64,000 bases of DNA from Candidatus Ozemibacter sibiricus (GTDB lineage Bacteria; Muiribacteriota; Ozemobacteria; Ozemobacterales; Ozemobacteraceae), in assembly GCA_003327425.1 (NCBI GenBank), contig QOQW01000030.1:1-64000 (forward strand), read 5' to 3'. Made by a program: the position numbers and the translations under genes. A model generated the notes under the pieces. It was not told the origin of the DNA and did not search any database. It saw only the letters and a list, made by a program, of their open reading frames with translations. Shown here one piece after another: positions 1-64,000 of the stretch; position 1 is the stretch's first letter, and every line of letters starts with the position of its first letter.

Positions 1-85
1 GCCTAGGTACAAGCCCCCCCCTTACAATTTTTTTGGCCCCCCCAAAAAATAGGAAAACAAAGTTCCCCCAAAACAGGGGAAAATG
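1..85. other. low-complexity contig-end sequence
   Basis: This stretch is a run of short homopolymers (C8, T7, C7, A6, A4 and so on) in an otherwise GC-rich, non-repetitive chromosome. The gpmI frame beginning at 391 on the minus strand closes just inside it although the family is about 500 residues long. The likeliest reading is a low-quality assembly end rather than biology. Nothing should be inferred from it. Confidence 0.6.
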
Positions 86-109
86 GCTACCAAACTGGGT
101 TCGCGATAT

Positions 110-391
110 TCACCGATAATTGCTGTCGTCGATGGCGCGCGAGATGCGCGTGAGATCCTGTTCGACGACCCGGCCGGCGCCGATGGTCAGATGGCCGGCC
201 TCGGAATTCCCGGGATCGCCGGGGCGCAGGCCGACGGCGGGGCCGGCCGCCGCCAGGCGGGCCAGGGGGCGTTCGAGGAAAAGTTTCCCGAGAAACTCGG
301 GGTTGGCCAGGCGGACCGCATTGCCGGTCGAGTGGTCTGACAGCCCGAACCCTGACAGGATGACGAGGAGAACGTTGTTCGTGGTGCCCAT
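110..391 (-). CDS. gpmI: 2,3-bisphosphoglycerate-independent phosphoglycerate mutase, N-terminal fragment
   Basis: This is the amino-terminal 90 or so residues of cofactor-independent phosphoglycerate mutase, the cytoplasmic glycolytic enzyme that interconverts 3- and 2-phosphoglycerate. Family hallmarks are the GFGLSDHSTGNAV segment, the GNSEAGH segment carrying the phosphorylated Ser, and GAGRVVEQDLTRI. The family normally has ILDGFG near the start, where Asp binds a catalytic metal; here it reads ILSGFG. The frame stops after about 94 codons next to noisy contig-end sequence. Reading another frame past the stop gives ANPV, resembling the next family segment, so the stop is probably a sequence error. 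The start is taken at the ATG at 391; an in-frame TTG lies at 397. A consensus promoter sits directly upstream. The gene is incomplete in this window. Confidence 0.85.
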   Translation of the reverse strand: MGTTNNVLLVILSGFGLSDHSTGNAVRLANPEFLGKLFLERPLARLAAAGPAVGLRPGDPGNSEAGHLTIGAGRVVEQDLTRISRAIDDSNYR

Positions 392-424
392 GCGCAACTG
401 GCCGGAGGGCCCGGCGGATGGCGG

Positions 425-453
425 ATTATACGTTGCCGGTCGACCGCTGTCAA
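425..453 (-). promoter_or_regulatory. sigma70-type promoter of gpmI
   Basis: On the minus strand a perfect TTGACA (453-448) and a perfect TATAAT (430-425) are separated by exactly 17 bp. Predicted initiation near 418 leaves a leader of about 26 nt before the gpmI ATG at 391. Confidence 0.85.
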
Positions 454-665
454 ATCAGGGTCGAGACCCGGGGCATTCCAGGAGAGCCTGAAACCTGGAG
501 AGGGAAGCCAGCGGGATCGGGGTTTTGACGAGAGGTTGCCGCCGCCGATCGGCGAGCCCGATCGCGGCGCTGCGGCAGGAGAGTCCGGAGACGGGGGGCC
601 GCCGACCCTGATTCTGCAAGCTGGTCAAGGCCGTCATGAGAACTCCTGGTCGCGAAGCAGGGAGT

Positions 666-694
666 TTGACTTTCGGGGGATGGTTCACTAGAAT
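666..694 (+). promoter_or_regulatory. sigma70-type promoter of pth
   Basis: TTGACT (666-671), a 17-bp spacer and TAGAAT (689-694). Initiation would fall around 701, only about 6 nt before the pth ATG at 707. The transcript is therefore close to leaderless, in keeping with the lack of a Shine-Dalgarno sequence. Confidence 0.8.
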
Positions 695-706
695 CGGCAC
701 GCAGAC

Positions 707-1357
707 ATGATCATCGTTGGATTGGGGAATCCGGGGCCCGAATATGAACACACCCGGCACAATGTGGGGTTCTGGGCTCTCGACCACGCGGCCGAGCGGT
801 TCAAGGCCCGGTTCGGACCCAGCCCCTGGAAGGCACGAACGGCGGTCTTCCATTTCAAAGGCGCTACCCACTACCTGGTCAAGCCGCAGACCTACATGAA
901 CCTGTCCGGGGAAGCGGTCGCCCGCATCATGGCCGCGGAAGGGGCGGCGCCCGGCGACCTGCTCGTGGTGGTTGACGATATCAACCTCCCGGTGGGGAGG
1001 CTGCGGTTGCGGCCCTCCGGCAGCGAAGGCGGGCATAACGGGCTGCGGTCGATCATCGGATACGTGGGCCAGGATTTCTGGCGCCTGCGGATCGGCGTAG
1101 GCAAGCCGGCCGGTGGGGCCGGCGGGGCGGGGCTGGTCGAGCATGTCCTCGGGCCGCTTCCCCCGGCTGAGCGGGAAATCCTTGATCGGGTGCTGGAAGA
1201 TGTGCCCGACATCATCACCTTGTTGCTGCTGGGGATGGGCGCCAAGGCCATGAGTCGCTACAACTGCCGCCATCACGCGCTCCCGTCCGACCCGCCGCGG
1301 GAGCCCAAGCCGCCACCACGTACCCCTCCGTCCGGGGAGGGCCCCCCGAGCCCTTGA
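707..1357 (+). CDS. pth: peptidyl-tRNA hydrolase
   Basis: Cytoplasmic Pth cleaves the ester bond of peptidyl-tRNAs released from stalled ribosomes and so recycles tRNA. The protein carries the family signatures in order: GLGNPGPEYEHTRHNVG with catalytic His18, KPQTYMNLSG with the substrate-binding Asn, the DDINLPVG acidic motif, and GGHNGLRSI. At 216 residues it is slightly longer than the usual 185-200. The excess is a Pro/Arg-rich tail after about residue 185 that is probably disordered. The start has no clear Shine-Dalgarno, but the promoter 13 bp upstream predicts a near-leaderless mRNA. It is monocistronic, ending 100 bp before the chemotaxis operon. Confidence 0.97.
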   Translation: MIIVGLGNPGPEYEHTRHNVGFWALDHAAERFKARFGPSPWKARTAVFHFKGATHYLVKPQTYMNLSGEAVARIMAAEGAAPGDLLVVVDDINLPVGRLRLRPSGSEGGHNGLRSIIGYVGQDFWRLRIGVGKPAGGAGGAGLVEHVLGPLPPAEREILDRVLEDVPDIITLLLLGMGAKAMSRYNCRHHALPSDPPREPKPPPRTPPSGEGPPSP

Positions 1358-1396
1358 CCGGTGGCCTGCCATCCCTCTTTTCGGCGTGTCCTTTTC

Positions 1397-1425
1397 TTGC
1401 ATTTCCCCGACGGAATGATTATAAT
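1397..1425 (+). promoter_or_regulatory. sigma70-type promoter of the cheC operon
   Basis: TTGCAT (1397-1402), 17 bp, then a perfect TATAAT (1420-1425). Initiation near 1432 gives a leader of about 26 nt before cheC, with a purine-rich AGGGGG in the Shine-Dalgarno position. The chemotaxis/sigma28 operon is thus read by the housekeeping polymerase. Confidence 0.82.
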
Positions 1426-1457
1426 GGCCCATTATCAATCCCTCCAGGGGGCAGCCC

Positions 1458-2078
1458 ATGGATGACGTCCTCAACCTGACCAAGCGTCAGCTCGATGCCC
1501 TGCGCGAGCTGGGCAACATCGGTTCAGGCAATGCGGCCACTGCGCTGGCGCAATTCCTGAATCGGAAGATCGATATGGACGTACCGTCCGCCAAGATCCT
1601 GCCCTTGGCTGAGGTGTCCGGCCTGGTGGGCGGTCCCGAACAGCAGGTCCTCGGAATCTTCCTGAAGGTCATGGGCCAGTTGTCAGGGCGGTTCATCCTC
1701 CTGGTGCCCACGAGCACGGCGATCAAACTGTTGCAGGCGCTGATGCCCGGGTTCGAGATCAATTTCAGCAACGGCAAGTTCGGGGAGATGGAAACCTCCT
1801 GCATGCGGGAGGTCGGCAATATCCTGGCCGGCTCCTTCCTGAACGCGTTGTCGGTGCTGACGCGGGTGCCCATGCTGAACTCGTTGCCCTCGATGGCCAT
1901 CGACATGGCGGGCGCCCTTCTCGACAGCGTGATCTCCGATATGGCCGCGGTCAGCGATCATGTGTTGATGATCGAGACCGCCTTCGTCGAAAGCCAGGAA
2001 AACCTGCGGATCCACATCTTCCTGCTGCCTGATCCGGCTTCGCTCGATCGGCTCCTCGAGATCCTGGGGGTCAAGTAG
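1458..2078 (+). CDS. cheC: CheC-family CheY-P phosphatase
   Basis: CheC dephosphorylates CheY-P and, in complex with CheD, tunes chemoreceptor deamidation. The 206-residue protein has both pseudo-symmetric active sites of the family: D13-x3-E17-x2-N20 near the start and S114-x3-E118-x2-N121 in the second half. Both appear intact, so phosphatase activity is plausible. It lies 4 bp upstream of cheD, followed by a small membrane protein and a FliA-type sigma factor, forming one motility operon. The start is the only ATG suitably placed behind the purine-rich ribosome-binding site. Confidence 0.93.
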   Translation: MDDVLNLTKRQLDALRELGNIGSGNAATALAQFLNRKIDMDVPSAKILPLAEVSGLVGGPEQQVLGIFLKVMGQLSGRFILLVPTSTAIKLLQALMPGFEINFSNGKFGEMETSCMREVGNILAGSFLNALSVLTRVPMLNSLPSMAIDMAGALLDSVISDMAAVSDHVLMIETAFVESQENLRIHIFLLPDPASLDRLLEILGVK

Positions 2079-2082
2079 TCTG

Positions 2083-2568
2083 ATGCCCGAAATCTATCCC
2101 GTCGGCATGGCGGATATCCGGATTGCCAAGGCCCCCGACGTGCTGGCGGTCTACGGCGTGGGATCCTGCGTCATCGTGGCGATGTACGACCCCAAGACGA
2201 CCATCGGGGGGCTGGCCCACGTCATTCTGCCCGATTCCACCGGCATCGCGCCCGAACGGCTGAATCCCAAGAAGTTCGCCGATACCGCCGTTCCCTTGCT
2301 GTACCAGACCCTCAGCCATGCCGGGGTGTATAAAAGCAGTCTGTGGGCGAAGGTGATCGGCGGGGCCGAGATGTTTCCGCCGACCGAGGATTTCTCGCTC
2401 AATATCGGCAAGAAGAACACCGAAGCCGTCCATGATGCGCTGCGGAAGCTCGGCGTCCCGGTGCTGGCCGAAGACACCGGCGGCACGGTGGGGCGATCGC
2501 TGGAGATGCGCCTCGACTCCGGCAAGATCGCCCTCACGGTGCTGGGCGAAAGCGTGAGGGAGTTGTGA
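2083..2568 (+). CDS. cheD: chemoreceptor glutamine deamidase CheD
   Basis: CheD deamidates specific glutamines of methyl-accepting chemotaxis proteins and partners with CheC. The sequence shows the GVGSCV motif with nucleophilic Cys29, the GGLAH motif with His46, the LPDS turn, the KFADTA segment, GGAEMF and the EDTGGTVGRS signature; the full length of 161 residues is typical. The catalytic Thr six residues before Cys in well-studied CheD (TxGLGSC) is replaced here by Val23 (VYGVGSC). Activity may therefore differ. The gene starts 4 bp after cheC and is probably translationally linked to it. The short spacing to 2572 continues the operon. Confidence 0.94.
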   Translation: MPEIYPVGMADIRIAKAPDVLAVYGVGSCVIVAMYDPKTTIGGLAHVILPDSTGIAPERLNPKKFADTAVPLLYQTLSHAGVYKSSLWAKVIGGAEMFPPTEDFSLNIGKKNTEAVHDALRKLGVPVLAEDTGGTVGRSLEMRLDSGKIALTVLGESVREL

Positions 2569-2571
2569 GGC

Positions 2572-2979
2572 ATGACGCGACTGCCCTTGCTGTTCGGATT
2601 GTTCCTGTCGGCCGCGGTCACCGGCGTGGTGTTCCTGCTGTCGTTGCTGGCCAGAGTCACCCTGGTGACTCTGCTGTATCGGGCGCTCGTCGTGTTCTTC
2701 GTGTTCGGATTGCTCGGGGTCGGGATCGGCAGCATCCTGGAAGTCCTGCTCATGCCCATCACCAAGGCGCAAGAGGAGGAACGCCTCGAAGCCGAGCGGA
2801 CGCTCGAGCATCCGCACGTGGTCGAAGAGCTGGGCGATCTGCTGCAGAAGCCGGTCGGTGCCCCGTCGTCCACCCCGGCCGGGGCTGGAGCGCGAGGCTT
2901 GCGGCCGGTCGTGCTGCCTCGGGTCACGGTCGAAGGCGGCAAGGTCGTCGATCGGGGCGATTCGGCGGTGGTGTCATAG
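2572..2979 (+). CDS. small two-helix membrane protein of the chemotaxis operon
   Basis: I do not recognise a family. The 135-residue protein begins with two hydrophobic helices (about residues 5-28 and 33-58), followed by a charged Glu/Lys-rich segment (65-95), a Pro/Ala/Gly linker and a short beta-type tail. The topology suggests an inner-membrane anchor with a cytoplasmic tail. It starts 3 bp after cheD and ends 20 bp before the sigma factor, so it is co-transcribed. By position it could be a motility or polar-localisation accessory; this is inference only. Clean codon usage and tight packing argue that it is a real gene. Confidence 0.75.
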   Translation: MTRLPLLFGLFLSAAVTGVVFLLSLLARVTLVTLLYRALVVFFVFGLLGVGIGSILEVLLMPITKAQEEERLEAERTLEHPHVVEELGDLLQKPVGAPSSTPAGAGARGLRPVVLPRVTVEGGKVVDRGDSAVVS

Positions 2980-2999
2980 GCTGCTCGCGGAGGTCATAA

Positions 3000-3839
3000 G
3001 TGGATCAGGAAACATTGACAGGCAAAGAGAAAGAAGCGGCCGACCTCAAAAAAGCCGCCGCCCGGGCCCAGGAAGAAGAAGATCAGCGTCTCTGGGCGCA
3101 GTACAAGCAGACCCGGGACCAGCGCATCAAAGATGCGCTGATCATGAAATACGCCTCCTTCGTTAAATATGTGGCCGGTCGGATCGCAGTCAACCTGCCC
3201 AGCAATGTCGAATTCGACGATCTGGTCAGCTACGGCATCCTGGGCCTGATCGACGCCATCGACAAGTACGACCCCGAGCGCAAGGTCAAGTTCAAGACCT
3301 ACGCCAAGACCCGCATTCGTGGCGCCATCTTCGACGAGCTGCGCGTCCTCGACTGGACGCCGCGCTCCATCCGTCAGAAGGCTCGCAAGCTTGAGAAGGC
3401 GTATGCCAAGCTGGAAGGCAAGCTCGGTCGCGATGCCACCGACGAAGAGATCGCCGAATTCCTCAAGATCGACATCTCCGAGCTGCACAAGCTGTTCGAC
3501 GAGACCAAGAAGTCGCTGCTGCTGTCGCTCGATGAGATCTTCTACGATGATGAAGAGGGCTCGTCACGGTTCGATTTCGTCGAGAATCAGAAGAGCGACA
3601 ACCCCCAGGCCAAGATCGAGGAGGCGGAAGCCAAGCAGATCCTGGCCGACGCCATCAGCAAGCTCTCCGAGCGCGAGCGCATGGTCATCACCTTGTACTA
3701 CTACGAAGATCTGACCTCCAAGGAGATCGGCAAGATCCTCGGCGTCTCCGACTCGCGCGTCTCGCAGCTCCATACCAAGGCGATCCTGCGCCTGCGCGGC
3801 CGTCTGGCGCGGTTGCGCGATTCCCTGGTCGAGGACTGA
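3000..3839 (+). CDS. fliA: FliA/WhiG-family sigma factor (sigma28)
   Basis: An alternative sigma factor of the flagellar/motility class. Region 2 is seen in KYASFVKYVAGRIA through YGILGLIDAIDKYDP and the -10 recognition helix FKTYAKTRIRGAIFDELR; the RSIRQKARKLE segment starts region 3; region 4 ends in a helix-turn-helix (LTSKEIGKILGVSDSRVSQLHTKA). The length of 279 residues is slightly above the usual 240-260 because of an acidic N-terminal extension of about 30 residues. It starts at GTG with GGAGG centred about 9 nt upstream. As the last gene of the cheC operon it probably directs late flagellar and chemotaxis promoters elsewhere. Confidence 0.95.
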   Translation: MDQETLTGKEKEAADLKKAAARAQEEEDQRLWAQYKQTRDQRIKDALIMKYASFVKYVAGRIAVNLPSNVEFDDLVSYGILGLIDAIDKYDPERKVKFKTYAKTRIRGAIFDELRVLDWTPRSIRQKARKLEKAYAKLEGKLGRDATDEEIAEFLKIDISELHKLFDETKKSLLLSLDEIFYDDEEGSSRFDFVENQKSDNPQAKIEEAEAKQILADAISKLSERERMVITLYYYEDLTSKEIGKILGVSDSRVSQLHTKAILRLRGRLARLRDSLVED

Positions 3840-4293
3840 GGCGCCTCTGGCGTCTGACCGCCCGGTGGTGGGCCCCGGCCACCTTGTCGGGGGGGCGATC
3901 GCCTCGGTTTGACCGCGAGCGGAACCGCTCTCCTTTTCAGGCGCGGGATCGTCGGGATCTCATTGGGTCGACCTCCCGAATGGACCCCGGGCAACACACG
4001 CGGCAGCAGGGTTGTTCCCTTCCGGAATGAGCGGGGTCTGTTCTCCGCGGCCTCGACGAGAAGACCACCATCCAGGAGCTGCACGCCTGCGGGAGGAACT
4101 CGACCGCTTCCTCGCGGCGGAAGGCGCCGAGCCCGATGGTGGATCGAGCCGGGGGCGCCCCTGGCGCTGCCCCGAACAGGTGGCTCTGGCCGGGACGGGA
4201 ATGGGGCCGGAAAAAAACGATCACTCCCTCGGATGAACCTTCCGAGGGAGTGCGAGGGGCTGGAGAACGGCGCGGGCGTCGGTCGGCTCGAGG
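3840..4293. other. convergent intergenic region
   Basis: This is a 454-bp gap between fliA and the convergent HAMP protein gene. It holds the intrinsic terminator of the minus-strand gene at 4215-4252. The rest is GC-rich sequence in which I see no convincing gene. The few reading frames here lack ribosome-binding sites and have unusual Arg-rich composition. Confidence 0.6.
4211..4252 (-). terminator. intrinsic terminator of the HAMP gene
   Basis: A perfect 12-bp stem (4252-4241 with 4233-4222 on the minus strand) closes a 7-nt loop. On the minus strand it is followed within a few bases by T7 (4217-4211). This is a textbook Rho-independent terminator about 40 bp downstream of the stop codon at 4294. 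Confidence 0.92.
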
Positions 4294-4896
4294 TCAGGAG
4301 CCGGTGGGGCCGCTGGCCGGCGGTTCGTCGTCGCGGGTGATCTTGAACTGGTCGATCTGCTCTTTGAGGGCCTGGGCGCTCTTGGCCAGCTGGGCGAAGC
4401 GCTCGTCGTGGCCGAGGGAGGCCAGCTTGGTGGCGATGTCGTCGCTGAGGGTGCGAGCCTGCGCCAGGGTCTCGCGGAAGCGGCTGAGCATCTGGTTGAT
4501 GGCGGCCGCCACTTCCTTCAGGCTGTCGTTCTTGCGCAGATGGATCTCGAAGGTCAGGTCGCCGCGCGCGATGCGCTGCAGGCTTTTCTCGAGCTTGTAG
4601 GCCGGGCCGGCGAACTGGTGCGAGTACATGATGCTGACGATGAAGACGATGATGACGTTGACCAGCACGAGCAACAGCAGGCGGGGCCAGAGGTCGAGAA
4701 TGAACAGGCGCATCAACCCCTCGGTGGTCTGGGTTTCGGTGAGGGTGGCGCGGGTCTGCATGAAGAAGGAGCCCAGGACATAGATGTTGCAGGCGGTGAT
4801 GACGGTGATGAGGAACACCAGCAGCAGGATCGTCCCGGCGAACCTGCTCTGCATGCCCTTGGCGATGAAGTAATTCTTCCGCTGGGTCAAGCTCAT
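4294..4896 (-). CDS. HAMP-domain membrane protein without signalling output
   Basis: A 200-residue inner-membrane protein with transmembrane helices at about 20-42 and 68-95 and a short periplasmic loop. A HAMP domain (about 95-147, including the FAGPAYKLEKSL start and GDLTFEIHLRKNDSL) and a terminal helical coiled-coil region follow. It resembles the membrane-HAMP portion of chemoreceptors but has no methyl-accepting, kinase or cyclase domain. It could act as a decoy or adaptor for receptor arrays, or be a stand-alone sensor. It has its own TTGACA-N18-TAAGAT promoter and an intrinsic terminator, so it is monocistronic. The neighbouring chemotaxis operon makes a motility link plausible but unproven. 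Confidence 0.85.
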   Translation of the reverse strand: MSLTQRKNYFIAKGMQSRFAGTILLLVFLITVITACNIYVLGSFFMQTRATLTETQTTEGLMRLFILDLWPRLLLLVLVNVIIVFIVSIMYSHQFAGPAYKLEKSLQRIARGDLTFEIHLRKNDSLKEVAAAINQMLSRFRETLAQARTLSDDIATKLASLGHDERFAQLAKSAQALKEQIDQFKITRDDEPPASGPTGS

Positions 4897-4932
4897 GCCT
4901 CTCCCCTTTCGCTTGGGTCGTGATGTGACGCC

Positions 4933-4962
4933 ATCTTACCCGGATGGCTCAGCGTTTGTCAA
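4933..4962 (-). promoter_or_regulatory. sigma70-type promoter of the HAMP gene
   Basis: On the minus strand TTGACA (4962-4957), an 18-bp spacer and TAAGAT (4938-4933). Initiation near 4926 yields a leader of about 30 nt before the ATG at 4896. Confidence 0.82.
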
Positions 4963-5056
4963 CGAGGCGACGGGGGGAAGCTCGGGAGCGACCGAGGGCC
5001 GACCGACGAAGACGAGTGGGTTCGGAAACAGGCCGCGGGGGCCGATACCCTGGGCG

Positions 5057-5461
5057 ATGGCTCGACGTGAACGATGGCTCTGCCTGGTGGTCGGGGCGCT
5101 CGTCGCCCTCACCGGCTGCGCCAGCTCGGGCAGCAACCCGAGCGGGAGCGGGCCGGCCGGGGTCTACGAAACCGGGATCGCTTCCTGGTACGGAGAAGCC
5201 TACCATGGACGGCCGACCGCCTCGGGGGAGATCTTCAACATGTACCAGCTCACCGCGGCCCACCGTCGGCTGCCGTTCGGCACCATGGTCGAGGTCGAGC
5301 ACCTGGGTAATGGTCGGCGGGTCCGGGTGCGGATCAATGACCGGGGACCGACCCCGCCCGACCGCATCATCGATCTGTCGAAAGCGGCGGCGGGTGAGCT
5401 GGGCATGCTGGCCGCCGGTCTGGCCGAAGTCGCCCTGCGGGTGGTCGGGACTTCCCCCTGA
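5057..5461 (+). CDS. rlpA: RlpA-like septal lipoprotein (double-psi beta-barrel)
   Basis: An exported lipoprotein with a signal peptide ending in LTGC (lipid-modified Cys21), then one RlpA double-psi beta-barrel domain. The family signatures ASWYG, HGRPTASGE, LTAAHRRLPFGT, VRINDRGP and RIIDLSKAAA are intact, including the conserved His and Asp associated with lytic transglycosylase activity on denuded glycan. There is no SPOR domain, so the 134-residue form is a minimal RlpA. I chose the ATG at 5057 because it gives a proper signal peptide; the longer upstream frame does not. It likely acts at the periplasmic face of the outer membrane in cell-wall remodelling. Confidence 0.9.
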   Translation: MARRERWLCLVVGALVALTGCASSGSNPSGSGPAGVYETGIASWYGEAYHGRPTASGEIFNMYQLTAAHRRLPFGTMVEVEHLGNGRRVRVRINDRGPTPPDRIIDLSKAAAGELGMLAAGLAEVALRVVGTSP

Positions 5462-5528
5462 GGGCGAGTCTGCCCAAGACGGCGAGCGAGGGCGAGCGGC
5501 GGGCGGGCGCGGCCTCCGGCGGGGCCTT

Positions 5529-5999
5529 CTACAGATTCCCCGACGAGTGGTCCTCGTGGGAATAGTAGCGGCGGTTCTCGTAGACCGCCCATCCCTGGTA
5601 GCGGCCGCTCTTGCCTTTGAACGGGGCTTCGACGATGCCGCCGCGGGGATCGTACTGGTACTCGCCGAAGAACTGGATCAGTCTTCCCACCTGCAGCGGG
5701 ATGGTCTCCGAGCCGGTGATGTTGTACTGGAACAGGAACTCGGTCTGGCCATCGCGACTGCGGACCCGGCAGCGTTGATAGGCGGGACCGCTGGCCACCC
5801 CTGGTTCGACGGGCAGGATCTGGATAATATGACCGCCGTCGCGCACCTCGGCCTTGCGCAATTGCTGCTGGAAAGCCTCGGTGACGGTGAGATCCTGGCT
5901 CATGTAGTTGGCGAACACGAAGATGGCGAACACCACCAGCGGAATGGTGATGAGGATGGCGGAATCCTGCCAGGTCAGTTCCGGGGGCTTCTTGCTCAC
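5529..5999 (-). CDS. membrane-anchored DUF3465 family protein
   Basis: A 156-residue protein with one N-terminal membrane anchor (about residues 13-32) and an extracytoplasmic DUF3465 domain. Recognisable elements are the YQRCRVRSRDGQTEFLFQYN core, a FFGEYQYDPRGGIVEAP segment and the closing GWAVYENRRYY. The domain has an OB-like beta-rich pattern; its function is unknown. Translation starts at GTG 5999 behind AGGAGG. The gene is convergent with rlpA and stands alone. Confidence 0.82.
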   Translation of the reverse strand: MSKKPPELTWQDSAILITIPLVVFAIFVFANYMSQDLTVTEAFQQQLRKAEVRDGGHIIQILPVEPGVASGPAYQRCRVRSRDGQTEFLFQYNITGSETIPLQVGRLIQFFGEYQYDPRGGIVEAPFKGKSGRYQGWAVYENRRYYSHEDHSSGNL

Positions 6000-6482
6000 G
6001 ACCGACTCCTCCTGTCGGGGTGGAAAATGGCGCCCGCGAGGGTGATGGGCTCTGGGCGCGCCCTACCATAGCACAAGCCCCGGATGACGTCCAGTGGGTC
6101 GGCGGCCGGAGCAGGCCCCGCGCGCGGCTGTCCGTTCCTGGCTGGGCGGGCGTTCGGTCGGGGGGCTGTTCCCATTCGCTACGGCGCGAGGCCGCGGGTG
6201 GTGGGCCGGGGACTCGCTGCGAGAAGGCCGAGGTGGTGGTCAGAAGCGGGCTTGGACGATCGGGGCCGCAGGGCGTGTCCCCACCGCCAGGAAGCGGTTC
6301 TCCCATTCTCCGAGACGAGGCTAAAGTCTCGCGCTGCGCGTGCCGATGGTTGTGGTGGAACAGCGGAAGACAAGGAGGTCGGATTCCCTTCCTCTGGAGG
6401 GATACCTAGGGCGACCCCCGGGATCCCAGCCTCGGGCGCCGGACCCGTCCATGCCCGGAACCTGATCAGCAAGGAGCGCACC
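6000..6482. other. intergenic region before the envelope operon
   Basis: A 483-bp gap between divergent genes. A small hairpin with CGAGAC/GTCTCG arms and a 9-nt loop lies near 6312-6333. I looked for cell-wall-hydrolase-associated riboswitches (ydaO c-di-AMP class, GEMM c-di-GMP class) and found no convincing match. No supported gene; the long open frame through it is a GC-driven extension of the downstream gene. Confidence 0.5.
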
Positions 6483-8180
6483 GTGTGGAGTAAATTGCGA
6501 GCCCGGCACTATGCCATCATCCTGCTGCTGGCGGTGGTCACCCTGGAGACGTCGGCGATCGCCGTGGATCGCTTCCTCAGTCGGGGCCAGGATACGGCCT
6601 TCGCCATCGAAGGGAAGTTCCGCAACAACCCCTTCATGGAGCGCTTCCAGCTGGCCGAGGCCAACGCGGCGCCGCTGCCTGCCACCCTGCCGATCCAGCG
6701 GCCGGGCGCTCTGGTCTCGCGCGTTTCCCTGAGCAAACAGGACATGGCCGGGGTCGCCAAGCCGGCCTTGGCGGCGGCTCTGCCTGCTCCCGCCGCTCTG
6801 GCCGAACTGAACGCGGTCCAGGATTGGCTCGAATACACGGTGAAGAAGGGCGATTCTCTGGCCCAGGTCGCCGGTCTGTTCGGGGTCAAGAGCGCCCATC
6901 TCGCGGCGGCCAATGATCTGACGGAAGAGAAGAACCTCAAAGTCGGCCAGAAACTGCGGATTCCTCTTTCTTCCAGTCGGTTGGTCTACACGGTGAAAGC
7001 CGGCGATTCCCTCTCCAAGATCGCCGGACGATTCGGCGTCACCATCCAGGATCTGATCACCGAGAACAACCTCAAGACCTACTCGTTGACCGAAGACCAG
7101 AAGCTGACCATTCCCCTGCGCGTGCAGACCTCGGCCCTGACCATGGTCAAGACCGAGACGGCGGCACCGACCCCCTTGCAGATCATCCGGGACAACCCGG
7201 CCGCCGCGGCCCCGAATCGGGCCCAGCTGGCAATGGTGCCTTCCCCGAACAAGCTGCAGATGGTGGGGAATCCCAGCCTGCCCACCGCTCTCAAGATCGT
7301 GCGGGCTCCCCTGCCTGAAGCGCCGGCCGCGGCGCCGCTCGCTGCCCCCGCCCCGGCTCCCGTCGCCGCCCCCGCCTCGGCCAAGGTCCAGGCGCCGGCT
7401 CCTGCCCCGGTCGCGGCCCCCGCGCCCGCGGTGAGGCCGAGCCTGCCCGTGGCGGCCGCTCCTACCGCTCCCGCGGCTCAGGTGGTGCCGGCGGTGGCGC
7501 CGGTCGCGGCTCCCGCTCCGGCCGAGCGGACGCTGGCGGTGAAAGCGACCACGACCACCACCGAGTCCATTCCCACCGGAGATGACGAGATCAAGATCAT
7601 CCTCTACACGGTGAAGGATGGCGACAACCTGGCCAAGATCGCTCGCGACTACAAGACCTCCATCTCGCAGATCGTCTCGCACAATGCGCTTTCCAACGGC
7701 AACCTGAAAGTCGGCCAGCAGGTGAAGATCCCGGTCACCAAGCGGTTCTACCGGGTCATGCAGGTGACCAGCCGCAAGACCCCTCCCCGGCTGCGCTTCC
7801 ACATGCCGGTCGCCGGCCACGTCACCGACGGCTACGGTTGGCGGAACCACCCGGTCTGGCGCAAGCGGCTGTTCCACGCAGGCGTCGATATCGCCGCGTG
7901 CACCGGCTCGCCGATCACGGCGGCCCTGCCGGGGCAGGTGGTTTACGCCGGCTGGCGCAGCGGCTATGGCAAGCTGATCATCATCCGCCATGCCAACGGC
8001 TTGTCGACCCGCTATGGGCACTGCAGCTCCTTCACGGTGCGGCGCGGCCAGATGGTCCGAGCTGGCCAGATGATCGGCCGGGTCGGCTCCACCGGCGTGG
8101 CGACCGGCCCCCACCTCCACTTCGAGATCCGCCGCAACGGCAAGACCTTGAACCCGCACACCCTGCTGGCCGGCCTCTGA
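6483..8180 (+). CDS. LysM / M23 family murein endopeptidase
   Basis: An exported peptidoglycan hydrolase of 565 residues. An N-terminal hydrophobic segment (about 8-25) serves as signal or anchor. LysM repeats follow at about 116-162 and 168-217, then an Ala/Pro-rich spacer (about 278-356) and a third LysM (about 373-419). A C-terminal M23 (LytM) domain is at 443-562. The zinc-site residues are complete: H465-x3-D469 and H544-L-H546, so it should be an active endopeptidase rather than an EnvC-like activator. The start is GTG at 6483, behind AAGGAG at 6471-6476; the reading frame extends far upstream but without a ribosome-binding site. It heads a four-gene envelope operon. Confidence 0.93.
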   Translation: MWSKLRARHYAIILLLAVVTLETSAIAVDRFLSRGQDTAFAIEGKFRNNPFMERFQLAEANAAPLPATLPIQRPGALVSRVSLSKQDMAGVAKPALAAALPAPAALAELNAVQDWLEYTVKKGDSLAQVAGLFGVKSAHLAAANDLTEEKNLKVGQKLRIPLSSSRLVYTVKAGDSLSKIAGRFGVTIQDLITENNLKTYSLTEDQKLTIPLRVQTSALTMVKTETAAPTPLQIIRDNPAAAAPNRAQLAMVPSPNKLQMVGNPSLPTALKIVRAPLPEAPAAAPLAAPAPAPVAAPASAKVQAPAPAPVAAPAPAVRPSLPVAAAPTAPAAQVVPAVAPVAAPAPAERTLAVKATTTTTESIPTGDDEIKIILYTVKDGDNLAKIARDYKTSISQIVSHNALSNGNLKVGQQVKIPVTKRFYRVMQVTSRKTPPRLRFHMPVAGHVTDGYGWRNHPVWRKRLFHAGVDIAACTGSPITAALPGQVVYAGWRSGYGKLIIIRHANGLSTRYGHCSSFTVRRGQMVRAGQMIGRVGSTGVATGPHLHFEIRRNGKTLNPHTLLAGL

Positions 8181-8223
8181 GGCGGCCCCCACCCGCACCG
8201 TACATGGAAGGCCCCGCCATGGC

Positions 8224-10167
8224 ATGAGCAGCATTCCCCTCCCAGGGGCCGGCGCCCCGGCGCCGGGCACCCCGCCGACTCCCCCGGGGACTCCGGGACG
8301 CTCGTGGCCCAGGATCATGCTCGCCGTCGTGGCGGGCCTTTTCCTGTATCTGGGGTCGGGGTTCACCGCCAGCAGCCTGCAGACGCTCGATCCCGATCGC
8401 ACTTACGATACCGAGCCCTGGACCGGTCCGGCCGCGCTGCCGGGCGTGTTCACCAACTTCAATCCTCGCACCATTCCCGAGCTGCAGGCGGGGCGACCGA
8501 CGCCGGAGAAAGAGCCGGCCCCCGGGCTCGACTGGCTGCCCGCCCCCCGGGCCCGCGAGTTCGGCTCCCATCGGGTGCCGTTCCATCCCCCTTCCGAAGT
8601 CGCTCCGGGCGAGATGGGCACCAGCCTGCCTCTCGTCGATCGTCTGCCTCCCGGCTATACTGACCTCAATGAGCGCGAAGATGACCGGGTGTTCAGCTCG
8701 AACCTGTATACCGACACCACCATCTATGGGAACTGGGTCGACAAGAACAAGCACCTGTCGAGCAAGACCCGCGGCACCTTCTACGAGCAGAACCTGCGCT
8801 ACGATCTCTATACCACCCGCGCCAATGGCGATTCGCTGGCGGTGGTCGTCGACACCGTCCATAACAACGATAAACGCGAGTACAAGGAAGGCTTCACGCT
8901 CAACCAGCTCACCGTCGAATCGCGCACCGCCCGCTCCTTGCTGTCGTTCGGGCATTCCTACCCTGAATTCACACCGTTCACCATGACCCAGCAGCAGATG
9001 GGATTGTACGGGGTCCAGCGCTTCCAGAACACCGAGGTGCGCACCTTCACCGGCTATAAAGCGGTCGAGAAGGATGATCTGAAGACGCCCCGGCTGGTCA
9101 GCGGCCTGCGCGTCGAGCACCGGCATGACGACGCGGTGACGATCGGTCTCAATGCGGTTGGCACCCGCGATGTGCATGACAATCCCGGGGCCGATCGCAC
9201 CCTGCCCACCATTCGCAACAAGGTCTATTCGATGGATGTCAGCGTGCGGCCGACCGAGAACATCTGGGTCGATGGCGAGTACGCGCGCAGCGACACCGAT
9301 TTCGACCGCCGGGTGACCTCCGGCAACCAGCTCGATACCGCCTTCCGGTTCAAAGGGGGCTACGGGCGCGAGAACTACCGCGCCGAGGCGGGCGTCGAGC
9401 AGGCCGGCACCGCCTTTCTCACCTACCTCGGCGAAAGTCCCCGCGATGAACGGGCCTTCTTCGGCAATTTCTTCTACGAGCTGAACCGCTATGTCTCGAC
9501 CCGCATCGGCGGGCGCAGTTCGCGCGACAACCTCGACAACTACAAGCGCGATACCCTGGTGCGCAACCAGCCCGAGGTCCAGGTCACCGTGCGGCCCAGC
9601 GACTACTACCGCGATCTGCGGGTCGATTTCTTCTATCAGCCGCTGCATGAGTATTCCGACAACACCAGATTCGTCGATCGGTACCGCGACCTGATGTGGG
9701 TCGAGCTCAACCATCGGGCCGGGGCCCTGCGCTATTTCGCCGGACTCAGCTCGACCATCGACAAGGACAAGGTGGCCAGGATCAACGACCGCGACATCAA
9801 CCGCTTCGACCTCAAGCTGACCTGGGAATACGACTCGCAGAACCGGTTGTACGGTCTGGTGAGCCAGGAGCAGCTTTCGTACAAGGTGGCAGGGGGGCAG
9901 GATGTGATGAGCCTGTACGGGTTCGGCGGGCACTCTCAGTTCCATGAGGATGTCAGCCTGAACCTCGATTTCACGCATGAACTCAACGATCCCGCCAACG
10001 CCTCCTGGGATTCGAAGCACGATCGGCTCAACCTGTCGCTGACCAAGGAATACAACAACATGGCCCGTCTGATCCTCGATCTGCAGGGGTCCTCCCATCG
10101 GTTCACCCTGCCCGGCCGCGATTATTCCGATCTCACGGCCAAACTCCGCTTCTTGAGGTCGTTCTGA
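8224..10167 (+). CDS. outer-membrane beta-barrel protein, unclassified
   Basis: A 647-residue protein with a Pro-rich N-terminus, a hydrophobic export segment (about 28-48) and a long beta-rich body. The body consists of repeated short alternating strands rich in Tyr/Arg/Asp separated by Asp/Asn-rich turns. It ends in ...RFLRSF, matching the terminal Phe signature of outer-membrane barrels. I do not recognise a named family; porin-like or DUF-class barrel are both possible. The gene is 43 bp downstream of the LysM/M23 gene, and its stop is followed one base later by the FecR-like gene, so the products are probably made together at the outer membrane. Confidence 0.75.
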   Translation: MSSIPLPGAGAPAPGTPPTPPGTPGRSWPRIMLAVVAGLFLYLGSGFTASSLQTLDPDRTYDTEPWTGPAALPGVFTNFNPRTIPELQAGRPTPEKEPAPGLDWLPAPRAREFGSHRVPFHPPSEVAPGEMGTSLPLVDRLPPGYTDLNEREDDRVFSSNLYTDTTIYGNWVDKNKHLSSKTRGTFYEQNLRYDLYTTRANGDSLAVVVDTVHNNDKREYKEGFTLNQLTVESRTARSLLSFGHSYPEFTPFTMTQQQMGLYGVQRFQNTEVRTFTGYKAVEKDDLKTPRLVSGLRVEHRHDDAVTIGLNAVGTRDVHDNPGADRTLPTIRNKVYSMDVSVRPTENIWVDGEYARSDTDFDRRVTSGNQLDTAFRFKGGYGRENYRAEAGVEQAGTAFLTYLGESPRDERAFFGNFFYELNRYVSTRIGGRSSRDNLDNYKRDTLVRNQPEVQVTVRPSDYYRDLRVDFFYQPLHEYSDNTRFVDRYRDLMWVELNHRAGALRYFAGLSSTIDKDKVARINDRDINRFDLKLTWEYDSQNRLYGLVSQEQLSYKVAGGQDVMSLYGFGGHSQFHEDVSLNLDFTHELNDPANASWDSKHDRLNLSLTKEYNNMARLILDLQGSSHRFTLPGRDYSDLTAKLRFLRSF

Positions 10168-10168
10168 G

Positions 10169-11848
10169 ATGACCCGTCGTCATCGGCTGTCGTCGCCGCG
10201 GCAGTGGTTGGCCGTCGGGCTGGCCTGCCTGCTGGCCATGGTCGGCGTGGGGCCCGGCTCGGCCGCCACCCACCCCGAGCAGACCATGTGGCTGGCCAAG
10301 GATGGCTACGTCAAAGACCAGCTGGTCGCGGTCTTCGTCGACGGTCCGGTCTGGTTCAACCATCTCGGCCAGTCGGAATGGAAGCGGGTCACCCAGCGCC
10401 AGACCTTCATCGACGGCGATGCCATCCGGACCGGCAACCACGGCTATGCGGTGCTGTCGTGGTCGACCGACAACCTGCTGCTGATCAAGCCCAAGTCAGG
10501 GGTCCGGTTTTCCATCGATGCGCGGGGCCAGCCGCAGGTGCTGGTGCGGGCCCACGAGGCTACCCTGCTGCTGTCGTCGCGGGAGTCGCGCAGCGTGCAG
10601 ATCGAGGGCCGGCACGGCGCTCTGTGGGTGCCCCACGGCGAGGCTTCCATCCAGGCCAACGCCCAGCACGATCTGGTGAAGTGCCTGGCCGGCGAGGCCG
10701 AGTATCGCATGCTGGGCAGCGCCCAGCCGGTGCGGATTCCCGAGGGCTACGGCCTCGAACTCGACCGGCGGGGGCAGGATTCGGCGTTGACCGCCTATGA
10801 CATGCGCATGGAATACGACGCCTGGCGGCGGTTCAATACCTGGTTGCGCAACTTCGACGTCGTGCACGAGCGGATGACCACCGAGCTGTCGTATCGGGTC
10901 GATGCGGCGATGGTCAACGGGGTGTTCGTCAGCAACCTCGAGGTGGACCCGGACGGCTATCGCATTCTTGATCCGGGGGCCGACCCCGCGCCGCGCGAGA
11001 TCCACTTCAAGGTCAAGATCACGCCGTATCCGCGCCCGCACGACAAGTTCGAGGTCTACTTGAACAAAGATCTGGTCTATGCTCTGCGCGAGGGTCGGGA
11101 AGGCTACTACGAGGTGCGGTTCCGGCTGCCGCATTTCCCCGAATTCCCCATCAAGGTGCACTACATCGACAGCAAAGGGCGCCGCGACCGCATCTTCGAC
11201 GGGCGGTTCGTGGTCTTCAACCGGCATCGCAAGATCGCCGAGGTCCGGCATTTCCTGAGACAGCTGGCGATGGCGTTCGAACGCCGCGATCTGCTCTTCC
11301 TGCGCGACCACATCTCGCGCGATTATCGCGACTGGTACGGCAACACCTACTGGGACTTCACCCGCCTGCTCGACGACACTCTGCGCCAGTATCGCGACCT
11401 GCGCCTGGTGCTGCATCCGCATTCCTTCATCTTCCGGGGGGATCAGGTACAGGTCAACCTGAACTACCGGCTGACCGCCTTGACCGGCAACTGGACCTGG
11501 CGGTACGAGGACCTCGGCAGCGAGTTGATGACGCTGGTCTTCGCCGACGGCGACTGGCGGATCCGGTCGAAGGCCAAGGGGCTGTTCTTCCAGCGCCTGA
11601 AGGTGGCGGTCGACCTGCGGCAGGGCATCCTGCGCGGGCGAGTGCTCGACGAGGTGTCGGGACGGCCGGTGGTGGGGGCCCAGGTGAAGGTGCTCAAGAC
11701 CTCTTTCCAGACCAGCACCGACAGCATGGGAGAGTATGTCTTCTACAACATCCCGCCCGGCAAGTACGATGTCGAGATCACCAAGAACGGCTTCGGCAAG
11801 GTCACGGTCAGCCAGGTCGAGGTGGTCCCGACCGGCGAGCGCCATTGA
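10169..11848 (+). CDS. secreted FecR-like / NTF2-like / CNA-B-like protein
   Basis: A 559-residue exported protein (signal peptide about 1-32, cleavage near GSA-AT). Residues about 60-180 form a FecR-like beta domain (DGDAIRTGNHGYAVLSW, KSGVRFSIDARG). A central region follows; about 375-475 resembles an NTF2-fold snoal-like unit (FLRDHISRDYRDWYGNTYWD, then NYRLTALTGNW and VFADGDWRI). The tail (about 485-555) is a carboxypeptidase-regulatory/CNA-B-like beta-sandwich (GRVLDEVSGRPVVGAQV, GEYVFYNIPPGKYDVEI). It probably works as an extracytoplasmic binding or scaffold protein with the adjacent barrel. No enzyme motif is seen. Confidence 0.75.
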   Translation: MTRRHRLSSPRQWLAVGLACLLAMVGVGPGSAATHPEQTMWLAKDGYVKDQLVAVFVDGPVWFNHLGQSEWKRVTQRQTFIDGDAIRTGNHGYAVLSWSTDNLLLIKPKSGVRFSIDARGQPQVLVRAHEATLLLSSRESRSVQIEGRHGALWVPHGEASIQANAQHDLVKCLAGEAEYRMLGSAQPVRIPEGYGLELDRRGQDSALTAYDMRMEYDAWRRFNTWLRNFDVVHERMTTELSYRVDAAMVNGVFVSNLEVDPDGYRILDPGADPAPREIHFKVKITPYPRPHDKFEVYLNKDLVYALREGREGYYEVRFRLPHFPEFPIKVHYIDSKGRRDRIFDGRFVVFNRHRKIAEVRHFLRQLAMAFERRDLLFLRDHISRDYRDWYGNTYWDFTRLLDDTLRQYRDLRLVLHPHSFIFRGDQVQVNLNYRLTALTGNWTWRYEDLGSELMTLVFADGDWRIRSKAKGLFFQRLKVAVDLRQGILRGRVLDEVSGRPVVGAQVKVLKTSFQTSTDSMGEYVFYNIPPGKYDVEITKNGFGKVTVSQVEVVPTGERH

Positions 11849-11859
11849 GGAGGACGACG

Positions 11860-12525
11860 ATGATCGAGCACTCTCGGCCAGTGTCGGCCAAGACCTTGCT
11901 GCTGCTCATACTGGTATCGCTCTACACGGGCCTTTCGGGCTGCGGACAGCAGGTGGCGTCGCGACCGGCGGCGGGGGTGGGGGTCGAGGTGTCGGGCGTG
12001 CTGCCCGCCGGCCGGGCGGGCTCGTTGCTGTTCGAACAGGAGGAGACCGGCATCCGGGTGACGGTGCCGGTCGACGGGGGCGGCCGGTTCTCGTCGCGGC
12101 TGCCGGCGGGGCGCTACCGCATCTTGATGCAGCAGGCCGATGGCCGTCTGACGCTGGTCCGGCGTGGCGTCACGCTCGAAGACAATCTGACGATCAGCCT
12201 GCTCGACGTCGATCTGGTGCCCATTCCAACCGTGACCAGCGTCGCGGTGCCCCAGGTCGGAGCGACCGATGCCATCATCGAATGGGAAACGGACATCGAG
12301 TCGGAGGGGCGCATCGACTTCGGGTTCTCGGCGGCGTACGGGCAGTCGACCTATACCGACACCCGCCTGTCCCGGCGACATCGCATCCAGTTGCTGGGTC
12401 TGCTGCCGGCGACCCCTTACCACTTCCGCATCGTCTCGACCCGGCATGGCCTGGAAGAGGTGGAAACCTTCTCCCAGGATTACGTGTTCACGACCGAGGC
12501 GGCCCCGCCTCCGCCCGCTGACTGA
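11860..12525 (+). CDS. FN3-domain lipoprotein
   Basis: A lipoprotein (signal peptide with LSGC lipobox) of about 221 residues. A short carboxypeptidase-regulatory-like beta-sandwich (about 40-115) is followed by a fibronectin type III-like domain (about 125-215; TDAIIEWETDIESEGRIDFG, LLPATPYHFRI). I start it at ATG 11860, 6 nt behind AGGAGG, rather than at the upstream in-frame TTG that overlaps the previous stop. Last gene of the envelope operon; likely a periplasm-facing partner of the barrel or FecR-like protein. Confidence 0.85.
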   Translation: MIEHSRPVSAKTLLLLILVSLYTGLSGCGQQVASRPAAGVGVEVSGVLPAGRAGSLLFEQEETGIRVTVPVDGGGRFSSRLPAGRYRILMQQADGRLTLVRRGVTLEDNLTISLLDVDLVPIPTVTSVAVPQVGATDAIIEWETDIESEGRIDFGFSAAYGQSTYTDTRLSRRHRIQLLGLLPATPYHFRIVSTRHGLEEVETFSQDYVFTTEAAPPPPAD

Positions 12526-12879
12526 GGAAGCGGCCCGGCGGGAGCGGTGGGGCGCGCCGCGCCTGAGCCGGTGGACTGGACAGGCCGGCCTGTGCCCGCT
12601 GGCCGCCGGCATGGGTCGGGGTGGTCGGCCGCGACGGTCGAGGGTAAGAGAGCGGCCAGTCGAGGCACCGCCGAGCCAGGAGCAGGCCCCTGCCCCCGGC
12701 CAGAACGGCGGTTCCTGAACCCCTGGTCCGACCTTGGCCCTTGGAGCGTTTGCCAGCCGGGAGGCGGTGGGGCATGGCAAGATTCTTCGGGATAGGACCT
12801 AAGGTGGCAGGGGCGACGGTTCGATACACAGGATAAGGATCTCGCCGTCCGGGCGTGGGACGGGGGCAAAGGAGGCAGT
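12526..12879. other. intergenic region before murC-like gene
   Basis: A 354-bp gap. Near 12714-12728 the minus strand contains a 15-bp stretch differing by one base from the GACCAGGGGTCCAGG core found in palindromic repeats at 21711 and 53340. No gene and no clear promoter. AGGAGG precedes the next ATG. Confidence 0.45.
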
Positions 12880-14235
12880 ATGAACGCATACTTCGTCGGC
12901 ATCGGTGGCATGGGCATGAGCGGGATCGCCAAGATCCTGCATCTGGCGGGCGGGCGGATCGCCGGCTCGGACCGGGCGCTCGATGGCGACTACTGCAAGC
13001 GGCTGCGGGCGTTGGGCATTCCCATCTACCCGCAGGACGGCACCGGGCTCGACCGCTACCTGCAGGAGTTCGGGGTGAAGCCGGACGAGGCGGTCGTGGT
13101 CAAGTCGACGGCGGTCGAGGATCAGGTGCCTGACATCGTGGCCGCGCGCCGGCTCGGGCTGCGCGAGATCATGCGTTCCGACCTGCTGGCCTCGCTGTTC
13201 AACGCCAAGCTGGGCATCGCCATCGCTGGCACCGCCGGCAAGACGACCACCTCGGGGCTGGCGGCCTGGCTGTTGAAATTCGCCGGTCTCGAGCCGACCT
13301 GCGCCATCGGTGGGGTGATCAGCGGGCTCGATACCAACGCCTTTCGCGGGACGGGGCCCCATTTCGTCATCGAAGCCGACGAATCGGACGGTTCGATCGT
13401 CAAGTATCGGCCGTACGTGGCGCTGCTGACCAACATCTCGCGCGATCACAAACCCCTCGAGGAGCTGATGGCCCTGTTCGCCACCTATCTGGGCCATACC
13501 GACCCGGCGGGGGCCAAGGTGCTCTGCGGCGATGATCCGCACATCGCCGAGCTGCGGAAGGGGCTGAGCGGAAAGGTCATCACCTACGGGTGCGATCCGG
13601 GCAACGACGTGCATCCCGAGAAGCTGGTGGTGGCCGCCGACCACTCGACCTTCGCGGTGGGCGGGGTGCCGTTCGAGATCGGCCTGCCCGGGCGGCACAA
13701 CGTGCTGAATGCCCTGGGAGTCATCGCCATCGGGCGGTTCCTGGGCCTTCCGCTGGAAGAGATGGCGGCCGCCTTGCGCGCCTTCCCCGGCATGAAGCGC
13801 CGGTTCGAAAAGGTGGGCACCGCCCAGGGCGTCACCATCATCGATGATTTCGCCCACAACCCCGCCGAGATCGAGGCGGCCATCGACACGGCGCGGCGCA
13901 CCTCGAAGCGCCGGTTCATCGTCTACCAGCCGCATGGCTTCGGGCCGACCCGCTTCACGCGCCAGGATCTCGTCAAGGTCTTCCGGTCGTTGCGGCCGGA
14001 CGAGTTCCTGTACCTCGACGACATCTATTATGGCGGCGGCACCGTCGAGAAGGACATCTCGTCGAAGGACATCGTCGAAGAGGTGCGGGCGGGCTTCCCC
14101 AATGTCTACTATCACGGCGACCGCCAGCGCATCGTTACCGACATCGTCAACCAGGCGCAGGCCGGCGATATGGTGCTGGTGATGGGCGCGCGCGACATCA
14201 ATCGCATCTGCCAGGAGATCCTGGACCGTCTTTAA
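12880..14235 (+). CDS. stand-alone Mur ligase (MurC-like)
   Basis: A 451-residue cytoplasmic Mur-ligase-fold ATPase. It shows the Rossmann start (YFVGIGGMGMSGIA), P-loop (GTAGKTTTS, about 117-125), VIEADESDGS, LLTNISRDH, DDFAHNPAEIEA and a C-terminal ligase domain (VYQPHGFGPTRF, VMGARDINRI). The order and motifs match MurC, which adds L-Ala to UDP-MurNAc, but several residues deviate: canonical GTHGKTTT has His where this has Ala, and the MurC DDYGHHP loop is DDFAHNP. It is not in a division/cell-wall cluster. It could be a divergent MurC, an Mpl-type recycling ligase, or a ligase for another substrate. Ribosome-binding site AGGAGG is well placed. Confidence 0.82.
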   Translation: MNAYFVGIGGMGMSGIAKILHLAGGRIAGSDRALDGDYCKRLRALGIPIYPQDGTGLDRYLQEFGVKPDEAVVVKSTAVEDQVPDIVAARRLGLREIMRSDLLASLFNAKLGIAIAGTAGKTTTSGLAAWLLKFAGLEPTCAIGGVISGLDTNAFRGTGPHFVIEADESDGSIVKYRPYVALLTNISRDHKPLEELMALFATYLGHTDPAGAKVLCGDDPHIAELRKGLSGKVITYGCDPGNDVHPEKLVVAADHSTFAVGGVPFEIGLPGRHNVLNALGVIAIGRFLGLPLEEMAAALRAFPGMKRRFEKVGTAQGVTIIDDFAHNPAEIEAAIDTARRTSKRRFIVYQPHGFGPTRFTRQDLVKVFRSLRPDEFLYLDDIYYGGGTVEKDISSKDIVEEVRAGFPNVYYHGDRQRIVTDIVNQAQAGDMVLVMGARDINRICQEILDRL

Positions 14236-14347
14236 CGCGCGCGCGGCGCCGGCCGAGCTCACGGCGGAGATGGTTCCGTCGGCGCGGTGAAATCTGGTAT
14301 CCTGGCGGCATCACCCCACGGGCCGTCGATCGGCCAGGAAGGCTGCC

Positions 14348-15028
14348 ATGAACACGACACTGCTTTTCTCTCTGCCCCCCAGCCAGCTCAGGGTCGGGCT
14401 CATCGAGGCCGACGGCCTGCAGGTCGGGCCCTCGCCCGCCGAGTATCTGCGCGAGATCGCCGCCGAGATCAAACCGCTGCTCGAGCCGGGGTGGGTCTAC
14501 CCCGATCATCTGCAGAAGGGCATCCGCAGCCTGCTGAAGTCGTTCGGCTTCCACCCCTCGGGTCGGAATCGGCCGGCGTCCGAGTTCCTGGTCAAGGACC
14601 TGCAGGCGAGGGGCAGCTTCCATGCGATCAACAATGTGGTCGACATCAACAACCACCTGTCGCTGGTCTCCCACCTGCCGATCAGCATCATCGATCTCGA
14701 GCGGACGGGCGACCGGCTCTGCCTGCGCCTGGGCGGCGAACATGAAGAATATGTCTTCAATCGCGAAGGGCAGGTGCTGGCCTTGAAGCATCTGTTGGTG
14801 ATCGCTCGGGCCGAGGGCGATCACGCCGCGGTGGGCAGTCCGGTCAAGGATTCCCAGGCGACCAAGATCACCGAGACGACGCGGCGGGCCTTCGGGGTGA
14901 TCTACACCGCCGCCACCATCACGCCCGAAGGCGAGCTGGCTGCCCTGTTGCAGCGCTTCGCCGATCTGCTGAAGGGGCGGGCGGGGGCCGCCACGGCCGT
15001 CTGGAAGATCGTCGATGGACCCCGATGA
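14348..15028 (+). CDS. B3/B4 domain protein (PheRS-beta-like tRNA-binding fold)
   Basis: A 226-residue protein dominated by a B3/B4 domain, the editing-type fold of phenylalanyl-tRNA synthetase beta that also occurs as small free-standing proteins. The diagnostic stretch is FHPSGRNRPASEFLVKDL, NNVVDINNHLSL and LPISIIDLER (about 72-118). Such proteins may deacylate mischarged tRNA or free aminoacyl species; the true substrate is unknown. It follows the Mur ligase on the same strand after 112 bp. A TGG-TATCCT extended -10 lies about 50 bp upstream with only a weak -35. Confidence 0.85.
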   Translation: MNTTLLFSLPPSQLRVGLIEADGLQVGPSPAEYLREIAAEIKPLLEPGWVYPDHLQKGIRSLLKSFGFHPSGRNRPASEFLVKDLQARGSFHAINNVVDINNHLSLVSHLPISIIDLERTGDRLCLRLGGEHEEYVFNREGQVLALKHLLVIARAEGDHAAVGSPVKDSQATKITETTRRAFGVIYTAATITPEGELAALLQRFADLLKGRAGAATAVWKIVDGPR

Positions 15029-15116
15029 GGACCGAGGCCCGTCGCCCCGCCTCGTTTCTGGTAGAATGGAGCGGCAGACCTGTGGAAGGTGGGTGTTGAA
15101 CGTGCAAGGAGGATTT

Positions 15117-15380
15117 ATGAGACGATGGTTGCTGCTGACCTTGCTGGTGGCTGGGCTGGCCGGTCTCGCTGGCTGCACCGGGACCGAAGCCAAGCTCGAG
15201 AAGGAACTGAAGTCCCCCGATCCGAACGTGCGGCGGGAAGCCGCCATCCAACTCGGTGAACTCGCCACGCCACGGGCGTTGCAGTTGCTCGAACTGGCCA
15301 AAGACGACCCCGATTTCCAGGTGCGGGACGCGGTCCGCGAAGCCATCAAGCAGATCAACAAGCGCACCTTCCTGAAATAG
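15117..15380 (+). CDS. small HEAT-repeat lipoprotein
   Basis: An 87-residue lipoprotein with a signal peptide ending LAGC (Cys20). The body is a single HEAT/PBS-type helical pair (SPDPNVRREAAIQLGELA and DPDFQVRDAVREAIKQI). Start chosen at the ATG behind AAGGAGG (15106-15112); the longer frame upstream lacks a signal. A TGG-TAGAAT -10 lies about 50 bp upstream. It ends 4 bp before the radical SAM gene, so the two are likely co-expressed. HEAT repeats mediate protein contacts; the partner is unknown. Confidence 0.85.
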   Translation: MRRWLLLTLLVAGLAGLAGCTGTEAKLEKELKSPDPNVRREAAIQLGELATPRALQLLELAKDDPDFQVRDAVREAIKQINKRTFLK

Positions 15381-15384
15381 GACG

Positions 15385-16482
15385 GTGCTGGGCGACTGGT
15401 GGCGCCGGGTCCGGCGATGGCTCTCGCGCTGGCGAGAGAGCCGGGCCGGGGCGGCCACCATCATTCTCGAGATCGTCCGGCAGTGCAACCAGCGCTGCCG
15501 CTACTGCTACCGTCTGCCGGCCAGCGCCGGCCCGGCGCGCCACCTCGCTCCCGCCGAACTCGACCTCATCCTGACCCGCCTGCGGGACCATTTCGGCCGC
15601 CTCCGCCTGACCATCTCAGGAGGAGAACCTACCCTGCACCCCGAGCTGATGGCCATGGTGCGGCGCTGCGCGGCCATCGATCCGCAGGTCCAGCTCATCA
15701 CCAACCTCCAGACGATGACGCCGGCGCGGGCCCATGATCTGGCGCAAGCGGGCCTGCGCCATCTGCAGGTCACCTTCCTGTCGCCGGTGGCGGCCGAACA
15801 TGACCGACTCTGCGGGCCCGGTTCATTCGGGAACTGGTTGCATGGCCTCGAGGCGGCTCGCCGAGCCGGTCTGCAGGTGGGAGCCATCCTGCTGGTCACC
15901 CGCTCCACCGTCGGGCACCTGGAGCAGTCCCTGGCCTTCCTGGTGGCGCTGGGCATGCACGGTTTCCTGGTCAACCGCTACAACGCCGGCTACCCGCCAT
16001 CCGATGGGGCCGAGGACCTCTTCTTGACGGCCGAAGACCTCGAAGGGTTCTTGACGACCCTTGAAGAAGCCGGCCGGCGCTGGAACATCCACATCCCGTT
16101 GGGGGTGCCCATTCCGAGCTGTCTGGTCGAGTTCGCGCGTTTCCCCCATCTCGAGTTCTCGGCCTGTCCGATCGGGCGAGCGCAGGGCATGTACTGGGCC
16201 GTGGGGGCCGATGGCGAGCTGCGCGCCTGCAACCACCTGCCGGGCGGGTTGGGCAGCCTGCTGACTGCCAGGGTCGCCGACCTGCTGGCTGGGGAGGCTT
16301 GGCGCTCCTTGCTGGCCGATCTCGAGCGGCCGCCGCCCGCCTGCCTGGGCTGTCCCACCTTCGGGATCTGTCGCGGCGGCTGTCGCGGCGCGGCTGTCAC
16401 CTGGAGCGGGTCGCTCCGCGGCCTCGATCCGTGGGTCGAACGTCTGCTGGCCGAGCGGCGCGCTCGCGAGGGTCGGTCGTGA
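15385..16482 (+). CDS. radical SAM / SPASM-domain protein
   Basis: A 365-residue radical S-adenosylmethionine enzyme. The [4Fe-4S] motif is CNQRCRYC (Cys34, Cys38, Cys41); GGEPTLHPEL is the SAM-binding GGE segment. The C-terminal part carries a SPASM-like Cys set (CPIG...ACNHLPGG...CLGCPTFGICRGGC) for auxiliary clusters. SPASM proteins often modify peptides or mature enzymes. No short precursor peptide with an obvious leader is adjacent. The only close partner is the HEAT lipoprotein 4 bp upstream. It starts at GTG 15385 with a weak ribosome-binding site, consistent with translational linkage. Confidence 0.9.
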   Translation: MLGDWWRRVRRWLSRWRESRAGAATIILEIVRQCNQRCRYCYRLPASAGPARHLAPAELDLILTRLRDHFGRLRLTISGGEPTLHPELMAMVRRCAAIDPQVQLITNLQTMTPARAHDLAQAGLRHLQVTFLSPVAAEHDRLCGPGSFGNWLHGLEAARRAGLQVGAILLVTRSTVGHLEQSLAFLVALGMHGFLVNRYNAGYPPSDGAEDLFLTAEDLEGFLTTLEEAGRRWNIHIPLGVPIPSCLVEFARFPHLEFSACPIGRAQGMYWAVGADGELRACNHLPGGLGSLLTARVADLLAGEAWRSLLADLERPPPACLGCPTFGICRGGCRGAAVTWSGSLRGLDPWVERLLAERRAREGRS

Positions 16483-16575
16483 TGGCGGTCGGCAGGCCGC
16501 GTGGCAACTTGGCGGCGTGGCTGTCGCGCGTGCCAGTCGTGGGGCCGATTGTCGGTACCGCCGCCGACCGGCCGG

Positions 16576-17692
16576 TCACCGGCGCTCGATGAGAGCCGAC
16601 AACTGCCGGCGCTGGTCGGCCGTCAGTTTATTCTCCTTTTCCAGGGCCTCGAGATAGCGCTGGCAGTCGCGTTTGATCTGGTCGATGGTCGATTGCTCGA
16701 TCTTTTCCGCGTCGGAACGGAAGCCTGGACGATAGCACGTGCGCAGGACCACCATCGAACTCAGGGAGAGGAAGCCGAACAACACGCCGAAGGCTTTCAA
16801 GAATTGAATTTCCCCGAAGTCCGGCATGGGGCGGAAGAACAGCATGATGGAGAGCACCAGGCCGACCAGCGTCAGGAACAAGTAGATCCGCAGGCCGCGC
16901 TGCTGCACGTTGAACTCCCGAATCACCTCCTGATGTCGCCAGGCGAACGGGAAGCTGAAGCTGCGGTCGCCTTCGGTGATGAACAGGCCCCGGATGTGAT
17001 GCTCTTCGTTCCAGGCCGTGGAGAATATTTCGTAGCGAGTTGGACGCCGTTCCCGCATCAAGTCGGGGAAGAACTGTTCGAGCGTCTGGGGCGAGGCGGC
17101 GGGCAGGAGCCTGTTGCATGAATCCGTTTTTCGGACTTCCGGTACACAGCGCCCTTGATCTGGAGCGTGCCTGCGGGTGGACCGTACAGAAAAAATGCCC
17201 GTTGTGGGCATTGATGCAACAGCCTCGTAGGAGGGGAAAGCCATACGGATCGGGGATCGGCAGGATCTTTTCGCCGCCGGCCAGCCAGCTTTTCCAGATC
17301 CGGAGTTGGGTGGGGCTGAACCCACGGTTCAGAAACTCCCTTGAGGCAGTAGCCAGTTTTTCATCGAGGGCTTTGGCCAGACCGAGGTACAGACCGCCCG
17401 GGGGGGTGGCGGTGGCGATCCCATCCGCGAGGACGAAATCCATGATCCCCTCCTGTTGGGCCAGTTCGGTGCCGGTGGTACGCAGTTGGCTTATCTCAGC
17501 CCTCAGGGAAGGCCCCCCCCCGAGTGTGGGAAGAAGACCGCCGATGAGAGACCTGGGGGCGAGAACCGTCAGGTCGTTGTAGAAGCTGTACCCCAGAACG
17601 GCCAGAACCAGATAGGTGGAAACGAGCCAGAAGGTGAAGAACCCGAAGGTTCCGAGGCATCCCAGGCGAGGTTGGGAGGAGGGGTGAGCCAT
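16576..17692 (-). pseudogene. membrane protein gene interrupted by a 112-bp insert
   Basis: Two reading frames form one protein. The 5' part starts at ATG 17692 (behind AAGGAG), has a hydrophobic helix and a Leu/Ala-rich periplasmic-type segment, and runs intact to PIPDPYGFPLLRG. The 3' part (from about 17110 to 16576) has TFGRP-type soluble sequence, two membrane helices (about YLFLTLVGLVLSIMLFF and FGVLFGFLSLSSMVVL) and a charged helical tail. Between them, 17111-17222 is an inverted-repeat-ended insert. Removing exactly these 112 bases restores one frame across the joint (...PLLRG-LLPAASPQ...). The family is unknown. As it stands the gene makes only a truncated N-terminal protein. Confidence 0.8.
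17111..17222. mobile_element. 112-bp palindromic-ended insertion (MITE/REP-like)
   Basis: The ends are perfect 9-bp inverted repeats, CTGTTGCAT and ATGCAACAG. The interior is visibly poorer in GC than the surroundings. On the minus strand it includes a hairpin (TGCCC-ACAAC-GGGCA) followed by T6, which resembles an intrinsic terminator, and a small TCCG-T5-CGGA hairpin on the plus strand. There is no coding capacity. Its exact excision repairs the interrupted host frame, which defines the boundaries. AGCC occurs at both junctions and could be a 4-bp target duplication, but the frame argument favours 112 bp. Confidence 0.75.
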
Positions 17693-17767
17693 GGGAGGTA
17701 ACTCCTTGGGGGGGCAGGCCCGGGCGAGGGCAATGGCTGGGGTGGTCGAGGATGACCTCGTCGGCAT

Positions 17768-18103
17768 TCAGAAGCGGACTTGGAAACCCGTGGGCGGGCT
17801 GGCGGCCGCCGGCTGGTCGGCAGTCACCTCGACCGCTTCCACCTCGGCGAAGCGCGGTCCCTGACGGAGCCGGGCGAGGAACTCGTCGATGCGATCGGCG
17901 GGACCGCTGGCCTCGAATTCGACCCGGCCGTCCCACAGGTTGCGGACCCAGCCGCTCAGACCGAGGGCGGTGCCGGTGCGCTGGGTGAAGGCCCGGAACC
18001 CCACTCCCTGCACCAGCCCACGAACGAACCCGTGGACGAAGCGTGCCTGGCTCGCACCGCCGCCGTCGCCGCTGCCGGACATGGGTCGATCGTTCCCACT
18101 CAT
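17768..18103 (-). CDS. acyP: acylphosphatase
   Basis: A 111-residue acylphosphatase that hydrolyses acyl phosphates such as carbamoyl- and acetyl-phosphate. The GLVQGVGFRAFTQ motif supplies the phosphate-binding Arg37 and GWVRNLWDG supplies catalytic Asn55. A Gly/Ser-rich N-terminal extension of about 20 residues precedes the domain. Its ATG overlaps the stop of the RecA-fold gene (ATGA at 18103-18100), implying translational coupling; it is the last gene of a three-gene unit with an alkaline phosphatase. The association of two phosphatases with a RecA-fold protein is unusual. Confidence 0.92.
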   Translation of the reverse strand: MSGNDRPMSGSGDGGGASQARFVHGFVRGLVQGVGFRAFTQRTGTALGLSGWVRNLWDGRVEFEASGPADRIDEFLARLRQGPRFAEVEAVEVTADQPAAASPPTGFQVRF

Positions 18104-20046
18104 GGACGGCCCAAGGGGAGGGTGGGGCCCTCGATGAACCGCTGCAGATCGCGTTGATAGAGGGCGAGGATGGCCTGGCGCGTCCCGCGACGGGCATGGA
18201 TGACGCGCCACAGGCTGAAGGTGTCGCTCTTCAGGCGCAGGCCCCCGGCGCCCTGTAGGAAGCGAACCTCCAGCTTCTCGGCGACGGCGGGATCGACCTT
18301 GCCTTGCGACATGGCCAGGAATTTCTTCAAATTGATCTTCTCGGATTGAACATGGGTGATCGACTCGGCGTGGGGCTGCCAGACGGCCAGCAGGTCGAGA
18401 TCGGGACCGTCGATCAGGTGGGGGCGAGGCAGGGCGGTCACAGGGGTGTGCAACGACAGGACGATGACGGTCTCGAGGTCGCGAGCCAGACGGGCCAGGC
18501 GGGCGGGCAGGTCGGACCGGGCGGCCTGGGGGCCGACCGCCTCGGCCGGCAGGGACTCGAGGGCGAGCAGCCGGGGCCGGTCGACCGGCAGCATTTTGAT
18601 CAGTTGGGCCAGGCCGTCGAGATCGAACGGGTCGATAGTGCTGTCGGCCCCGCGGAAGTACAGGTGGTCGCCGACCCCGCCCAGGGCGGCGGTGAGGCCG
18701 GCCGCGAGCTTGTCGCGCGCCGGCGCGGCCTCGGGGCCGGGGGTGGCGCGTTTGAGGGCGAGGTCGGTCAGCGAGGTCTTGGCGGCCCAGGCTCCGAGCC
18801 GGGCGGCCACCTCGGGGATGCCGTGGTCGCGCGAGATGTACAAGACGGATGCCTGGCGCGTGGCATGGACGGCCAGATTGATCAGCAGGGAGGCTTTGCC
18901 TTCCTCGCGGGCGCCGGCCACCAGATGCAGAGAAGGGACGGCCAGGCCGCCGCCCAGCGCCCGGTTCCACTCGGCCCACGGGGAGAGCAGGCCGGCGGCG
19001 GGGGCCTCCCAGGCGGGCGGCAGGTCGCGGATTTCCTGGGCGAAGGGCCGGAACCCGCCGGGCGCCAGGGTCGCGGGGCCGCTGGCGGCGGCTTCCCCCG
19101 CCGCGACCTCGGCGCCGCCGGGCCCGGTGGCGGTCGGGGCGGCGCGGGGGGCCTCCAGCGGTTCGAGGCTGGTCAGGGTCTCCTTCAGCTTGGGAACCGC
19201 GGCGACCTCGGTCTCGATGAACTTCAGCCAGGTCTTCACTTCCTTCAGGCATTCATCGAGCGTGCGTTTCTTCCCGCAGAAATCGGAGAACGCGGCGATG
19301 CCGTAGGCGAAATGCGAGGGGCCGACCCCGACCTTGGGACGATGCAACGCCGGATGAACCGACCCCGGCACCAGGATCGGCTGGGTGGCCCGGGTCGTGC
19401 TCAGCAGCAGGGTGCGGTCGGCCGTCTTCAGCAGGCCGCGGGGCCCGCGCTTGATGCCGCCGAGGCGCTGCAGGAGGGCGGTGAACAGCGTCGGCACCCG
19501 GGGATCGAGGCCCAGGCCGAAGACGCCCGGATGGACCTCGACCGAGATCTCCTCGGCCGTGGCCAGCAATAGCAGCGCGTCCTGCGGGATGCCGAGCTTC
19601 TTGAGCTGGTCGATGAACCGGACGGTGTCGTCATAGACGTGCTGGAACCCCAGCACTTCGGTGCCGGGTTTGTAGGTCTTCCCGTCGATGATCACCAGAG
19701 TGGTGTCTTTCTTCAGGAGGGCCTCCAGTTCGGCGCGCGCGGGCAGCTCGGGCAGGCGATTGCCCTCGACCTCGAGCTGGATGGTCAGCCCCTCGCAGGC
19801 GGCTTCCTCGAGCAGCAGATCGGCGGCCCGCCGGGTGGCGTGGGTGATGACGAGGGGCCCGGTCACCGGCAGGGTGCCGGTAGGCAGCGCCCGCTTCACC
19901 TCGTCCGCCCCCGGGGTCTCGAACAGGAAAGGATAGCGGTAGAGCCCCTCGGGATGAGCCTTCAACAGGTCGGGCAGGCACTTGACGGCGACGACGGCCG
20001 GGGCCTGCTCCAGGCCAGGATAGGCGACCAGGCAGTGGAGAGTCAT
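18100..20046 (-). CDS. RecA/DnaB-fold protein with degenerate Walker A and unknown N-terminal domain
   Basis: A 648-residue protein. Residues about 1-330 are of unrecognised type (repeated alpha/beta with LLLLATAEEISVEVHPG and PGSVHPALHRPKVGVG). A Pro/Ala/Gly linker (about 330-400) leads to a RecA-like core resembling the DnaB/KaiC group: AGAREEGKASLLINLAVHA in the Walker A position, then VLYISRDHG and LLALESLPAEA at the Walker B position. Canonical GxxxxGK[ST] here has Ala after Lys, so nucleotide hydrolysis is doubtful. The ATG overlaps the upstream phosphatase stop (ATGA at 20046-20043), and its own stop overlaps the acylphosphatase ATG. Function is unknown. Confidence 0.8.
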   Translation of the reverse strand: MTLHCLVAYPGLEQAPAVVAVKCLPDLLKAHPEGLYRYPFLFETPGADEVKRALPTGTLPVTGPLVITHATRRAADLLLEEAACEGLTIQLEVEGNRLPELPARAELEALLKKDTTLVIIDGKTYKPGTEVLGFQHVYDDTVRFIDQLKKLGIPQDALLLLATAEEISVEVHPGVFGLGLDPRVPTLFTALLQRLGGIKRGPRGLLKTADRTLLLSTTRATQPILVPGSVHPALHRPKVGVGPSHFAYGIAAFSDFCGKKRTLDECLKEVKTWLKFIETEVAAVPKLKETLTSLEPLEAPRAAPTATGPGGAEVAAGEAAASGPATLAPGGFRPFAQEIRDLPPAWEAPAAGLLSPWAEWNRALGGGLAVPSLHLVAGAREEGKASLLINLAVHATRQASVLYISRDHGIPEVAARLGAWAAKTSLTDLALKRATPGPEAAPARDKLAAGLTAALGGVGDHLYFRGADSTIDPFDLDGLAQLIKMLPVDRPRLLALESLPAEAVGPQAARSDLPARLARLARDLETVIVLSLHTPVTALPRPHLIDGPDLDLLAVWQPHAESITHVQSEKINLKKFLAMSQGKVDPAVAEKLEVRFLQGAGGLRLKSDTFSLWRVIHARRGTRQAILALYQRDLQRFIEGPTLPLGRP

Positions 20047-21488
20047 GGGAAGACGAACCCCATGGCGGCCGCCAGGCGGCGGGGGATCTCCCATTGGCGC
20101 ATCACGCCGCCGAACAACCCCTGGTGCGCCCCCAGCGCATGCAGGAACTGGTCTTCGCCAGTGTGATCGTAAGCATTGCCTTTGGGGAATTCGCGCAGGT
20201 AGGGCAGAAACTCGAGGCCCAGCTTGCGATTGACCATCCACCCCAACCGATGGGGAAAGTCTTTGGCGGTGGCGCCACGCAGGAAGGCCAGATCGGCCGC
20301 CGTGAAGGTGAGACCGGGGAAGGTCGCGGCGAGCTGGGCGGCCAGATCAGGACTGGTGGCGGCGAGCCGGTCGGCCAGCAGCCTGGTCGAGGTGGCCAGC
20401 CGTCGGAACTTCTCGGGATCGAAGGATTCGACGATGGCCAGCCCGCTGGTCCCGTGGTCGGGGACGACGACGACCAGCGCGTCGGAGCGGGTGCGCACGA
20501 AGTCGGCGATGGCGCGCAGGGCCAGCTCGCTTTCCCGCACCTGGGCGGCCAGTTCGGCGGCATCGTACTGATGCAGGCAGGGATCGAACTTGCCAGCCTC
20601 GACCATCAGGAGGAAACCCTGGGGATGGCGGTCCAGGGTGGCCAGAGCGGCCGCGGTCATCTCGGCCAGGGTCGGACCCTGCCGGAAGGAAGGCTCATAG
20701 GTGTAGGGCAGGAACGAAGGCGCGAACAGTCCGAGCACGCGTTCGGCGTTGCGCGAGACCGCCTGGGCCAGGTCGGCGCGGGTCTTCACCACGGTGTAGC
20801 CCGCGCGGGCGGCTTCGGCCAGCAGATGGCGGCCCTGGGGCTGCTGGCCGCCCTCTTCGGCCGGCAGGAAATACTGGAGTCCGCCGCTGAGCATCAGATC
20901 GAAGCCGCTCTGCATCAGGTGACGGGCGATCTCTGGCTCATTCTCGCGATCGGTGACGTGGCTGCCAAAGGCGGCGGGGGTGGCATGGGTCAGCCGGGTG
21001 TCCGAGACGAGACCGACCTTGAATCCGCGAGCCTTGGCCTCTTCGAGGATGGTGCGGCGAGGCCGTCCCAGTTCATCGACGGCCACCCGGGTGATCGGCC
21101 CGGGATATCCGGTCGCCAGCGCCGAAGCCGCCCCGGCCGAGTCGTTGACCTCGCCGCGGGGAGGCTTGTTGATGACCCGGCCGACCACGGGGAACCGGTC
21201 GAGTTCGATGCTCTCGCGGGGCGACAGCGCGCGGGCGAAGGTCAACCCGGAGGCGGCCAGCCCGTCGAGGATGACGAGAATGACTTTGCGGGCCGGTTTC
21301 CCCAGCGGCCGCAGGCGACCGCGTAAGGCCTCATCGATGGGAATGGGCTCGGGGTTGACGGGAGTGATGAGATCGCCCGGCCCGGGAGTGGCGGGGAGCG
21401 GGACGGTGACGGCCGGTTCCTGGGCGAGGCCCAGGAAGGGGAGCAGCGACAAGGCGACGACGGCCAGCAGGCGAGACAGGTGGTTCAT
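20043..21488 (-). CDS. secreted alkaline phosphatase family protein
   Basis: A 481-residue exported phosphomonoesterase (signal peptide about 1-22). The PhoA-type metal/nucleophile motifs are present: ILDGLA with Asp75, NDSAGAASALATG with nucleophile Ser117, THATPAAFGSH, MVEAGKFDPCLHQYDAAE, VPDHGTSG and HTGED. Some positions differ from classical PhoA, such as LHQYDA for GHANDA and DHGTSG for DHETGG, so substrate choice may be different. ATG chosen at 21488 behind GGGAGA because it provides the signal peptide. It leads the ATGA-coupled operon with the RecA-fold and acylphosphatase genes. Confidence 0.88.
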   Translation of the reverse strand: MNHLSRLLAVVALSLLPFLGLAQEPAVTVPLPATPGPGDLITPVNPEPIPIDEALRGRLRPLGKPARKVILVILDGLAASGLTFARALSPRESIELDRFPVVGRVINKPPRGEVNDSAGAASALATGYPGPITRVAVDELGRPRRTILEEAKARGFKVGLVSDTRLTHATPAAFGSHVTDRENEPEIARHLMQSGFDLMLSGGLQYFLPAEEGGQQPQGRHLLAEAARAGYTVVKTRADLAQAVSRNAERVLGLFAPSFLPYTYEPSFRQGPTLAEMTAAALATLDRHPQGFLLMVEAGKFDPCLHQYDAAELAAQVRESELALRAIADFVRTRSDALVVVVPDHGTSGLAIVESFDPEKFRRLATSTRLLADRLAATSPDLAAQLAATFPGLTFTAADLAFLRGATAKDFPHRLGWMVNRKLGLEFLPYLREFPKGNAYDHTGEDQFLHALGAHQGLFGGVMRQWEIPRRLAAAMGFVFP

Positions 21489-22034
21489 CGACAATTTCTC
21501 CCGGAGGCGTGATCGGACCAGCCTATGATAGCCAACCCCGAGAGCTTGTTCAAGAGAACGATCAAGGCGTGAGAGAGGCCGCCGTCTTCGAAATCTGGTC
21601 CAGAGCAAAAACGATGATGCAACCCTCGTCGGCAGCCCCAAGATGCCTCGGTCCGGTCAGCGGCAGCAGGAGCGAGCCGCCTGCCGAACGCGGCGCGTTC
21701 GGCAGGCCGCGACCAGGGGTCCAGGGGCCGATGGCCCCTGGAGGTCCCCTCTCGGGAATGCCGAACTCTTCCAGCCTTGGGGAACCCTCTTTGGCTTGCC
21801 GTTGGCCGCCAGGTGGGGCAATGTCCCTCCCTTCGGCGCGTCGTATCGGGTACAATCCCTCCTGGTGGCGGCGCCCCTGCTGTCGGAAGGTCGAGGCTGG
21901 GGCCGGTGGCTCTCCAAGATGAGCTCGTGGCCAGGCCGGCGAAGGAGCTGGAGGCTGTCGAATGGTCTGAATGGGTGGCTGGACCCCGGCGCTCAGCGTC
22001 CGATGAGGGGCCAGTGAAAACAGGAGGAATGGTG
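21489..22034. other. divergent intergenic region with palindromic repeats
   Basis: A 546-bp gap between divergent phosphatase and GH1 genes. It contains a 12-bp-stem hairpin at about 21680-21706, followed at 21711-21743 by the dispersed repeat with a CCAGGGGCC/GGCCCCTGG palindrome. At 21855-21860 there is a TACAAT -10-like box for the plus strand with a weak -35. At 21606-21632 the minus strand vaguely resembles the end of the 112-bp element (GTTGCATCA, then T5). No gene is seen. Confidence 0.5.
21680..21743. repeat. dispersed palindromic repeat, copy A
   Basis: Two hairpins in tandem: CCTGCCGAACGC/GCGTTCGGCAGG with a 3-nt loop, then CCAGGGGCC/GGCCCCTGG with a GAT loop preceded by ACCAGGGGT. 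The second unit recurs at 53340-53371 with loop AAA and nearly identical flanks, also behind another hairpin. This composition is typical of REP-like intergenic palindromes. Confidence 0.65.
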
Positions 22035-23432
22035 ATGGAATACCGATTTCCGGAAGGCTTTGTGTGGGGGGCGGCCACCGCCGCTCTGCAGGTGGAAGGG
22101 GCGCTCGACGCCGATGGCCGCGGCCCGTCGGTCTGGGATGTCTTCTGCCGCGAGCACCCGGAGCGCATCTTCGGCGGGGTCACCCCGGCCGTGGCCTGCG
22201 ACCACTACCATCGTTTCGCCGAAGATGTACGCCTGATGAAGGAATTCGGCCTGACCGGCTATCGCCTGTCGATCGCCTGGCCGCGGCTGTTCCCGACGGG
22301 CGACGGCCCGCTGAATGAAGCCGGGGCCGCCTTCTACCATCGTTTGTTCGATGCGCTGACGGCCGCCGGCATCGAACCTCACGTCACCCTCTTCCATTGG
22401 GATCTTCCGCAAGCCCTGGCCGAGCGGGGCGGCTGGGAGAATCCGGCGACGGTGGCCGCGTTCGTCGCCTATGCGCAGACGTGTTTCCGCCTGTTCGGAG
22501 ACCGGGTGCGGCGGTGGGCCACCTTCAACGAACCATCCTGGATGATCCTCAACGGCTGGCTGACCGGCCTGCATCCGCCGGCCTGGCGCGATCCCGCCGC
22601 TGCCGTGCGCGTGTCGACGGCGGTGCTGGGGGCGCACGCCCGCGCCGTGCGGGCCTTCCGCGAGGGTGGCCACCTGGGAGCGATCGGCATCGTCCTCAAC
22701 CTGTCGCCGGTCTACCCCGCCACCGAGCGGCCCGAGGATGCGACGGCGGCGCAACGGGCCGACGGCATCCTCAATCGCTGGTTCCGTCGCCCTGTCCTGC
22801 ACGGCTCCTTTCCCGAGGATATCTGGGCCCTCTATGAAGATTGTCGCATCGCTCCCGCCTTGACGCCCGATGACCGCCAGGCGCTGGCCGAAGCCCGCCC
22901 CGATTTCCTCGGCGTCAACTACTACTATCCGCACCATGCGGTGGCCGATGCCGCCGAGACGTCCTTCCATCTCAACATCACCGGCGATCGGCGCGAGGAC
23001 TGCGTCTTCGCCCTGGCGGGGCTCTTCCGCTTCGTCAAGAATCCCACCGGGCGCTACACCGACTGGGGATGGGAGATCTATCCGGAAGGATTGTACGATC
23101 TCTTGAAAAATATCAACGAGGAGCGGCCCGACCTGCCGCTGTTCGTCACCGAGAACGGCATCGGGCTGGCCGATCGGGTGGTCGACGGCCGCGTCGACGA
23201 TCAGGCCCGCATCGCCTTCGTGCGCGAGCACCTGCAGGCGGTGCATCGGGCCATCGCGGCCGGGGTACCGGTGCGGGGCTACTTCCTGTGGTCGCTCCTC
23301 GACAATTTCTCCTGGCTCAATGGGTATCGCAAGCGTTACGGCCTGTTCTTCGTCGACCGGCTCACCCTGCGACGGATTCCGAAAGCCAGCGCCTTCTGGT
23401 ACCGCGAGGTCGCCCGCGCCAACGGATTCTGA
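22035..23432 (+). CDS. GH1 glycosidase, 6-phospho-beta-glycosidase-like
   Basis: A 465-residue cytoplasmic family 1 glycoside hydrolase. The acid/base is Glu166 in TFNEP and the nucleophile Glu373 in TENG. At the sugar O6 pocket, ordinary beta-glucosidases have NFEW; this protein has NFSW. Counting from that Ser426, Lys433 and Tyr435 follow at the +7 and +9 positions, the S-x6-K-x-Y phosphate site of 6-phospho-beta-glycosidases. Trp427 resembles the galactosidase-type member. Start at 22035 is best spaced from AGGAGG (7 nt); in-frame ATG 22029 and GTG 22032 are too close. It faces the PTS operon, which fits cleavage of PTS-imported disaccharide phosphates. Confidence 0.92.
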   Translation: MEYRFPEGFVWGAATAALQVEGALDADGRGPSVWDVFCREHPERIFGGVTPAVACDHYHRFAEDVRLMKEFGLTGYRLSIAWPRLFPTGDGPLNEAGAAFYHRLFDALTAAGIEPHVTLFHWDLPQALAERGGWENPATVAAFVAYAQTCFRLFGDRVRRWATFNEPSWMILNGWLTGLHPPAWRDPAAAVRVSTAVLGAHARAVRAFREGGHLGAIGIVLNLSPVYPATERPEDATAAQRADGILNRWFRRPVLHGSFPEDIWALYEDCRIAPALTPDDRQALAEARPDFLGVNYYYPHHAVADAAETSFHLNITGDRREDCVFALAGLFRFVKNPTGRYTDWGWEIYPEGLYDLLKNINEERPDLPLFVTENGIGLADRVVDGRVDDQARIAFVREHLQAVHRAIAAGVPVRGYFLWSLLDNFSWLNGYRKRYGLFFVDRLTLRRIPKASAFWYREVARANGF

Positions 23433-23605
23433 ACGGGACAGAGCCTGAGCCGGCGCGCGAAGTCCGGCTGGTCGGCTGGAGCAGCGCACCGGCCCAGGGC
23501 ATGACAGGGGCGCGCCCACCGATGCCCGTTCCTCTGGTCAGGGCCGCGTGAGAAGTCGCTTGGGCCGTTGATCGGCGGGTCGGGGTGAGCGGCTCGGAAG
23601 CCAGG

Positions 23606-25438
23606 TCAGCGGCGGGGAAGCGCGCTGGCCTGCATGGCCTGGGCGTACTGGGGCGCGGCCAGGCCGACGATCAGATGGAGAAGCTCGGGGCGGGGACGCA
23701 TCAGGGCCGGCAGACCGGCGGCCAGCAGCGCATCTTCCCGCACCGCGGCCGGGTCGGCGACCTCGACCCGCACCCGGGTGAGGGCGATCGCCTCGACCCG
23801 CCGGAGGTTGGCCGGTCCGCCGAGCGCTTCGACGAACCGTGCGGCCTTCTCGCCCGCCTGCGGGTCAACCGCCGCGGCGGCCAGCCCGGGCGGCAGCGCC
23901 GTGGCCGGCTCGCTCGCCGGCCCGCGCGTCGGCGCGCTGGCCGGCTCGCTCGCCGTCGGCAGGTCGGCCGGGCTCAGCTCGGCCTCGGGTCCGGCGGTCT
24001 GCAGGTATTCTTCCATGTCGGTCTTGAGGTTGTCGGAGCGGGTGCCGAAGATGGCCTGCACGCCATGGCCGACGATGACCACGCCGGTGGCGCCCAGGGC
24101 CTTGAGCCGATCGGCGCTGACCCGGCCGACGTCGGCGACCTCGATCCGCAAGCGGGTGATGCAGGCATCGAGCGCGCGGATGTTGCTCTTGCCGCCGAAG
24201 GCCAGCACGAGCTGGCGGGCGAAATCGTGGGCGAGCGCGTCATGGGCGCTTTCGGCCGTCGCCTCTTCGTCCTCGCGGCCGGGGGTCTTCAGGTCGAAGC
24301 GCACGATGACCTCGCGGAACAGCACGAAGTAGAGGGCCGCCCAGAGAGGGCCGACGATCAGGAACCAGAGCGGTCGGCTGGCCTGCGGGAACAGCACGAC
24401 GTAATCGATCAGCCCGTGCGAGAAGGTGGTGCCATGCTTGATGCCCAGCAGGATGCAGACGGGGAAGGCGAGGGCGGCGAGGCCGGCGTGCAGCGCATAC
24501 AGGAGGGGCGCCACGAACAGGAACGAAAACTCGATCGGTTCGGTGATCCCGGTCAGGAATGAGGTCAAGGCGGCCGAGGCCATGATGCCGGTGACCCGGG
24601 CCCGCTGGGCGGGTTTCGCGCAATAGGCCATGGCGAAGGCGGCGGCGGGCAGGCCCCACATCTTGAACAGGTAGCCGCCGGCCAGGTTGCCGGCGGTCGG
24701 ATCGCCCGCCATGAACCGGTGGATCTCCCCATGGATGGTGGTGGCGGTGCGGGGGTCGACGTACTCGCCGATCTCGAAGAAGAAGGGAACGTTCCAGATG
24801 TGGTGCAGTCCGAACGGAATGAGCGCCCGCTCGACCGCGCCATAGATGGCGAAGGCGACCGCCGGCTGTCCGGCCGAGGCCCAGCGTGAGAAGACCTTGA
24901 TGGCGGCGCCGATCGGCGGCCAGAGGAAGCTCAGCCCGATGCCGACCGCGATGGCGGCGAAAGCGGTCAGGATCGGAACCAGTCGCTTGCCCGCGAAGAA
25001 GCCGAGGTAGGGTGGCAGCTGCACCTTGTAGAAGCGGTTGAACAGGGCGGCGGCGACGCAGCCGATCAGGATGCCCCCGAAGACCCCGGTCTCGATGGTG
25101 GGTACGCCCATCACCGACCGCGTCTCGAGGCCGCGCCAGGCGGCCATCACGCCCATGGTCGAGACCATGACGGCGAACCCGACGGTGCCGGCCAGGGCAG
25201 CCACGCCGTCGTTGTTGGTCAGGCCCAGGCAGACCCCGATGGCGAAGATGAGGGCGAGATTGCCGAAGACGGCGTCGCCGGCCTGCGCCATGATCTTGGA
25301 GATGGTCGGCGGGATCACGGTGAATTGGGCGCTCCCCACGCCGAGCAGGATGCCGGCGACGGGAAGCACGGACACCGGCAGCATCAACGATTTGCCGATC
25401 TTCTGCAGGAGGGCGAAGGCTTTCTGCCAGAGGTTCAT
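23606..25438 (-). CDS. ptsG: PTS glucose-type EIICB with an extra degenerate IIB domain
   Basis: Glucose-family phosphotransferase permease of 610 residues. The EIIC membrane domain (about 1-380) is close to E. coli PtsG throughout, including the [19 protein letters not shown] start, [18 protein letters not shown] and [18 protein letters not shown] linker with LKTPGRE leads to EIIB (about 395-475; LDACITRLR with the phosphorylated Cys). After an Ala/Pro-rich spacer a second EIIB-like domain follows (about 530-605; [14 protein letters not shown]) that lacks Cys. It probably transfers phosphate from the EIIA-HPr-EI fusion encoded upstream. ATG 25438 is behind AAGGAG. Confidence 0.94.
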
Positions 25439-25699
25439 GGCACTTCTCCTTGGTCAGTGGCGCTTGATGAGCGGGAGGCGGGAACGGTCGGTCTGCCGTC
25501 GCCGACCTGGATCACGACGGTCGAACGGCTCGGCCGCGCGACGGTCCGGCCGCGGTGGCGCCCCGGCGGCTCGCCTGGGGGCGACGACGCCCGGTTGGCC
25601 TCGGGACGCCTCGGCGGGTCGTCGAAGCGCCGTGCCTCGTCCTCACGAACCAGGAACCGCGGCTGGGGGCCGGCTTGAGGGATGGTCGGCATCATACGG
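25439..25699. other. gap between ptsA-like and ptsG genes
   Basis: A 261-bp spacer between two same-strand PTS genes. I see no terminator with a U tract and no strong promoter, so the two genes may still share a transcript. Confidence 0.4.
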
Positions 25700-28264
25700 T
25701 CAAGCGGCGGTCAGGGTTCTGGTCACCAGGTGGCGCACCTGGCCGGGCGAGGCGAGGGTGAGACATTGCTCGGCCAGGCGGCGGCAGACCCCGAGATCGA
25801 GGCGCCGGATCAGCGCTTTGATGTCGGGCAGCGCCGGCACGCTGACGCTCAGTTTGTCGATCCCCAGGCCGAGCAGGATGGGCACCGCCTGCGGGTCGCC
25901 GGCCAGGCCGCCGCAGACGCTGACCGACCGTTGCCGCGCCCGGGCTGCCCGGGCGGTCGCGGCGATCAGATGCAGGACGGCGGGATGCAGGCCGTCGACC
26001 TGCGCCGCCAGCTTGGGGTGCCCGCGATCCATGGCCAGCGTGTACTGGGTCAGGTCGTTGGTGCCCAGCGAGAAGAAATCGACCTCTTCGGCGAACCGTT
26101 CCGCCAGCACGGCGGCGGCCGGCACCTCGACCATGATGCCGGCCGGCACCGGCGGCAGACCGAGGCGGCCGGCCTCTTCGAAGAGCAACGCCTTGGCGGC
26201 CCGCCACTCGTCGACCGACGTCACCATGGGGAACATCACCTGCACCCGATACCCCACCGCCGCCCGCAGGATGGCCCGCACTTGCGTCCGCAGCAGGTCG
26301 GGCCGGTCGAGGCTGATCCGGAGCCCGCGCACGCCCAGGAAGGGGTTCTCTTCGGGCGGGAGCGGCAGGTAGGCCAGGGGTTTGTCGCCGCCGACATCGA
26401 GCGTGCGGATGACGAGGGGTCGTTCGGGGCCGAGCGCTTCGGCCATGGCCCGATAGGTGGCGAACTGTTCGTCTTCGGTGGGCGGCGTCACGCGGTCGAG
26501 GAAGAGGAACTCGGAGCGGAGCAGACCCACGCCTTCCCCGCCCAGACGCACGGTCTCTTGCGCGTCGGCCAGGCTGCCGATGTTGGCCACGACGATGACG
26601 CGCTGCCCATCTTGGGTGGTGGCGGGGGCGGCGGCGGCGGCCAGATCGGCTGCCCGCTGGGCGGCGAGGGCCGCCTGCTGCTGCCGGAACGCCTCCATCT
26701 CGGCGGCGGAGGGGTCGAGGTGCAGGTACCCGGCGTGGGCGTCGAGAATGGCCGGGGTGCCGTCGGGCACCTCGAGCAGGCGCGGTTCGACGCCGGCCAG
26801 GGCGGGCAGGCCGAGCGAGCGGGCCAGGATGGCGACGTGCGAGGTAGCCCCGCCGCCGACGGTGGCGATGCCCAGCACCCGCTGACGGTCGAGGTTGGCG
26901 AGGTCGGAGGGGGTGAGATCCTCGGCCAGCAGGATGGTCTCGGCAGGGATCTCGCAGGGGGCCTCGGTGTGGCCGGTGAGCAGCAGCAGCACGCGTCGAC
27001 CGACGTCGCGCAGGTCGTTGGCGCGCGCGGCCAGCAGATCGTTGTGCAGGGCGGCCAGCCGGTCGGCCTGGGTGGCGATCGCCTTCTTCCAGGCGAAGGC
27101 GGCGCTGGCTCCCTTGGCGATGGCGCTGCGAGCGAGATCGAGGACGTCGGGATCCTCGAGGAGCTCCTGATGGGCCGCGAAGATGGCCGCTTTGCTCGGG
27201 TCGGCTCCGGCCAGCCAGCGGGCGTGCAGGGCGGCAAGCTGGCTGCGGGCCTGGTCGAGGGCGTTCGACAGCCGATCGCCTTCCCTGACCGGATCATCGC
27301 CCTTTTCTCGCACCGCGATCTCGGCATGCTGCACCCGGAAGGTGCGACCGACCGCCAGGCCTGGCGAGGCGATGACGCCGCCCAGCCGGTGGGGATCGGT
27401 CGAGGGGGGCCGGGCCGGAGCCGGGCTGGCGGCAGGCGCGGCCGCCGGGGCGGCGGCGGGCGCCCCGCCCTGGATTCCCTCCCCGAGCCCGTCGCGCAAG
27501 GCCGGGGCCAGCAGGGCGACCGCCTCGGCCGCATCGGGGCCGGTGGCGGTCACCAGCACCTTGTCGCCCTGCCGGATGTCGAGCGCCATGATGGAGACCA
27601 CGCTCTTGGCGTTGGCCGTCTTGTCGCCGCGTCGCAAGCGGATCTCCGAGGCGAAGCGGCGGGCCAGCCCGACCAGCACGGCGGCCGGCCGGGCATGCAG
27701 CCCGGTCGGGTTCGGGATCACGATCGTCTCGGAGGTCGCCGTGGGCCCCGTCTGGTCGCCGTTGGCTTCCGCCGTCTCGGCCTGGCGCAGGGCGAGTTCG
27801 AGGATGGTGTCGCGACCGGCGGTGACGAGGCCATCGGCTTGCCGCATCCCGGTGATGCGATCAGGGGTGGTGATGATGATCTGGGTCAGCAGGCTGCGGG
27901 CTTTGGTGCCTACGCGGTCGGCGTCGAATGCGAGCAGCGGCTGGCCGGCCTCGACCTGGGCGCCCACGGCGACTCGGGGGGTGAAGCCATCGCCTTTGAG
28001 ATGGACGGTATCGAGGCCGATGTGCATCATCACCTCGAGGCCGGGCTGGGGCTGCACGGTCACGGCATGGCCGCAGGCGTGGATCTGGGTGACCGTGCCA
28101 GCGCAGGGGGCGACCAGCACCTGGCTGGTCGGATCGATCGACAGGCCGTCTCCCACCAATTTCTGGGCGAAGACCGGATCGGGCACGTGCTCGAGCGGAA
28201 CGACCCGCCCGGACAAGGGGGCGACCAGGGTCAGGGTGGTGGAGGGAACGTGGGCTGTCGACAT
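25700..28264 (-). CDS. PTS EIIA(Glc)-HPr-EI fusion phosphotransferase
   Basis: An 854-residue cytoplasmic multiphosphoryl transfer protein. It carries EIIA of the Crr type (about 5-150; GHAV and MMHIGLDT with the active His), HPr (about 185-270; GLHARPA His and the ANAKSVVSIM serine region) and enzyme I (about 310-850; GGGATSHVAI active His, RTLDVGGDKP, GIMVEVP, DFFSLGTNDLTQYTLAMDR, CGGLAGDP). One polypeptide thus carries phosphate from PEP to EIIB of the neighbouring PtsG. The start is ATG 28264 behind GGGAGG; the longer frame has none. A promoter lies just upstream, and ptsG follows on the same strand after 261 bp. Confidence 0.95.
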   Translation of the reverse strand: MSTAHVPSTTLTLVAPLSGRVVPLEHVPDPVFAQKLVGDGLSIDPTSQVLVAPCAGTVTQIHACGHAVTVQPQPGLEVMMHIGLDTVHLKGDGFTPRVAVGAQVEAGQPLLAFDADRVGTKARSLLTQIIITTPDRITGMRQADGLVTAGRDTILELALRQAETAEANGDQTGPTATSETIVIPNPTGLHARPAAVLVGLARRFASEIRLRRGDKTANAKSVVSIMALDIRQGDKVLVTATGPDAAEAVALLAPALRDGLGEGIQGGAPAAAPAAAPAASPAPARPPSTDPHRLGGVIASPGLAVGRTFRVQHAEIAVREKGDDPVREGDRLSNALDQARSQLAALHARWLAGADPSKAAIFAAHQELLEDPDVLDLARSAIAKGASAAFAWKKAIATQADRLAALHNDLLAARANDLRDVGRRVLLLLTGHTEAPCEIPAETILLAEDLTPSDLANLDRQRVLGIATVGGGATSHVAILARSLGLPALAGVEPRLLEVPDGTPAILDAHAGYLHLDPSAAEMEAFRQQQAALAAQRAADLAAAAAPATTQDGQRVIVVANIGSLADAQETVRLGGEGVGLLRSEFLFLDRVTPPTEDEQFATYRAMAEALGPERPLVIRTLDVGGDKPLAYLPLPPEENPFLGVRGLRISLDRPDLLRTQVRAILRAAVGYRVQVMFPMVTSVDEWRAAKALLFEEAGRLGLPPVPAGIMVEVPAAAVLAERFAEEVDFFSLGTNDLTQYTLAMDRGHPKLAAQVDGLHPAVLHLIAATARAARARQRSVSVCGGLAGDPQAVPILLGLGIDKLSVSVPALPDIKALIRRLDLGVCRRLAEQCLTLASPGQVRHLVTRTLTAA

Positions 28265-28315
28265 GGGATCGAAACCTCCCGGAATCCTTGAGGAATGGGG
28301 AGAACGCGTGTCGCC

Positions 28316-28345
28316 ACTATACCCTGCTCGCCTCTTCCCAGACAA
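28316..28345 (-). promoter_or_regulatory. sigma70-type promoter of the PTS operon
   Basis: On the minus strand TTGTCT (28345-28340), 18 bp, TATAGT (28321-28316). Initiation near 28309 gives a leader of about 45 nt before the fusion gene. No RNA antiterminator site is evident in so short a leader. Confidence 0.75.
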
Positions 28346-28372
28346 CCCATCGAGTGGACGGGGGATGAGGGT

Positions 28373-30694
28373 TCAGAAGCGTGGCACGCCCGCTCGTTCG
28401 TACGGCAGCACGAAGGGCTGGCCGAATCGACAGCCAACCAGCCAGGGGACGTGTTGCGGCAGGGCGGCTCGCAGTCGCTCGTTGGCCTCGTCGCCCAGAT
28501 CGAGGGCGATCACGATGTCCTGGCGGAGCGGGTCGGCGGAATTGAGCCGGACGACTTCCCATGGACTGATATCGAAATGGATGGGGTCGCGGCCGCGGGC
28601 TTCTGCCAGGTGGCGGCGCAGCACCTCGACGGCCTGGTCGGGGGTGGCGGCGAGCTGCAGATCGCTGGTCAGGCCGTCGACGTCGAGCGCATCCTGCCCG
28701 ACGATGGCCATCACCTGGTCTTTGGGCAGGCCGTGCCCGGCCAGGAGGCGGGCCAGCGGCAGCCGCGGTCGCGTCGGATTGCGCAGGAAGAGCAACGCGG
28801 GGCCGGTGACCGACGTGGCGACGAAACGCTGGAAGGTCCGGTCGATGTTCCAGTATTTGCGGGCCAGCGACGCCCAAGCCTGATGGGCGGTGAGCAGCAG
28901 GGCGAAGGCGGCGGCCAGAGCCAGCCAGCGCCTGACCGCGGCGGCGCCGGCCAGGCGGGTCAACGCTTCGATGGCCCGGGCGGCGCCCAGGGCGGCGGCG
29001 GGCAGCAGGCCGAAGAAGAACCGGGGGCCGTAGCAGAAATCCTGGTAGTAATAGACCGAGTAGGTCAGGAAGGTGAGGCCGGCCTGGACCAGCACGAATC
29101 GCTCGAGAAGCAGGTCGACCCGGGTGGTGCCAGCGATGGATGCCCCCTCGGCGCGCGCCGCGGTCTCGCCAACATCGTCGGGAAGCGCCGCCCGCCAACG
29201 CAGGAAGGCGAAGCCCAGCCCGCCCGTCACCACGCCGCCGAAGGCGAACACGGTGAAGCCGAGCGCATTGTCGAGCAGATTCTGCCAGAGCACGGCCAGC
29301 GGGGTGCGTCCCCATGATTCGACGGCCGCCCCGACCTGGCGCGCCGCCTGCGCCGGATCGCCGGTATGGAGACGCGACAAGGCGGCCTGTCCGGCCAACG
29401 CTCCGCTGACCACCACCCCGAGCACCGCGAGAAAGATGACCCGCCGCCGGGCGAACCCCGGCCACGACAGAGCCGTGACGGCCAGCCCGCCCAGCAGGGC
29501 GAGGGCCTCGACCCGGCGGGTCAGCAGGCACCCGCCCACCGCCAGGCCCGCCAGCAGAGCGCCCACGCTCGCACCGGCGCCGGCGTTCCGCCGGCCGCCG
29601 AGGCCAGCCACCAGACCCCGAGCCGCGATCACGATCCACAGCAAGGCGAGCAGGTGGTTCATCCGCCCGGCCGCCATGATGATCAAGAAGGGCGACCACC
29701 CCAGCAGCAGGGCGGCCCACCGACTCGTCGTCGGGCCGTGGGTGGCGGCGACCAGGTCGTGCCAGAGCAGAATGACGAGAGCGGCCAGCAGCGGATTGAC
29801 CAGCCCTTCGGCCCCCCACCGCTGGACGAGCGCCCAGAGGAAGGCGAGCGCCGGCTGGTAGGTGGAGAACAGGTGACGGCCGTTGTCATTGAGCTTGTGG
29901 TCGGGCGCGAACGATTCCCGGCCGGGGAAAGAAGGGGCTTGCAGGCGGCCCGCGGCCAGAAGGCGGGCGTGCCAGTCCTGGATGATCTCGTCATCGACGT
30001 GCGGAATGTTCTGCAAAGGGCCGAACTGCAGAGCGGCGGCCAGGATGGCCACGGCCAGCGCCGTTCCCATCACCGCCCAGGACCGGCGGCGGGGCGGCCC
30101 GCCTGTCTCGTCCGGCGAGCCGGCTGGCCGACCGCGCGCGGGCCCGCTGGCCGGAGCGGGGATCGAGGGGACAGGCGTTGACGGCGCCTTGGCTGCCGCA
30201 AGCGTCGAGACCGAGCCGGTCGGGCCGGAGGCAGGGCCAGGGTCGGCCAGGAACAGCGTGTGGAACACCGCGAAGGCGCCCAGACCGCGGATGAGGTCGA
30301 GCATCACTCCCATCATCAGCACCGGCGAATCGCTGTCGAGGTGCAGGAACCCGCTGTTGTCATCGAACACGCGATGGGGCAGGAGCAAGGCGCTCAGCGC
30401 CACCGCGGCGGGAGCGGCTCCCCACGCGCCACGCAGGCGGGCGTAGGCTTCGCCCAGCGTAGCCAGGGGGCGGGGGCCCAGCGCCAGCCACCAGGCGGCC
30501 CAGGCCAGCCCGATCAGCAGGAGCCAGAGCGGGTTGACCGGCCAGTCCGGAGCCAGGCCGGCCACCCACGCTTCGGCCCGTCGATGGTCGGCCTGCAGAC
30601 AGGCGCTGGCCACGTGGGCGGCCACCATCAAGCCGGCGGCCCCGCCGAGGCGATGGGCCGGCCAGCGAGTCGCGCTCGAGCAGACGTCGGTCAT
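28373..30694 (-). CDS. GT39/ArnT-like polytopic membrane glycosyltransferase
   Basis: A polytopic membrane protein of about 773 residues with at least ten hydrophobic helices. An extracytoplasmic loop motif PHVDDEIIQDWHARLL near residue 235 resembles the acidic first-loop site of polyprenyl-phosphate-sugar-dependent glycosyltransferases (GT39/ArnT/PMT clan). Low-complexity Pro/Ala/Gly linkers separate blocks. A soluble C-terminal region of about 110 residues has PNPR-type beta segments. The acceptor is unknown. I start at ATG 30694: the upstream promoter places initiation almost at this codon, suggesting a leaderless mRNA; ATG 30706 is the alternative. Confidence 0.8.
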   Translation of the reverse strand: MTDVCSSATRWPAHRLGGAAGLMVAAHVASACLQADHRRAEAWVAGLAPDWPVNPLWLLLIGLAWAAWWLALGPRPLATLGEAYARLRGAWGAAPAAVALSALLLPHRVFDDNSGFLHLDSDSPVLMMGVMLDLIRGLGAFAVFHTLFLADPGPASGPTGSVSTLAAAKAPSTPVPSIPAPASGPARGRPAGSPDETGGPPRRRSWAVMGTALAVAILAAALQFGPLQNIPHVDDEIIQDWHARLLAAGRLQAPSFPGRESFAPDHKLNDNGRHLFSTYQPALAFLWALVQRWGAEGLVNPLLAALVILLWHDLVAATHGPTTSRWAALLLGWSPFLIIMAAGRMNHLLALLWIVIAARGLVAGLGGRRNAGAGASVGALLAGLAVGGCLLTRRVEALALLGGLAVTALSWPGFARRRVIFLAVLGVVVSGALAGQAALSRLHTGDPAQAARQVGAAVESWGRTPLAVLWQNLLDNALGFTVFAFGGVVTGGLGFAFLRWRAALPDDVGETAARAEGASIAGTTRVDLLLERFVLVQAGLTFLTYSVYYYQDFCYGPRFFFGLLPAAALGAARAIEALTRLAGAAAVRRWLALAAAFALLLTAHQAWASLARKYWNIDRTFQRFVATSVTGPALLFLRNPTRPRLPLARLLAGHGLPKDQVMAIVGQDALDVDGLTSDLQLAATPDQAVEVLRRHLAEARGRDPIHFDISPWEVVRLNSADPLRQDIVIALDLGDEANERLRAALPQHVPWLVGCRFGQPFVLPYERAGVPRF

Positions 30695-30704
30695 GACGGG
30701 GGCC

Positions 30705-30733
30705 ATGATATCACCTCAGCCCCGAACTGACGA
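30705..30733 (-). promoter_or_regulatory. probable promoter of the GT39-like gene (leaderless)
   Basis: On the minus strand TCGTCA (30733-30728, 4/6 match), 17 bp, TATCAT (30710-30705, 5/6 match). Initiation would fall near 30698, a few bases before ATG 30694, and no Shine-Dalgarno is present. Confidence 0.55.
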
Positions 30734-31125
30734 GTCGTCCGGCGGTGCACCCGTCGGCGCGCGTCACCAACCGACGCTGGGGCCGGCCGTGAGCCGATTG
30801 GTCCCCCGCGGAGCGGTCGGGCCATCTGCCGAACGCTTCGCGTTCACAAGGCCCATCGGAGATCTTCTCGGGGCGGCGGTCCCTGGCGGGGCCCTTCCTG
30901 GCGGGGTCCTTGGCAATGAGTGGTCCCCCCCGCTCTGGGCGCGGTTGTGGCGTTGGTTTGGGGGCACAGGGAGCTATGAGGGCGGGGTTTGTGGAGAATG
31001 GGCAATCCGGTCGGGGGCGAACCCGTTGACTCTCGCGATTCTCGGGACGTGGTCGCTCGAGGTTCTGCCGGCGAGGTTGTGGGCCCATCGATGGCTCGGC
31101 CCCCAGCCTGATGGAGGCTGCTTCC

Positions 31126-31154
31126 TTGCACAGACCGGAACCGGGCACTATACT
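31126..31154 (+). promoter_or_regulatory. sigma70-type promoter of the alpha-2-macroglobulin gene
   Basis: TTGCAC (31126-31131), 17 bp, TATACT (31149-31154). Initiation near 31161 gives a 20-nt leader carrying GGAGGAGGAGG before ATG 31181. Confidence 0.82.
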
Positions 31155-31180
31155 GAGGCATCTCGGAGGAGGAGGCACGT

Positions 31181-34100
31181 ATGAGGAAGATCGAGGGAGT
31201 CCTGGGAGGATGGCTTCTGATTGCCGTCCTGTGGCTGTTGACCAGCGGAGCCATGGCCGCCGACCTGGCGGTCAAGCATGCTTTTCTCAGTCCGGGAGAT
31301 GTGCAGCCTCCCGACTGGCGGCTGCAGCTCGAATTCGACCGGCCGGTCTCCGTGCTCGACCTTCCTCGCCAGATCACGCTGACCGTCAATGGCAAGCCGG
31401 GGGCCATCAAAATCATCAATGCCACCGATCTGGCCGCCGAACCTTCCGCGCAGCCCCTGCCTGGCGAGCGGACGATCTTCATCATCGGGCCGAAAGCGGC
31501 GTTGCCCTCCGGCGCCAGTTGTACCATCTTCCTCAGCAAGGACCTCCCGGCCGCCGACAAGAAAAGCCGTTTGGGCAGCGACCTGCGGGTGACCTTCCAG
31601 ATCGGCGATGCGGCGCGGCTGCTCGCGGTCGAACCCCTCTATGATCAGGGCTCCGATCGCAAAGGCGCTGCTCTGCGCCTGTCGGCCGACCTGTCGATCA
31701 ACGATCTGAAGGCCCAGCTCCGGGTGCTGCCGCCAGTGGGCCGCCTGAAGTTCGCGCGCCAGGGCAGAGAGGGCAAAGCCTTTCTCTTCGAGGTGACCGG
31801 CGCGTTCACCAGCGGCAAGGCCTATGCCGTCTCGACCCGGCCGCCGACGAAGGTGGCGGTGGGCACCCGCCTGGAGCCGGCCTCCTTCACTTTCATCGCC
31901 AAGGGCCCGAGTCCCAGCATCCAGATCGAGACCGATCGCGGCGTCCTCGAGCTGCGCAGTCGGCAACTGCTGCCGGTGTCGGTCACCAACGTCGACCAGG
32001 TGCAGGGCGAAATCACCCGGTTGCCGGCGATGTTCGCCCCCGCCTTCGCTGATCTTATCCTGTTCGCCCGCAACGATGCGCCTCGCTCTCGACGTTCCCG
32101 GCGGCAGGGCCCCAACGATGACCAGGACGCCGGACTGGCCGCCGCCATCCCGCAGATCGAGTCGCGCCTGTCCGAATTCCTGCCGATGCTCAAAGCGCTG
32201 CAGTCCCTGCCGCCACTGCCCAACCGCGTGCCTCTGGCCCATTTCCTCGGGGAGTTCAGCACCGCTCGGGAAGTCTTCGTGCAGCAGGGCCGCCCCGACA
32301 AGCCCAGCCGCTTCTCCCTGCCCTTGACGTTTCGCCCGGCCCCTGACCAGGGCGGGGCCTACCTGCTCAAGCTGCTGAACGGGCAGTCCGAGGAAGGCAG
32401 CACCGCGCGGGTCTTCCAGATCACCGATCTGTCGATCATGTACAAGTTCGCGGCCGACGAGATCCTGTTCTGGGTCACCAGCCTCGAGACCGGCAAACCG
32501 CAGGCCAACGTCTCGCTGATGCTGATCACCAAGGATGATCGCCGCTACGTGCTCGGCAAAACCGACGCCAATGGTCTGCTGCACGTCAAGGAGGGCGCCT
32601 CCTTCCCCGTGCTGCGTCTGCAGGGCGGCCAGCCCAAAGTCGAGACCGGCTCGTTCCGGGTGTCCGACGCGGTCTTCGTGGTGGCCGCCACGGCCGATGA
32701 CAGCTGCTTCCTGCCGCTCGCGGCCAACCGGTTCCGACCCTACGCGGTCGCCCAGGCCGTGCCGGGTCAGGTCTCGCTGCGCTCCCGCAATGCCCATGTC
32801 TTCACCGAACGCGGCGTCTACAAGCCGGGCGAGACCATCTACTGGAAGGTCGCCCTGCGGAAATACGAGCAGAACGAGATTCGCGCCCCGGCGGGCGAGT
32901 CGGTGCGGGTCGAGATCGTCAACTCCCGCGACGACACGATCTTCGCCGAGGAATGCACCCTGAACGAATACGGCACCTGCTCGGGATCGTTCGCCCTCAA
33001 AGAATTCGCGCCGCTCGGGCAATACACGATCAAGGTCAGCGGCCGCCGCGACCCGCCGGTCGTCGCGGGCAAGGTTGCGACCGAAACCTGGAGCGGCCTG
33101 GTCGGCAAGCTGCCCGAGCCGAAATCCAGCGACGACGAAGAGGAGAAAGACTGGCGGGAGTTGACCAGCACCGGGTTCCAGGTGCAGTTCTTCGAGCCGC
33201 CGCGGCACTTCGTCGAGATCGAGCACGAGGTCAAGACCCGACAGAACACCACCATTCCCGAGCGGCCGTTCACCGAGAACTATCTCGAGTGCCGCATCCG
33301 CGCGAAATACTATACTGGCGGCTTCCTCAAGCACGCCAAGACGCGGTGGACCGCCACCCTGGTGCCGGTGACCCGGAGTCTGAAAGGATACGACGGGTTC
33401 CTGTTCGGGTGCGACCAGGGCGACCGGCTGCTGATCGAGACCGGCGAATCGCTGCTCGACAAGGATGGCCAGCTCGTCATCCATCTGCCCATGGACAAGA
33501 GCCTGAACGGCGGCCTGTACGGGATCGAAGTCAGCGCCACCGTGCTCGACGTCGATGCCCGGCCCGCCACCAAGGTCGAGACGTTCAGCCCCACACCGAA
33601 GTTTGACGTCGGCCTGCAGCGATTGGCGAACATGCAGCAAAATGAAGAGGTCACCCTCCAGGCCATCGCCCTGACGGCCGAGGGCAAGCCGGTGCCGGCC
33701 GGCACCATGCGGCTGGACATCTTCCGCAAGCGGCACTTCTACACCCAGAAGCGCGACGCCGAAGGCAACATCTACTACCGCTGGGAAAGCGGCTGGGTCC
33801 GGGCGATGTATACCGAGCAGCCGCTCAAGGACGGGCGCGCCTCCTTCATCGTGGCCTTCGCCGACGGCGGGGAATACCGGTTGCAGGCCAATCTGATCAC
33901 CCCCGAGGGCGAATTCTCCGCCTCGCAGTATCTCGACGTAGGGTGGGTCTATACCTACTCCTTCGATGATGAGGATGAAGAGGACAGCCCGCGGCGCAGC
34001 GACAGCGAGATCATGCTGACCGCCTCGCGGTCGCCGGCCGCGGTGGGCGACACCCTGCGCTTCGATTTCGGCCTGCCGCGTGCGGCCACCCATGCCCTGG

Positions 34101-36805
34101 TGACCTGCGAACGCGATGGCATCTATGAGCATCGCGTCATCCCCGTGTCGGGCCGACGGGGCACCTTCGAGATGAAGGTCCCGCCGGCCGCCTGCCCCAA
34201 CGCCTTCTTCACGGTCACGGTGCCGTGCGGGCGGGGCGACTTCCCGGTCTATCGCAGCCAGGTCGATCAGATGATACCCCGCGTCTATTACGGCGTGGCG
34301 CAGGTGCGGGTCGAGAACACGCTCGACACCCTGCAGGTGACCATCACCGAAGGGCCGGGCGATGCTGGAAAAGCCCCGTTGCGGGCGCATCCGGGCGAGA
34401 CGCGATCGCTGACCTTCCAGGCGACCAATGCCGCCAGACAGGGCGTGGTCTGCGAGATGGCCGTCGCCGTGGTCGACGAGGCGGTGCTCTCGCTGACCGG
34501 CTTCATGACGCCGATCCTGACCCGCCTGGCCGATTTTGCCCTGCCCCTCACCGTCTTCTCGGGCGATCTGCGCCTGTCGGTGGTCAGCCAGGAGCTGCTG
34601 CGGCTGTTCGCCACCCAGATGCTGACGGGTGGCGACCTCGGAGCCGGCGGGCTGGCGTCCGATCTCGCCCTGCGCAAGGACTTCCGGCCGGTGGCCTATT
34701 GGAATCCCGCCCTCATGACCGATGCCCAGGGCCAAGCGTCGATCACCTTCACGCTGCCCGACAGCACCACCGCCTATCGCATCTACGTGGTGGCGCTCGA
34801 CAAGGGGAGCGCCTTCTGCTCGACCGAGCGGCAGATGATCGTCTCGAAGGAGTTCTACCTGCAGCCCGGTCTGCCCCGGTTCCTGACGGCGGGCGACCGC
34901 GCGGTGGCGCCGGTGACCGCCAACAACAAGACCGACGTCGCCGCGTCGGCCGAACTGGCGGTGGCCGAAGCCAGCAATGTCAGCGCCCGGCTGCGCGAAT
35001 CCACGGTGTCGATGGGGGCCTTGTCGAACACCGTCGCCAAGGTCGAACTCGAGGCCGACAACGGCGCCGGCGACGCCCGTCTGGTGTTCCAGGGGAAGAT
35101 GGGACGGTTCGGCGATGCGATTCAGAGCGAGTTCCCTGTCGTGCCGCGGTTCATTGTGGTGCGACGCCAGAAGAACGGGCATTTCACCGACCGGAGCGAG
35201 ACCCGGGTGGAAATTCCCGCCGAGGTGGGAGACCTGTCGGTGAAAGATCTGCGAGGTACCCTGAAAGCCACGCTGGGTCTGTCGACCACCCCCTGGAGCA
35301 AGATCACCCCAGGGTTGCGCTATCTGCTGCAGTATCCGTACGGCTGCGTCGAGCAGACCAGTTCGGGCATCATCCCGCTGGCCGGCTTGCGCAAGCTGGT
35401 GGCCGACGGGCTGGTGCCTGGCCTCACGCTCGACCAGGTCGACCGATTCCTCAAGCCTGGAGTGGCGCGGCTGCTGAAGATGCAGACCGCCCGCGGCGGG
35501 TTCGGCTACTGGATGGGCGATCGGCGGCCCAGCTGGTGGGGCACCCAGTATGCGGTGTTCGCGCTGACCTCGGCCAAGGAAGCCGGGTTCGATGTGCCCG
35601 CGGCCAGCCTGGAGCGGGCGACCTCCTACATCCGCGAAGGGCTGTTCGGCAAGGAGCCGATCGACGAGCCGGTCCACCACTCGATCTTCGAGCTGTCGGC
35701 GGTCAACCTCGCCCGCCAGGGCGAGCTGAGCGCGGCCAACCTCGAGACCCTGAAGAAGAACCGCAAGAGCAGCGCGATCGAGAGCGCGGCCCTGCTGGTC
35801 TGGGCCGATGCCCTGGTCAAGCTGACGCCGCCGGCCCGCCTCAAAGAGGAGCTCAAAGGCCTGCAACCCCGCATCAATGCCACCCGCCGGTCCTGGTACG
35901 ATTCCAGCGTCCGCGAGGTGGCGATCTGTCTGCTGGCTCAGATGGCCATCGACCCGGGCGACCGGCGGGCCGACGATCTGGCCGGCGCCCTGCTCGACAG
36001 CCTGCAGCCCGAAGGACGCTGGTTCTCGACCGCCGACACCGGCTGGGCGCTCTTGGCGCTGGGGCGGTATTTCGAGCGCAAATCCCCACCGTCCGATAAA
36101 CCGTTGGAGGTGACCGTGGTGGCGGGCGGCGGGGCTCCGCAGACCGTCAAGATCGGCAAACTCGGGCAGGAGATCGAGCTCGACGCCGCAGCGTTGCTGA
36201 AAGACCCGTCGGTGACCATGTCGGTCAAGCCGTCGGGCATGGTCAACTGGAGCCTGTCCTGGGCCTATCCCGATCCGGCCTCGCGCACGACCGATCTCGA
36301 GCATGGCTTCAAGGTCGAGAAGACGATCACGAACCTGAACGGCGAGAAGGAGATCCGGGTCGGCGATCTGGTCAAGGTCACGGTCGAGTTCGAGGACGAT
36401 CGGGCCGGGAACCGGTGGAACGATCGGCTGTACGAGTATCTCGCCCTGGAGGATCCGCTACCGGCCGGGTTCATCGGCATCAATGCGGCGCTCAAGACCG
36501 AAGGGCCGGTGCGCCCGCGCGACGATGATGAAGAAGAATCGTCTGGGGCCGACGAAGAGGAATGGTACTCCGACTGGGAGGAAGGGGCCTACCTGCTCCG
36601 ACCCGATTTCTTCGAAATGCGCGACGATCGGGTGCTGGCCTTCCGCAATCGGTTGTGGTCGGGACGGTTCCGCTTCATCTACTATGCGCGCGCCATCTGC
36701 GAAGGCACGTTCTACCTGCGGCCCACCCGGGTGTCGTTGATGTACGATCCCGACCTCTACGGAATGACGCCGGGCAGGCCGGTGCACATCCTGCCGGCTC
36801 GGTAG
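31181..36805 (+). CDS. bacterial alpha-2-macroglobulin
   Basis: An 1874-residue exported protease trap. The signal peptide (about 1-26) ends in AMA with no lipobox, unlike the lipoprotein YfhM of E. coli, so this form may be soluble in the periplasm. Macroglobulin beta-domains fill the first 1100 residues, and the bait/ANA region follows. An intact thioester site CVEQ is at Cys1389-Gln1392, in a helical toroid-type domain (about 1340-1650). Acidic patches (about 645-660, 925-935, 1785-1795) are unusual. The gene is immediately followed by a terminator and then pbpC, the classical A2M-PbpC pairing for envelope defence and repair. Confidence 0.95.
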   Translation: MRKIEGVLGGWLLIAVLWLLTSGAMAADLAVKHAFLSPGDVQPPDWRLQLEFDRPVSVLDLPRQITLTVNGKPGAIKIINATDLAAEPSAQPLPGERTIFIIGPKAALPSGASCTIFLSKDLPAADKKSRLGSDLRVTFQIGDAARLLAVEPLYDQGSDRKGAALRLSADLSINDLKAQLRVLPPVGRLKFARQGREGKAFLFEVTGAFTSGKAYAVSTRPPTKVAVGTRLEPASFTFIAKGPSPSIQIETDRGVLELRSRQLLPVSVTNVDQVQGEITRLPAMFAPAFADLILFARNDAPRSRRSRRQGPNDDQDAGLAAAIPQIESRLSEFLPMLKALQSLPPLPNRVPLAHFLGEFSTAREVFVQQGRPDKPSRFSLPLTFRPAPDQGGAYLLKLLNGQSEEGSTARVFQITDLSIMYKFAADEILFWVTSLETGKPQANVSLMLITKDDRRYVLGKTDANGLLHVKEGASFPVLRLQGGQPKVETGSFRVSDAVFVVAATADDSCFLPLAANRFRPYAVAQAVPGQVSLRSRNAHVFTERGVYKPGETIYWKVALRKYEQNEIRAPAGESVRVEIVNSRDDTIFAEECTLNEYGTCSGSFALKEFAPLGQYTIKVSGRRDPPVVAGKVATETWSGLVGKLPEPKSSDDEEEKDWRELTSTGFQVQFFEPPRHFVEIEHEVKTRQNTTIPERPFTENYLECRIRAKYYTGGFLKHAKTRWTATLVPVTRSLKGYDGFLFGCDQGDRLLIETGESLLDKDGQLVIHLPMDKSLNGGLYGIEVSATVLDVDARPATKVETFSPTPKFDVGLQRLANMQQNEEVTLQAIALTAEGKPVPAGTMRLDIFRKRHFYTQKRDAEGNIYYRWESGWVRAMYTEQPLKDGRASFIVAFADGGEYRLQANLITPEGEFSASQYLDVGWVYTYSFDDEDEEDSPRRSDSEIMLTASRSPAAVGDTLRFDFGLPRAATHALVTCERDGIYEHRVIPVSGRRGTFEMKVPPAACPNAFFTVTVPCGRGDFPVYRSQVDQMIPRVYYGVAQVRVENTLDTLQVTITEGPGDAGKAPLRAHPGETRSLTFQATNAARQGVVCEMAVAVVDEAVLSLTGFMTPILTRLADFALPLTVFSGDLRLSVVSQELLRLFATQMLTGGDLGAGGLASDLALRKDFRPVAYWNPALMTDAQGQASITFTLPDSTTAYRIYVVALDKGSAFCSTERQMIVSKEFYLQPGLPRFLTAGDRAVAPVTANNKTDVAASAELAVAEASNVSARLRESTVSMGALSNTVAKVELEADNGAGDARLVFQGKMGRFGDAIQSEFPVVPRFIVVRRQKNGHFTDRSETRVEIPAEVGDLSVKDLRGTLKATLGLSTTPWSKITPGLRYLLQYPYGCVEQTSSGIIPLAGLRKLVADGLVPGLTLDQVDRFLKPGVARLLKMQTARGGFGYWMGDRRPSWWGTQYAVFALTSAKEAGFDVPAASLERATSYIREGLFGKEPIDEPVHHSIFELSAVNLARQGELSAANLETLKKNRKSSAIESAALLVWADALVKLTPPARLKEELKGLQPRINATRRSWYDSSVREVAICLLAQMAIDPGDRRADDLAGALLDSLQPEGRWFSTADTGWALLALGRYFERKSPPSDKPLEVTVVAGGGAPQTVKIGKLGQEIELDAAALLKDPSVTMSVKPSGMVNWSLSWAYPDPASRTTDLEHGFKVEKTITNLNGEKEIRVGDLVKVTVEFEDDRAGNRWNDRLYEYLALEDPLPAGFIGINAALKTEGPVRPRDDDEEESSGADEEEWYSDWEEGAYLLRPDFFEMRDDRVLAFRNRLWSGRFRFIYYARAICEGTFYLRPTRVSLMYDPDLYGMTPGRPVHILPAR

Positions 36806-36835
36806 GTTGCGGCCGTCGGCCGATGGTGATCATGC

Positions 36836-36870
36836 GCCGGCCCTTTTCCATCGGGAAAAGGGCCGGCTTT
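36836..36870 (+). terminator. intrinsic terminator after alpha-2-macroglobulin
   Basis: A perfect 14-bp stem (36836-36849 with 36854-36867) with an ATCG loop, followed by TTT then CCCC. The U tract is short but the stem is very strong. It should reduce read-through into pbpC. Confidence 0.8.
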
Positions 36871-36994
36871 CCCCAAAAGGCAGCGATGGGAAGACCGATG
36901 TCCAGACAGGTTGCCTGGCCTTTCCGACAAAAGGGACTGTCGCGATCGTCGGCGGTCGGTTGTCCCCTGCCCTGGAAGCAGGGCGGCTGGGCGC

Positions 36995-39559
36995 ATGGGT
37001 GAACCGTCGGGTTCGGCTCCGCCGACCCAGGCGGCCGAGGCAGGGCGCGCCCGCCGGCGCGCCTGGGGGAAGCGCCTGGCCCTGGCGGCGCTGGCGGGCG
37101 GGGTGGCGCTCTGGCTGCTGTGGCGGCCGCTGGTCTGGGCGGTGACGCCTGATGTCGCGGCCATGGTGAGCGAGAGCCTCCGTGCCGTGCGCGGCGGGGC
37201 GCTGCTCGATCGCCACGGCGCGGTGCTGCGCTTCTTCCCCAATGCGGCGGGCGATTACCAGCTCTGGGTGCCGTTGGCCAGTTGTCCGGTCCACCTCGTG
37301 CAGGCGGTGCTGGCCGCCGAGGACCGCAACTTCCGGCAGCACTCGGGGTTCGATGTGGCCGCGATGGCGCGGGCGGCCTGGCAGAACCTGACCGAGCGCC
37401 GGATCGTCTCGGGGGCGAGCACGATCACCCAGCAGGTCGTCCGGATGGTGCGGCCGCGCCCCCGTACGTGGCTGACCAAGCTGACCGAGCTGGTGCTCGC
37501 CGCCAAGCTCGAGATGCAGCTCGACAAAGACCGCCTGCTGGAAGCCTGGCTCAATCTGGCCCCGATGTACGGCAATCTGCGCGGGGTGGGCATGGCGGCG
37601 CGGGTCTTGTTCCGCAAAGGGATCGAGCAGGTGACGGTGGCCGAAGCGGCGACTCTGGCCGCGTTTCCCCAGTCGCCGGCCCGCCTGCACCCCGAGGCGC
37701 CCAAGGGCCGCCGGCTGCTGCTGGCGCGGCGCGACTGGGTCCTGGGGCAGATGGTCCGGCTGGGGTGGCTGTCCCGCGACGAAGAGCGAGCGGCACGAGC
37801 AGCCCCCATGCCGATGTATGGGCGCCGGTTGCCGCTGCGGGCGCCGCACTTCGCCGATTGGGTGGTGGCGCGCGACGGTCCGCCTCGCGGCGAGGTGATG
37901 ACCTCCCTCGATCTGGCGGTCCAGGATCGGCTGGTCGAGGCCCTGACCGCCCACCGTGATCGTCTGGCGCGGGCGGGGGCCCGGCAGGTCGCCGGCCTGG
38001 TGGCCGACACCGCCACCATGGAAGTGCTGGCCATGGCTGGCTCGTTCGAATACGGACCGGTCGGCGGCGGTTTCAACAACGGTTGTCTGGCGCCGCGCTC
38101 GGGCGGATCCATCCTCAAACCGTTCTTGTACGCGCTGGCTCTCGAAGAGGGGTTCCACCCGGGCTCGATCATTCCCGACACCCGCCGCACCTTCCGGACG
38201 CCGCAAGGCGACTACCTGCCCTACAACGCCACCCGGCGGACCTACGGGCCGGTGTCGATCCGGTCGGCGCTGGGGAATTCCTTGAACATCTCGGCCGTCA
38301 AGATGCTCAACGAACTGGGCGGGCGAGCGTTCTACCGGTTCCTGGCCGGGTTCGGACTGGTTCCTCCCAGCGACACGCTCTGGGAATACTACGGCCTGGG
38401 CCTGGCCATCGGTAATCCCGAGGTGCGGCTGGTCGACGTGGTGGCGGCCTACGGCGCCTTCGCCCACGGGGGACGGCGGGTCGAGCTGCGCACCACGCCG
38501 GGGCCGTTGCGGGCGGGGCCGGCTCTGATGTCGGAAGCCACGGCCTGGTCGCTGCTCGACATCATGTCCGACCCGTCGGCCCGCCTGCTGACCTTCGGCA
38601 ATCCTCGCTTCTTCGCCTTCGATCAGCCGGTGGCCCTGAAAACCGGCACCAGCACGAATTACCGCGACTGCTGGATCTTCGCCGTGACGCCTGCCTACGT
38701 GATCGGTCTGTGGGCAGGCAATTTCGAGGGAAGCGCGACGCATGGGCTGGGCGGCGCCACCGCCTGCGGGCCGATTCTGCACCAGTTGCTGCGCGACCTG
38801 CCGGGGCCTGCCAGGGGCTGGTTCCCGCGGCCGGCCATCCTCGAAGGAGTGCGGATCTGCGGCTTGTCGGGCCAGGCGCCGACCGCCTTCTGTCCGATGG
38901 TGAGCCGGGAATGGGTCGAGCGTTCCCGCCTCCCTCTGCCTTCCTGTCCCTTCCATGAGAGTCAGGGGTTGTTCCACGAGCTGCCGGCCGAATATGCCGA
39001 CTGGATCCAGCAGCGAGGCCAGGCGCTGCGGGTCGATCCGTTCCGCTTGCAGGGCGATCTGGCGGTGGCCGACCCCCTGGCCGCCTTGCCCGACGACTCG
39101 GGGGCGGGGGTTCGCGTGCGCCCGGCGGGCGAGGCTTCCGGCTTGGCGGCGGGCGATGGCCCGACCGGCGGGGCCTCCGAGCGGATTCAGCGGCGGCGGC
39201 TGGGTGCGGCGGGAGCGGGGAGCGAAGGGGGCGGGGCCGCGATGGCGGCGGAGGGCGAGGCGTCTCGGATGTGGCGCGCCGGCGCTGCCACCGAGGAGCT
39301 TGGCTGGGGTCGGATCCGGATCGTTTCCCCGCATGATGGCGATCGGTTCGTGATGGTGCCTGATGGCGACAACCTGATCCGGTTGCGGGCAGAGCCCGAA
39401 ACCCCGCTTCCTGAGGTCATCTGGCTGATCGACGGAGCCGAACTCGCCCGCACCCCGCCGCCATACGAGGCCTGGTGGCGGCTCGAGCGGGGCCGGCATA
39501 CCATCACCGCCCTGTCGCTCGGCGAAGAAGCCGCTCAGATCACCATCCAGGTGGAATGA
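36995..39559 (+). CDS. pbpC: penicillin-binding protein 1C
   Basis: An 854-residue bifunctional peptidoglycan synthase of the PbpC class. A membrane anchor (about 25-45) precedes a GT51 glycosyltransferase (AAEDRNFRQHSGFD with catalytic Glu, SGASTITQQ). The transpeptidase domain has S372-ILK, SLN and KTG at 549-551. A BiPBP_C-type beta domain closes the protein (about 760-854; IRIVSPHDGDRFVM). An Arg/Gly/Ala-rich insertion (about 690-760) before that domain is probably disordered. The pairing with alpha-2-macroglobulin suggests repair of peptidoglycan at breached sites. The start is taken at 36995; no strong ribosome-binding site, so nearby alternatives remain. Confidence 0.95.
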   Translation: MGEPSGSAPPTQAAEAGRARRRAWGKRLALAALAGGVALWLLWRPLVWAVTPDVAAMVSESLRAVRGGALLDRHGAVLRFFPNAAGDYQLWVPLASCPVHLVQAVLAAEDRNFRQHSGFDVAAMARAAWQNLTERRIVSGASTITQQVVRMVRPRPRTWLTKLTELVLAAKLEMQLDKDRLLEAWLNLAPMYGNLRGVGMAARVLFRKGIEQVTVAEAATLAAFPQSPARLHPEAPKGRRLLLARRDWVLGQMVRLGWLSRDEERAARAAPMPMYGRRLPLRAPHFADWVVARDGPPRGEVMTSLDLAVQDRLVEALTAHRDRLARAGARQVAGLVADTATMEVLAMAGSFEYGPVGGGFNNGCLAPRSGGSILKPFLYALALEEGFHPGSIIPDTRRTFRTPQGDYLPYNATRRTYGPVSIRSALGNSLNISAVKMLNELGGRAFYRFLAGFGLVPPSDTLWEYYGLGLAIGNPEVRLVDVVAAYGAFAHGGRRVELRTTPGPLRAGPALMSEATAWSLLDIMSDPSARLLTFGNPRFFAFDQPVALKTGTSTNYRDCWIFAVTPAYVIGLWAGNFEGSATHGLGGATACGPILHQLLRDLPGPARGWFPRPAILEGVRICGLSGQAPTAFCPMVSREWVERSRLPLPSCPFHESQGLFHELPAEYADWIQQRGQALRVDPFRLQGDLAVADPLAALPDDSGAGVRVRPAGEASGLAAGDGPTGGASERIQRRRLGAAGAGSEGGGAAMAAEGEASRMWRAGAATEELGWGRIRIVSPHDGDRFVMVPDGDNLIRLRAEPETPLPEVIWLIDGAELARTPPPYEAWWRLERGRHTITALSLGEEAAQITIQVE

Positions 39560-39876
39560 AGCGGCGAAGTTCGCTTCGACTGGTCGCCGTGTCACACATT
39601 GGCACCGATAGTTGTCATATCAGGGTGAATGTGGTAGACTTCCGCGCACATAGAGGGTACGAACGCCAGGCGCGTTGCCGGCCCTCTCTCTGGAGAAGCC
39701 GCAGGTCGTGGGGGGAATGGCCTGGGCGCAGAGGGTGATGGGTTCGATCCTGGCCAGATCGATCGGCTGATCGGCCCTGGGAGAGGAACCCATCGGTCCG
39801 CGGAAATCGACGAATGGGCGGTCCATGCCCAGGCGCCCGTTCGATCTGTGAATGTTGAGCAGGAGAGTCGCCGACC
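39560..39876. other. intergenic region with long 5' leader
   Basis: A 317-bp gap between pbpC and the cNMP-binding gene. A good promoter at 39612-39640 implies an untranslated leader of about 230 nt with GC-rich inverted segments. A GGTTCGATCC stretch at 39749-39758 looks like a tRNA T-loop, but no cloverleaf can be built. No known riboswitch is recognised. Confidence 0.5.
39612..39640 (+). promoter_or_regulatory. sigma70-type promoter of the cNMP-binding gene
   Basis: TTGTCA (39612-39617), 17 bp, TAGACT (39635-39640) with extended TGG directly before the -10. Predicted start near 39647. Confidence 0.78.
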
Positions 39877-41073
39877 ATGAGTGAGCCCGCATCAGCTGTT
39901 TCGGCCACCCAGCCACGCGCTCTCAATCCTGGGGAACAGGTCTATCTGCAGGGTGAGCGTACCTCCAATTTCTATGGGGTGCTGACCGGCCGGTTCGCCA
40001 AGGTTCGCACCCGTCAGCCGCCCGGCAAGGTCGGCATGGCCAAAGCCCTGGCTCAGGCAGAACTGGTCGAAATTCTCGAACGACCTCACACGGTGTTCGG
40101 GGAACTCGATGTCTTTCTGGGGCAACCCCAGGAGTGCTCGGTCTTCGCCATCGATCCGGGCGAAGTGCTGCCGCTGCCCCCTCGCGAGGACGGGCTACGC
40201 CAGGTGTTCGAGACCGCTCCAGTGTTCGGAGTGCAGACCTGCATCGCCTTCGCCCGTCGCCTCTGGCAGAAGCTGGCCTCGTTCAGCCGTCTCACCCGCG
40301 AAGAAGAGGCGCTCGACCGGTTCGTTAGTTCGACGTTCCCCTCCTTCCTGGCCGTCTACCAGGACCTGGTCACTCTGACCGCCCCCAATGCCCAGCATCC
40401 ACTGCTGCAAGTGGCGCGCGGCGAGCCGCTGTTCCAGATGGCCCAGCAGGGGGCCCCCCCGCCGGCGAACAAAGGATCGTCGGTCTATTCGGCCGTGATC
40501 CGGCCGCCGGGCGACAGTGCGCGTGTGCAGTCCTTCCCTCAGGGTACCCTCATCTGCAAGCGGGGTACGCTGGGCGATCGGTTGTTCATCCTGGTCGAAG
40601 GAGTGATCGAGATCCCGCTCGGGCCCGATACCACCGTGCAGATCGCCCGTCCGGGCAGCGTCATCGGCGAGATCGCCGTCTTCCTCAATCTGGCCAGCAA
40701 AACGCCCGAAGTGAAGCGGACCGCCGATTGCATCTGCGCCACCCCGGTGCGGGCCATCGTACTCGAGCTCGATCAGGTCGAACCCTACCTGGCCGAGCAT
40801 CCGCAATTGCTCACCGAATTGCTGCTGGCCATGGCCGAGCGCACCCGCGAGACGCACGCGCTGGCCACCATCGCCCGCCGCCGCATGCACCAGAAATTGT
40901 TCGAGCGGCTGCGCTATGTGCTGACCGGGTACAACAACCTGGCTCACTCCCTCGAGCCCTATACCCATAACAATCTGACCTTCCAGAAGCCGTTCCAGTT
41001 CTGCGCCCACCAGGCCCGACTGACCTACAACCGCTTCCGCGAATGGTTGTCGGTCGTCGAGGCTCCCGTGTGA
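39877..41073 (+). CDS. tandem cyclic-nucleotide-binding-domain protein
   Basis: A 398-residue protein with two cNMP-binding-like jelly rolls. The first (about 12-105) is degenerate (GELDVFLGQPQECSVF). The second (about 210-305) is well formed (FPQGTLICKRGTLGDRLFILVEG, GEIAVFLNL, and KRTADCICATPVRAIVLEL). A helical middle section and a helical C-terminus follow; I see no clear CRP-type helix-turn-helix, so DNA binding is uncertain. The ribosome-binding site is AGGAG (39861-39865). The protein is probably a cytoplasmic second-messenger sensor acting through protein contacts. Confidence 0.82.
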   Translation: MSEPASAVSATQPRALNPGEQVYLQGERTSNFYGVLTGRFAKVRTRQPPGKVGMAKALAQAELVEILERPHTVFGELDVFLGQPQECSVFAIDPGEVLPLPPREDGLRQVFETAPVFGVQTCIAFARRLWQKLASFSRLTREEEALDRFVSSTFPSFLAVYQDLVTLTAPNAQHPLLQVARGEPLFQMAQQGAPPPANKGSSVYSAVIRPPGDSARVQSFPQGTLICKRGTLGDRLFILVEGVIEIPLGPDTTVQIARPGSVIGEIAVFLNLASKTPEVKRTADCICATPVRAIVLELDQVEPYLAEHPQLLTELLLAMAERTRETHALATIARRRMHQKLFERLRYVLTGYNNLAHSLEPYTHNNLTFQKPFQFCAHQARLTYNRFREWLSVVEAPV

Positions 41074-41160
41074 GCCCCGCCTGGGGAACCAGCCGCTGAC
41101 CCGGCACCTTCCCTGAAGACGGCCGGCTCGCCGCTGGATGGGCCGGTTCGGTCGCTTCGC

Positions 41161-42219
41161 TCAGGGGCGGGCCGCGGGCTCGCGAGGCGCGTCGGGGGAA
41201 CCCTCCTGTTCCAAGCGCGAGATGACTTCGTCCAGATCGTGCCGAAGCGCTTTCAGCTCGTCGGTGCGGCGGTCGAGGACGAGGAACTGGAAATTGGGGC
41301 GATGGAAGAGGCGGCGGTCGCGCACCTCGGCGGGCAGGAAGATCCGATCGATCAGCCAATGGATCAGGTTCTGGAGGGGGCCGAACACCAGGGTCACGAC
41401 GAGGGCGGGGACGAGGCCGGCCCACCAGGTCTGCAGGCCCAGGCGTTGTTCGAGGAGGTTCTCGAGCAGACTCTCGACGCCTTTGTAGACGGCGGCCGTG
41501 CCGAAGGTGAGCAGGGCATAGAAGACGCCGATGCCCAGCACCACATCGAGATCGAGCAGGCGGTAGCGCATGGTGGCGTACATGACGATCAGCATGAAGG
41601 CGAGGGCCGCCCAATCGACGATGGGGAAGGGGAAGACCCAGAAGAGCTGGTGGCGCAGCAGCATGTCGTGGAGGGCGCACAGGCAATAGAAGGCTTCCCC
41701 CAGCAGGATGAACTCGACCCGGCGGCGGCGCAGCGCATCGTCGCCGTATCGCCATTCCCGGAGCAGGCGGTAGCCCAGCCGGATGAGCAGGATGGTCATC
41801 ACGGCGGCGTAGACCGGCATCCAGGGCCCGGCCAGGGCGATTCGGCTGGCTCCCATGTCCTCCAAGCGGGAGAGGAACATCCCTTCGCCGGGGAGCAGGG
41901 CGAGGAACCAGAGCGTGGCCGCCCAGGCCAGGCGGCGGGTGCGCGGTCGGGCCCAGCGGTCGTCGAGGACGGCGTCGGGGAATTCGGCCAGGAGCGGGAT
42001 GAGCAGGATGGCGCCCGCCCATCCGACTTTGATCAGGGTCAGGTCAGGGGTCCAGACGAAGAACGTTCGGCAGAGGTTGTAGAAGGCGGAAGCCAGGGCG
42101 AACCCGGCGATGGTCAGCGTGGTGGGTCGTCGTTGGGCGCGCAACAGCACGAAGAGGCCGACGAACAGCGAGACGATCGCGGTGATCAGCGGCGACAGCC
42201 AGGTGGCGGTGGGAATCAT
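41161..42219 (-). CDS. 7TM histidine-kinase-type sensor region without kinase
   Basis: A 352-residue integral membrane protein with about eight hydrophobic helices, typical of the 7TM input module of bacterial histidine kinases (WARPRTRRL, YRLLDLDVVLGIGVFYALLTFG). It then has a short charged C-terminal helix (about 320-350) and no HisKA or ATPase domain. It resembles kinase N-terminal halves ending just after the RYRLLDLDVV-type linker. It could be a stand-alone sensor or a remnant. The start at 42219 (ATG) is chosen because the first helix begins right after it. Confidence 0.72.
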   Translation of the reverse strand: MIPTATWLSPLITAIVSLFVGLFVLLRAQRRPTTLTIAGFALASAFYNLCRTFFVWTPDLTLIKVGWAGAILLIPLLAEFPDAVLDDRWARPRTRRLAWAATLWFLALLPGEGMFLSRLEDMGASRIALAGPWMPVYAAVMTILLIRLGYRLLREWRYGDDALRRRRVEFILLGEAFYCLCALHDMLLRHQLFWVFPFPIVDWAALAFMLIVMYATMRYRLLDLDVVLGIGVFYALLTFGTAAVYKGVESLLENLLEQRLGLQTWWAGLVPALVVTLVFGPLQNLIHWLIDRIFLPAEVRDRRLFHRPNFQFLVLDRRTDELKALRHDLDEVISRLEQEGSPDAPREPAARP

Positions 42220-42307
42220 CGGATGCGGGTCGTGGGTGACTCGCCTCGGCGATGCGGGAAAAGCCAAGTTGATCGGGCCGACCGCACGAACATCAGGGCC
42301 GGGGCTG

Positions 42308-43096
42308 TCATTCCCAGCGCTGCCAGGACGGCTTGTTCTCGTAGACCTCGCGGTAGTAGTCGCGATGCTGCAGCAGGGAGGCGGCATCCTCGTCGATGAG
42401 GGCGATGACATGCTCATGGAACTGCAGGATGCTGGCCGGACAGGACGCCGTCACCGGGCCCTCGATCATGTCGCGCACCGCTTGCGCTTTGCTGCGCCCG
42501 AAACCCAACAGCAGGCACTGGCGGGCCTCCATGATGGTGCCCAGGCCCATGGTCAGGCAGTGGCGAGGCACTTTGTCGGGATCGCCCCCGAAGGGAGCGG
42601 CGTTGGCCCGGCGGGTTTCCGTCCACAGGGTCTTGATGCGGGTGCGGGAGCGGAAGGAGGAGCCGGGCTCGTTGAAGGCGAGATGGCCGTCGGCGCCGAT
42701 GCCCAGCAGTTGCAGATCGATGCCGCCGGCGGCGGCGATCAGGCGCTCGTATTCGGCGCAATGGCCGGGCACATCGGTGGTCATGCCATCGGGAAGGTGG
42801 GCCCGCTCGCGCGGCAGGTCGATGTGGCGGAAAAGGTGCTCTTCCATCACCGAGCGGAAGGAGCCGGGATGGGACGGGTCGAGGCCGACGTATTCGTCGA
42901 GGTTGAAGGTGGTGACGTGACGGAAGGACAGGCCTTCCTCGCGGTGCATCCGGACCAGCTCGCGATAGAGGGGAAGCGGCGACGATCCCGTGGCCAGGCC
43001 CAGCACGGGGGCGGGGCGGGTGCGGATGATCCGGGCGATCAGGCGGGCGCCCAGACGGCAGGCTTCATCCTGGGTGGGCTTGATGACGACTTCCAT
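42308..43096 (-). CDS. nagB: glucosamine-6-phosphate deaminase
   Basis: A 262-residue cytoplasmic enzyme that converts glucosamine-6-phosphate to fructose-6-phosphate and ammonia. Signatures: GLATGSSPLPLY phosphate loop, FNLDEYVGL with the catalytic Asp, GIGADGHLAFNEPGS with the Asp/His/Glu catalytic set, and TMGLGTIMEA. ATG at 43096 is preceded by AGGAG and overlaps the end of the PIG-L gene by 32 bp. The pairing with a deacetylase and an AmpG permease points to recovery of cell-wall amino sugars. Confidence 0.96.
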   Translation of the reverse strand: MEVVIKPTQDEACRLGARLIARIIRTRPAPVLGLATGSSPLPLYRELVRMHREEGLSFRHVTTFNLDEYVGLDPSHPGSFRSVMEEHLFRHIDLPRERAHLPDGMTTDVPGHCAEYERLIAAAGGIDLQLLGIGADGHLAFNEPGSSFRSRTRIKTLWTETRRANAAPFGGDPDKVPRHCLTMGLGTIMEARQCLLLGFGRSKAQAVRDMIEGPVTASCPASILQFHEHVIALIDEDAASLLQHRDYYREVYENKPSWQRWE

Positions 43097-44195
43097 GCGG
43101 CATCTCCTCGGCGGGTTGGGCTGGGCGTATTGTAGCATGGCGCCGGGCGCCGTAGGGGGCCGTCGGGCCGTGCCGCGGGGCCAGGCCGGTGGTGGGGCCC
43201 GCCGGCTCGACGGGTCCGACCCGGCGGGCGGGCGGATCCCCCGTCTCTTCCGAGCCGTGCTGCTCCATGAGGTCGGGGGGCAGGCGCCGAATGCCGGTCA
43301 GATCGGCCAGCCGCAGCGGCCACCAGTACTCGTTGCGGCGGATGAAGCTGACCAGGAACCGATCGCGCAATCGGATCTGGCTGCGATGGCTGCGCAGGGC
43401 CGCCTCTTTGGCGGCGAGGCCGGCGGGCGAAGGGAGATAGGTCACTGGCGGGGGAAAACCGGGCGGCCGCAGGAGATCCTGGTGCGGTTGGTACCCGAGG
43501 CGCCGGGGAAACCGGTAGCGCGACCCCTGGTGGACCAGGTAGCCGCGCACCTCGCCCCGAAAATCGCGGCGGGAAAGGACTTCGCCGAACAGCAGGGCGG
43601 CGGCCCGATGGTCGGCATTGGAATCGCGCGGGTGGGGCAGCAGGATGATCTCCGGGCGGCTGCGTTCCAGGACGGCGCCGAGGTCGGCGAGGAGACGCTC
43701 GCGGGTGAACGGATGGGGAGGGCGTCGCTCGCCCGCCCACTCGGCGATGCCGAATCGCTGGCGGGTGGCGCCGGAGCGGATGATTTCGGTCGGTCGGGGG
43801 GAGGTGGCCAGGCGCCACAGGCGGCGATTCGGATAGGCCAGGAAGAAGCGGCGTGCCAGGGGGATGCCCAGGCGGTCGAGCGCGTGATGGCCTTCGGTGC
43901 GTCGCAGGCGCCCCAGCTTGAGAAAGTGGGTGGCCTTGAGGAACGGGCCCCGCGCCAGGCGACTGGCCCGCACCGCCTTCGGGAACGCCTCGCCATCGGT
44001 CAGCACGGCGACCCAGACCTCGGCGCCGCTGGCGATGCGGTCGGCGATCCAGCCGCCGAGGGCGATCGCCTCATCGTCGGGATGAGGGGCGACCACCAAG
44101 AGGCGCTCGGCCCTGGCCGAGGAGCCGGCGATGAACAGCAGGCAGGCGACCAGCAGGGCGACCACGCCTGAGGAAGAACGAAGCGGCGACGACAT
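43065..44195 (-). CDS. PIG-L/LmbE-family deacetylase, exported
   Basis: A 376-residue zinc-dependent N-deacetylase of the PIG-L/LmbE family. The metal motif APHPDDEAIALGG and the distal PHPRDSNADHRAA motif are intact, placing it with enzymes that deacetylate GlcNAc-containing conjugates. A signal peptide (about 1-29, SSARA) suggests periplasmic action. The C-terminal 60 residues are Pro/Arg/Gly-rich and overlap the start of nagB by 32 bp, an unusual arrangement. Start at ATG 44195 behind GGGAG. Confidence 0.9.
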   Translation of the reverse strand: MSSPLRSSSGVVALLVACLLFIAGSSARAERLLVVAPHPDDEAIALGGWIADRIASGAEVWVAVLTDGEAFPKAVRASRLARGPFLKATHFLKLGRLRRTEGHHALDRLGIPLARRFFLAYPNRRLWRLATSPRPTEIIRSGATRQRFGIAEWAGERRPPHPFTRERLLADLGAVLERSRPEIILLPHPRDSNADHRAAALLFGEVLSRRDFRGEVRGYLVHQGSRYRFPRRLGYQPHQDLLRPPGFPPPVTYLPSPAGLAAKEAALRSHRSQIRLRDRFLVSFIRRNEYWWPLRLADLTGIRRLPPDLMEQHGSEETGDPPARRVGPVEPAGPTTGLAPRHGPTAPYGARRHATIRPAQPAEEMPHGSRHQAHPG

Positions 44196-44638
44196 GCGGG
44201 CTCCCTTTTGTAGCATCGGACTGGTTGCCGGAATCGGCGGCAGAGGGTGTGAGGATACAGGATCGCCGCCCCTCCGGCAAGTCGAACGGCATGATGGCCA
44301 CCTTGCTCACGCCAGGGTTCGATCCTGCTCACCGGGTGTTCAGGAGCAGGTTTGTCGCCCGGATTCGTCAGAGGCCAGGCGGTGTCCGACTCCCTCTCGC
44401 TCCCCCCACCCTGAACGGCTCGCCGCGACAGGTGGCAACGGGGTTGGCGAAAGGTGGTTGCCGGCAGGGGCGCTCGGCTCCGGCCCTCCCTTGGCGAGGC
44501 CCAGGCCCCATCGAGTTTCGTCGGCCCGTCACGGGGGAAAAAACGCAGGGCGCAGGGTTGGCCCGACTTGCCCACGCGCAGCGGGAATGGTAGGCTCAGG
44601 CCCGGAATCCACCACGCCAGTCGGGAAAGGACGAACCC
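44196..44638. other. divergent intergenic region
   Basis: A 443-bp gap between the PIG-L and ampG genes. It contains a 16-bp repeat (44337-44352) shared exactly with 55464-55479 and a CCTGCTC/GAGCAGG hairpin around 44324-44350. A TGG-TAGGCT -10-like box lies near 44591-44597 for the plus strand. No gene is supported. Confidence 0.5.
44337..44352 (+). repeat. 16-bp dispersed repeat, copy 1
   Basis: An exact copy of the 16 bases at 55464-55479. Flanking bases continue with weaker similarity for about 19 bp. Both copies are intergenic. Confidence 0.5.
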
Positions 44639-46102
44639 ATGTCGCACCAGCACGATCCCGCCGGCCCCGCCGGCGTTCCCCTCGCCGCGGCGGCCGCGGC
44701 CCCTCTCGCCGGGCCCGCGCCCCGCAGCCCCTGGGCCTACATCCCAACGCTCTATTTCGCCGAAGGGGTGCCGTACATCCTGATCAACACGGTGTCGGTC
44801 ATCCTCTACACCCGGCTCGGCATCGACAACGCGACCATGGCCTTCTGGACCAGCTGGCTCTACCTGCCCTGGGTCATCAAGATGTTCTGGGGCCCGCTGG
44901 TGGACGTGGTATCCACCAAGCGGCGCTGGATCCTGGGCACCCAGATCGCCCTGTTCGCGGTGTTCGCCTTCGTCGCCTTCTCGCTCGGCTGGGAGCATTT
45001 CTTCGCTGCCTCCCTGGCCGGCTTCATCACCGGCGCCTTCATCTCGGCCACCCACGACATCGCGGTCGACGGCTTCTACATGCTGGCTCTCGACAAGGCC
45101 GATCAAGCCTTCTTCGTCGGCATCCGCTCCACGTTCTATCGTATCGCCATGATCTTCGGCTCGGGGCTGCTGGTCTATACCGCGGGCAGGCTCGAACAGC
45201 TGCCGCCCGCCACGGCCGGAGCCGCCGCCGAAGCCTCGGCTCCCGCCCCCCTCGATGCGTATTCCCAGGTGCTGCGATCGATCGTGCTGGCGGTAGGAGC
45301 CGAGCCCGGCAACCGTGTCCAGGCCTGGATGCTCGTCTTCGGTGCGGTGGCCGTCCTGTTCCTGCTGATCGCCCTGTATCACGCCCTGATCCTGCCCTAC
45401 CCGAAGGGCGACGGCGAGGGGCCGGCGGCCCAGGAAGGGAGCGGGGGCGAGCGGGTGTCTTTCGCGGAGGCCATCGGTTCCTACTTCCGGCAGCCCGGCA
45501 TCGGCCGCATTCTGGCCTTCATCCTGCTCTACCGCTTCGGCGAGGCGATGCTGGTCAAGCTGGCGTCCCCGTTCCTGCTGGCCAGCCCGGCGGACGGGGG
45601 GCTCGGACTGCAGACCGACGAGGTCGGCGTCGCCTATGGGACGATCGGCCTGCTGTCGCTGGTCTTCGGAGGCATCCTGGGCGGCATGGCCATCGCGAAG
45701 TATGGCTTCCGCCGGTGCATCTGGCCGATGGCTTGCGCCATGAACATTCCTGATGTCTTCTACGTGCTGATGGCCTACTATCACCCGCCGAAAGCGCTGG
45801 CCTACCTGCTGATCGCCATCGAGCAGTTCGGCTACGGCTTCGGCTTCACCGCCTTCACCGTCTATCTGATGTACATCTGCGTCGGCCAGTACAAGACCTC
45901 GCATTTCGCCATCTCGACCGGCATCATGGCCCTGGGCATGATGCTGCCCGGGTTCATCAGCGGGTACGTGCAGCAGGCGCTGGGGTATCCCCGGTTCTTC
46001 ATCTTCGTCTGCCTGTGCACCATTCCAGGGTTCCTGGTCATTCCCTTCATCCTCCGGGATCCCCGCATCGACGAGGGGGAAAACGCCGCCCGCGGTGGAT
46101 GA
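44639..46102 (+). CDS. ampG: AmpG-like muropeptide MFS transporter
   Basis: A 487-residue inner-membrane permease of the AmpG group, which imports GlcNAc-anhydroMurNAc peptides for peptidoglycan recycling. Family-like segments are IPTLYFAEGVPYILIN, WVIKMFWGPLVDVVSTKRRW and ATHDIAVDGFYMLALD, with about twelve helices in total. A loop at about 200-275 is long and Ala/Pro-rich. A 30-residue Ala/Pro-rich N-terminus precedes the first helix. It is divergent from the PIG-L/nagB pair, and together they suggest an amino-sugar salvage locus. Confidence 0.88.
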   Translation: MSHQHDPAGPAGVPLAAAAAAPLAGPAPRSPWAYIPTLYFAEGVPYILINTVSVILYTRLGIDNATMAFWTSWLYLPWVIKMFWGPLVDVVSTKRRWILGTQIALFAVFAFVAFSLGWEHFFAASLAGFITGAFISATHDIAVDGFYMLALDKADQAFFVGIRSTFYRIAMIFGSGLLVYTAGRLEQLPPATAGAAAEASAPAPLDAYSQVLRSIVLAVGAEPGNRVQAWMLVFGAVAVLFLLIALYHALILPYPKGDGEGPAAQEGSGGERVSFAEAIGSYFRQPGIGRILAFILLYRFGEAMLVKLASPFLLASPADGGLGLQTDEVGVAYGTIGLLSLVFGGILGGMAIAKYGFRRCIWPMACAMNIPDVFYVLMAYYHPPKALAYLLIAIEQFGYGFGFTAFTVYLMYICVGQYKTSHFAISTGIMALGMMLPGFISGYVQQALGYPRFFIFVCLCTIPGFLVIPFILRDPRIDEGENAARGG

Positions 46103-46165
46103 CGCAGGCTTCTTCTCCGTTCTCGGCGGCCGTGTAGGGAAACCCACGACGGTGGGCGGGGCGGG

Positions 46166-46194
46166 TTGAATCGGCCGCCGAAATCTGAAATACT
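46166..46194 (+). promoter_or_regulatory. possible promoter of the zinc-ribbon gene
   Basis: TTGAAT (46166-46171), 17 bp, AATACT (46189-46194). The -10 match is modest (4/6). Initiation near 46201 leaves about 24 nt before the ATG, including GGAGG. Confidence 0.5.
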
Positions 46195-46224
46195 GGTGAT
46201 CAGCTACGATCGAGGGAGGAGCCG

Positions 46225-46707
46225 ATGAGCAGCCATGAGGGGTATATCTGTCCGGCGTGTCGCAAGCCATTGGAGACCGTGCGCATCCGCGGGGTCGATC
46301 TGGAAGCCTGTACCAACGGCTGCGGCGGTATCTGGTTCGACGCCGCCGAACTGTTCCGGCTCGACGAGCCGGAAGAAGGCGAGGGCGATCCCGTCCTGGC
46401 CAGACTGCTGGCGCGGTCGAGCCAGAGCCCGTCCGGTCCGTCCGGAGAGAAACGCATCTGCCTCAAATGCGGGGCCAAGATGAAGAACCACGAACATCGC
46501 GAAGGTTCGGGCATCTTCATCGATGAGTGCTACGCCTGCGGTGGCATCTGGCTCGATGGCGGCGAGCTGAAGGCCATTCGCGAGAATCCGGTCGTGCGCC
46601 AGTCGAACGAGGAGCGCGCCCGGCTGGCCCGGGAATTCTCGCAGAAGGTGCAGGAGGAGAAGCAGCGCCTCGGCCGCGGGGGCAAGCCCCCGGCCCGCCA
46701 ATCCTAG
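46225..46707 (+). CDS. double TFIIB-type zinc-ribbon protein
   Basis: A 160-residue cytoplasmic protein with two zf-TFIIB zinc ribbons: CPACRKPLE...CTNGCGGIWFDAAEL (about 9-45) and CLKCGAKMKN...CYACGGIWLDGGEL (about 79-115). A charged C-terminal helix rich in Arg/Glu/Gln follows. Each ribbon has four Cys in the usual spacing. Such proteins may bind nucleic acid or act as metal-dependent adaptors; no specific role is known. Monocistronic, with a GGAGG ribosome-binding site. Confidence 0.9.
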   Translation: MSSHEGYICPACRKPLETVRIRGVDLEACTNGCGGIWFDAAELFRLDEPEEGEGDPVLARLLARSSQSPSGPSGEKRICLKCGAKMKNHEHREGSGIFIDECYACGGIWLDGGELKAIRENPVVRQSNEERARLAREFSQKVQEEKQRLGRGGKPPARQS

Positions 46708-46845
46708 CGATCGCTGCGACGAGACCGCCGCGAGACCGCGGCGAGACCCCGCGGCCGGCCCGCGACGGCTCGCCGAGCGAACAACGAACACGGGGCCGCT
46801 CCCGACGTCGGCGGGCCGGCTCGCCTGATCCAAGGAGGAGTGCCG

Positions 46846-47235
46846 ATGTCATTCCGCTTCCATCATTTCAATGTCAATGTGGCTGATCTCGACAAGAGCC
46901 TGGCCTTCTACCGGGAAGCCCTCGACCTGCGGGAGGTGAGGCGGTACTCGCCCCCCGACGGCTCGTTCACCTTGGTCTATCTGGGCGATGGCGCCACCGC
47001 CATGCAGCTCGAACTGACCTGGCTGCACGATCGCACCGAGCCGTACAACCTCGGCGACAACGAGTTCCACCTGGCGTTCGCCGTCGATGATTTCGAGGCG
47101 GCGCGCGCCCGCCATCGGCAGATGGGCTGCATCTGCTTCGAGAACGAGGCGATGGGCATCTACTTCATCGAAGATCCCGACGGATACTGGATCGAGATCA
47201 TTCCGGCGACCCGCGGGCCGCTGCCGTCGCGCTGA
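46846..47235 (+). CDS. glyoxalase I-like protein (VOC superfamily)
   Basis: A 129-residue single-domain VOC enzyme close to lactoylglutathione lyase. The putative metal ligands occupy the expected places: His in RFHHFNVNV, Glu in QLELTW, His in EFHLAFAV and Glu in YWIEI, with the EDPDGYWIEI signature at the end. It probably isomerises methylglyoxal-thiol adducts. Start at ATG 46846 with AAGGAGGAG about 6 nt upstream. Confidence 0.9.
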   Translation: MSFRFHHFNVNVADLDKSLAFYREALDLREVRRYSPPDGSFTLVYLGDGATAMQLELTWLHDRTEPYNLGDNEFHLAFAVDDFEAARARHRQMGCICFENEAMGIYFIEDPDGYWIEIIPATRGPLPSR

Positions 47236-47247
47236 AGGCTGAACCGC

Positions 47248-47289
47248 GGCGGCCGGGCGACTCGCCGTGTCGCGCTTGACCCGGCCGCC
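47248..47289. repeat. inverted repeat spanning the slyD promoter
   Basis: Ten-base arms GGCGGCCGGG and CCCGGCCGCC flank 22 bp that include a GCGAC/GTCGC inner hairpin. The right arm overlaps the -35 of the following promoter (47276-47304). There is no U tract, so it may be a weak terminator for the glyoxalase gene or a protein site. Confidence 0.5.
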
Positions 47290-47304
47290 GATCTGGGTTA
47301 CCCT
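47276..47304 (+). promoter_or_regulatory. sigma70-type promoter of the slyD-like gene
   Basis: TTGACC (47276-47281), 17 bp, TACCCT (47299-47304). The leader to ATG 47442 is about 130 nt. No riboswitch is recognised in it. Confidence 0.65.
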
Positions 47305-47441
47305 GTAGACCATCGCCCTGTTCCGGTGGATCGACGTGACGGCCCGCCGGGCTCTGCGGACCGGTCGTGACCGGCCCCCGCCAGGTTGTTTCACCGCCTG
47401 TGCTCCGGAGCATCGCGACATCCACCTCAGGGAGGCACCTC

Positions 47442-47951
47442 ATGGAAACCGTCGCCAACGGTCATCTCGTCACTGTTCACTACACCGGTCGTCTCGACAC
47501 GGGAGAGATCTTCGATACCAGCGAAGATCGCGAACCCCTCAAGTTCGTCATCGGCCGCGGCACCGTCATTCCCGGCTTCGAGAACGGCATTATCGGCATG
47601 TCGGTCGGGCAGCAGAAGAAAGTGATCGTTCCGCCTTCCCAGGGCTACGGCGAGCGCAACGAGAAACGCCTGGTCCGCATCGACCAGTCGCGCCTGGAGG
47701 GGCACCAACCGCGCGTGGGCATGCACATGCAGGTCGAGCTGTCCGATGGGCGGCTGGCCATCGCCACGATCACCGCGATTGAGAATGGGAAGGTCACGCT
47801 CGATCTGAACCATCCCCTGGCCGGTCGGACGCTCACCTTCGACATCCGCCTGCTCGAGATCGCCGACGGCAGCACCTGGCAGGACGAAGAATGCTGCGGC
47901 GAACACGACGGCCACTGCTGCGGCGAGCATGGAGATTCCTGCTGCGGGTGA
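47442..47951 (+). CDS. slyD: SlyD-type FKBP peptidyl-prolyl isomerase
   Basis: A 169-residue cytoplasmic FKBP. The core has VTVHYTGRLDTGEIFDTS, then an IF-domain-sized insert, and VELSDGRLAIATI with LDLNHPLAGRTLTFDI, all SlyD features. The C-terminus (about 148-169) is a metal-binding tail of CCGEH-type repeats (ECCGEHDGHCCGEHGDSCCG) with six Cys and three His. SlyD tails deliver nickel for hydrogenase maturation in E. coli; the hydrogenase-type genes near 62-64 kb make that role attractive here. ATG chosen behind GGGAGG. Confidence 0.92.
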   Translation: METVANGHLVTVHYTGRLDTGEIFDTSEDREPLKFVIGRGTVIPGFENGIIGMSVGQQKKVIVPPSQGYGERNEKRLVRIDQSRLEGHQPRVGMHMQVELSDGRLAIATITAIENGKVTLDLNHPLAGRTLTFDIRLLEIADGSTWQDEECCGEHDGHCCGEHGDSCCG

Positions 47952-47969
47952 TCTGACCCGGGGCTGATT

Positions 47970-48013
47970 GAGTCCCCCCACGCCCTGCCGACGGCGCGGC
48001 GAGGGGGGACTTT
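47970..48013 (+). terminator. possible terminator after slyD
   Basis: A 9-bp stem AGTCCCCCC/GGGGGGACT (47970-47978 with 48003-48011) with a 24-nt GC-rich loop is followed by only two more T. A strong stem but weak U tract, 19 bp after the stop codon. Confidence 0.5.
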
Positions 48014-48051
48014 GCCTCCCGGGAACTGCCCTTTCCTGCTGAGGGACCTTG

Positions 48052-48081
48052 GTCCAAGGCTGGCGGGTCCAAGGCTGGCGG
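48052..48081 (+). repeat. 15-bp tandem duplication
   Basis: GTCCAAGGCTGGCGG is present twice head to tail, exactly, in a non-coding gap. Probably replication slippage. Confidence 0.7.
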
Positions 48082-48323
48082 GGTGTCTTCGTCGGCCGGC
48101 CTGGCCATGGCGCGCTCCGATATCACTGGCCAGGCGAGGCCGACGGACTCCCTGGCCGCCCCTGGCGCCAGATCGCCAAGGAACCCTGCGGGTAGCGTCG
48201 GCCGGCTGGGCCAGGAGGCTCGAGCCTCGAGGCCCTTGGCGGTTTCTGCCGAACAAGAGGGGGCTTCTCTCGCTCTGGACGCCCTTGCGGGGGTGGGGCC
48301 GCGCCTGAAAGGACGCCCTGCGA

Positions 48324-48352
48324 GTTGATAATTCCTGCTCCTGGTGGTAGGA
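48324..48352 (+). promoter_or_regulatory. sigma70-type promoter of the fluoride operon
   Basis: TTGATA (48324-48329), 17 bp, TAGGAT (48347-48352) with extended TGG before the -10. Initiation near 48359 puts the fluoride aptamer at the very 5' end of the mRNA. Confidence 0.85.
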
Positions 48353-48365
48353 TGGGGCACGTGAT

Positions 48366-48415
48366 GGGGATGGGGTCCCCCCTCGAACGCCCAGGACGGC
48401 TGATGACTCCTACCG
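48366..48415 (+). promoter_or_regulatory. fluoride riboswitch (crcB motif)
   Basis: The 50-nt element has the layout of the crcB aptamer. GGGGATG is at 48366-48372; a GGGG/CCCC helix forms within the first third; a short GCC/GGC helix is at 48389-48391 and 48398-48400; the hallmark CTGATGACTCCTAC runs through 48413. GGGGT (48372-48376) pairs with ACTCC (48406-48410), one wobble included, as GGCAT pairs with ATGCC in known members, showing compensatory change. Just downstream, CTCCG/CGGAG (48424-48428, 48433-48437) folds over the Shine-Dalgarno GGAGGAG, and CTCCT of the aptamer could also pair with AGGAG. Translational control by fluoride is therefore likely. Confidence 0.92.
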
Positions 48416-48445
48416 TATCTTCACTCCGAAGCCGGAGGAGCAAGC

Positions 48446-49666
48446 ATGGCTGAAACCTGGTTCCTGGCGACCCTGTGGCTGGGGCTCGCCCTGGTGGCCA
48501 CCCTGGTCTCGATCTGGATGGGGATCGCCACTGCTCTTTCCGAGATCGTCGTCGGAACGGTCGCCCAGCTCATCATCGGGGCGATGTTCGGCAGCGCCCT
48601 GCTGACCGCCGATGTCTCCTGGATCAAATTCCTCTCCGGCACCGGGGCCATCCTGCTGACCTTCCTGGCCGGCGCGGAACTCGACCCGCGCATCTTCCGC
48701 CAGTACTGGAAGGAGGCGACGGTCGTCGGGTTCATCAGCTTCTTGAGCCCGTTCCTGGTGTGCGCCGGCGCCGCCTACTATTTTCTGCACTGGAGCGCCG
48801 ATGCCAGCTGGCTGGCGGGGGTCGCGCTGTCCACCACCTCGGTGGCGGTGGTCTATGCGGTCATGCTCGAATTCGGCCTCAACGAGACGAACTACGGCAA
48901 AACCCTGCTGGCGGCCTGCTTTGTCACCGACCTGGGCACGGTGCTGGCGTTGGGGTTCCTGTTCGCCCCGTTCTCGACGCGCACGCTCCTGTTTCTCGGG
49001 GCGGTTCTGGTCGGCTTCCTCATCCTGCCGTGGGTGACGCCCCGCTTCTTCGCTCGCTACGGGGGGCGGCCTTCGGAGCTGGAAGCGAAATTCCTCCTGC
49101 TCATCCTCTTCGGGTTCGGCGGTCTGGCGGTCTGGGCCGAGAGCGAAGCGGTGCTGCCCGCCTACCTGATCGGCATGATGCTGGCCGGCACCGTCGGCAA
49201 GGATCATGTGCTGATTCGGCGCTTGCGCACGCTGACCTTCGGGCTGCTGACCCCCTTCTATTTCATCCGGGCCGGGTCGCTGGTCTCGGTGCCGGCTCTG
49301 GTCGCCGCCCCGTCGGTGTTTCTCTGGCTCTTGCTCTTCAAGCTGGTGGCCAAGACGGTGGCGGTGTTCCCGGCCACGGTGGCCTTCGGCAACTCCCGAT
49401 CGGACGGCATGTACACCACCTTGTTGATGTCGACGGGTCTGACCTTCGGCAGCATCTCCGCCTTGTTCGGGTTGACCCATCAGATCATCGACACTGCCCA
49501 ATACTCGTTCCTGGTGGCAGCCGTCATCGCCAGCGCCGTGGTGCCCACCCTGCTCGCCAATGCCTATTTCCTGCCAGGGCACCTCCTGCGGCGCCCTGAG
49601 AAGGGTTTCGAGACTCCCCCGGCGCCGCCGGCGCCGGCCACCTCGACCGAAGGAGCGCCTGTATGA
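48446..49666 (+). CDS. CPA2-family cation/proton antiporter (fluoride-riboswitch controlled)
   Basis: A 406-residue inner-membrane transporter with about twelve helices of the CPA2/KefB-like monovalent cation:proton antiporter superfamily. Typical segments include IGAMFGSAL, GAILLTFLAGAELDP, ALSTTSVAVVYAVMLE, CFVTDLGTVLALG (Asp pair region) and LTPFYFIRAGS; there is no RCK/TrkA-N domain. Controlled by a fluoride riboswitch and co-transcribed with a Fluc channel, it probably helps survive fluoride entry, either by moving fluoride or by correcting pH and cation balance. SD GGAGGAG lies within a hairpin. It overlaps the UspA gene by 4 bp (ATGA). Confidence 0.92.
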   Translation: MAETWFLATLWLGLALVATLVSIWMGIATALSEIVVGTVAQLIIGAMFGSALLTADVSWIKFLSGTGAILLTFLAGAELDPRIFRQYWKEATVVGFISFLSPFLVCAGAAYYFLHWSADASWLAGVALSTTSVAVVYAVMLEFGLNETNYGKTLLAACFVTDLGTVLALGFLFAPFSTRTLLFLGAVLVGFLILPWVTPRFFARYGGRPSELEAKFLLLILFGFGGLAVWAESEAVLPAYLIGMMLAGTVGKDHVLIRRLRTLTFGLLTPFYFIRAGSLVSVPALVAAPSVFLWLLLFKLVAKTVAVFPATVAFGNSRSDGMYTTLLMSTGLTFGSISALFGLTHQIIDTAQYSFLVAAVIASAVVPTLLANAYFLPGHLLRRPEKGFETPPAPPAPATSTEGAPV

Positions 49667-50079
49667 TCAAGCGGATCCTGGCAGCGTACGATTCATCGGA
49701 ACAAGCTCTCAAAGCCTTCCAGTTCGCCCTCGACCTGGCGGCGAAGTTCCAGGCCGAGCTGCTCGTCCTGGCCGTAGCGCGTCCGCCCGAACCGGCAGAG
49801 GATGTCGAAATCGGCGCCGTGCTCGATACCGCCCGGGAGTTCTACCGCGAACATTTCCAGATGCTGAGAGAGGTGGCCGCCGCTCAGAACCTGACCATCG
49901 ACCCCACCATTCGGGTCGGTCATCCTGCCGACCAGATCCTGCGCATGGCCGAAGAGGAGCAGGTCGATCTGATCGTCATGGGGCATCGCGGCAAGAACTT
50001 CGTGGAACGCTGGCTGATGGGATCGGTATCCGATCGGGTGTTGAACCACGCCCCCTGCGCCGTCACCATCGTCCGGTGA
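49663..50079 (+). CDS. universal stress protein (UspA family)
   Basis: A 138-residue single-domain Usp. The ATP-binding signature G-x2-G-x9-G-S (GHRGKNFVERWLMGSVS) is intact, with VLAAYDSS-like beta1/alpha1 at the start and PCAVTIVR at the end. It probably binds ATP and modulates the neighbouring antiporter, as Usp domains do in many CPA transporters. ATGA overlap with the antiporter stop implies coupled translation within the fluoride operon. Confidence 0.95.
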   Translation: MIKRILAAYDSSEQALKAFQFALDLAAKFQAELLVLAVARPPEPAEDVEIGAVLDTAREFYREHFQMLREVAAAQNLTIDPTIRVGHPADQILRMAEEEQVDLIVMGHRGKNFVERWLMGSVSDRVLNHAPCAVTIVR

Positions 50080-50091
50080 GCGGGAGGCACC

Positions 50092-50466
50092 TTGGAGAAC
50101 GCCCTGTTGGTGATGGCGGGGGGGAGCCTGGGAGCCCTCAGCCGCTATCTGATCTCGCTGTTGGCGGTTTCCCTGTTCGGGACCGGGTTCCCCTGGGGAA
50201 CCCTGATCGTCAATCATCTGGGGTGCTTGCTCATCGGGTTCCTGTTGACGCTGGCCGAGCGGAATCTGTTGATCGGGCCGTCCCTGCGATTGTTCATGGT
50301 CACAGGGTACCTGGGCGCCCTGACCACCTTCTCTACCTACGCCTGGGAAAGCGTGAGCGCGGCCGGCAACGGCGACTGGCGCCTGGCCGGGACCAATCTG
50401 GTGGTGAACAATCTGGTGGGGTTCCTGCTGGTCCTGCTCGGCATCTCCCTGGCGAAACGGTTGTGA
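50092..50466 (+). CDS. crcB: fluoride ion channel CrcB/Fluc
   Basis: A 124-residue four-helix membrane protein that exports fluoride as a dual-topology dimer. Signatures: GGSLGALSRY, GTLIVNHLGCLLIGF with the pore Asn, and GYLGALTTFSTYAWE with the conserved Thr/Phe/Ser/Thr box. TTG 50092 is the start, behind GGGAGG, 12 bp after the UspA stop. This gene identifies the operon as a fluoride-resistance unit and agrees with the riboswitch at 48366. Confidence 0.97.
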   Translation: MENALLVMAGGSLGALSRYLISLLAVSLFGTGFPWGTLIVNHLGCLLIGFLLTLAERNLLIGPSLRLFMVTGYLGALTTFSTYAWESVSAAGNGDWRLAGTNLVVNNLVGFLLVLLGISLAKRL

Positions 50467-50479
50467 AAGGGGCATTCGC

Positions 50480-51766
50480 GTGCTGGCCTATTCCCTCATC
50501 CGCATCTATACCAGTGAGCGCGCGCGGTTCGACGGCAAGCCGCTCTGGGAAGGGATCATCCAGTTCGTCGCAGAACTGAAGATCGCGGCCCGCTGCTTCG
50601 TCAGCAAAGGCCTGGCTGGCTGCTTCGAGAACGGCGAGGTGGCCTTGCCGACCATCGAAGTGCTGGCCTATGACTTCCCGCTGCGGATCGACGTCCTGTT
50701 GCCGACCTCCGAACTGCCGCTCGTGCTGCCCGAACTGGAGGAGATCGTCACCGACGGGCTCATCACCGTCGACCCGGTGAACGTGGTCGCCCACAAGTCG
50801 AGCATGACGATCCTGCCCATGCACCTGCGGGTGCGCTCGGTCATGACGGCCGACCCGACCGTGGTCGCGCCGGAGACGCCCCTGGCCGAGGCGGTGCGGC
50901 TGCTGTTGGCGCGGGGGTTCAACGGGCTGCCGGTGGTCGATGCGCGGCGGCGCCCGGTCGGCATCCTCACCCAGGGCGATCTGATGACGCGCGGGGGGGT
51001 TCCCCTGCGCCTCGGCCTGCTCAGCGAATTCGCCTCCGACCAGCAGAGCGAGGCGCTGGCCAGGCTGGCCGGGCGGACCGTGGCCGAGATCATGACCAGC
51101 CCGGTCATGACGGTGGCGGCCGACCAGCCCCTGTCCGAAGCGGTGAAGATGATGCTGGACCGTGGCCTGAAACGGCTGCCGGTCGTGGGGACCTCAGGCG
51201 AGATCGTCGGCATGCTGGCGCGGTCGGATGTCTTCCGGGCCATTTCCCGGGAATCCCCCGACTGGGACCAGTTGCACCAGTCGTGCTTGACCGTCTCCAA
51301 TCTGACCCGGGTGCGCGACGTCATGGACCGCGATCTCGAGACCATCGCCCCCGATACTCCCGTGGCCGAAGTGCTGCGCAGCCTGTCCTTGCGGGGTCGC
51401 CAGCGGGCGGCCGTGGTCGATCGCGAAGGGCGTCTGCTCGGCCTGCTCACCGACAAGGATCTGCTGAGCGCATTCTCTGACCACAAGCCGGGGGTCTGGG
51501 CCTGGCTGGTGGCGAAGCTCCCGTTCTTCGATATCGGGCGGCAGTACCGCGATCTGTTGGAGCGGGCCCGCCAGACCTGCGCCGCCGATTTCATGCGCAA
51601 AGACCTGGTCACCGTGCATGAGGACGCCCCGATCGACGAAGCCATCCGGCTGATGACCCGGCACCATCTGAAACGCCTGCCGGTGGTGGACAGCCAGGGC
51701 ATCTTCCGCGGGCTGATCGGGCGCGATGCGCTGCTGCGGGCCAACCTGGCGAAAGGGGCCGGCTGA
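50480..51766 (+). CDS. DUF190-CBS4 protein of the fluoride operon
   Basis: A 428-residue cytoplasmic protein. The N-terminal DUF190 domain (about 1-105; LIRIYTSERARFDGKPLWEGIIQFV) is a PII-like fold often encoded next to crcB. Four CBS motifs follow (about 118-170, 200-255, 275-330, 370-425), each with the VVxxxPLxEA and LPVVDxxG pattern. CBS modules sense adenine nucleotides. A regulatory role over the channel or antiporter is likely. GTG start at 50480, 13 bp after crcB. Last gene of the operon, with no clear terminator before the convergent azoR. Confidence 0.93.
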   Translation: MLAYSLIRIYTSERARFDGKPLWEGIIQFVAELKIAARCFVSKGLAGCFENGEVALPTIEVLAYDFPLRIDVLLPTSELPLVLPELEEIVTDGLITVDPVNVVAHKSSMTILPMHLRVRSVMTADPTVVAPETPLAEAVRLLLARGFNGLPVVDARRRPVGILTQGDLMTRGGVPLRLGLLSEFASDQQSEALARLAGRTVAEIMTSPVMTVAADQPLSEAVKMMLDRGLKRLPVVGTSGEIVGMLARSDVFRAISRESPDWDQLHQSCLTVSNLTRVRDVMDRDLETIAPDTPVAEVLRSLSLRGRQRAAVVDREGRLLGLLTDKDLLSAFSDHKPGVWAWLVAKLPFFDIGRQYRDLLERARQTCAADFMRKDLVTVHEDAPIDEAIRLMTRHHLKRLPVVDSQGIFRGLIGRDALLRANLAKGAG

Positions 51767-51789
51767 GGGGCGGGCCGAGCGGAGCCGTG

Positions 51790-52410
51790 TCAGAGGGCGA
51801 CCTGTCGCGCGGCGGCGACCGCCTGCGCCAGCTTCTGATTGGCCACCTCGGGGCCGGCGCCCAGCATCGGCTGGGCATGGATGAAGATCGGATCGGTGAT
51901 GCCGATGAACCCCAGCATGGTGCGCAGGGAGCTTTCCAGGTGATCCATGGCGCGGGCGGGGCCTTCGCTGTAGTCGCCGCCCCGGCTGGTCACGACGATC
52001 ACCCGCTTGCCCTTGGCGAGGCCCTCGGGGCCGTTCTCGGTGTAGCGGAACAGGTGGCGAGGCTGGATGATCACGTCGAAGTAGTGCTTCAACACATAGG
52101 GCATGCCGAAGTTCCACATCGGGGAGCTGATCAGAACGATGTCAGCGGCCTTGAACCGCTCGATATGGGCGAGGATCGGCTCCCAGGCCGGCCGGGTCTC
52201 GTCGTCGAGGTCCTTGCCGCTGAGCAGGCGATACTTGCCGTCGGTGGCCTTGAGGGTCATGGGCGGCAGTTCTTCGGCGAACAGGTCGAGGGTGTCGATC
52301 CGGCCGTCGGGGTGCTGTTCGCGGAAGCGAGCGAGCACCGACTGGGCGATCTTCAGGGTGTTGGATTGCTCGCCTCGAGGAGAGGCGATGATGTGCAGCA
52401 GGGTTTTCAT
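51790..52410 (-). CDS. azoR: FMN-dependent NADH:azo/quinone reductase
   Basis: A 206-residue flavodoxin-fold oxidoreductase of the AzoR family. It shows LLHIIASPRGEQSNTLKIA at the FMN phosphate loop, SSPMWNFGMPYVLKHYFD at the flavin ring and TSRGGDYSEG. It reduces quinones and azo compounds with NADH and protects against electrophiles. The ATG overlaps the stop of the upstream marR gene (ATGA at 52410-52407), so the pair is co-regulated. SD is AAGGAGG. Confidence 0.95.
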   Translation of the reverse strand: MKTLLHIIASPRGEQSNTLKIAQSVLARFREQHPDGRIDTLDLFAEELPPMTLKATDGKYRLLSGKDLDDETRPAWEPILAHIERFKAADIVLISSPMWNFGMPYVLKHYFDVIIQPRHLFRYTENGPEGLAKGKRVIVVTSRGGDYSEGPARAMDHLESSLRTMLGFIGITDPIFIHAQPMLGAGPEVANQKLAQAVAAARQVAL

Positions 52411-53018
52411 GGGGTCCTCCTTGGATGGACAGGGTGGCCACCGCGGGGAATCGCGGCGGGGGCGTGGGGTGACGGACGGGGGGAGCGGGCCTGGCGGACA
52501 CGACCAGGATCGGAGCCGTGCGGCGGGCGGGGCCGGGAGGCGACGCTCTTCCGTTCAGGGGATGGCGGGTAAGGGTCGAGGGACAGGCCGAGTTTGCGAC
52601 AGAGGGCGGCCAGCCTGGTCTGTTCGGCCGCGGTCAGCCCGCGGAAGGCAGCGGTGACGACCTGGACATGCCGGGGCAGGAGTCTGGCGACCAGCGCGTG
52701 GCCACGTGGGGTCAAGGCCACCGGTCGACACCGCCGGTCGGCGGACGGCTGGCGGACGATCAGGCCCTGACGAACCAGATTGTCGAGGACCAGGGTCAGG
52801 TTGCCCGGCGATTTCAGGATCTTGCGGCCGAGATCGCCGGGAGTGAGGGGCCCGAGGTGGAACAGGGCCTCGAGCACGCCGAACTGGCTCTCGGTCAGAC
52901 CGGCCGCCTCGAAGACAGTACGAGTGTGCCGCGCCACGCTCGCCGCGGCGCGCAAGAGCTTGATGAAAGCGTCGAGGGCGCGGACTTCGGCGGTCGTTCC
53001 CTGGTAATGCGTACTCAT
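52407..53018 (-). CDS. MarR-family transcriptional regulator
   Basis: A 203-residue winged-helix regulator. The MarR core spans about 12-150 (LTESQFGVLEALFHLGPLTPGDLGRKIL and NLVRQGLIVRQPSADRRCRPVALT as recognition helix and wing). A further 50 residues are a Pro/Arg/Ser-rich tail, unusual for the family, which ends exactly at an ATGA overlap with azoR. Start at 53018 is favoured; an in-frame ATG at 53057 would lie upstream of the predicted transcript start. Two palindromes in the AT-rich promoter look like its operators, suggesting autorepression relieved by electrophiles. Confidence 0.92.
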   Translation of the reverse strand: MSTHYQGTTAEVRALDAFIKLLRAAASVARHTRTVFEAAGLTESQFGVLEALFHLGPLTPGDLGRKILKSPGNLTLVLDNLVRQGLIVRQPSADRRCRPVALTPRGHALVARLLPRHVQVVTAAFRGLTAAEQTRLAALCRKLGLSLDPYPPSPERKSVASRPRPPHGSDPGRVRQARSPRPSPHAPAAIPRGGHPVHPRRTP

Positions 53019-53043
53019 AAGGTTTGGCAATTCCTTCAATGTA

Positions 53044-53094
53044 AAAATGTTCGACATCAAAATAAATGTCAAGGCAAAAGTTAGATTTTTCTAA
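53044..53094 (-). promoter_or_regulatory. marR-azoR promoter with palindromic operators
   Basis: AT-rich patch in a GC-rich genome. On the minus strand a perfect TTGACA -35 (53072-53067) stands 17 bp from a weak CATTTT -10 (53049-53044). GACAT-N8-ATGTC (53053-53070) overlaps the -35 and spacer, and TTAGA-N4-TCTAA (53081-53094) lies just upstream. Both are symmetric and of a size suited to a MarR dimer. Confidence 0.65.
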
Positions 53095-53507
53095 TTTTTG
53101 GGGCGGTGGCCACCCGGCGCGCGGTGGTCTGAGAGGGGGAAGAAGGTCACTCCCATCAGGATGGCTATAATCTGGGATGGGGAGCTGCCCTGGGGGCCGA
53201 CGGACGACGGAGGGGCCCGGCACGGTCTCAGAGAGGCATGGGCGAGACCAATGGCGACGGACGACTCGCCGTGCGTTCGCTGGAGCGCCTGGAGGATTCA
53301 GCGTCCGCCAGGCGAACCCGACAGGTTCGCCAGGGCGCTACCAGGGGTCCAGGGGCCAAAGGCCCCTGGTAAATGAGCTGGTTGAGATTCAGCCTGACCT
53401 TGGGGCCTTCCCATCGAGCTGAGGTTGGGGCTGGCAGGCGGTGGATCGCTCGAGGGGACCCGGGGTGGATGTGGTAGAATTGGTTAATCGCAGCAGGAGA
53501 CGAATGG
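53095..53507. other. intergenic region with orphan promoter-like box and palindromes
   Basis: A 413-bp gap. A perfect TATAAT on the plus strand at 53166-53171 has only a weak -35. It is followed by hairpins (GGCGAACC/GGTTCGCC near 53309-53329) and the CCAGGGGCC/GGCCCCTGG repeat (53342-53371). The next gene has its own TGG-TAGAAT at 53475-53480. No gene is supported; a small RNA is possible. Confidence 0.4.
53340..53372. repeat. dispersed palindromic repeat, copy B
   Basis: ACCAGGGGT is followed by CCAGGGGCC/GGCCCCTGG with an AAA loop. Identical to copy A at 21711-21743 except in the loop and immediate flanks. Like copy A it is preceded by a separate hairpin. Confidence 0.65.
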
Positions 53508-54227
53508 ATGATGACCCAAGCGCGCTGTTGGTGGGTGGTCCTGGTACTCGTTGGGGCGCTGATGGCAACGACCCTGCCAGGGAGAGCCGCGGCGGAAGCC
53601 GAAGGGTTCATGCCGGCCTGGCAGGTGGGCGACGCCTGGGTCGTCGAGGCGCGGTATCGCAACCTGGCCCGCGGGGAAGATGCCTGGCTGCCGCCGATCC
53701 GCTGGCGCTTCCATGTGCGCTCGGCCCGCGAGGTCGATGGCGAGCCGTGCTTCCTGGTCCATGTGGTGCCGTTGGGGCGCCCCGACCTGAAGGTGCAGGC
53801 CGTGCTCTGGTTGGCCCAACGCGACCTGCGGCCGGTCCGGGTGATCGATGTGTTCCCGCTGCGGGGCGTGGCGACGGCCCGTCGCCGCGAGTTCGATCCG
53901 CAGCGGCTGACCCCGCTGTTCCCCGAAGGCGCGCTGATTCCCTACGCGCTGCCGCTGTTCCCGCTGGCCGCTCCGGCCCGCACGACCGGTCCGACCGTCG
54001 TCGTCGGGGAAAAATCGGTGGCGGTGGCCTCGACCACCTTCGTCGACCGGGTCTCCCAGACCTGGAGCCGCACGCCGCGGGGCTTCATTGTCGACCTCGA
54101 CGACGGGCAGCCGGGCGGCAGCATCCGGCAGGAGTGGCGAAAAGGGCTGCCGTGGGCAGTCTGGCAGATCGGCCGGGCCATGGAGGTGCGGCTGGTCGAG
54201 CCAGCTCCCGAGGAGGAACGCCGATGA
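53508..54227 (+). CDS. secreted protein of unknown function, partner of the elicitor-like protein
   Basis: A 239-residue exported protein (signal peptide about 1-29, GRAAAEA). The body is beta-rich with Trp and Arg, e.g. WQVGDAWVVEARYRN and GEPCFLVHVVPLGRP. I do not recognise a family; the WxVGDxWxVExR opening resembles extracytoplasmic proteins of unknown function. It overlaps the next gene by 4 bp (ATGA), so the two are translated together. Start at ATG 53508, with GGAG upstream and an extended TGG-TAGAAT -10 at 53475-53480. Confidence 0.75.
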   Translation: MMTQARCWWVVLVLVGALMATTLPGRAAAEAEGFMPAWQVGDAWVVEARYRNLARGEDAWLPPIRWRFHVRSAREVDGEPCFLVHVVPLGRPDLKVQAVLWLAQRDLRPVRVIDVFPLRGVATARRREFDPQRLTPLFPEGALIPYALPLFPLAAPARTTGPTVVVGEKSVAVASTTFVDRVSQTWSRTPRGFIVDLDDGQPGGSIRQEWRKGLPWAVWQIGRAMEVRLVEPAPEEERR

Positions 54228-55330
54228 CTCGACGCGGGTGGTCGATCTGGCTGGGGCTGTGGCTGACCATGGCGGTGGCAGGCTGGCCCGCGATGGTCGG
54301 CGGGCAGACGACGGCGTCGGGCGCGTTCAAGTTGGCGCCCACCGGGCGTGAGGTCGCGATCATCCGGCCCCATCCGTGGTCGGGCTGGTATTGGCCGTGG
54401 GCCCGCGTACCGATGGCCAAAGTGCTGGCGAAATACGACACCTTCGTGGCCCGCCGCACCGGGAGGAATCCGGGGGCCGCCGCCTGGGAGCGGAAGCATC
54501 ATCGTGGCGGCGAGGAGTGGTCGGGCCATTGCAATGGCTGGGCGGCCGCCGCCGTGCTCGAACCCGAGCCCCGCGCTCCCCGCACCGTCGATGGCATGAC
54601 CTTCACGGTGGGCGAGCAGAAAGGCCTGCTCAGCGAACTCTACATGGACTGCTACCACCAGTTCTACGGCACGCGCTGCTACTCATCGAAATCCGATCCT
54701 GACATCCTGCCCCACCATTTCCATCGCCTGCTGCTGGAATACATGAAAGAACGGCAGGTGCCGATCGTCATCGACGCCGACGCCGGTTCCCCCGTCTGGA
54801 ACTATCCCGCTTACGCCTTCGAGACGACCTGGACGACCGACGCCCGGCGCGGCAAAGCCGATGTCACCACCAAGCTCTATCTGGCCGACGACAACGTCAA
54901 TGCCGATTTCCTCGGTACCAAAGGCCTGATCAAGACCTATCGCTATACCCTCGACCTCAATGCGGCCGGCGAGGTGATCGGCGGCGCCTGGGCCCGCGGT
55001 ACCGGCAAGAATCATCCCGATTTTGTCTGGGTGCCGACGGCCAACAGCCCGCCCGCCGGCTGGCAGAATCCCGCCGTCGAGGAGGCCATGGTCCGGGCCA
55101 TCGTGGGCAGCCCTGCTCCGACACCACCTTCTCCGCCTTCCCCACCTTCCTCGCCCCCTCCGCCCCCGGCCCCTCCTCCCGCTTCGTCCCCAGCCGGGGT
55201 GGCCAGCCTCTCGCGCATGGTGATGGCCGGCGAGCCCGCGGGCGTGGCTGCTGGCGCGGTCGAGGCCTACGATGCCGTTCTGCAGGAAGCCGGTCTCGAC
55301 CCCGCCGCCCTCTTCGCGACCGAGCCGTAA
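54224..55330 (+). CDS. transglutaminase-elicitor-like secreted protein
   Basis: A 368-residue exported protein (signal peptide about 1-28). It resembles the transglutaminase elicitor family (PF16683 type): EEWSGHCNGWAAAAVLEPEP with candidate nucleophile Cys103, GMTFTVGEQKGLLSELY, FYGTRC, HHFHRLLLEYM and DADAGSPVWNYPAY, with NHPDFVW as possible acid. The fold would be papain/transglutaminase-like. Then comes a Pro/Ser-rich spacer (about 300-330) and a short Ala-rich helical tail. It may cross-link or hydrolyse envelope or foreign proteins. ATGA overlap with the upstream secreted protein marks them as a pair. Confidence 0.8.
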   Translation: MTRRGWSIWLGLWLTMAVAGWPAMVGGQTTASGAFKLAPTGREVAIIRPHPWSGWYWPWARVPMAKVLAKYDTFVARRTGRNPGAAAWERKHHRGGEEWSGHCNGWAAAAVLEPEPRAPRTVDGMTFTVGEQKGLLSELYMDCYHQFYGTRCYSSKSDPDILPHHFHRLLLEYMKERQVPIVIDADAGSPVWNYPAYAFETTWTTDARRGKADVTTKLYLADDNVNADFLGTKGLIKTYRYTLDLNAAGEVIGGAWARGTGKNHPDFVWVPTANSPPAGWQNPAVEEAMVRAIVGSPAPTPPSPPSPPSSPPPPPAPPPASSPAGVASLSRMVMAGEPAGVAAGAVEAYDAVLQEAGLDPAALFATEP

Positions 55331-55463
55331 TCGGCGCTTCATCTCCTCCAAGATTGTCGCGCCGGCGAGCGGCCAGAGGCAGGGAGTTCGCCACCCAACG
55401 CGGTACCTTGCTTCAGACGGTCGCAGCAGACAGGCCGAGCGGGAACCAGCCATTCTTGCCCTT

Positions 55464-55479
55464 TGTTCAGGAGCAGGTT
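55464..55479 (+). repeat. 16-bp dispersed repeat, copy 2
   Basis: Exact match to 44337-44352. Followed by weaker similarity for about 19 bp. Confidence 0.5.
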
Positions 55480-55579
55480 GGTCCGCAGGGCTCGCCAGGT
55501 GTGGGGAGTTCGCCGAGCCCGCTTGTCGAGAGCAGATCCTGATCGCTGAGCGGGCATCGCTGGACAGGCGCGCCGTGGC

Positions 55580-55608
55580 TTGAGATGCGGCCCTGGTTCA
55601 GCTACACT
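55580..55608 (+). promoter_or_regulatory. sigma70-type promoter of selC
   Basis: TTGAGA (55580-55585), 17 bp, TACACT (55603-55608). Initiation near 55615 is 22 bp before the tRNA. Confidence 0.75.
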
Positions 55609-55636
55609 GAAGGGGGCCAGGCGCCCCGGCTACCCT

Positions 55637-55728
55637 GGAGAGGACGGGACTGGTGTCCCACCTGGTCTTCAAAACCAGCAGCGGGCGGATAACACCGTCT
55701 GTGGCAGGTTCGATTCCTGCCCTCTCTG
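55637..55728 (+). tRNA. selC: tRNA-Sec (anticodon TCA)
   Basis: A 92-nt tRNA with the special selenocysteine architecture. It has a GGAGAGG/CCTCTCT acceptor, a long D stem (GGGAC/GTCCC) and an anticodon arm CTGGT-CTTCAAA-ACCAG with UCA at 55669-55671. A long variable arm follows, then T arm GCAGG-TTCGATT-CCTGC and the G73 discriminator characteristic of tRNA-Sec. CCA is not encoded. It lies just upstream of selA-selB. Confidence 0.96.
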
Positions 55729-55819
55729 ATGAAGATGCTCGCAGGCGGATGTGGACAGCGTTCGCGGCACATCTGCTCCACGAGGGCGGGGTGGATCAGG
55801 GTTCGGAAGAGGCAGGCAG

Positions 55820-57247
55820 GTGAACAAGGGGCGACAGGAGCAGTTGCGGCAGCTGCCGGCGGTCGATCGGCTGCTCGGGCATGAACGGCTGCAGGGACCG
55901 ATCAAAGAATTCGGGATCGATCTGGTGAAGCACGCCGTCCGCCAGGCGATCGAAGCGGCGCGCGCGGGAGTGCGCGAGCGCGGCGAGAGGCCCGACCTGG
56001 CGGCCATCCTCGACGAGGTCGAGCGGCGGTGCCGGGCGATCGCGCGGCCGTCGCTGCGGGCCATGGTCAACGCCACCGGCGTGCTCATCCATACCAATCT
56101 GGGGCGAGCCCCGATCGGCGCCCGCCTGTTCGAAGAGATCCGCGGCGCCCTGCAGGGGTATGCCAACCTCGAGTTCGATCTGGCCACCGGCGAACGAGGC
56201 AGTCGGCACGAGCATCTGCAGGCCCTGCTGTGCTACCTGACCGGGGCCGAGGACGCCGTCGTGGTCAACAACAACGCCGCCGCGCTGGTGCTGATCCTGA
56301 GCACGTTCGCCGCCGGCCGCGAGGTCATCGTCTCGCGGGGCGAGCTGATCGAGATCGGCGGCAGCTTCCGGCTGCCCGAGATTTTAGCGACGAGCGGGGC
56401 CCGGCTGGTCGAAGTGGGAACGACCAACCGCACCCGCCTGGCCGACTACGCTGCGGCGATCACTCCCCAGACGGCGTTGCTGCTGAAATCGCACACCTCG
56501 AATTTCGCGATCCGGGGCTTCACCGCCACGCCGACCCTCGAGGAATTGAGCGACCTGGGCCGGGCCCGCGGCGTGCCGGTGGTCTACGACATCGGCTCGG
56601 GGCTGCTGCGCCGGCCGCCCGGCTGGCCGCTGGCCGACGAGCCCGACGTTCGCCGCGCCGTGGCCGCTGGTCTCGACCTGGTCACGTTCAGCGGCGACAA
56701 GCTGCTGGGCGGGCCGCAGGCCGGCATCGTGGTCGGGCGGGCCGCGTTGGTGGCGCGGCTGAAGCAGGCACCATTGATGCGGGCGCTGCGGGTGGGCAAG
56801 CTGATCATCGCCGCGCTGGCCAGCGCCTGTCGGGCCTGGCTCGATGACGAGCGCCTGGCCGAGGCCATCCCGGTGCTCGGCATGTTGCGGACCACCCTCG
56901 CCCAGCTGGCCGTCCGGGCCAGCCGCTTGCAGACCCATTTGGCCGAGCGGGGCGTCGTGGCCCATCTGGAGCCCAGCTCCGGCCAGGCCGGGGGCGGAAC
57001 GCTGCCCGACCTGCAGATTCCCAGCTGGGCCGTGGTCATCGCCCCGCCGGCCGGGTCGCCGGCGGGGCGGTCGGCGTTCGCCGAGCGGCTCTTCCGGGCC
57101 CTGCTCGCCCGCGAGCGGCCCATCCTGGCCATCCTGCGGCAAGGTCGCCTGGCGCTCGACGTCTTGACCCTGCCCGACGACGACCTGCCGGCCATCGCGG
57201 CCGAGGTGGCCGCCGCCGTGGCCGTGGCCCGGGGGGAGGCCGCGTGA
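55820..57247 (+). CDS. selA: L-seryl-tRNA(Sec) selenium transferase
   Basis: A 475-residue PLP enzyme that converts Ser-tRNA(Sec) to Sec-tRNA(Sec) using selenophosphate. Family motifs: NATGVLIHTNLGRAP, NNNAAALVLIL, RGELIEIGGSFRLPEI and DLVTFSGDKLLGGPQAG with PLP Lys294. GTG at 55820 is chosen as start since the preceding frame overlaps tRNA-Sec flanks. It overlaps selB by GTGA. No selD is in this window. Confidence 0.96.
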   Translation: MNKGRQEQLRQLPAVDRLLGHERLQGPIKEFGIDLVKHAVRQAIEAARAGVRERGERPDLAAILDEVERRCRAIARPSLRAMVNATGVLIHTNLGRAPIGARLFEEIRGALQGYANLEFDLATGERGSRHEHLQALLCYLTGAEDAVVVNNNAAALVLILSTFAAGREVIVSRGELIEIGGSFRLPEILATSGARLVEVGTTNRTRLADYAAAITPQTALLLKSHTSNFAIRGFTATPTLEELSDLGRARGVPVVYDIGSGLLRRPPGWPLADEPDVRRAVAAGLDLVTFSGDKLLGGPQAGIVVGRAALVARLKQAPLMRALRVGKLIIAALASACRAWLDDERLAEAIPVLGMLRTTLAQLAVRASRLQTHLAERGVVAHLEPSSGQAGGGTLPDLQIPSWAVVIAPPAGSPAGRSAFAERLFRALLARERPILAILRQGRLALDVLTLPDDDLPAIAAEVAAAVAVARGEAA

Positions 57248-59211
57248 AGCACCTGATTCTCGGCACGGCCGGCCACGTCGATCATGGCAAGACCGCGCTG
57301 ATCCGCGCCCTCACCGGCATTGAATGCGACACGCACAAAGAAGAACGGGAGCGGGGCATCACCATTCACCTCGGGTTCGCCCACTTCACGCTGCCCTCCG
57401 GCGATCGTCTCGGCATCGTCGATGTGCCGGGGCACCGCGATTTCATCCATACCATGGTCAGCGGTGCCACCGGCATCGATCTCGTGCTGCTGGTCATCGC
57501 CGCCGACAGCGGGGTGATGCCCCAGACCCGCGAGCACCTGCAGATCATGGAGATCCTCGGTCTGCGGCAGGGCATCGTGGTCTTGACCAAGATCGATCTG
57601 GTCGACGCAGAAATGCTCGAGATCTGCGAATTCGATGTGCGGGAGTTCCTGGCCGGTACCTTCTTGGCCGAGGCGCCGGTGGTCAAAGTGTCGGCCAGGA
57701 CGGGCGCCGGTCTCGACACGCTGCGCCAGGCCATCGCGACCGCGGTCGCCAAGGCCACTCCGCGCGATGCCGATGGGCTGTTCCGGCTCTATGTCGATCG
57801 GGTGTTCTCGGTCAGCGGGTTCGGCACGGTCGTCACCGGCACCGTCATCGGCGGTCGGCTCCGGCGCGAAGAGACGGTCGTCCTGCAGGGAAGCCATCCC
57901 CAGACGGTGCGGGTGCGCCGGCTCGAGCGGCACGGGCAGGAGGTCGAGGCGGTCCAGGCCGGCGATCGGGCTTCCCTCAACCTGGCCGGGATCGAGCGGA
58001 CCGCCATCGCTCGGGGCGATCTGCTGGCCGGTCGCGAGCTGCCCCCCACCGCGATGTTCGATGCCACGCTGCGGCTGCATGCCCCCCACCGCGAACTGGG
58101 GCTGTGGTCGCAGGCGATCCTGCATGCCGGCACCTTCGAGCGGCAGGCCCGGATCCATCTGATCGACAAGGACCGCCTGCGGCCCGGCGAGTCGGCCATC
58201 GTGCAGATCCATGTGGACAAGCCGGTCTTCCTGCAGCATGGCGACCGCTTCGTCCTGCGCACCACCTCATGCGACCAGACGCTGGGCGGCGGCGAGGTCA
58301 TCGATGCTGCCCCCCTCCACCACCGGCGACGGCCCGAACGCCTGGTGCAGGAATTGAACCTGATCGCCCAGGGCAAGCTCGACGAGTTGATCGCCCTCGA
58401 AGTGCGCAAAGCCGGGAAGCCCCTGACCGTCGGCGAGATCGCCGACCGCCTGCACGTCGCCCCGGAGCGGGTCCAGCGCGCGCTCGACGAAGGGCGGCTG
58501 ACCAGCCTGACCTCGTTCGAGACCGGCGAAGGGCCTGTGCTGCTCCCCCAGGTGGCGCGCGACCAGATGCGGGCGACCATCCTGGCCGCAGTGACCGACT
58601 ACCGCCAGCGGCATCGGCTGTCGAGCCGGGGCATCGATCTCGACGAACTGCGCCGCGTGCTGCGGTTCGAGCGCCGGCCGGCGCACGATGAGGTCATCCT
58701 GGCCATCCTGCGCGGGCTGGTCGAGAAGGAGAAGGTGCGCGAACACGAGCGCTCGTGGCTGCCGTTCGACGATCGCGGCGAGGTCGATCCGCGGCTGCGG
58801 CGCGCGGTGGCCGCGGTCGAGCGCTACATGGCCGGGTGCGGCCTGCAAACGCCGTTGCTGACCCAGATCAAGGCGGTGGCCAGGCAGGAAGGAGTGGGCG
58901 AAAAAGACGTCGGTGCCATCCTGCATCACCTGGTCGCCGCCGGTCGTGCCGTCAAGATCGAGCAGGAGCACCTCCACCGGCAGGTGGTCGACGCCTGCCG
59001 GGAGAAGCTGGTCGCCCATTTGCGCCAGACCGGCCGGGCGATCAAGGTCAGCGAATTCCGCGACCTGATCGGGGGCAATCGCAAGATCTGCCTGCTGCTG
59101 CTGAATCACTTCGATGCCGAGGGCATCACGGTGCGCCAGGGGGACGATCGGATCCTGCACCCCCGCTGGTCGTGTCGTATGGATGAGATCAGGCAACAGG
59201 GCGATCCGTGA
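57244..59211 (+). CDS. selB: selenocysteine-specific elongation factor
   Basis: A 655-residue GTPase delivering Sec-tRNA to UGA codons with a SECIS. The G domain has GTAGHVDHGKTALIRALTG, DVPGHRDF and LTKIDL. Beta-barrel domains II/III are followed by the C-terminal winged-helix array (about 385-650) that binds the SECIS. GTG start overlaps selA's stop. The 3' end overlaps the convergent gene at 59189 by 23 bp. Confidence 0.96.
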   Translation: MKHLILGTAGHVDHGKTALIRALTGIECDTHKEERERGITIHLGFAHFTLPSGDRLGIVDVPGHRDFIHTMVSGATGIDLVLLVIAADSGVMPQTREHLQIMEILGLRQGIVVLTKIDLVDAEMLEICEFDVREFLAGTFLAEAPVVKVSARTGAGLDTLRQAIATAVAKATPRDADGLFRLYVDRVFSVSGFGTVVTGTVIGGRLRREETVVLQGSHPQTVRVRRLERHGQEVEAVQAGDRASLNLAGIERTAIARGDLLAGRELPPTAMFDATLRLHAPHRELGLWSQAILHAGTFERQARIHLIDKDRLRPGESAIVQIHVDKPVFLQHGDRFVLRTTSCDQTLGGGEVIDAAPLHHRRRPERLVQELNLIAQGKLDELIALEVRKAGKPLTVGEIADRLHVAPERVQRALDEGRLTSLTSFETGEGPVLLPQVARDQMRATILAAVTDYRQRHRLSSRGIDLDELRRVLRFERRPAHDEVILAILRGLVEKEKVREHERSWLPFDDRGEVDPRLRRAVAAVERYMAGCGLQTPLLTQIKAVARQEGVGEKDVGAILHHLVAAGRAVKIEQEHLHRQVVDACREKLVAHLRQTGRAIKVSEFRDLIGGNRKICLLLLNHFDAEGITVRQGDDRILHPRWSCRMDEIRQQGDP

Positions 59212-61705
59212 TCTGTCGCCAGGCGAGGAACAAGGCTAGGCCAGCGATCACGTAGCACCCCAAGCCGAACCACAAGGCCCGGGAGATGCCGAAGCCGAAC
59301 GCCAGGATCATCGCCAGGACCGACGCGACGATCGAGGTGGCGCCGTTCATGCCCCAGAACCAGGGAGCCAGGCTGCCGGCGGTAGGGCCGGCGAGGGCCA
59401 TGCCGAGCGGGAACGGCATCCCCATGAAAAAGCCAAGTGGGATCAGCAACGCCACGGTCACGCCCAGGCGGACCGGGGTCGATGCCGCCACCAGGGCCGT
59501 CGACAACCGCGGCCAGCCGAGCAGGACGGCGATCAGCACGAAACCCAGAGCTCCCAGGCGGAAGGCGGCGGGCCGGAACGCCTCGAAGCGGGCGGGCACG
59601 GTCAGGCTGCCCAGCCCGCCGCTCAGCAGGAACGTGAACAAGACGACCGTCAGCCCGTAGACCGGATGGCCCAGGAAGACCATCAACTGCTGCATGACGG
59701 CCACTTCCACGCTCATGAAACCGGCGCCGATGGCGGCGAAGAACACCAGGAAGGGCCAATGGGCTAGAGGACGCTCGGCTGGTCGAGCCATCCAGAGGGG
59801 TAACAGAATGCACCCGAGCGTCAGCAGGCTGACGATGCCCAGCAGAGCCGTCAGCAAGAAAACCGGGCCGGTGTTCCAGGCGGCCGGGTCGAGCACGTCG
59901 GACAGGCGTCGGACGTTGAAGAAAAAGGGGCGATCATCGGTGGGCGGCGACAGATCGATCGGCTGCGCGGCCAGGAACGACTCGAAGGCATGGTCGGTCA
60001 GCATGGCTTCCAGGAAGGGATCGGCGGTGGCGTGCGGGGTGAGCAGCGGATCGAAGCGCAGCGCGGTGGTCACGCTGGCGAACTGCTCCAGATCTTGCGG
60101 GGTGAACGGCGTGGGGCTGACCAGCAACGTACAGACGCCGTCGAGAGGGTGGGTGGTGTATTCGGGGGCGGGCGTCTTGGCCAGCAGCAGGTGGTCGCGC
60201 AGTCTGGCCACCCCCAGCCGCCGCAGCGCTCCGGCGGCCAGCGCCACCAGGCGATACATTTCATAGGGGCGCTGGTGTACGTACCATCGCGAAAAAGTCA
60301 GGATGCCGCCGGGTTTAAGCCGGCGGAAGAAGAGATCCCAGGCTTCGAGTGTGTAGAGGCCGTTCTCGCTGAGGGCGAAAGCCCCGGCCACCGTCGCCGC
60401 CCAGGTGTCGATCAGCGAGGCCTGGATGATATCGAAGCGTTCCTCGTGTCGGGCGATGAAACTGCGCGCTTCGTCATTGACCATGCGGATGCTGGGGTGC
60501 CGATCGAGATGGCTGGTGAACTCCCCGAAGATGTAGGTCACGATATCGATGATGGCCTGGTTGATCTCTACCCCGAGAACGGAGCGCTGGCTGAACGCCA
60601 GCGCCGACAGCAGATCGCGCCCGCCGCCGATGCCGATCACCATCACGTCGGCCTGGGGTCGCAGCCAGTGAGCGAGGTTGACGATGTCGTATTTCAGGAA
60701 GGCGAGCTGGTCGGTGGCCCCGTCGAAGGCGGTCATCACGGTGCCGGCCGAGCCATCGATGTTGATGTTCAACTGGCGGACCCGCACGTTCGGCGGGAAA
60801 ATCGGGCTGAACCCCCAGCCCGATGGCTTGATCCAGCGGGTGGCATCGCCGAAGACGCGCACCCGCGAGTAGGAATTCCATTTTTCATAGACCGATGAGG
60901 TTTCGATGATGTCTTTGACGTAGCGCAACGGGATCAGAGGCGCCTGTTCGGCCAGGCGCACCATGCTCCAGCCGGCGAACCCGCTCAGGCTGATGAATAC
61001 GAGCAGCCCGGTCACTTGCAACCGCCGGTCCCGCCCCTCGACCCCGAAGGCGATAGCTGCCAGAGCGCCCAGCGCCGCCACCAGGAAGGCCGTGGTCGGG
61101 CCGTCGGACAGCTCCAGGAACAGGTGCAGCAGCAGACACCCAGAGGCCGCGCCCACCAGGTCGGCGGCGTAGAGCCGCCCCACCCGCGCTGGGAACCGGG
61201 TCAACACCAGGGCCACCACCGTTCCGCTCGCTACGAAGGGCAGGGCGACGACGAAGTAGATGAGCCCCAGCGTGAACAATCCAAGCACTGAGATCTCGAA
61301 AAAGAAAGGAATGCAGAGCTGGGTCAGGAAGCAGCCGACGACCAGGATCGCGAACAGCAGGGTGCACCAGCCGACCCGCGGCCACAAGCGTGCGGCGGGG
61401 AAGGCTTCGGGCCACAGATAGACGAGCAAGCCGCCGGCGGTCAGGCCGAACATGGCCACCGAGATGGCCATGAACGCGAAGTGGTACCACATGGTGACGC
61501 TGAACACCCTGGTCAACAGGATTTCATCCATCAGGGTAGCCAGCGCGAGCAGGAACAACCCGATATACGCCGGTGCGCCGACCGCGGCGACGGACGGATC
61601 GGACATCGATCTCGCGAGCGGGGCGTTTCGGAGCGATGCCTCCGAAGGGGCTGGGCGGTCGGCAACCGGGACCGCGGTCGCCGGAGCAGAATCAGGATTG
61701 GTCAT
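59189..61705 (-). CDS. membrane-embedded spermidine-synthase-like protein
   Basis: An 838-residue protein with N-terminal membrane helices (about 45-250), a soluble Rossmann methyltransferase-like region similar to spermidine synthase (about 265-570; IGIGGGRDLLSALAFS, GVEINQAIIDIV, NDEARSFIARH, SENGLYTLEAWDLFFRRLKPGG), and more membrane helices (about 620-825). This fused architecture is known in bacteria but its reaction is not. The acidic catalytic segment expected in SpeE after the NDEAR motif is replaced by LIDTWAATVAGAF, so polyamine synthesis is doubtful. The first 40 residues are poorly ordered, and starts at Met34 remain possible. Confidence 0.85.
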   Translation of the reverse strand: MTNPDSAPATAVPVADRPAPSEASLRNAPLARSMSDPSVAAVGAPAYIGLFLLALATLMDEILLTRVFSVTMWYHFAFMAISVAMFGLTAGGLLVYLWPEAFPAARLWPRVGWCTLLFAILVVGCFLTQLCIPFFFEISVLGLFTLGLIYFVVALPFVASGTVVALVLTRFPARVGRLYAADLVGAASGCLLLHLFLELSDGPTTAFLVAALGALAAIAFGVEGRDRRLQVTGLLVFISLSGFAGWSMVRLAEQAPLIPLRYVKDIIETSSVYEKWNSYSRVRVFGDATRWIKPSGWGFSPIFPPNVRVRQLNINIDGSAGTVMTAFDGATDQLAFLKYDIVNLAHWLRPQADVMVIGIGGGRDLLSALAFSQRSVLGVEINQAIIDIVTYIFGEFTSHLDRHPSIRMVNDEARSFIARHEERFDIIQASLIDTWAATVAGAFALSENGLYTLEAWDLFFRRLKPGGILTFSRWYVHQRPYEMYRLVALAAGALRRLGVARLRDHLLLAKTPAPEYTTHPLDGVCTLLVSPTPFTPQDLEQFASVTTALRFDPLLTPHATADPFLEAMLTDHAFESFLAAQPIDLSPPTDDRPFFFNVRRLSDVLDPAAWNTGPVFLLTALLGIVSLLTLGCILLPLWMARPAERPLAHWPFLVFFAAIGAGFMSVEVAVMQQLMVFLGHPVYGLTVVLFTFLLSGGLGSLTVPARFEAFRPAAFRLGALGFVLIAVLLGWPRLSTALVAASTPVRLGVTVALLIPLGFFMGMPFPLGMALAGPTAGSLAPWFWGMNGATSIVASVLAMILAFGFGISRALWFGLGCYVIAGLALFLAWRQITDRPVA

Positions 61706-61911
61706 GGCCTGCCTTGGGCCCGAGGCATCGGGCGGTTCATACTAGCAAGATCCGTCCTTTCGCACAATGTGGTCGCTCGCTTGCTGGGGAAACAATCTGT
61801 TGAACGGGCGTCCGGTTAAGGTGGCCGAGCAGGGTCGCCGGGCCTGCCGCCATCGCTCTTGACGCATGAGGTACACCCTCGGGCTGATGGTGAAACGGGA
61901 AATGAAGGGGT
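61706..61911. other. intergenic gap
   Basis: A 206-bp gap between two minus-strand genes. I see no convincing terminator, promoter or RNA. Confidence 0.4.
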
Positions 61912-63786
61912 TCAAAGCAGGAGCGCCAAGCCGGCGGCCAGCAGGACCATGAGCAAGAGGCCGGTCGAGAACCCTTCGCCGCCCGCCAGGACCGACAGAC
62001 ACCACGCGAGGGCGGGCGGTCGTGCGGCTTCCTGGCCGGCCGGCGACCGCGCCTCGCCGCTGGGGCTCTCGCCGACCAGGGAGAAAGCGGGCGGGCCGCC
62101 AGCGTTCGGAGACGTGGCGCCCGGCGCGGTTGGCGCTGTCGCCTGGACGGCCGCTGCGGCAGAGAAAAAGCGGGTTAGATGCAGCAGATCGCCGGCTGGC
62201 ACAGCCAGGCCTGCGCGGCAGCGCTCGGCGGCGGCCGGGGCCTTCCACCAGACGAACGCCGCCATCGCCATTGCCGCCAGGGGCGGGAGGGCGGCTTTGG
62301 CCATCCCGGCGCCCGACAGGCCGAGGGCCGCGGGCGGGAACCCGCCCGCGCCGACGAGGATGACCGGCAGCAGGACCGTGCCCAGCCCCAACCCAGCCCA
62401 AGGGAGCAGCATGGCGAGCGGCGCCGCCGGGGCGCCCGGCTTCCCCGCGCGGGGCAGGAGCGCGAGGAACCGCAGCAACAACAGCATCGTCGTCACCCCT
62501 GACAGCGGTACCAACCTTTCGAACGCCGGTTGCCAGGCGGGGCCGGCCAGGGGAAGGAGGGCCTTCAGCCAGGCTTTGGCCGCCTGCCCGCTGGTGAGCG
62601 GAAAACCGGCCAAAGATGCCCCCAGCAGCGCGAGCCCGGCCATGACGAGCCGGCGACCGCCGGTCGACAGGCTGGTCTGCGCCAGACCGACGCCGAGGAA
62701 GAGCGCCCCTTTGGTCAGCCCGTGATGGACGGCGAAAAGGCCGAGGCCGGTCAGCAGCGGGGCGATCTCGGCGCCGGCATGAGCGTCGGCGATGAGCCCC
62801 AGGCCGGCCATCAGGGCGACGAGCCCCATCTGGCTGACGCTGGAATAGGCCAGCAACGCCTTGGGATCGGTCTGGACGAGGCCCACGAGCGCGGCGCCGA
62901 AGGTGCCGGCCAGCCCGGCGACGACCAGGAAGGCGCCGGGCAGGAGCGCGCCCGCTCCCCACGGGAACACCCGCCACCAGAGCAGCAGCCCGGTCTTGAT
63001 GATGACCCCGCTGAGCACCGCGCTGGCCGGCGTCGGGGCGGCGGGATGGGCCAGCGGCAGCCAGACATGCAGCGGCACCAGCCCCAGCTTGATGCCGAAG
63101 CCGGCGATCAGCAGCCAGAGCACGGCATCCCGCGCGGGGCTGGCGGCGAGCGCGGCGCCGGCCGCCGCGAAGGAGACCTCGCCCTGCGCCACCTGGCAGG
63201 CCCAGACCAGGCCGGCGAAGGCCAGCACCTCGCCCAGGATGGCCAGAGCGAGGTAGACTCGCCCCGCCGCCAGGTTCCGTGCCGAGGGGTGGTGGATCAC
63301 CAGGCCGTAGGCCGCCAGGCTCATCGCCGTGAAGAAGGCGGTGAAAGATACCATGTCCTGGCAGGGCACCAGCAGCAGGTTGCCTCCCATGGTGGCCAGG
63401 AACCAGCCCCAGAACCGCCGTTCCCCGGGGGGGCGTTCGCCCGTCGTCGGCAGGTAGCCGCGGGCGTACCAGCCGGCGGCCAGCCAGACCGCCGCCGTCA
63501 GGCCCAGAAAGAGCCGAGCGGGGCGATCGAGGCGCAGCAGGGCGCCCAGGAAGAGCCACGGCAACTCGAGGGCGAGGTCCTCTGGCAGGAACAGGGCCGC
63601 CAGCAGCGCTGGCAACGGCGTCCAGGGGGCGAGCAGCCGCCAGCGAGGCCTGGCGCCCGCCCCGGCCTCGCCGCGGGCGGGGCCGTCCGGCGCGACCTCT
63701 TCGTCGGTGGGGGCATCGCGTGAAGCCAGAAGGAAGGCCAGGACGGCCCATGGGGACAGGAGGGCGAGCACGAGCAGCAGCGCCAT
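61912..63786 (-). CDS. hydrogenase-4/complex-I-type proton-translocating subunit
   Basis: A 624-residue polytopic protein of the NuoL/M/N-MrpD-HyfB antiporter-like family. The diagnostic stretch is FGIKLGLVPLHVWLPLAHPAAP followed by SAVLSGVIIKTG; HPAAP is especially HyfB/HycC-like. A VHHGLTKGALFLGVG segment carries the second conserved His/Lys. About fourteen helices precede a low-complexity loop (about 530-600) and a final helix. It probably pumps protons or sodium within a membrane hydrogenase, formate hydrogenlyase or Mrp-type complex. Another antiporter-like gene ends 3 bp upstream. Confidence 0.88.
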   Translation of the reverse strand: MALLLVLALLSPWAVLAFLLASRDAPTDEEVAPDGPARGEAGAGARPRWRLLAPWTPLPALLAALFLPEDLALELPWLFLGALLRLDRPARLFLGLTAAVWLAAGWYARGYLPTTGERPPGERRFWGWFLATMGGNLLLVPCQDMVSFTAFFTAMSLAAYGLVIHHPSARNLAAGRVYLALAILGEVLAFAGLVWACQVAQGEVSFAAAGAALAASPARDAVLWLLIAGFGIKLGLVPLHVWLPLAHPAAPTPASAVLSGVIIKTGLLLWWRVFPWGAGALLPGAFLVVAGLAGTFGAALVGLVQTDPKALLAYSSVSQMGLVALMAGLGLIADAHAGAEIAPLLTGLGLFAVHHGLTKGALFLGVGLAQTSLSTGGRRLVMAGLALLGASLAGFPLTSGQAAKAWLKALLPLAGPAWQPAFERLVPLSGVTTMLLLLRFLALLPRAGKPGAPAAPLAMLLPWAGLGLGTVLLPVILVGAGGFPPAALGLSGAGMAKAALPPLAAMAMAAFVWWKAPAAAERCRAGLAVPAGDLLHLTRFFSAAAAVQATAPTAPGATSPNAGGPPAFSLVGESPSGEARSPAGQEAARPPALAWCLSVLAGGEGFSTGLLLMVLLAAGLALLL

Positions 63787-63789
63787 GGC

Positions 63790-64000
63790 TCAATACTCTC
63801 CCATCATGATGAACCGGGCCCAGTAGAGAGGGCTGAACGAGCTGCCGGCCAGAATGCCTGCCAGCAGCGACAACGCCGCCGTCGCCAGCGCGGGGGCCAG
63901 CAGCAGGAGCGAGGTTTCACCGGCCGCCACCGATAGCCATCTGGGGCAAGGCGAGTCGGCGGAACGGTGGGAGGCCGGCCCGGGGGCCACGATGCCGTCG
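63790..64000 (-). CDS. antiporter-like membrane subunit, C-terminal end (runs off the window)
   Basis: The last 70 or so codons of a gene reading off the window edge. The tail is hydrophobic (LLLLAPALATAALSLLAGI) and ends in YWARFIMMGEY, as in C-termini of NuoL/MrpA/HyfF-type subunits. The stop is 3 bp before the ATG of the next antiporter gene, so both belong to one complex-type operon. Start and family cannot be decided here. Confidence 0.7.
   Translation of the reverse strand, partial: DGIVAPGPASHRSADSPCPRWLSVAAGETSLLLLAPALATAALSLLAGILAGSSFSPLYWARFIMMGEY

Follow-up and report, generated by a model that had tools for sequence, protein, structure and literature searches.

After the exporters themselves, Na+/H+ antiporters are the genes most commonly found under fluoride riboswitches (PMC11139923). 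This arrangement was already known (Baker et al. 2012, as cited in PMC11139923), and the crcB motif has been associated with K+ transport genes too (Weinberg et al. 2010, PMC2864571). A 2024 review counts two bacterial fluoride exporters, and sees riboswitch-linked antiporters as helpers in pH balance. In Enterobacter cloacae FRM, the operon ppaC-uspA-eno-gpmA-crcB-orf5249 lies under a fluoride riboswitch, and both its induction and knock-outs have been tested (PMC5533749). Fluoride riboswitches of the translational type are described in Pseudomonas syringae and Burkholderia pseudomallei (PMC13273304).

Here we analyze an operon of Candidatus Ozemibacter sibiricus, located in a 64,000-nt stretch of DNA (the window), in which a fluoride aptamer precedes an antiporter gene. 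We consider it very probable that the locus as a whole is a fluoride-inducible resistance operon under a translational riboswitch.

Operon layout and gene products

The initial annotation had described four tightly packed genes including CrcB, and Pfam bears this out, with matches to Na_H_Exchanger, Usp, CRCB, and DUF190 plus four CBS domains (Table 1). The start of the universal stress protein (Usp) gene overlaps the antiporter stop (ATGA), and gaps of 12 and 13 nt precede the CrcB and DUF190/CBS genes respectively. A single PF00999, a single CrcB and a single DUF190 gene were found in the organism's own genome (Riflebacteria), all of them in this operon.

Table 1. Features of the riboswitch-controlled operon (positions in the window)
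Feature	Position	Strand	Evidence
Sigma-70-type promoter TTGATA-17-TAGGAT (predicted)	48325..48353	+	consensus scan, 9/12 matches; TG before -10
Fluoride (crcB) riboswitch aptamer	48357..48419	+	RF01734
Aptamer 3' strand CUCCU: pseudoknot strand when fluoride-bound, anti-SD when free (predicted)	48407..48411 (approximate)	+	sequence, pairing prediction
SD region with GGAGGAG, predicted masked in free RNA	48433..48440 (approximate)	+	opening cost
CPA2-type cation:proton antiporter, 406 aa, no RCK domain	48446..49666	+	PF00999
Universal stress protein (Usp), 138 aa, ATP-binding-type motif GHRGKNFVERWLMGS	49663..50079	+	PF00582 E 3e-37
CrcB/Fluc fluoride channel, 124 aa, TTG start	50092..50466	+	PF02537 E 2e-25, TIGR00494
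DUF190 (PII-like) domain then four CBS domains, 428 aa, GTG start	50480..51766	+	PF02641 E 2e-16, 4 CBS stretches

The antiporter matches PF00999 with 116 bits (E 2e-33). NapA and KefC are its best matches by sequence profile and, with Foldseek on its AF2 model (pLDDT 86.6), by fold; a single-sequence search of solved structures gave no match, and a profile was needed. The CPA2 assignment made at first sight is upheld by this family, fold and best matches, with TIGR00932, the NCBIfam CPA2 model, matched at 102.4 bits, below its cut-off of 238.3: by sequence, the protein is within the CPA2 superfamily and outside the named TIGR00932 subfamily. As a KefC equivalog it was rejected (27.1 vs 752 bits, and no RCK domain). 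With KefC and NapA it shares the fold (TMq about 0.7), the essential Asp (D162 here, D156 in KefC, D157 in NapA) and a Lys in a later helix, yet it is only about 20% identical to them, has T or N before the Asp instead of Q or D, lacks an RCK domain, and has a neighboring Usp. Among 50 homologues, D162 (in TM5) and the later-helix K303 are invariant, while residue 161 is T or N. The TM4 motif has Thr at position 1; position 4 is Val.

CrcB scores 89.5 for PF02537 (cut-off 32.9) and 85.8 for TIGR00494 (cut-off 80.45), and matches solved Fluc structures. Its pore residues Asn41 and Phe80 are kept, and the second Phe position is Tyr83, as also in the homologous loci L003 and L004. Since this is the only CrcB found in the genome, the channel is presumably a homodimer.

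The Usp carries the motif G-2X-G-9X-G[S/T] at residues 107-121, and CBS domains 1-3 of the DUF190/CBS protein carry G-x-x-[S/T/A]-x-x-D; judging by sequence, the two are probably adenine-nucleotide-responsive partners. The "nucleotide-tuned" fluoride/pH module of the initial annotation would have them tuning the antiporter or the channel. DUF190 and CBS are both above cut-off in one reading frame, and both families are present in 7/7 aligned relatives. The AF2 model of this protein is poor (pLDDT 67.9, pTM 0.37), and the Foldseek matches of that model suggest that its CBS part resembles AMPK-gamma-like proteins. DUF190 had been described as a frequent neighbor of crcB, and it does lie directly 3' of it, on the same strand, in 8/9 DUF190-bearing genomes checked. 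A literature search on DUF190 with CBS or CrcB found nothing relevant.

The riboswitch and its mode of control

A crcB aptamer had been placed at 48366-48415, and a search with the fluoride riboswitch covariance model shows this to be the core of a larger match that scores 44.1 bits, above the gathering score of 34, with an E value of 6e-9 across the whole window. At the sequence level, the fluoride riboswitch aptamer is thus confirmed, and fluoride binding is predicted. Compared with 38 related aptamers, the window's keeps every invariant column. The pairs of P1 and of the pseudoknot between loop and 3' strand form in 100% of cells in 38/38 aptamers, with 28 doubly changed cells vs 9.2 in shuffles. 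Aptamer counts were taken from Rfam because regular expressions overlooked many Rfam-found aptamers. The GGGGT/ACTCC helix, initially called compensatory, does exist and does covary among relatives, through those with GGGGU/ACCCC and through an E. coli plasmid copy with GGCAT/ATGCC (by eye); the window's own copy is not compensatory and contains one G.U (consensus GGAGU/ACUCC), this being included among its P1 and pseudoknot pairs, all of them standard. The promoter claimed upstream was recovered by consensus scan (2 promoter-like sites in the region vs 0.5 expected), and would start transcription only a few nt ahead of P1.

Taken as a whole, the leader has an unremarkable folding energy (z -0.93), and masking of the Shine-Dalgarno (SD) sequence was therefore tested by opening cost. 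In folding limited to secondary-structure energies, opening the SD costs 8.28 kcal/mol in the free RNA and 2.24 with the aptamer folded; for L003, the nearest relative (92% identical), the values are 7.56 and 2.15. An equally large difference is reached by 5.5% of shuffled linkers. The SD-masking hairpin is predicted in the free RNA with a CUCCU:AGGAG pair probability of about 0.98-1.0, and its helix is kept in L003 although the loop diverges. No intrinsic terminator was found between aptamer and start codon, 48419-48446 holding neither a T-run nor a terminator-like hairpin, and ON control at the level of translation is therefore likely from the sequence. The simple translational switch proposed earlier, with the aptamer's CTCCT set against the SD and no terminator, gains support from the opening costs and from the pairing kept in L003. 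A weaker hairpin, between the SD and a second CUCC near 48425, is possible even with the aptamer folded, so that the ON state may leak or need the ribosome.

Two observations had been overlooked in the initial annotation: many relatives switch via a terminator overlapping the aptamer strand (17/48 clade aptamers examined, the window's among the 48) instead of SD masking, and the same genome has a second fluoride riboswitch, of terminator type (-27 kcal/mol hairpin, then T6). Both would favor transcriptional attenuation here as well, which the terminator-free linker makes very unlikely, though transcription might end in a Rho-dependent way.

For the translational operon, we infer the following order of events. 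At low fluoride, CUCCU would pair with the AGGAG of the SD and shut the antiporter start. Fluoride entering as HF would dissociate and bind the aptamer with Mg2+; the pseudoknot would then take CUCCU, the SD would open and translation would start. Through the ATGA overlap and gaps of only 12-13 nt, the Usp, CrcB and DUF190/CBS genes would be coupled to the antiporter. F- would leave through the Fluc channel, driven out by the membrane potential. The antiporter, trading protons for K+ or Na+, would cope with the proton load or with the pH gradient behind HF accumulation.

Distribution and function of the antiporter

L003, L005 (Desulfoferrobacter, Thermodesulfobacteriota), L011 (Nitrospirota) and L035 share all four genes and their order. 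What was missed at first is that the antiporter-Usp pair is conserved more widely, and often occurs with no CrcB: Usp directly follows the antiporter in 58/80 homologous loci. Of the 75 loci whose upstream DNA reaches 600 nt or more, from several phyla, 62 have an aptamer upstream of the antiporter on the same strand, within 600 nt in 47 of them. The antiporter clade is strongly fluoride-linked, which is new here. The tree nests the window antiporter close to Thermodesulfobacteriota and Myxococcota (88/83 support) and places the same-family homologue L093 far away; this suggests horizontal transfer of the cassette, a reading that the tree's long branches make uncertain.

In the order of Thermodesulfovibrio (Nitrospirota), neither CrcB nor CLC was found in 20/29 antiporter-bearing genomes, vs 26/92 of those without the antiporter (Fisher p 1.4e-4, with relatedness ignored and draft genomes). 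CLC accounts for most of this association (CrcB alone, p 0.053). In 18 of these 20 genomes a fluoride riboswitch lies directly in front of the antiporter, and in Thermodesulfovibrio sp. N1 the operon consists of riboswitch, antiporter and Usp, and nothing more.

Several functions can be weighed against these data. Plausibly, if somewhat short of probably, the antiporter serves auxiliary pH homeostasis only, expelling protons after HF entry and being useless without an exporter. The literature sees riboswitch-linked Na+/H+ antiporters in this way (PMC11139923), and in the window the antiporter does accompany CrcB; yet in the order tested the clade is not enriched with known exporters, rather the reverse, and a higher internal pH would raise HF trapping.

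We tentatively entertain that antiporter and Usp are a stand-alone fluoride resistance in many bacteria without Fluc and CLC-F, acting through Kef-like K+/H+ exchange, which would dissipate the HF-driving pH gradient, or, less likely, through direct export, and that the Riflebacteria operon joins this pair to Fluc-DUF190/CBS. Kef-like exchange itself is possible but doubtful: together with Usp, the antiporter would let K+ out and H+ in, lowering cytoplasmic pH under fluoride stress. HF equilibrates across the membrane and the internal/external F- ratio tracks the pH difference, so acidification alone would limit F- accumulation, Fluc or not. Operon and switch would work as described above, and the usual "pump protons out" view would be reversed. 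Both by sequence and by fold, KefC ranks among the best matches, and activation of KefC lowers cytosolic pH by 1-2 units, which is protective (PMC11150392). In CPA motifs, electroneutral exchange is predicted where position 6 is polar and position 8 is K (PMC6181914); having T or N at position 6, not D, the antiporter is predicted to be electroneutral, and the Thr that opens its TM4 motif at position 1 agrees with the K+ selectivity rule of the same source. The frequent genomes with a riboswitch-linked antiporter and without CrcB and CLC agree with such a role, while Val at position 4 (Thr in Kef proteins) and the missing RCK domain speak against it, and the sequence does not reveal which way the ions move.

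That the clade itself exports fluoride, as a third bacterial exporter beside Fluc and CLC-F to which Fluc would here be an addition, is unlikely: the missing exporters, the adjacent aptamers and the N1 operon are what it would predict, but the invariant cation-site Asp and Lys of CPA proteins argue for a cation/proton substrate, the association comes from draft genomes and mostly from CLC, and other, unknown exporters may exist.

Relation to known fluoride operons

Our literature search found no paper treating the antiporter as a stand-alone fluoride system, nor one on DUF190 with CBS. With a clade that retains the fluoride switch where both exporters are absent, the existence of a third resistance mechanism becomes directly testable. 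Such a mechanism could explain the fluoride tolerance of thermophilic and groundwater bacteria, and the pair is a compact two-gene cassette for trials in laboratory hosts engineered for carbon-fluorine bond cleavage.

The fluoride-inducible resistance operon that we favor as overall explanation resembles known Na+/H+ antiporter riboswitch operons in having a fluoride aptamer before a cation:proton antiporter and/or CrcB, and differs from them in uniting antiporter-Usp with CrcB-DUF190/4CBS in one operon. With the P. syringae and B. pseudomallei riboswitches it shares a fluoride aptamer without terminator, which stands there before other genes. As in the E. cloacae FRM operon, uspA and crcB lie under one fluoride riboswitch, but fluoride-inhibited enzymes stand there where the window has the antiporter and DUF190/CBS. 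The window operon is thus a variation on fluoride-riboswitch operons already known, those with an antiporter and those with UspA and CrcB.

The operon and its surroundings

Everything that the initial annotation had named was found in the window sequence. The promoter and the crcB aptamer are both present, the latter with a covariance-model match above the cut-off, and the four genes, CrcB among them, are as tightly packed as proposed. The GGGGT/ACTCC pseudoknot helix also exists, but the compensatory change read into it does not, since the helix holds a G.U pair instead; the complete helix does show covariation across 38 related fluoride aptamers, where it is paired in 100% of cells and doubly changed cells number 28 vs 9.2 in shuffles. 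PF00999, CrcB and DUF190 have one gene each in this genome (a 5.68-Mb draft, 97.9% complete, with Candidatus Ozemobacteraceae/Riflebacteria as nearest named relatives), all inside the operon. Outside it, the window carries a selenocysteine tRNA, so the organism probably makes selenoproteins.

Features of the operon, its genome and related loci (window positions unless a contig or locus is named)
Feature	Position	Evidence or remark
Promoter TTGATA-17-TAGGAT	end at 48353	sequence scan
Fluoride aptamer	48357-48419	cmscan, 44.1 bits (cut-off 34)
PF00999 antiporter	48446-49666	Pfam
Usp	49663-50079	Pfam; start overlaps antiporter stop as ATGA
CrcB	50092-50466	Pfam; 12 nt after Usp
DUF190 with four CBS domains	50480-51766	Pfam; 13 nt after CrcB
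FKBP-type isomerase	47367-47951	upstream of operon; His/Cys-rich tail (SlyD-like metal-binding end)
FMN-dependent reductase, flavodoxin-fold	51790-53072 (-)	convergent to operon; MarR-family regulator adjoining
Selenocysteine tRNA	55636-55728	RF01852, 60.9 bits
Second fluoride riboswitch, same genome	G000:C6:97019-97080 (= L084:5020-5081)	55 bits
Tandem DUF190 pair, Nitrospirota genome of L011	G042:C150:23358-24008	one 246-residue frame, directly after CrcB
Antiporter-CrcB-DUF190/CBS, same-genus genome	L004:6215-8622	no intact adjacent Usp
Second fluoride aptamer of L004	L004:8561-8622	other strand, facing these genes
E. coli plasmid copy (L147)	NZ_CP067312.1, 5800-10965	antiporter, Usp, then two MutS-like genes

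One aptamer strand and its predicted uses

No terminator was found between the window's aptamer and the antiporter start codon. The proposal that the aptamer CTCCT masks the Shine-Dalgarno (SD) sequence without a terminator agrees with folding predictions: in free RNA, CUCCU pairs with the AGGAG of the SD with a predicted probability of 0.98-1.0, CCG/CGG extends the pairing, and the predicted cost of opening the SD is 8.28 kcal/mol vs 2.24 with the pseudoknot strands reserved. Masking is still predicted (7.56 vs 2.15 kcal/mol) for L003, a relative of 92% identity with a diverged loop. An equally large difference arose in 5.5% of linker shuffles. In the predicted folded state a second CUCC, near 48425, still forms a weaker hairpin with the SD, and the switch may therefore be somewhat leaky. 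Translational fluoride riboswitches were previously known (PMC13273304). Among 48 aptamers of the antiporter clade lying up to about 600 nt from the antiporter (the window's own counted in), a terminator overlaps the aptamer strand in 17, a T-run follows a hairpin not involving that strand in 12, and 19 have neither.

The second riboswitch of the genome pairs CUCCUGC with GCAGGAG, followed by T6, forming a strong overlapping terminator. Given the predicted SD pairing in the window, one genome appears, judging from sequence, to put the same aptamer strand to two uses. Behind this riboswitch lie genes for a HAD-like hydrolase, a dynamin-family GTPase and a MutS domain-V protein; mutS has long been linked to fluoride (crcB) RNA (PMC2864571), and HAD to the fluoride riboswitch (PMC11139923). 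Seven other loci also have this HAD gene close to the antiporter.

The antiporter clade

Antiporter homologues turned up at 80 loci in a collection scan (49-92% identity). A same-strand fluoride aptamer lies upstream in 62 of the 75 whose upstream DNA spans 600 nt or more, within 600 nt in 47 and within 1500 nt in 60; with few aptamers per several-megabase genome, this association cannot be due to chance. Usp directly follows the antiporter in 58/80 loci, and 53 of 60 Usp matches (looser limits, a copy of the window's locus included) have an ATP-binding motif, truncated loci being among the rest. The four-gene cassette recurs in identical order in L003, L005 (Desulfoferrobacter), L011 and L035, while in L031 the aptamer stands between CrcB-DUF190/CBS and antiporter-Usp. 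DUF190 was said to neighbour crcB often, and directly follows it in 8 of 9 genomes. In L004, Usp is represented only by a 38-residue match after DUF190/CBS. At L049, L050 and L051, two of them in Bryobacteraceae MAGs, a CBS-rich protein follows the antiporter, with no CrcB within the DNA examined. The antiporter is also carried by plasmids of Klebsiella, Citrobacter, Enterobacter, E. coli and others (38 records); in L147 an aptamer-like leader precedes it, with a covaried GGCAT/ATGCC pseudoknot by our by-eye reading.

Profile searches matched the antiporter to NapA and KefC, as did the fold of its AF2 model (pLDDT 86.6). D162, aligned with NapA D157 and KefC D156, is invariant in 50 homologues and preceded by T (32) or N (18), never D; K303 aligns with KefC K307. 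A polar position 6 plus K at position 8 of the CPA motif, as found here, predicts electroneutral exchange (PMC6181914). The Thr found at position 1 is consistent with selectivity for K+ (PMC6181914), but Val occupies position 4. Ion, stoichiometry and direction are inferred.

Antiporters and known fluoride exporters

Both CrcB and CLC are often absent from genomes with a riboswitch-linked antiporter, in the two sets analysed. Of 36 genomes whose antiporter locus is without CrcB, 26 have none genome-wide and 21 have neither CrcB nor CLC above cut-off. As this is a selected sample, a less biased test was run on 121 genomes drawn evenly from the Thermodesulfovibrio sp. N1 order, with the antiporter clade in 29, CrcB in 54 and CLC in 53. 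Neither exporter family occurs in 20/29 genomes with the antiporter vs 26/92 without (Fisher p 1.4e-4; singly, p 2.6e-5 for CLC absence and 0.053 for CrcB), the p values treating as independent genomes that are related and mostly drafts, which may be incomplete. CLC counts take in chloride transporters, which makes the number of genomes lacking CLC conservative. Where antiporter and CrcB coexist (n=8), they always lie within about 2 kb. The aptamer stands beside the antiporter in 18 of the 20 genomes without either exporter, the other two loci holding partial genes, and the Thermodesulfovibrio sp. N1 operon is aptamer-antiporter-Usp only. Among GEBA genomes, an exporter is present in > 85% of strains (PMC11139923). 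Antiporter-Usp may be a fluoride-resistance system by itself; this possibility, which goes beyond the initial annotation and is directly testable, is our most interesting outcome.

A literature search for the DUF190/four-CBS protein found no paper. Fluoride riboswitches ahead of Na+/H+ antiporters, UspA or CrcB have been published (PMC11139923, PMC5533749, PMC2864571), and what is new about the window's operon is how it combines known parts.
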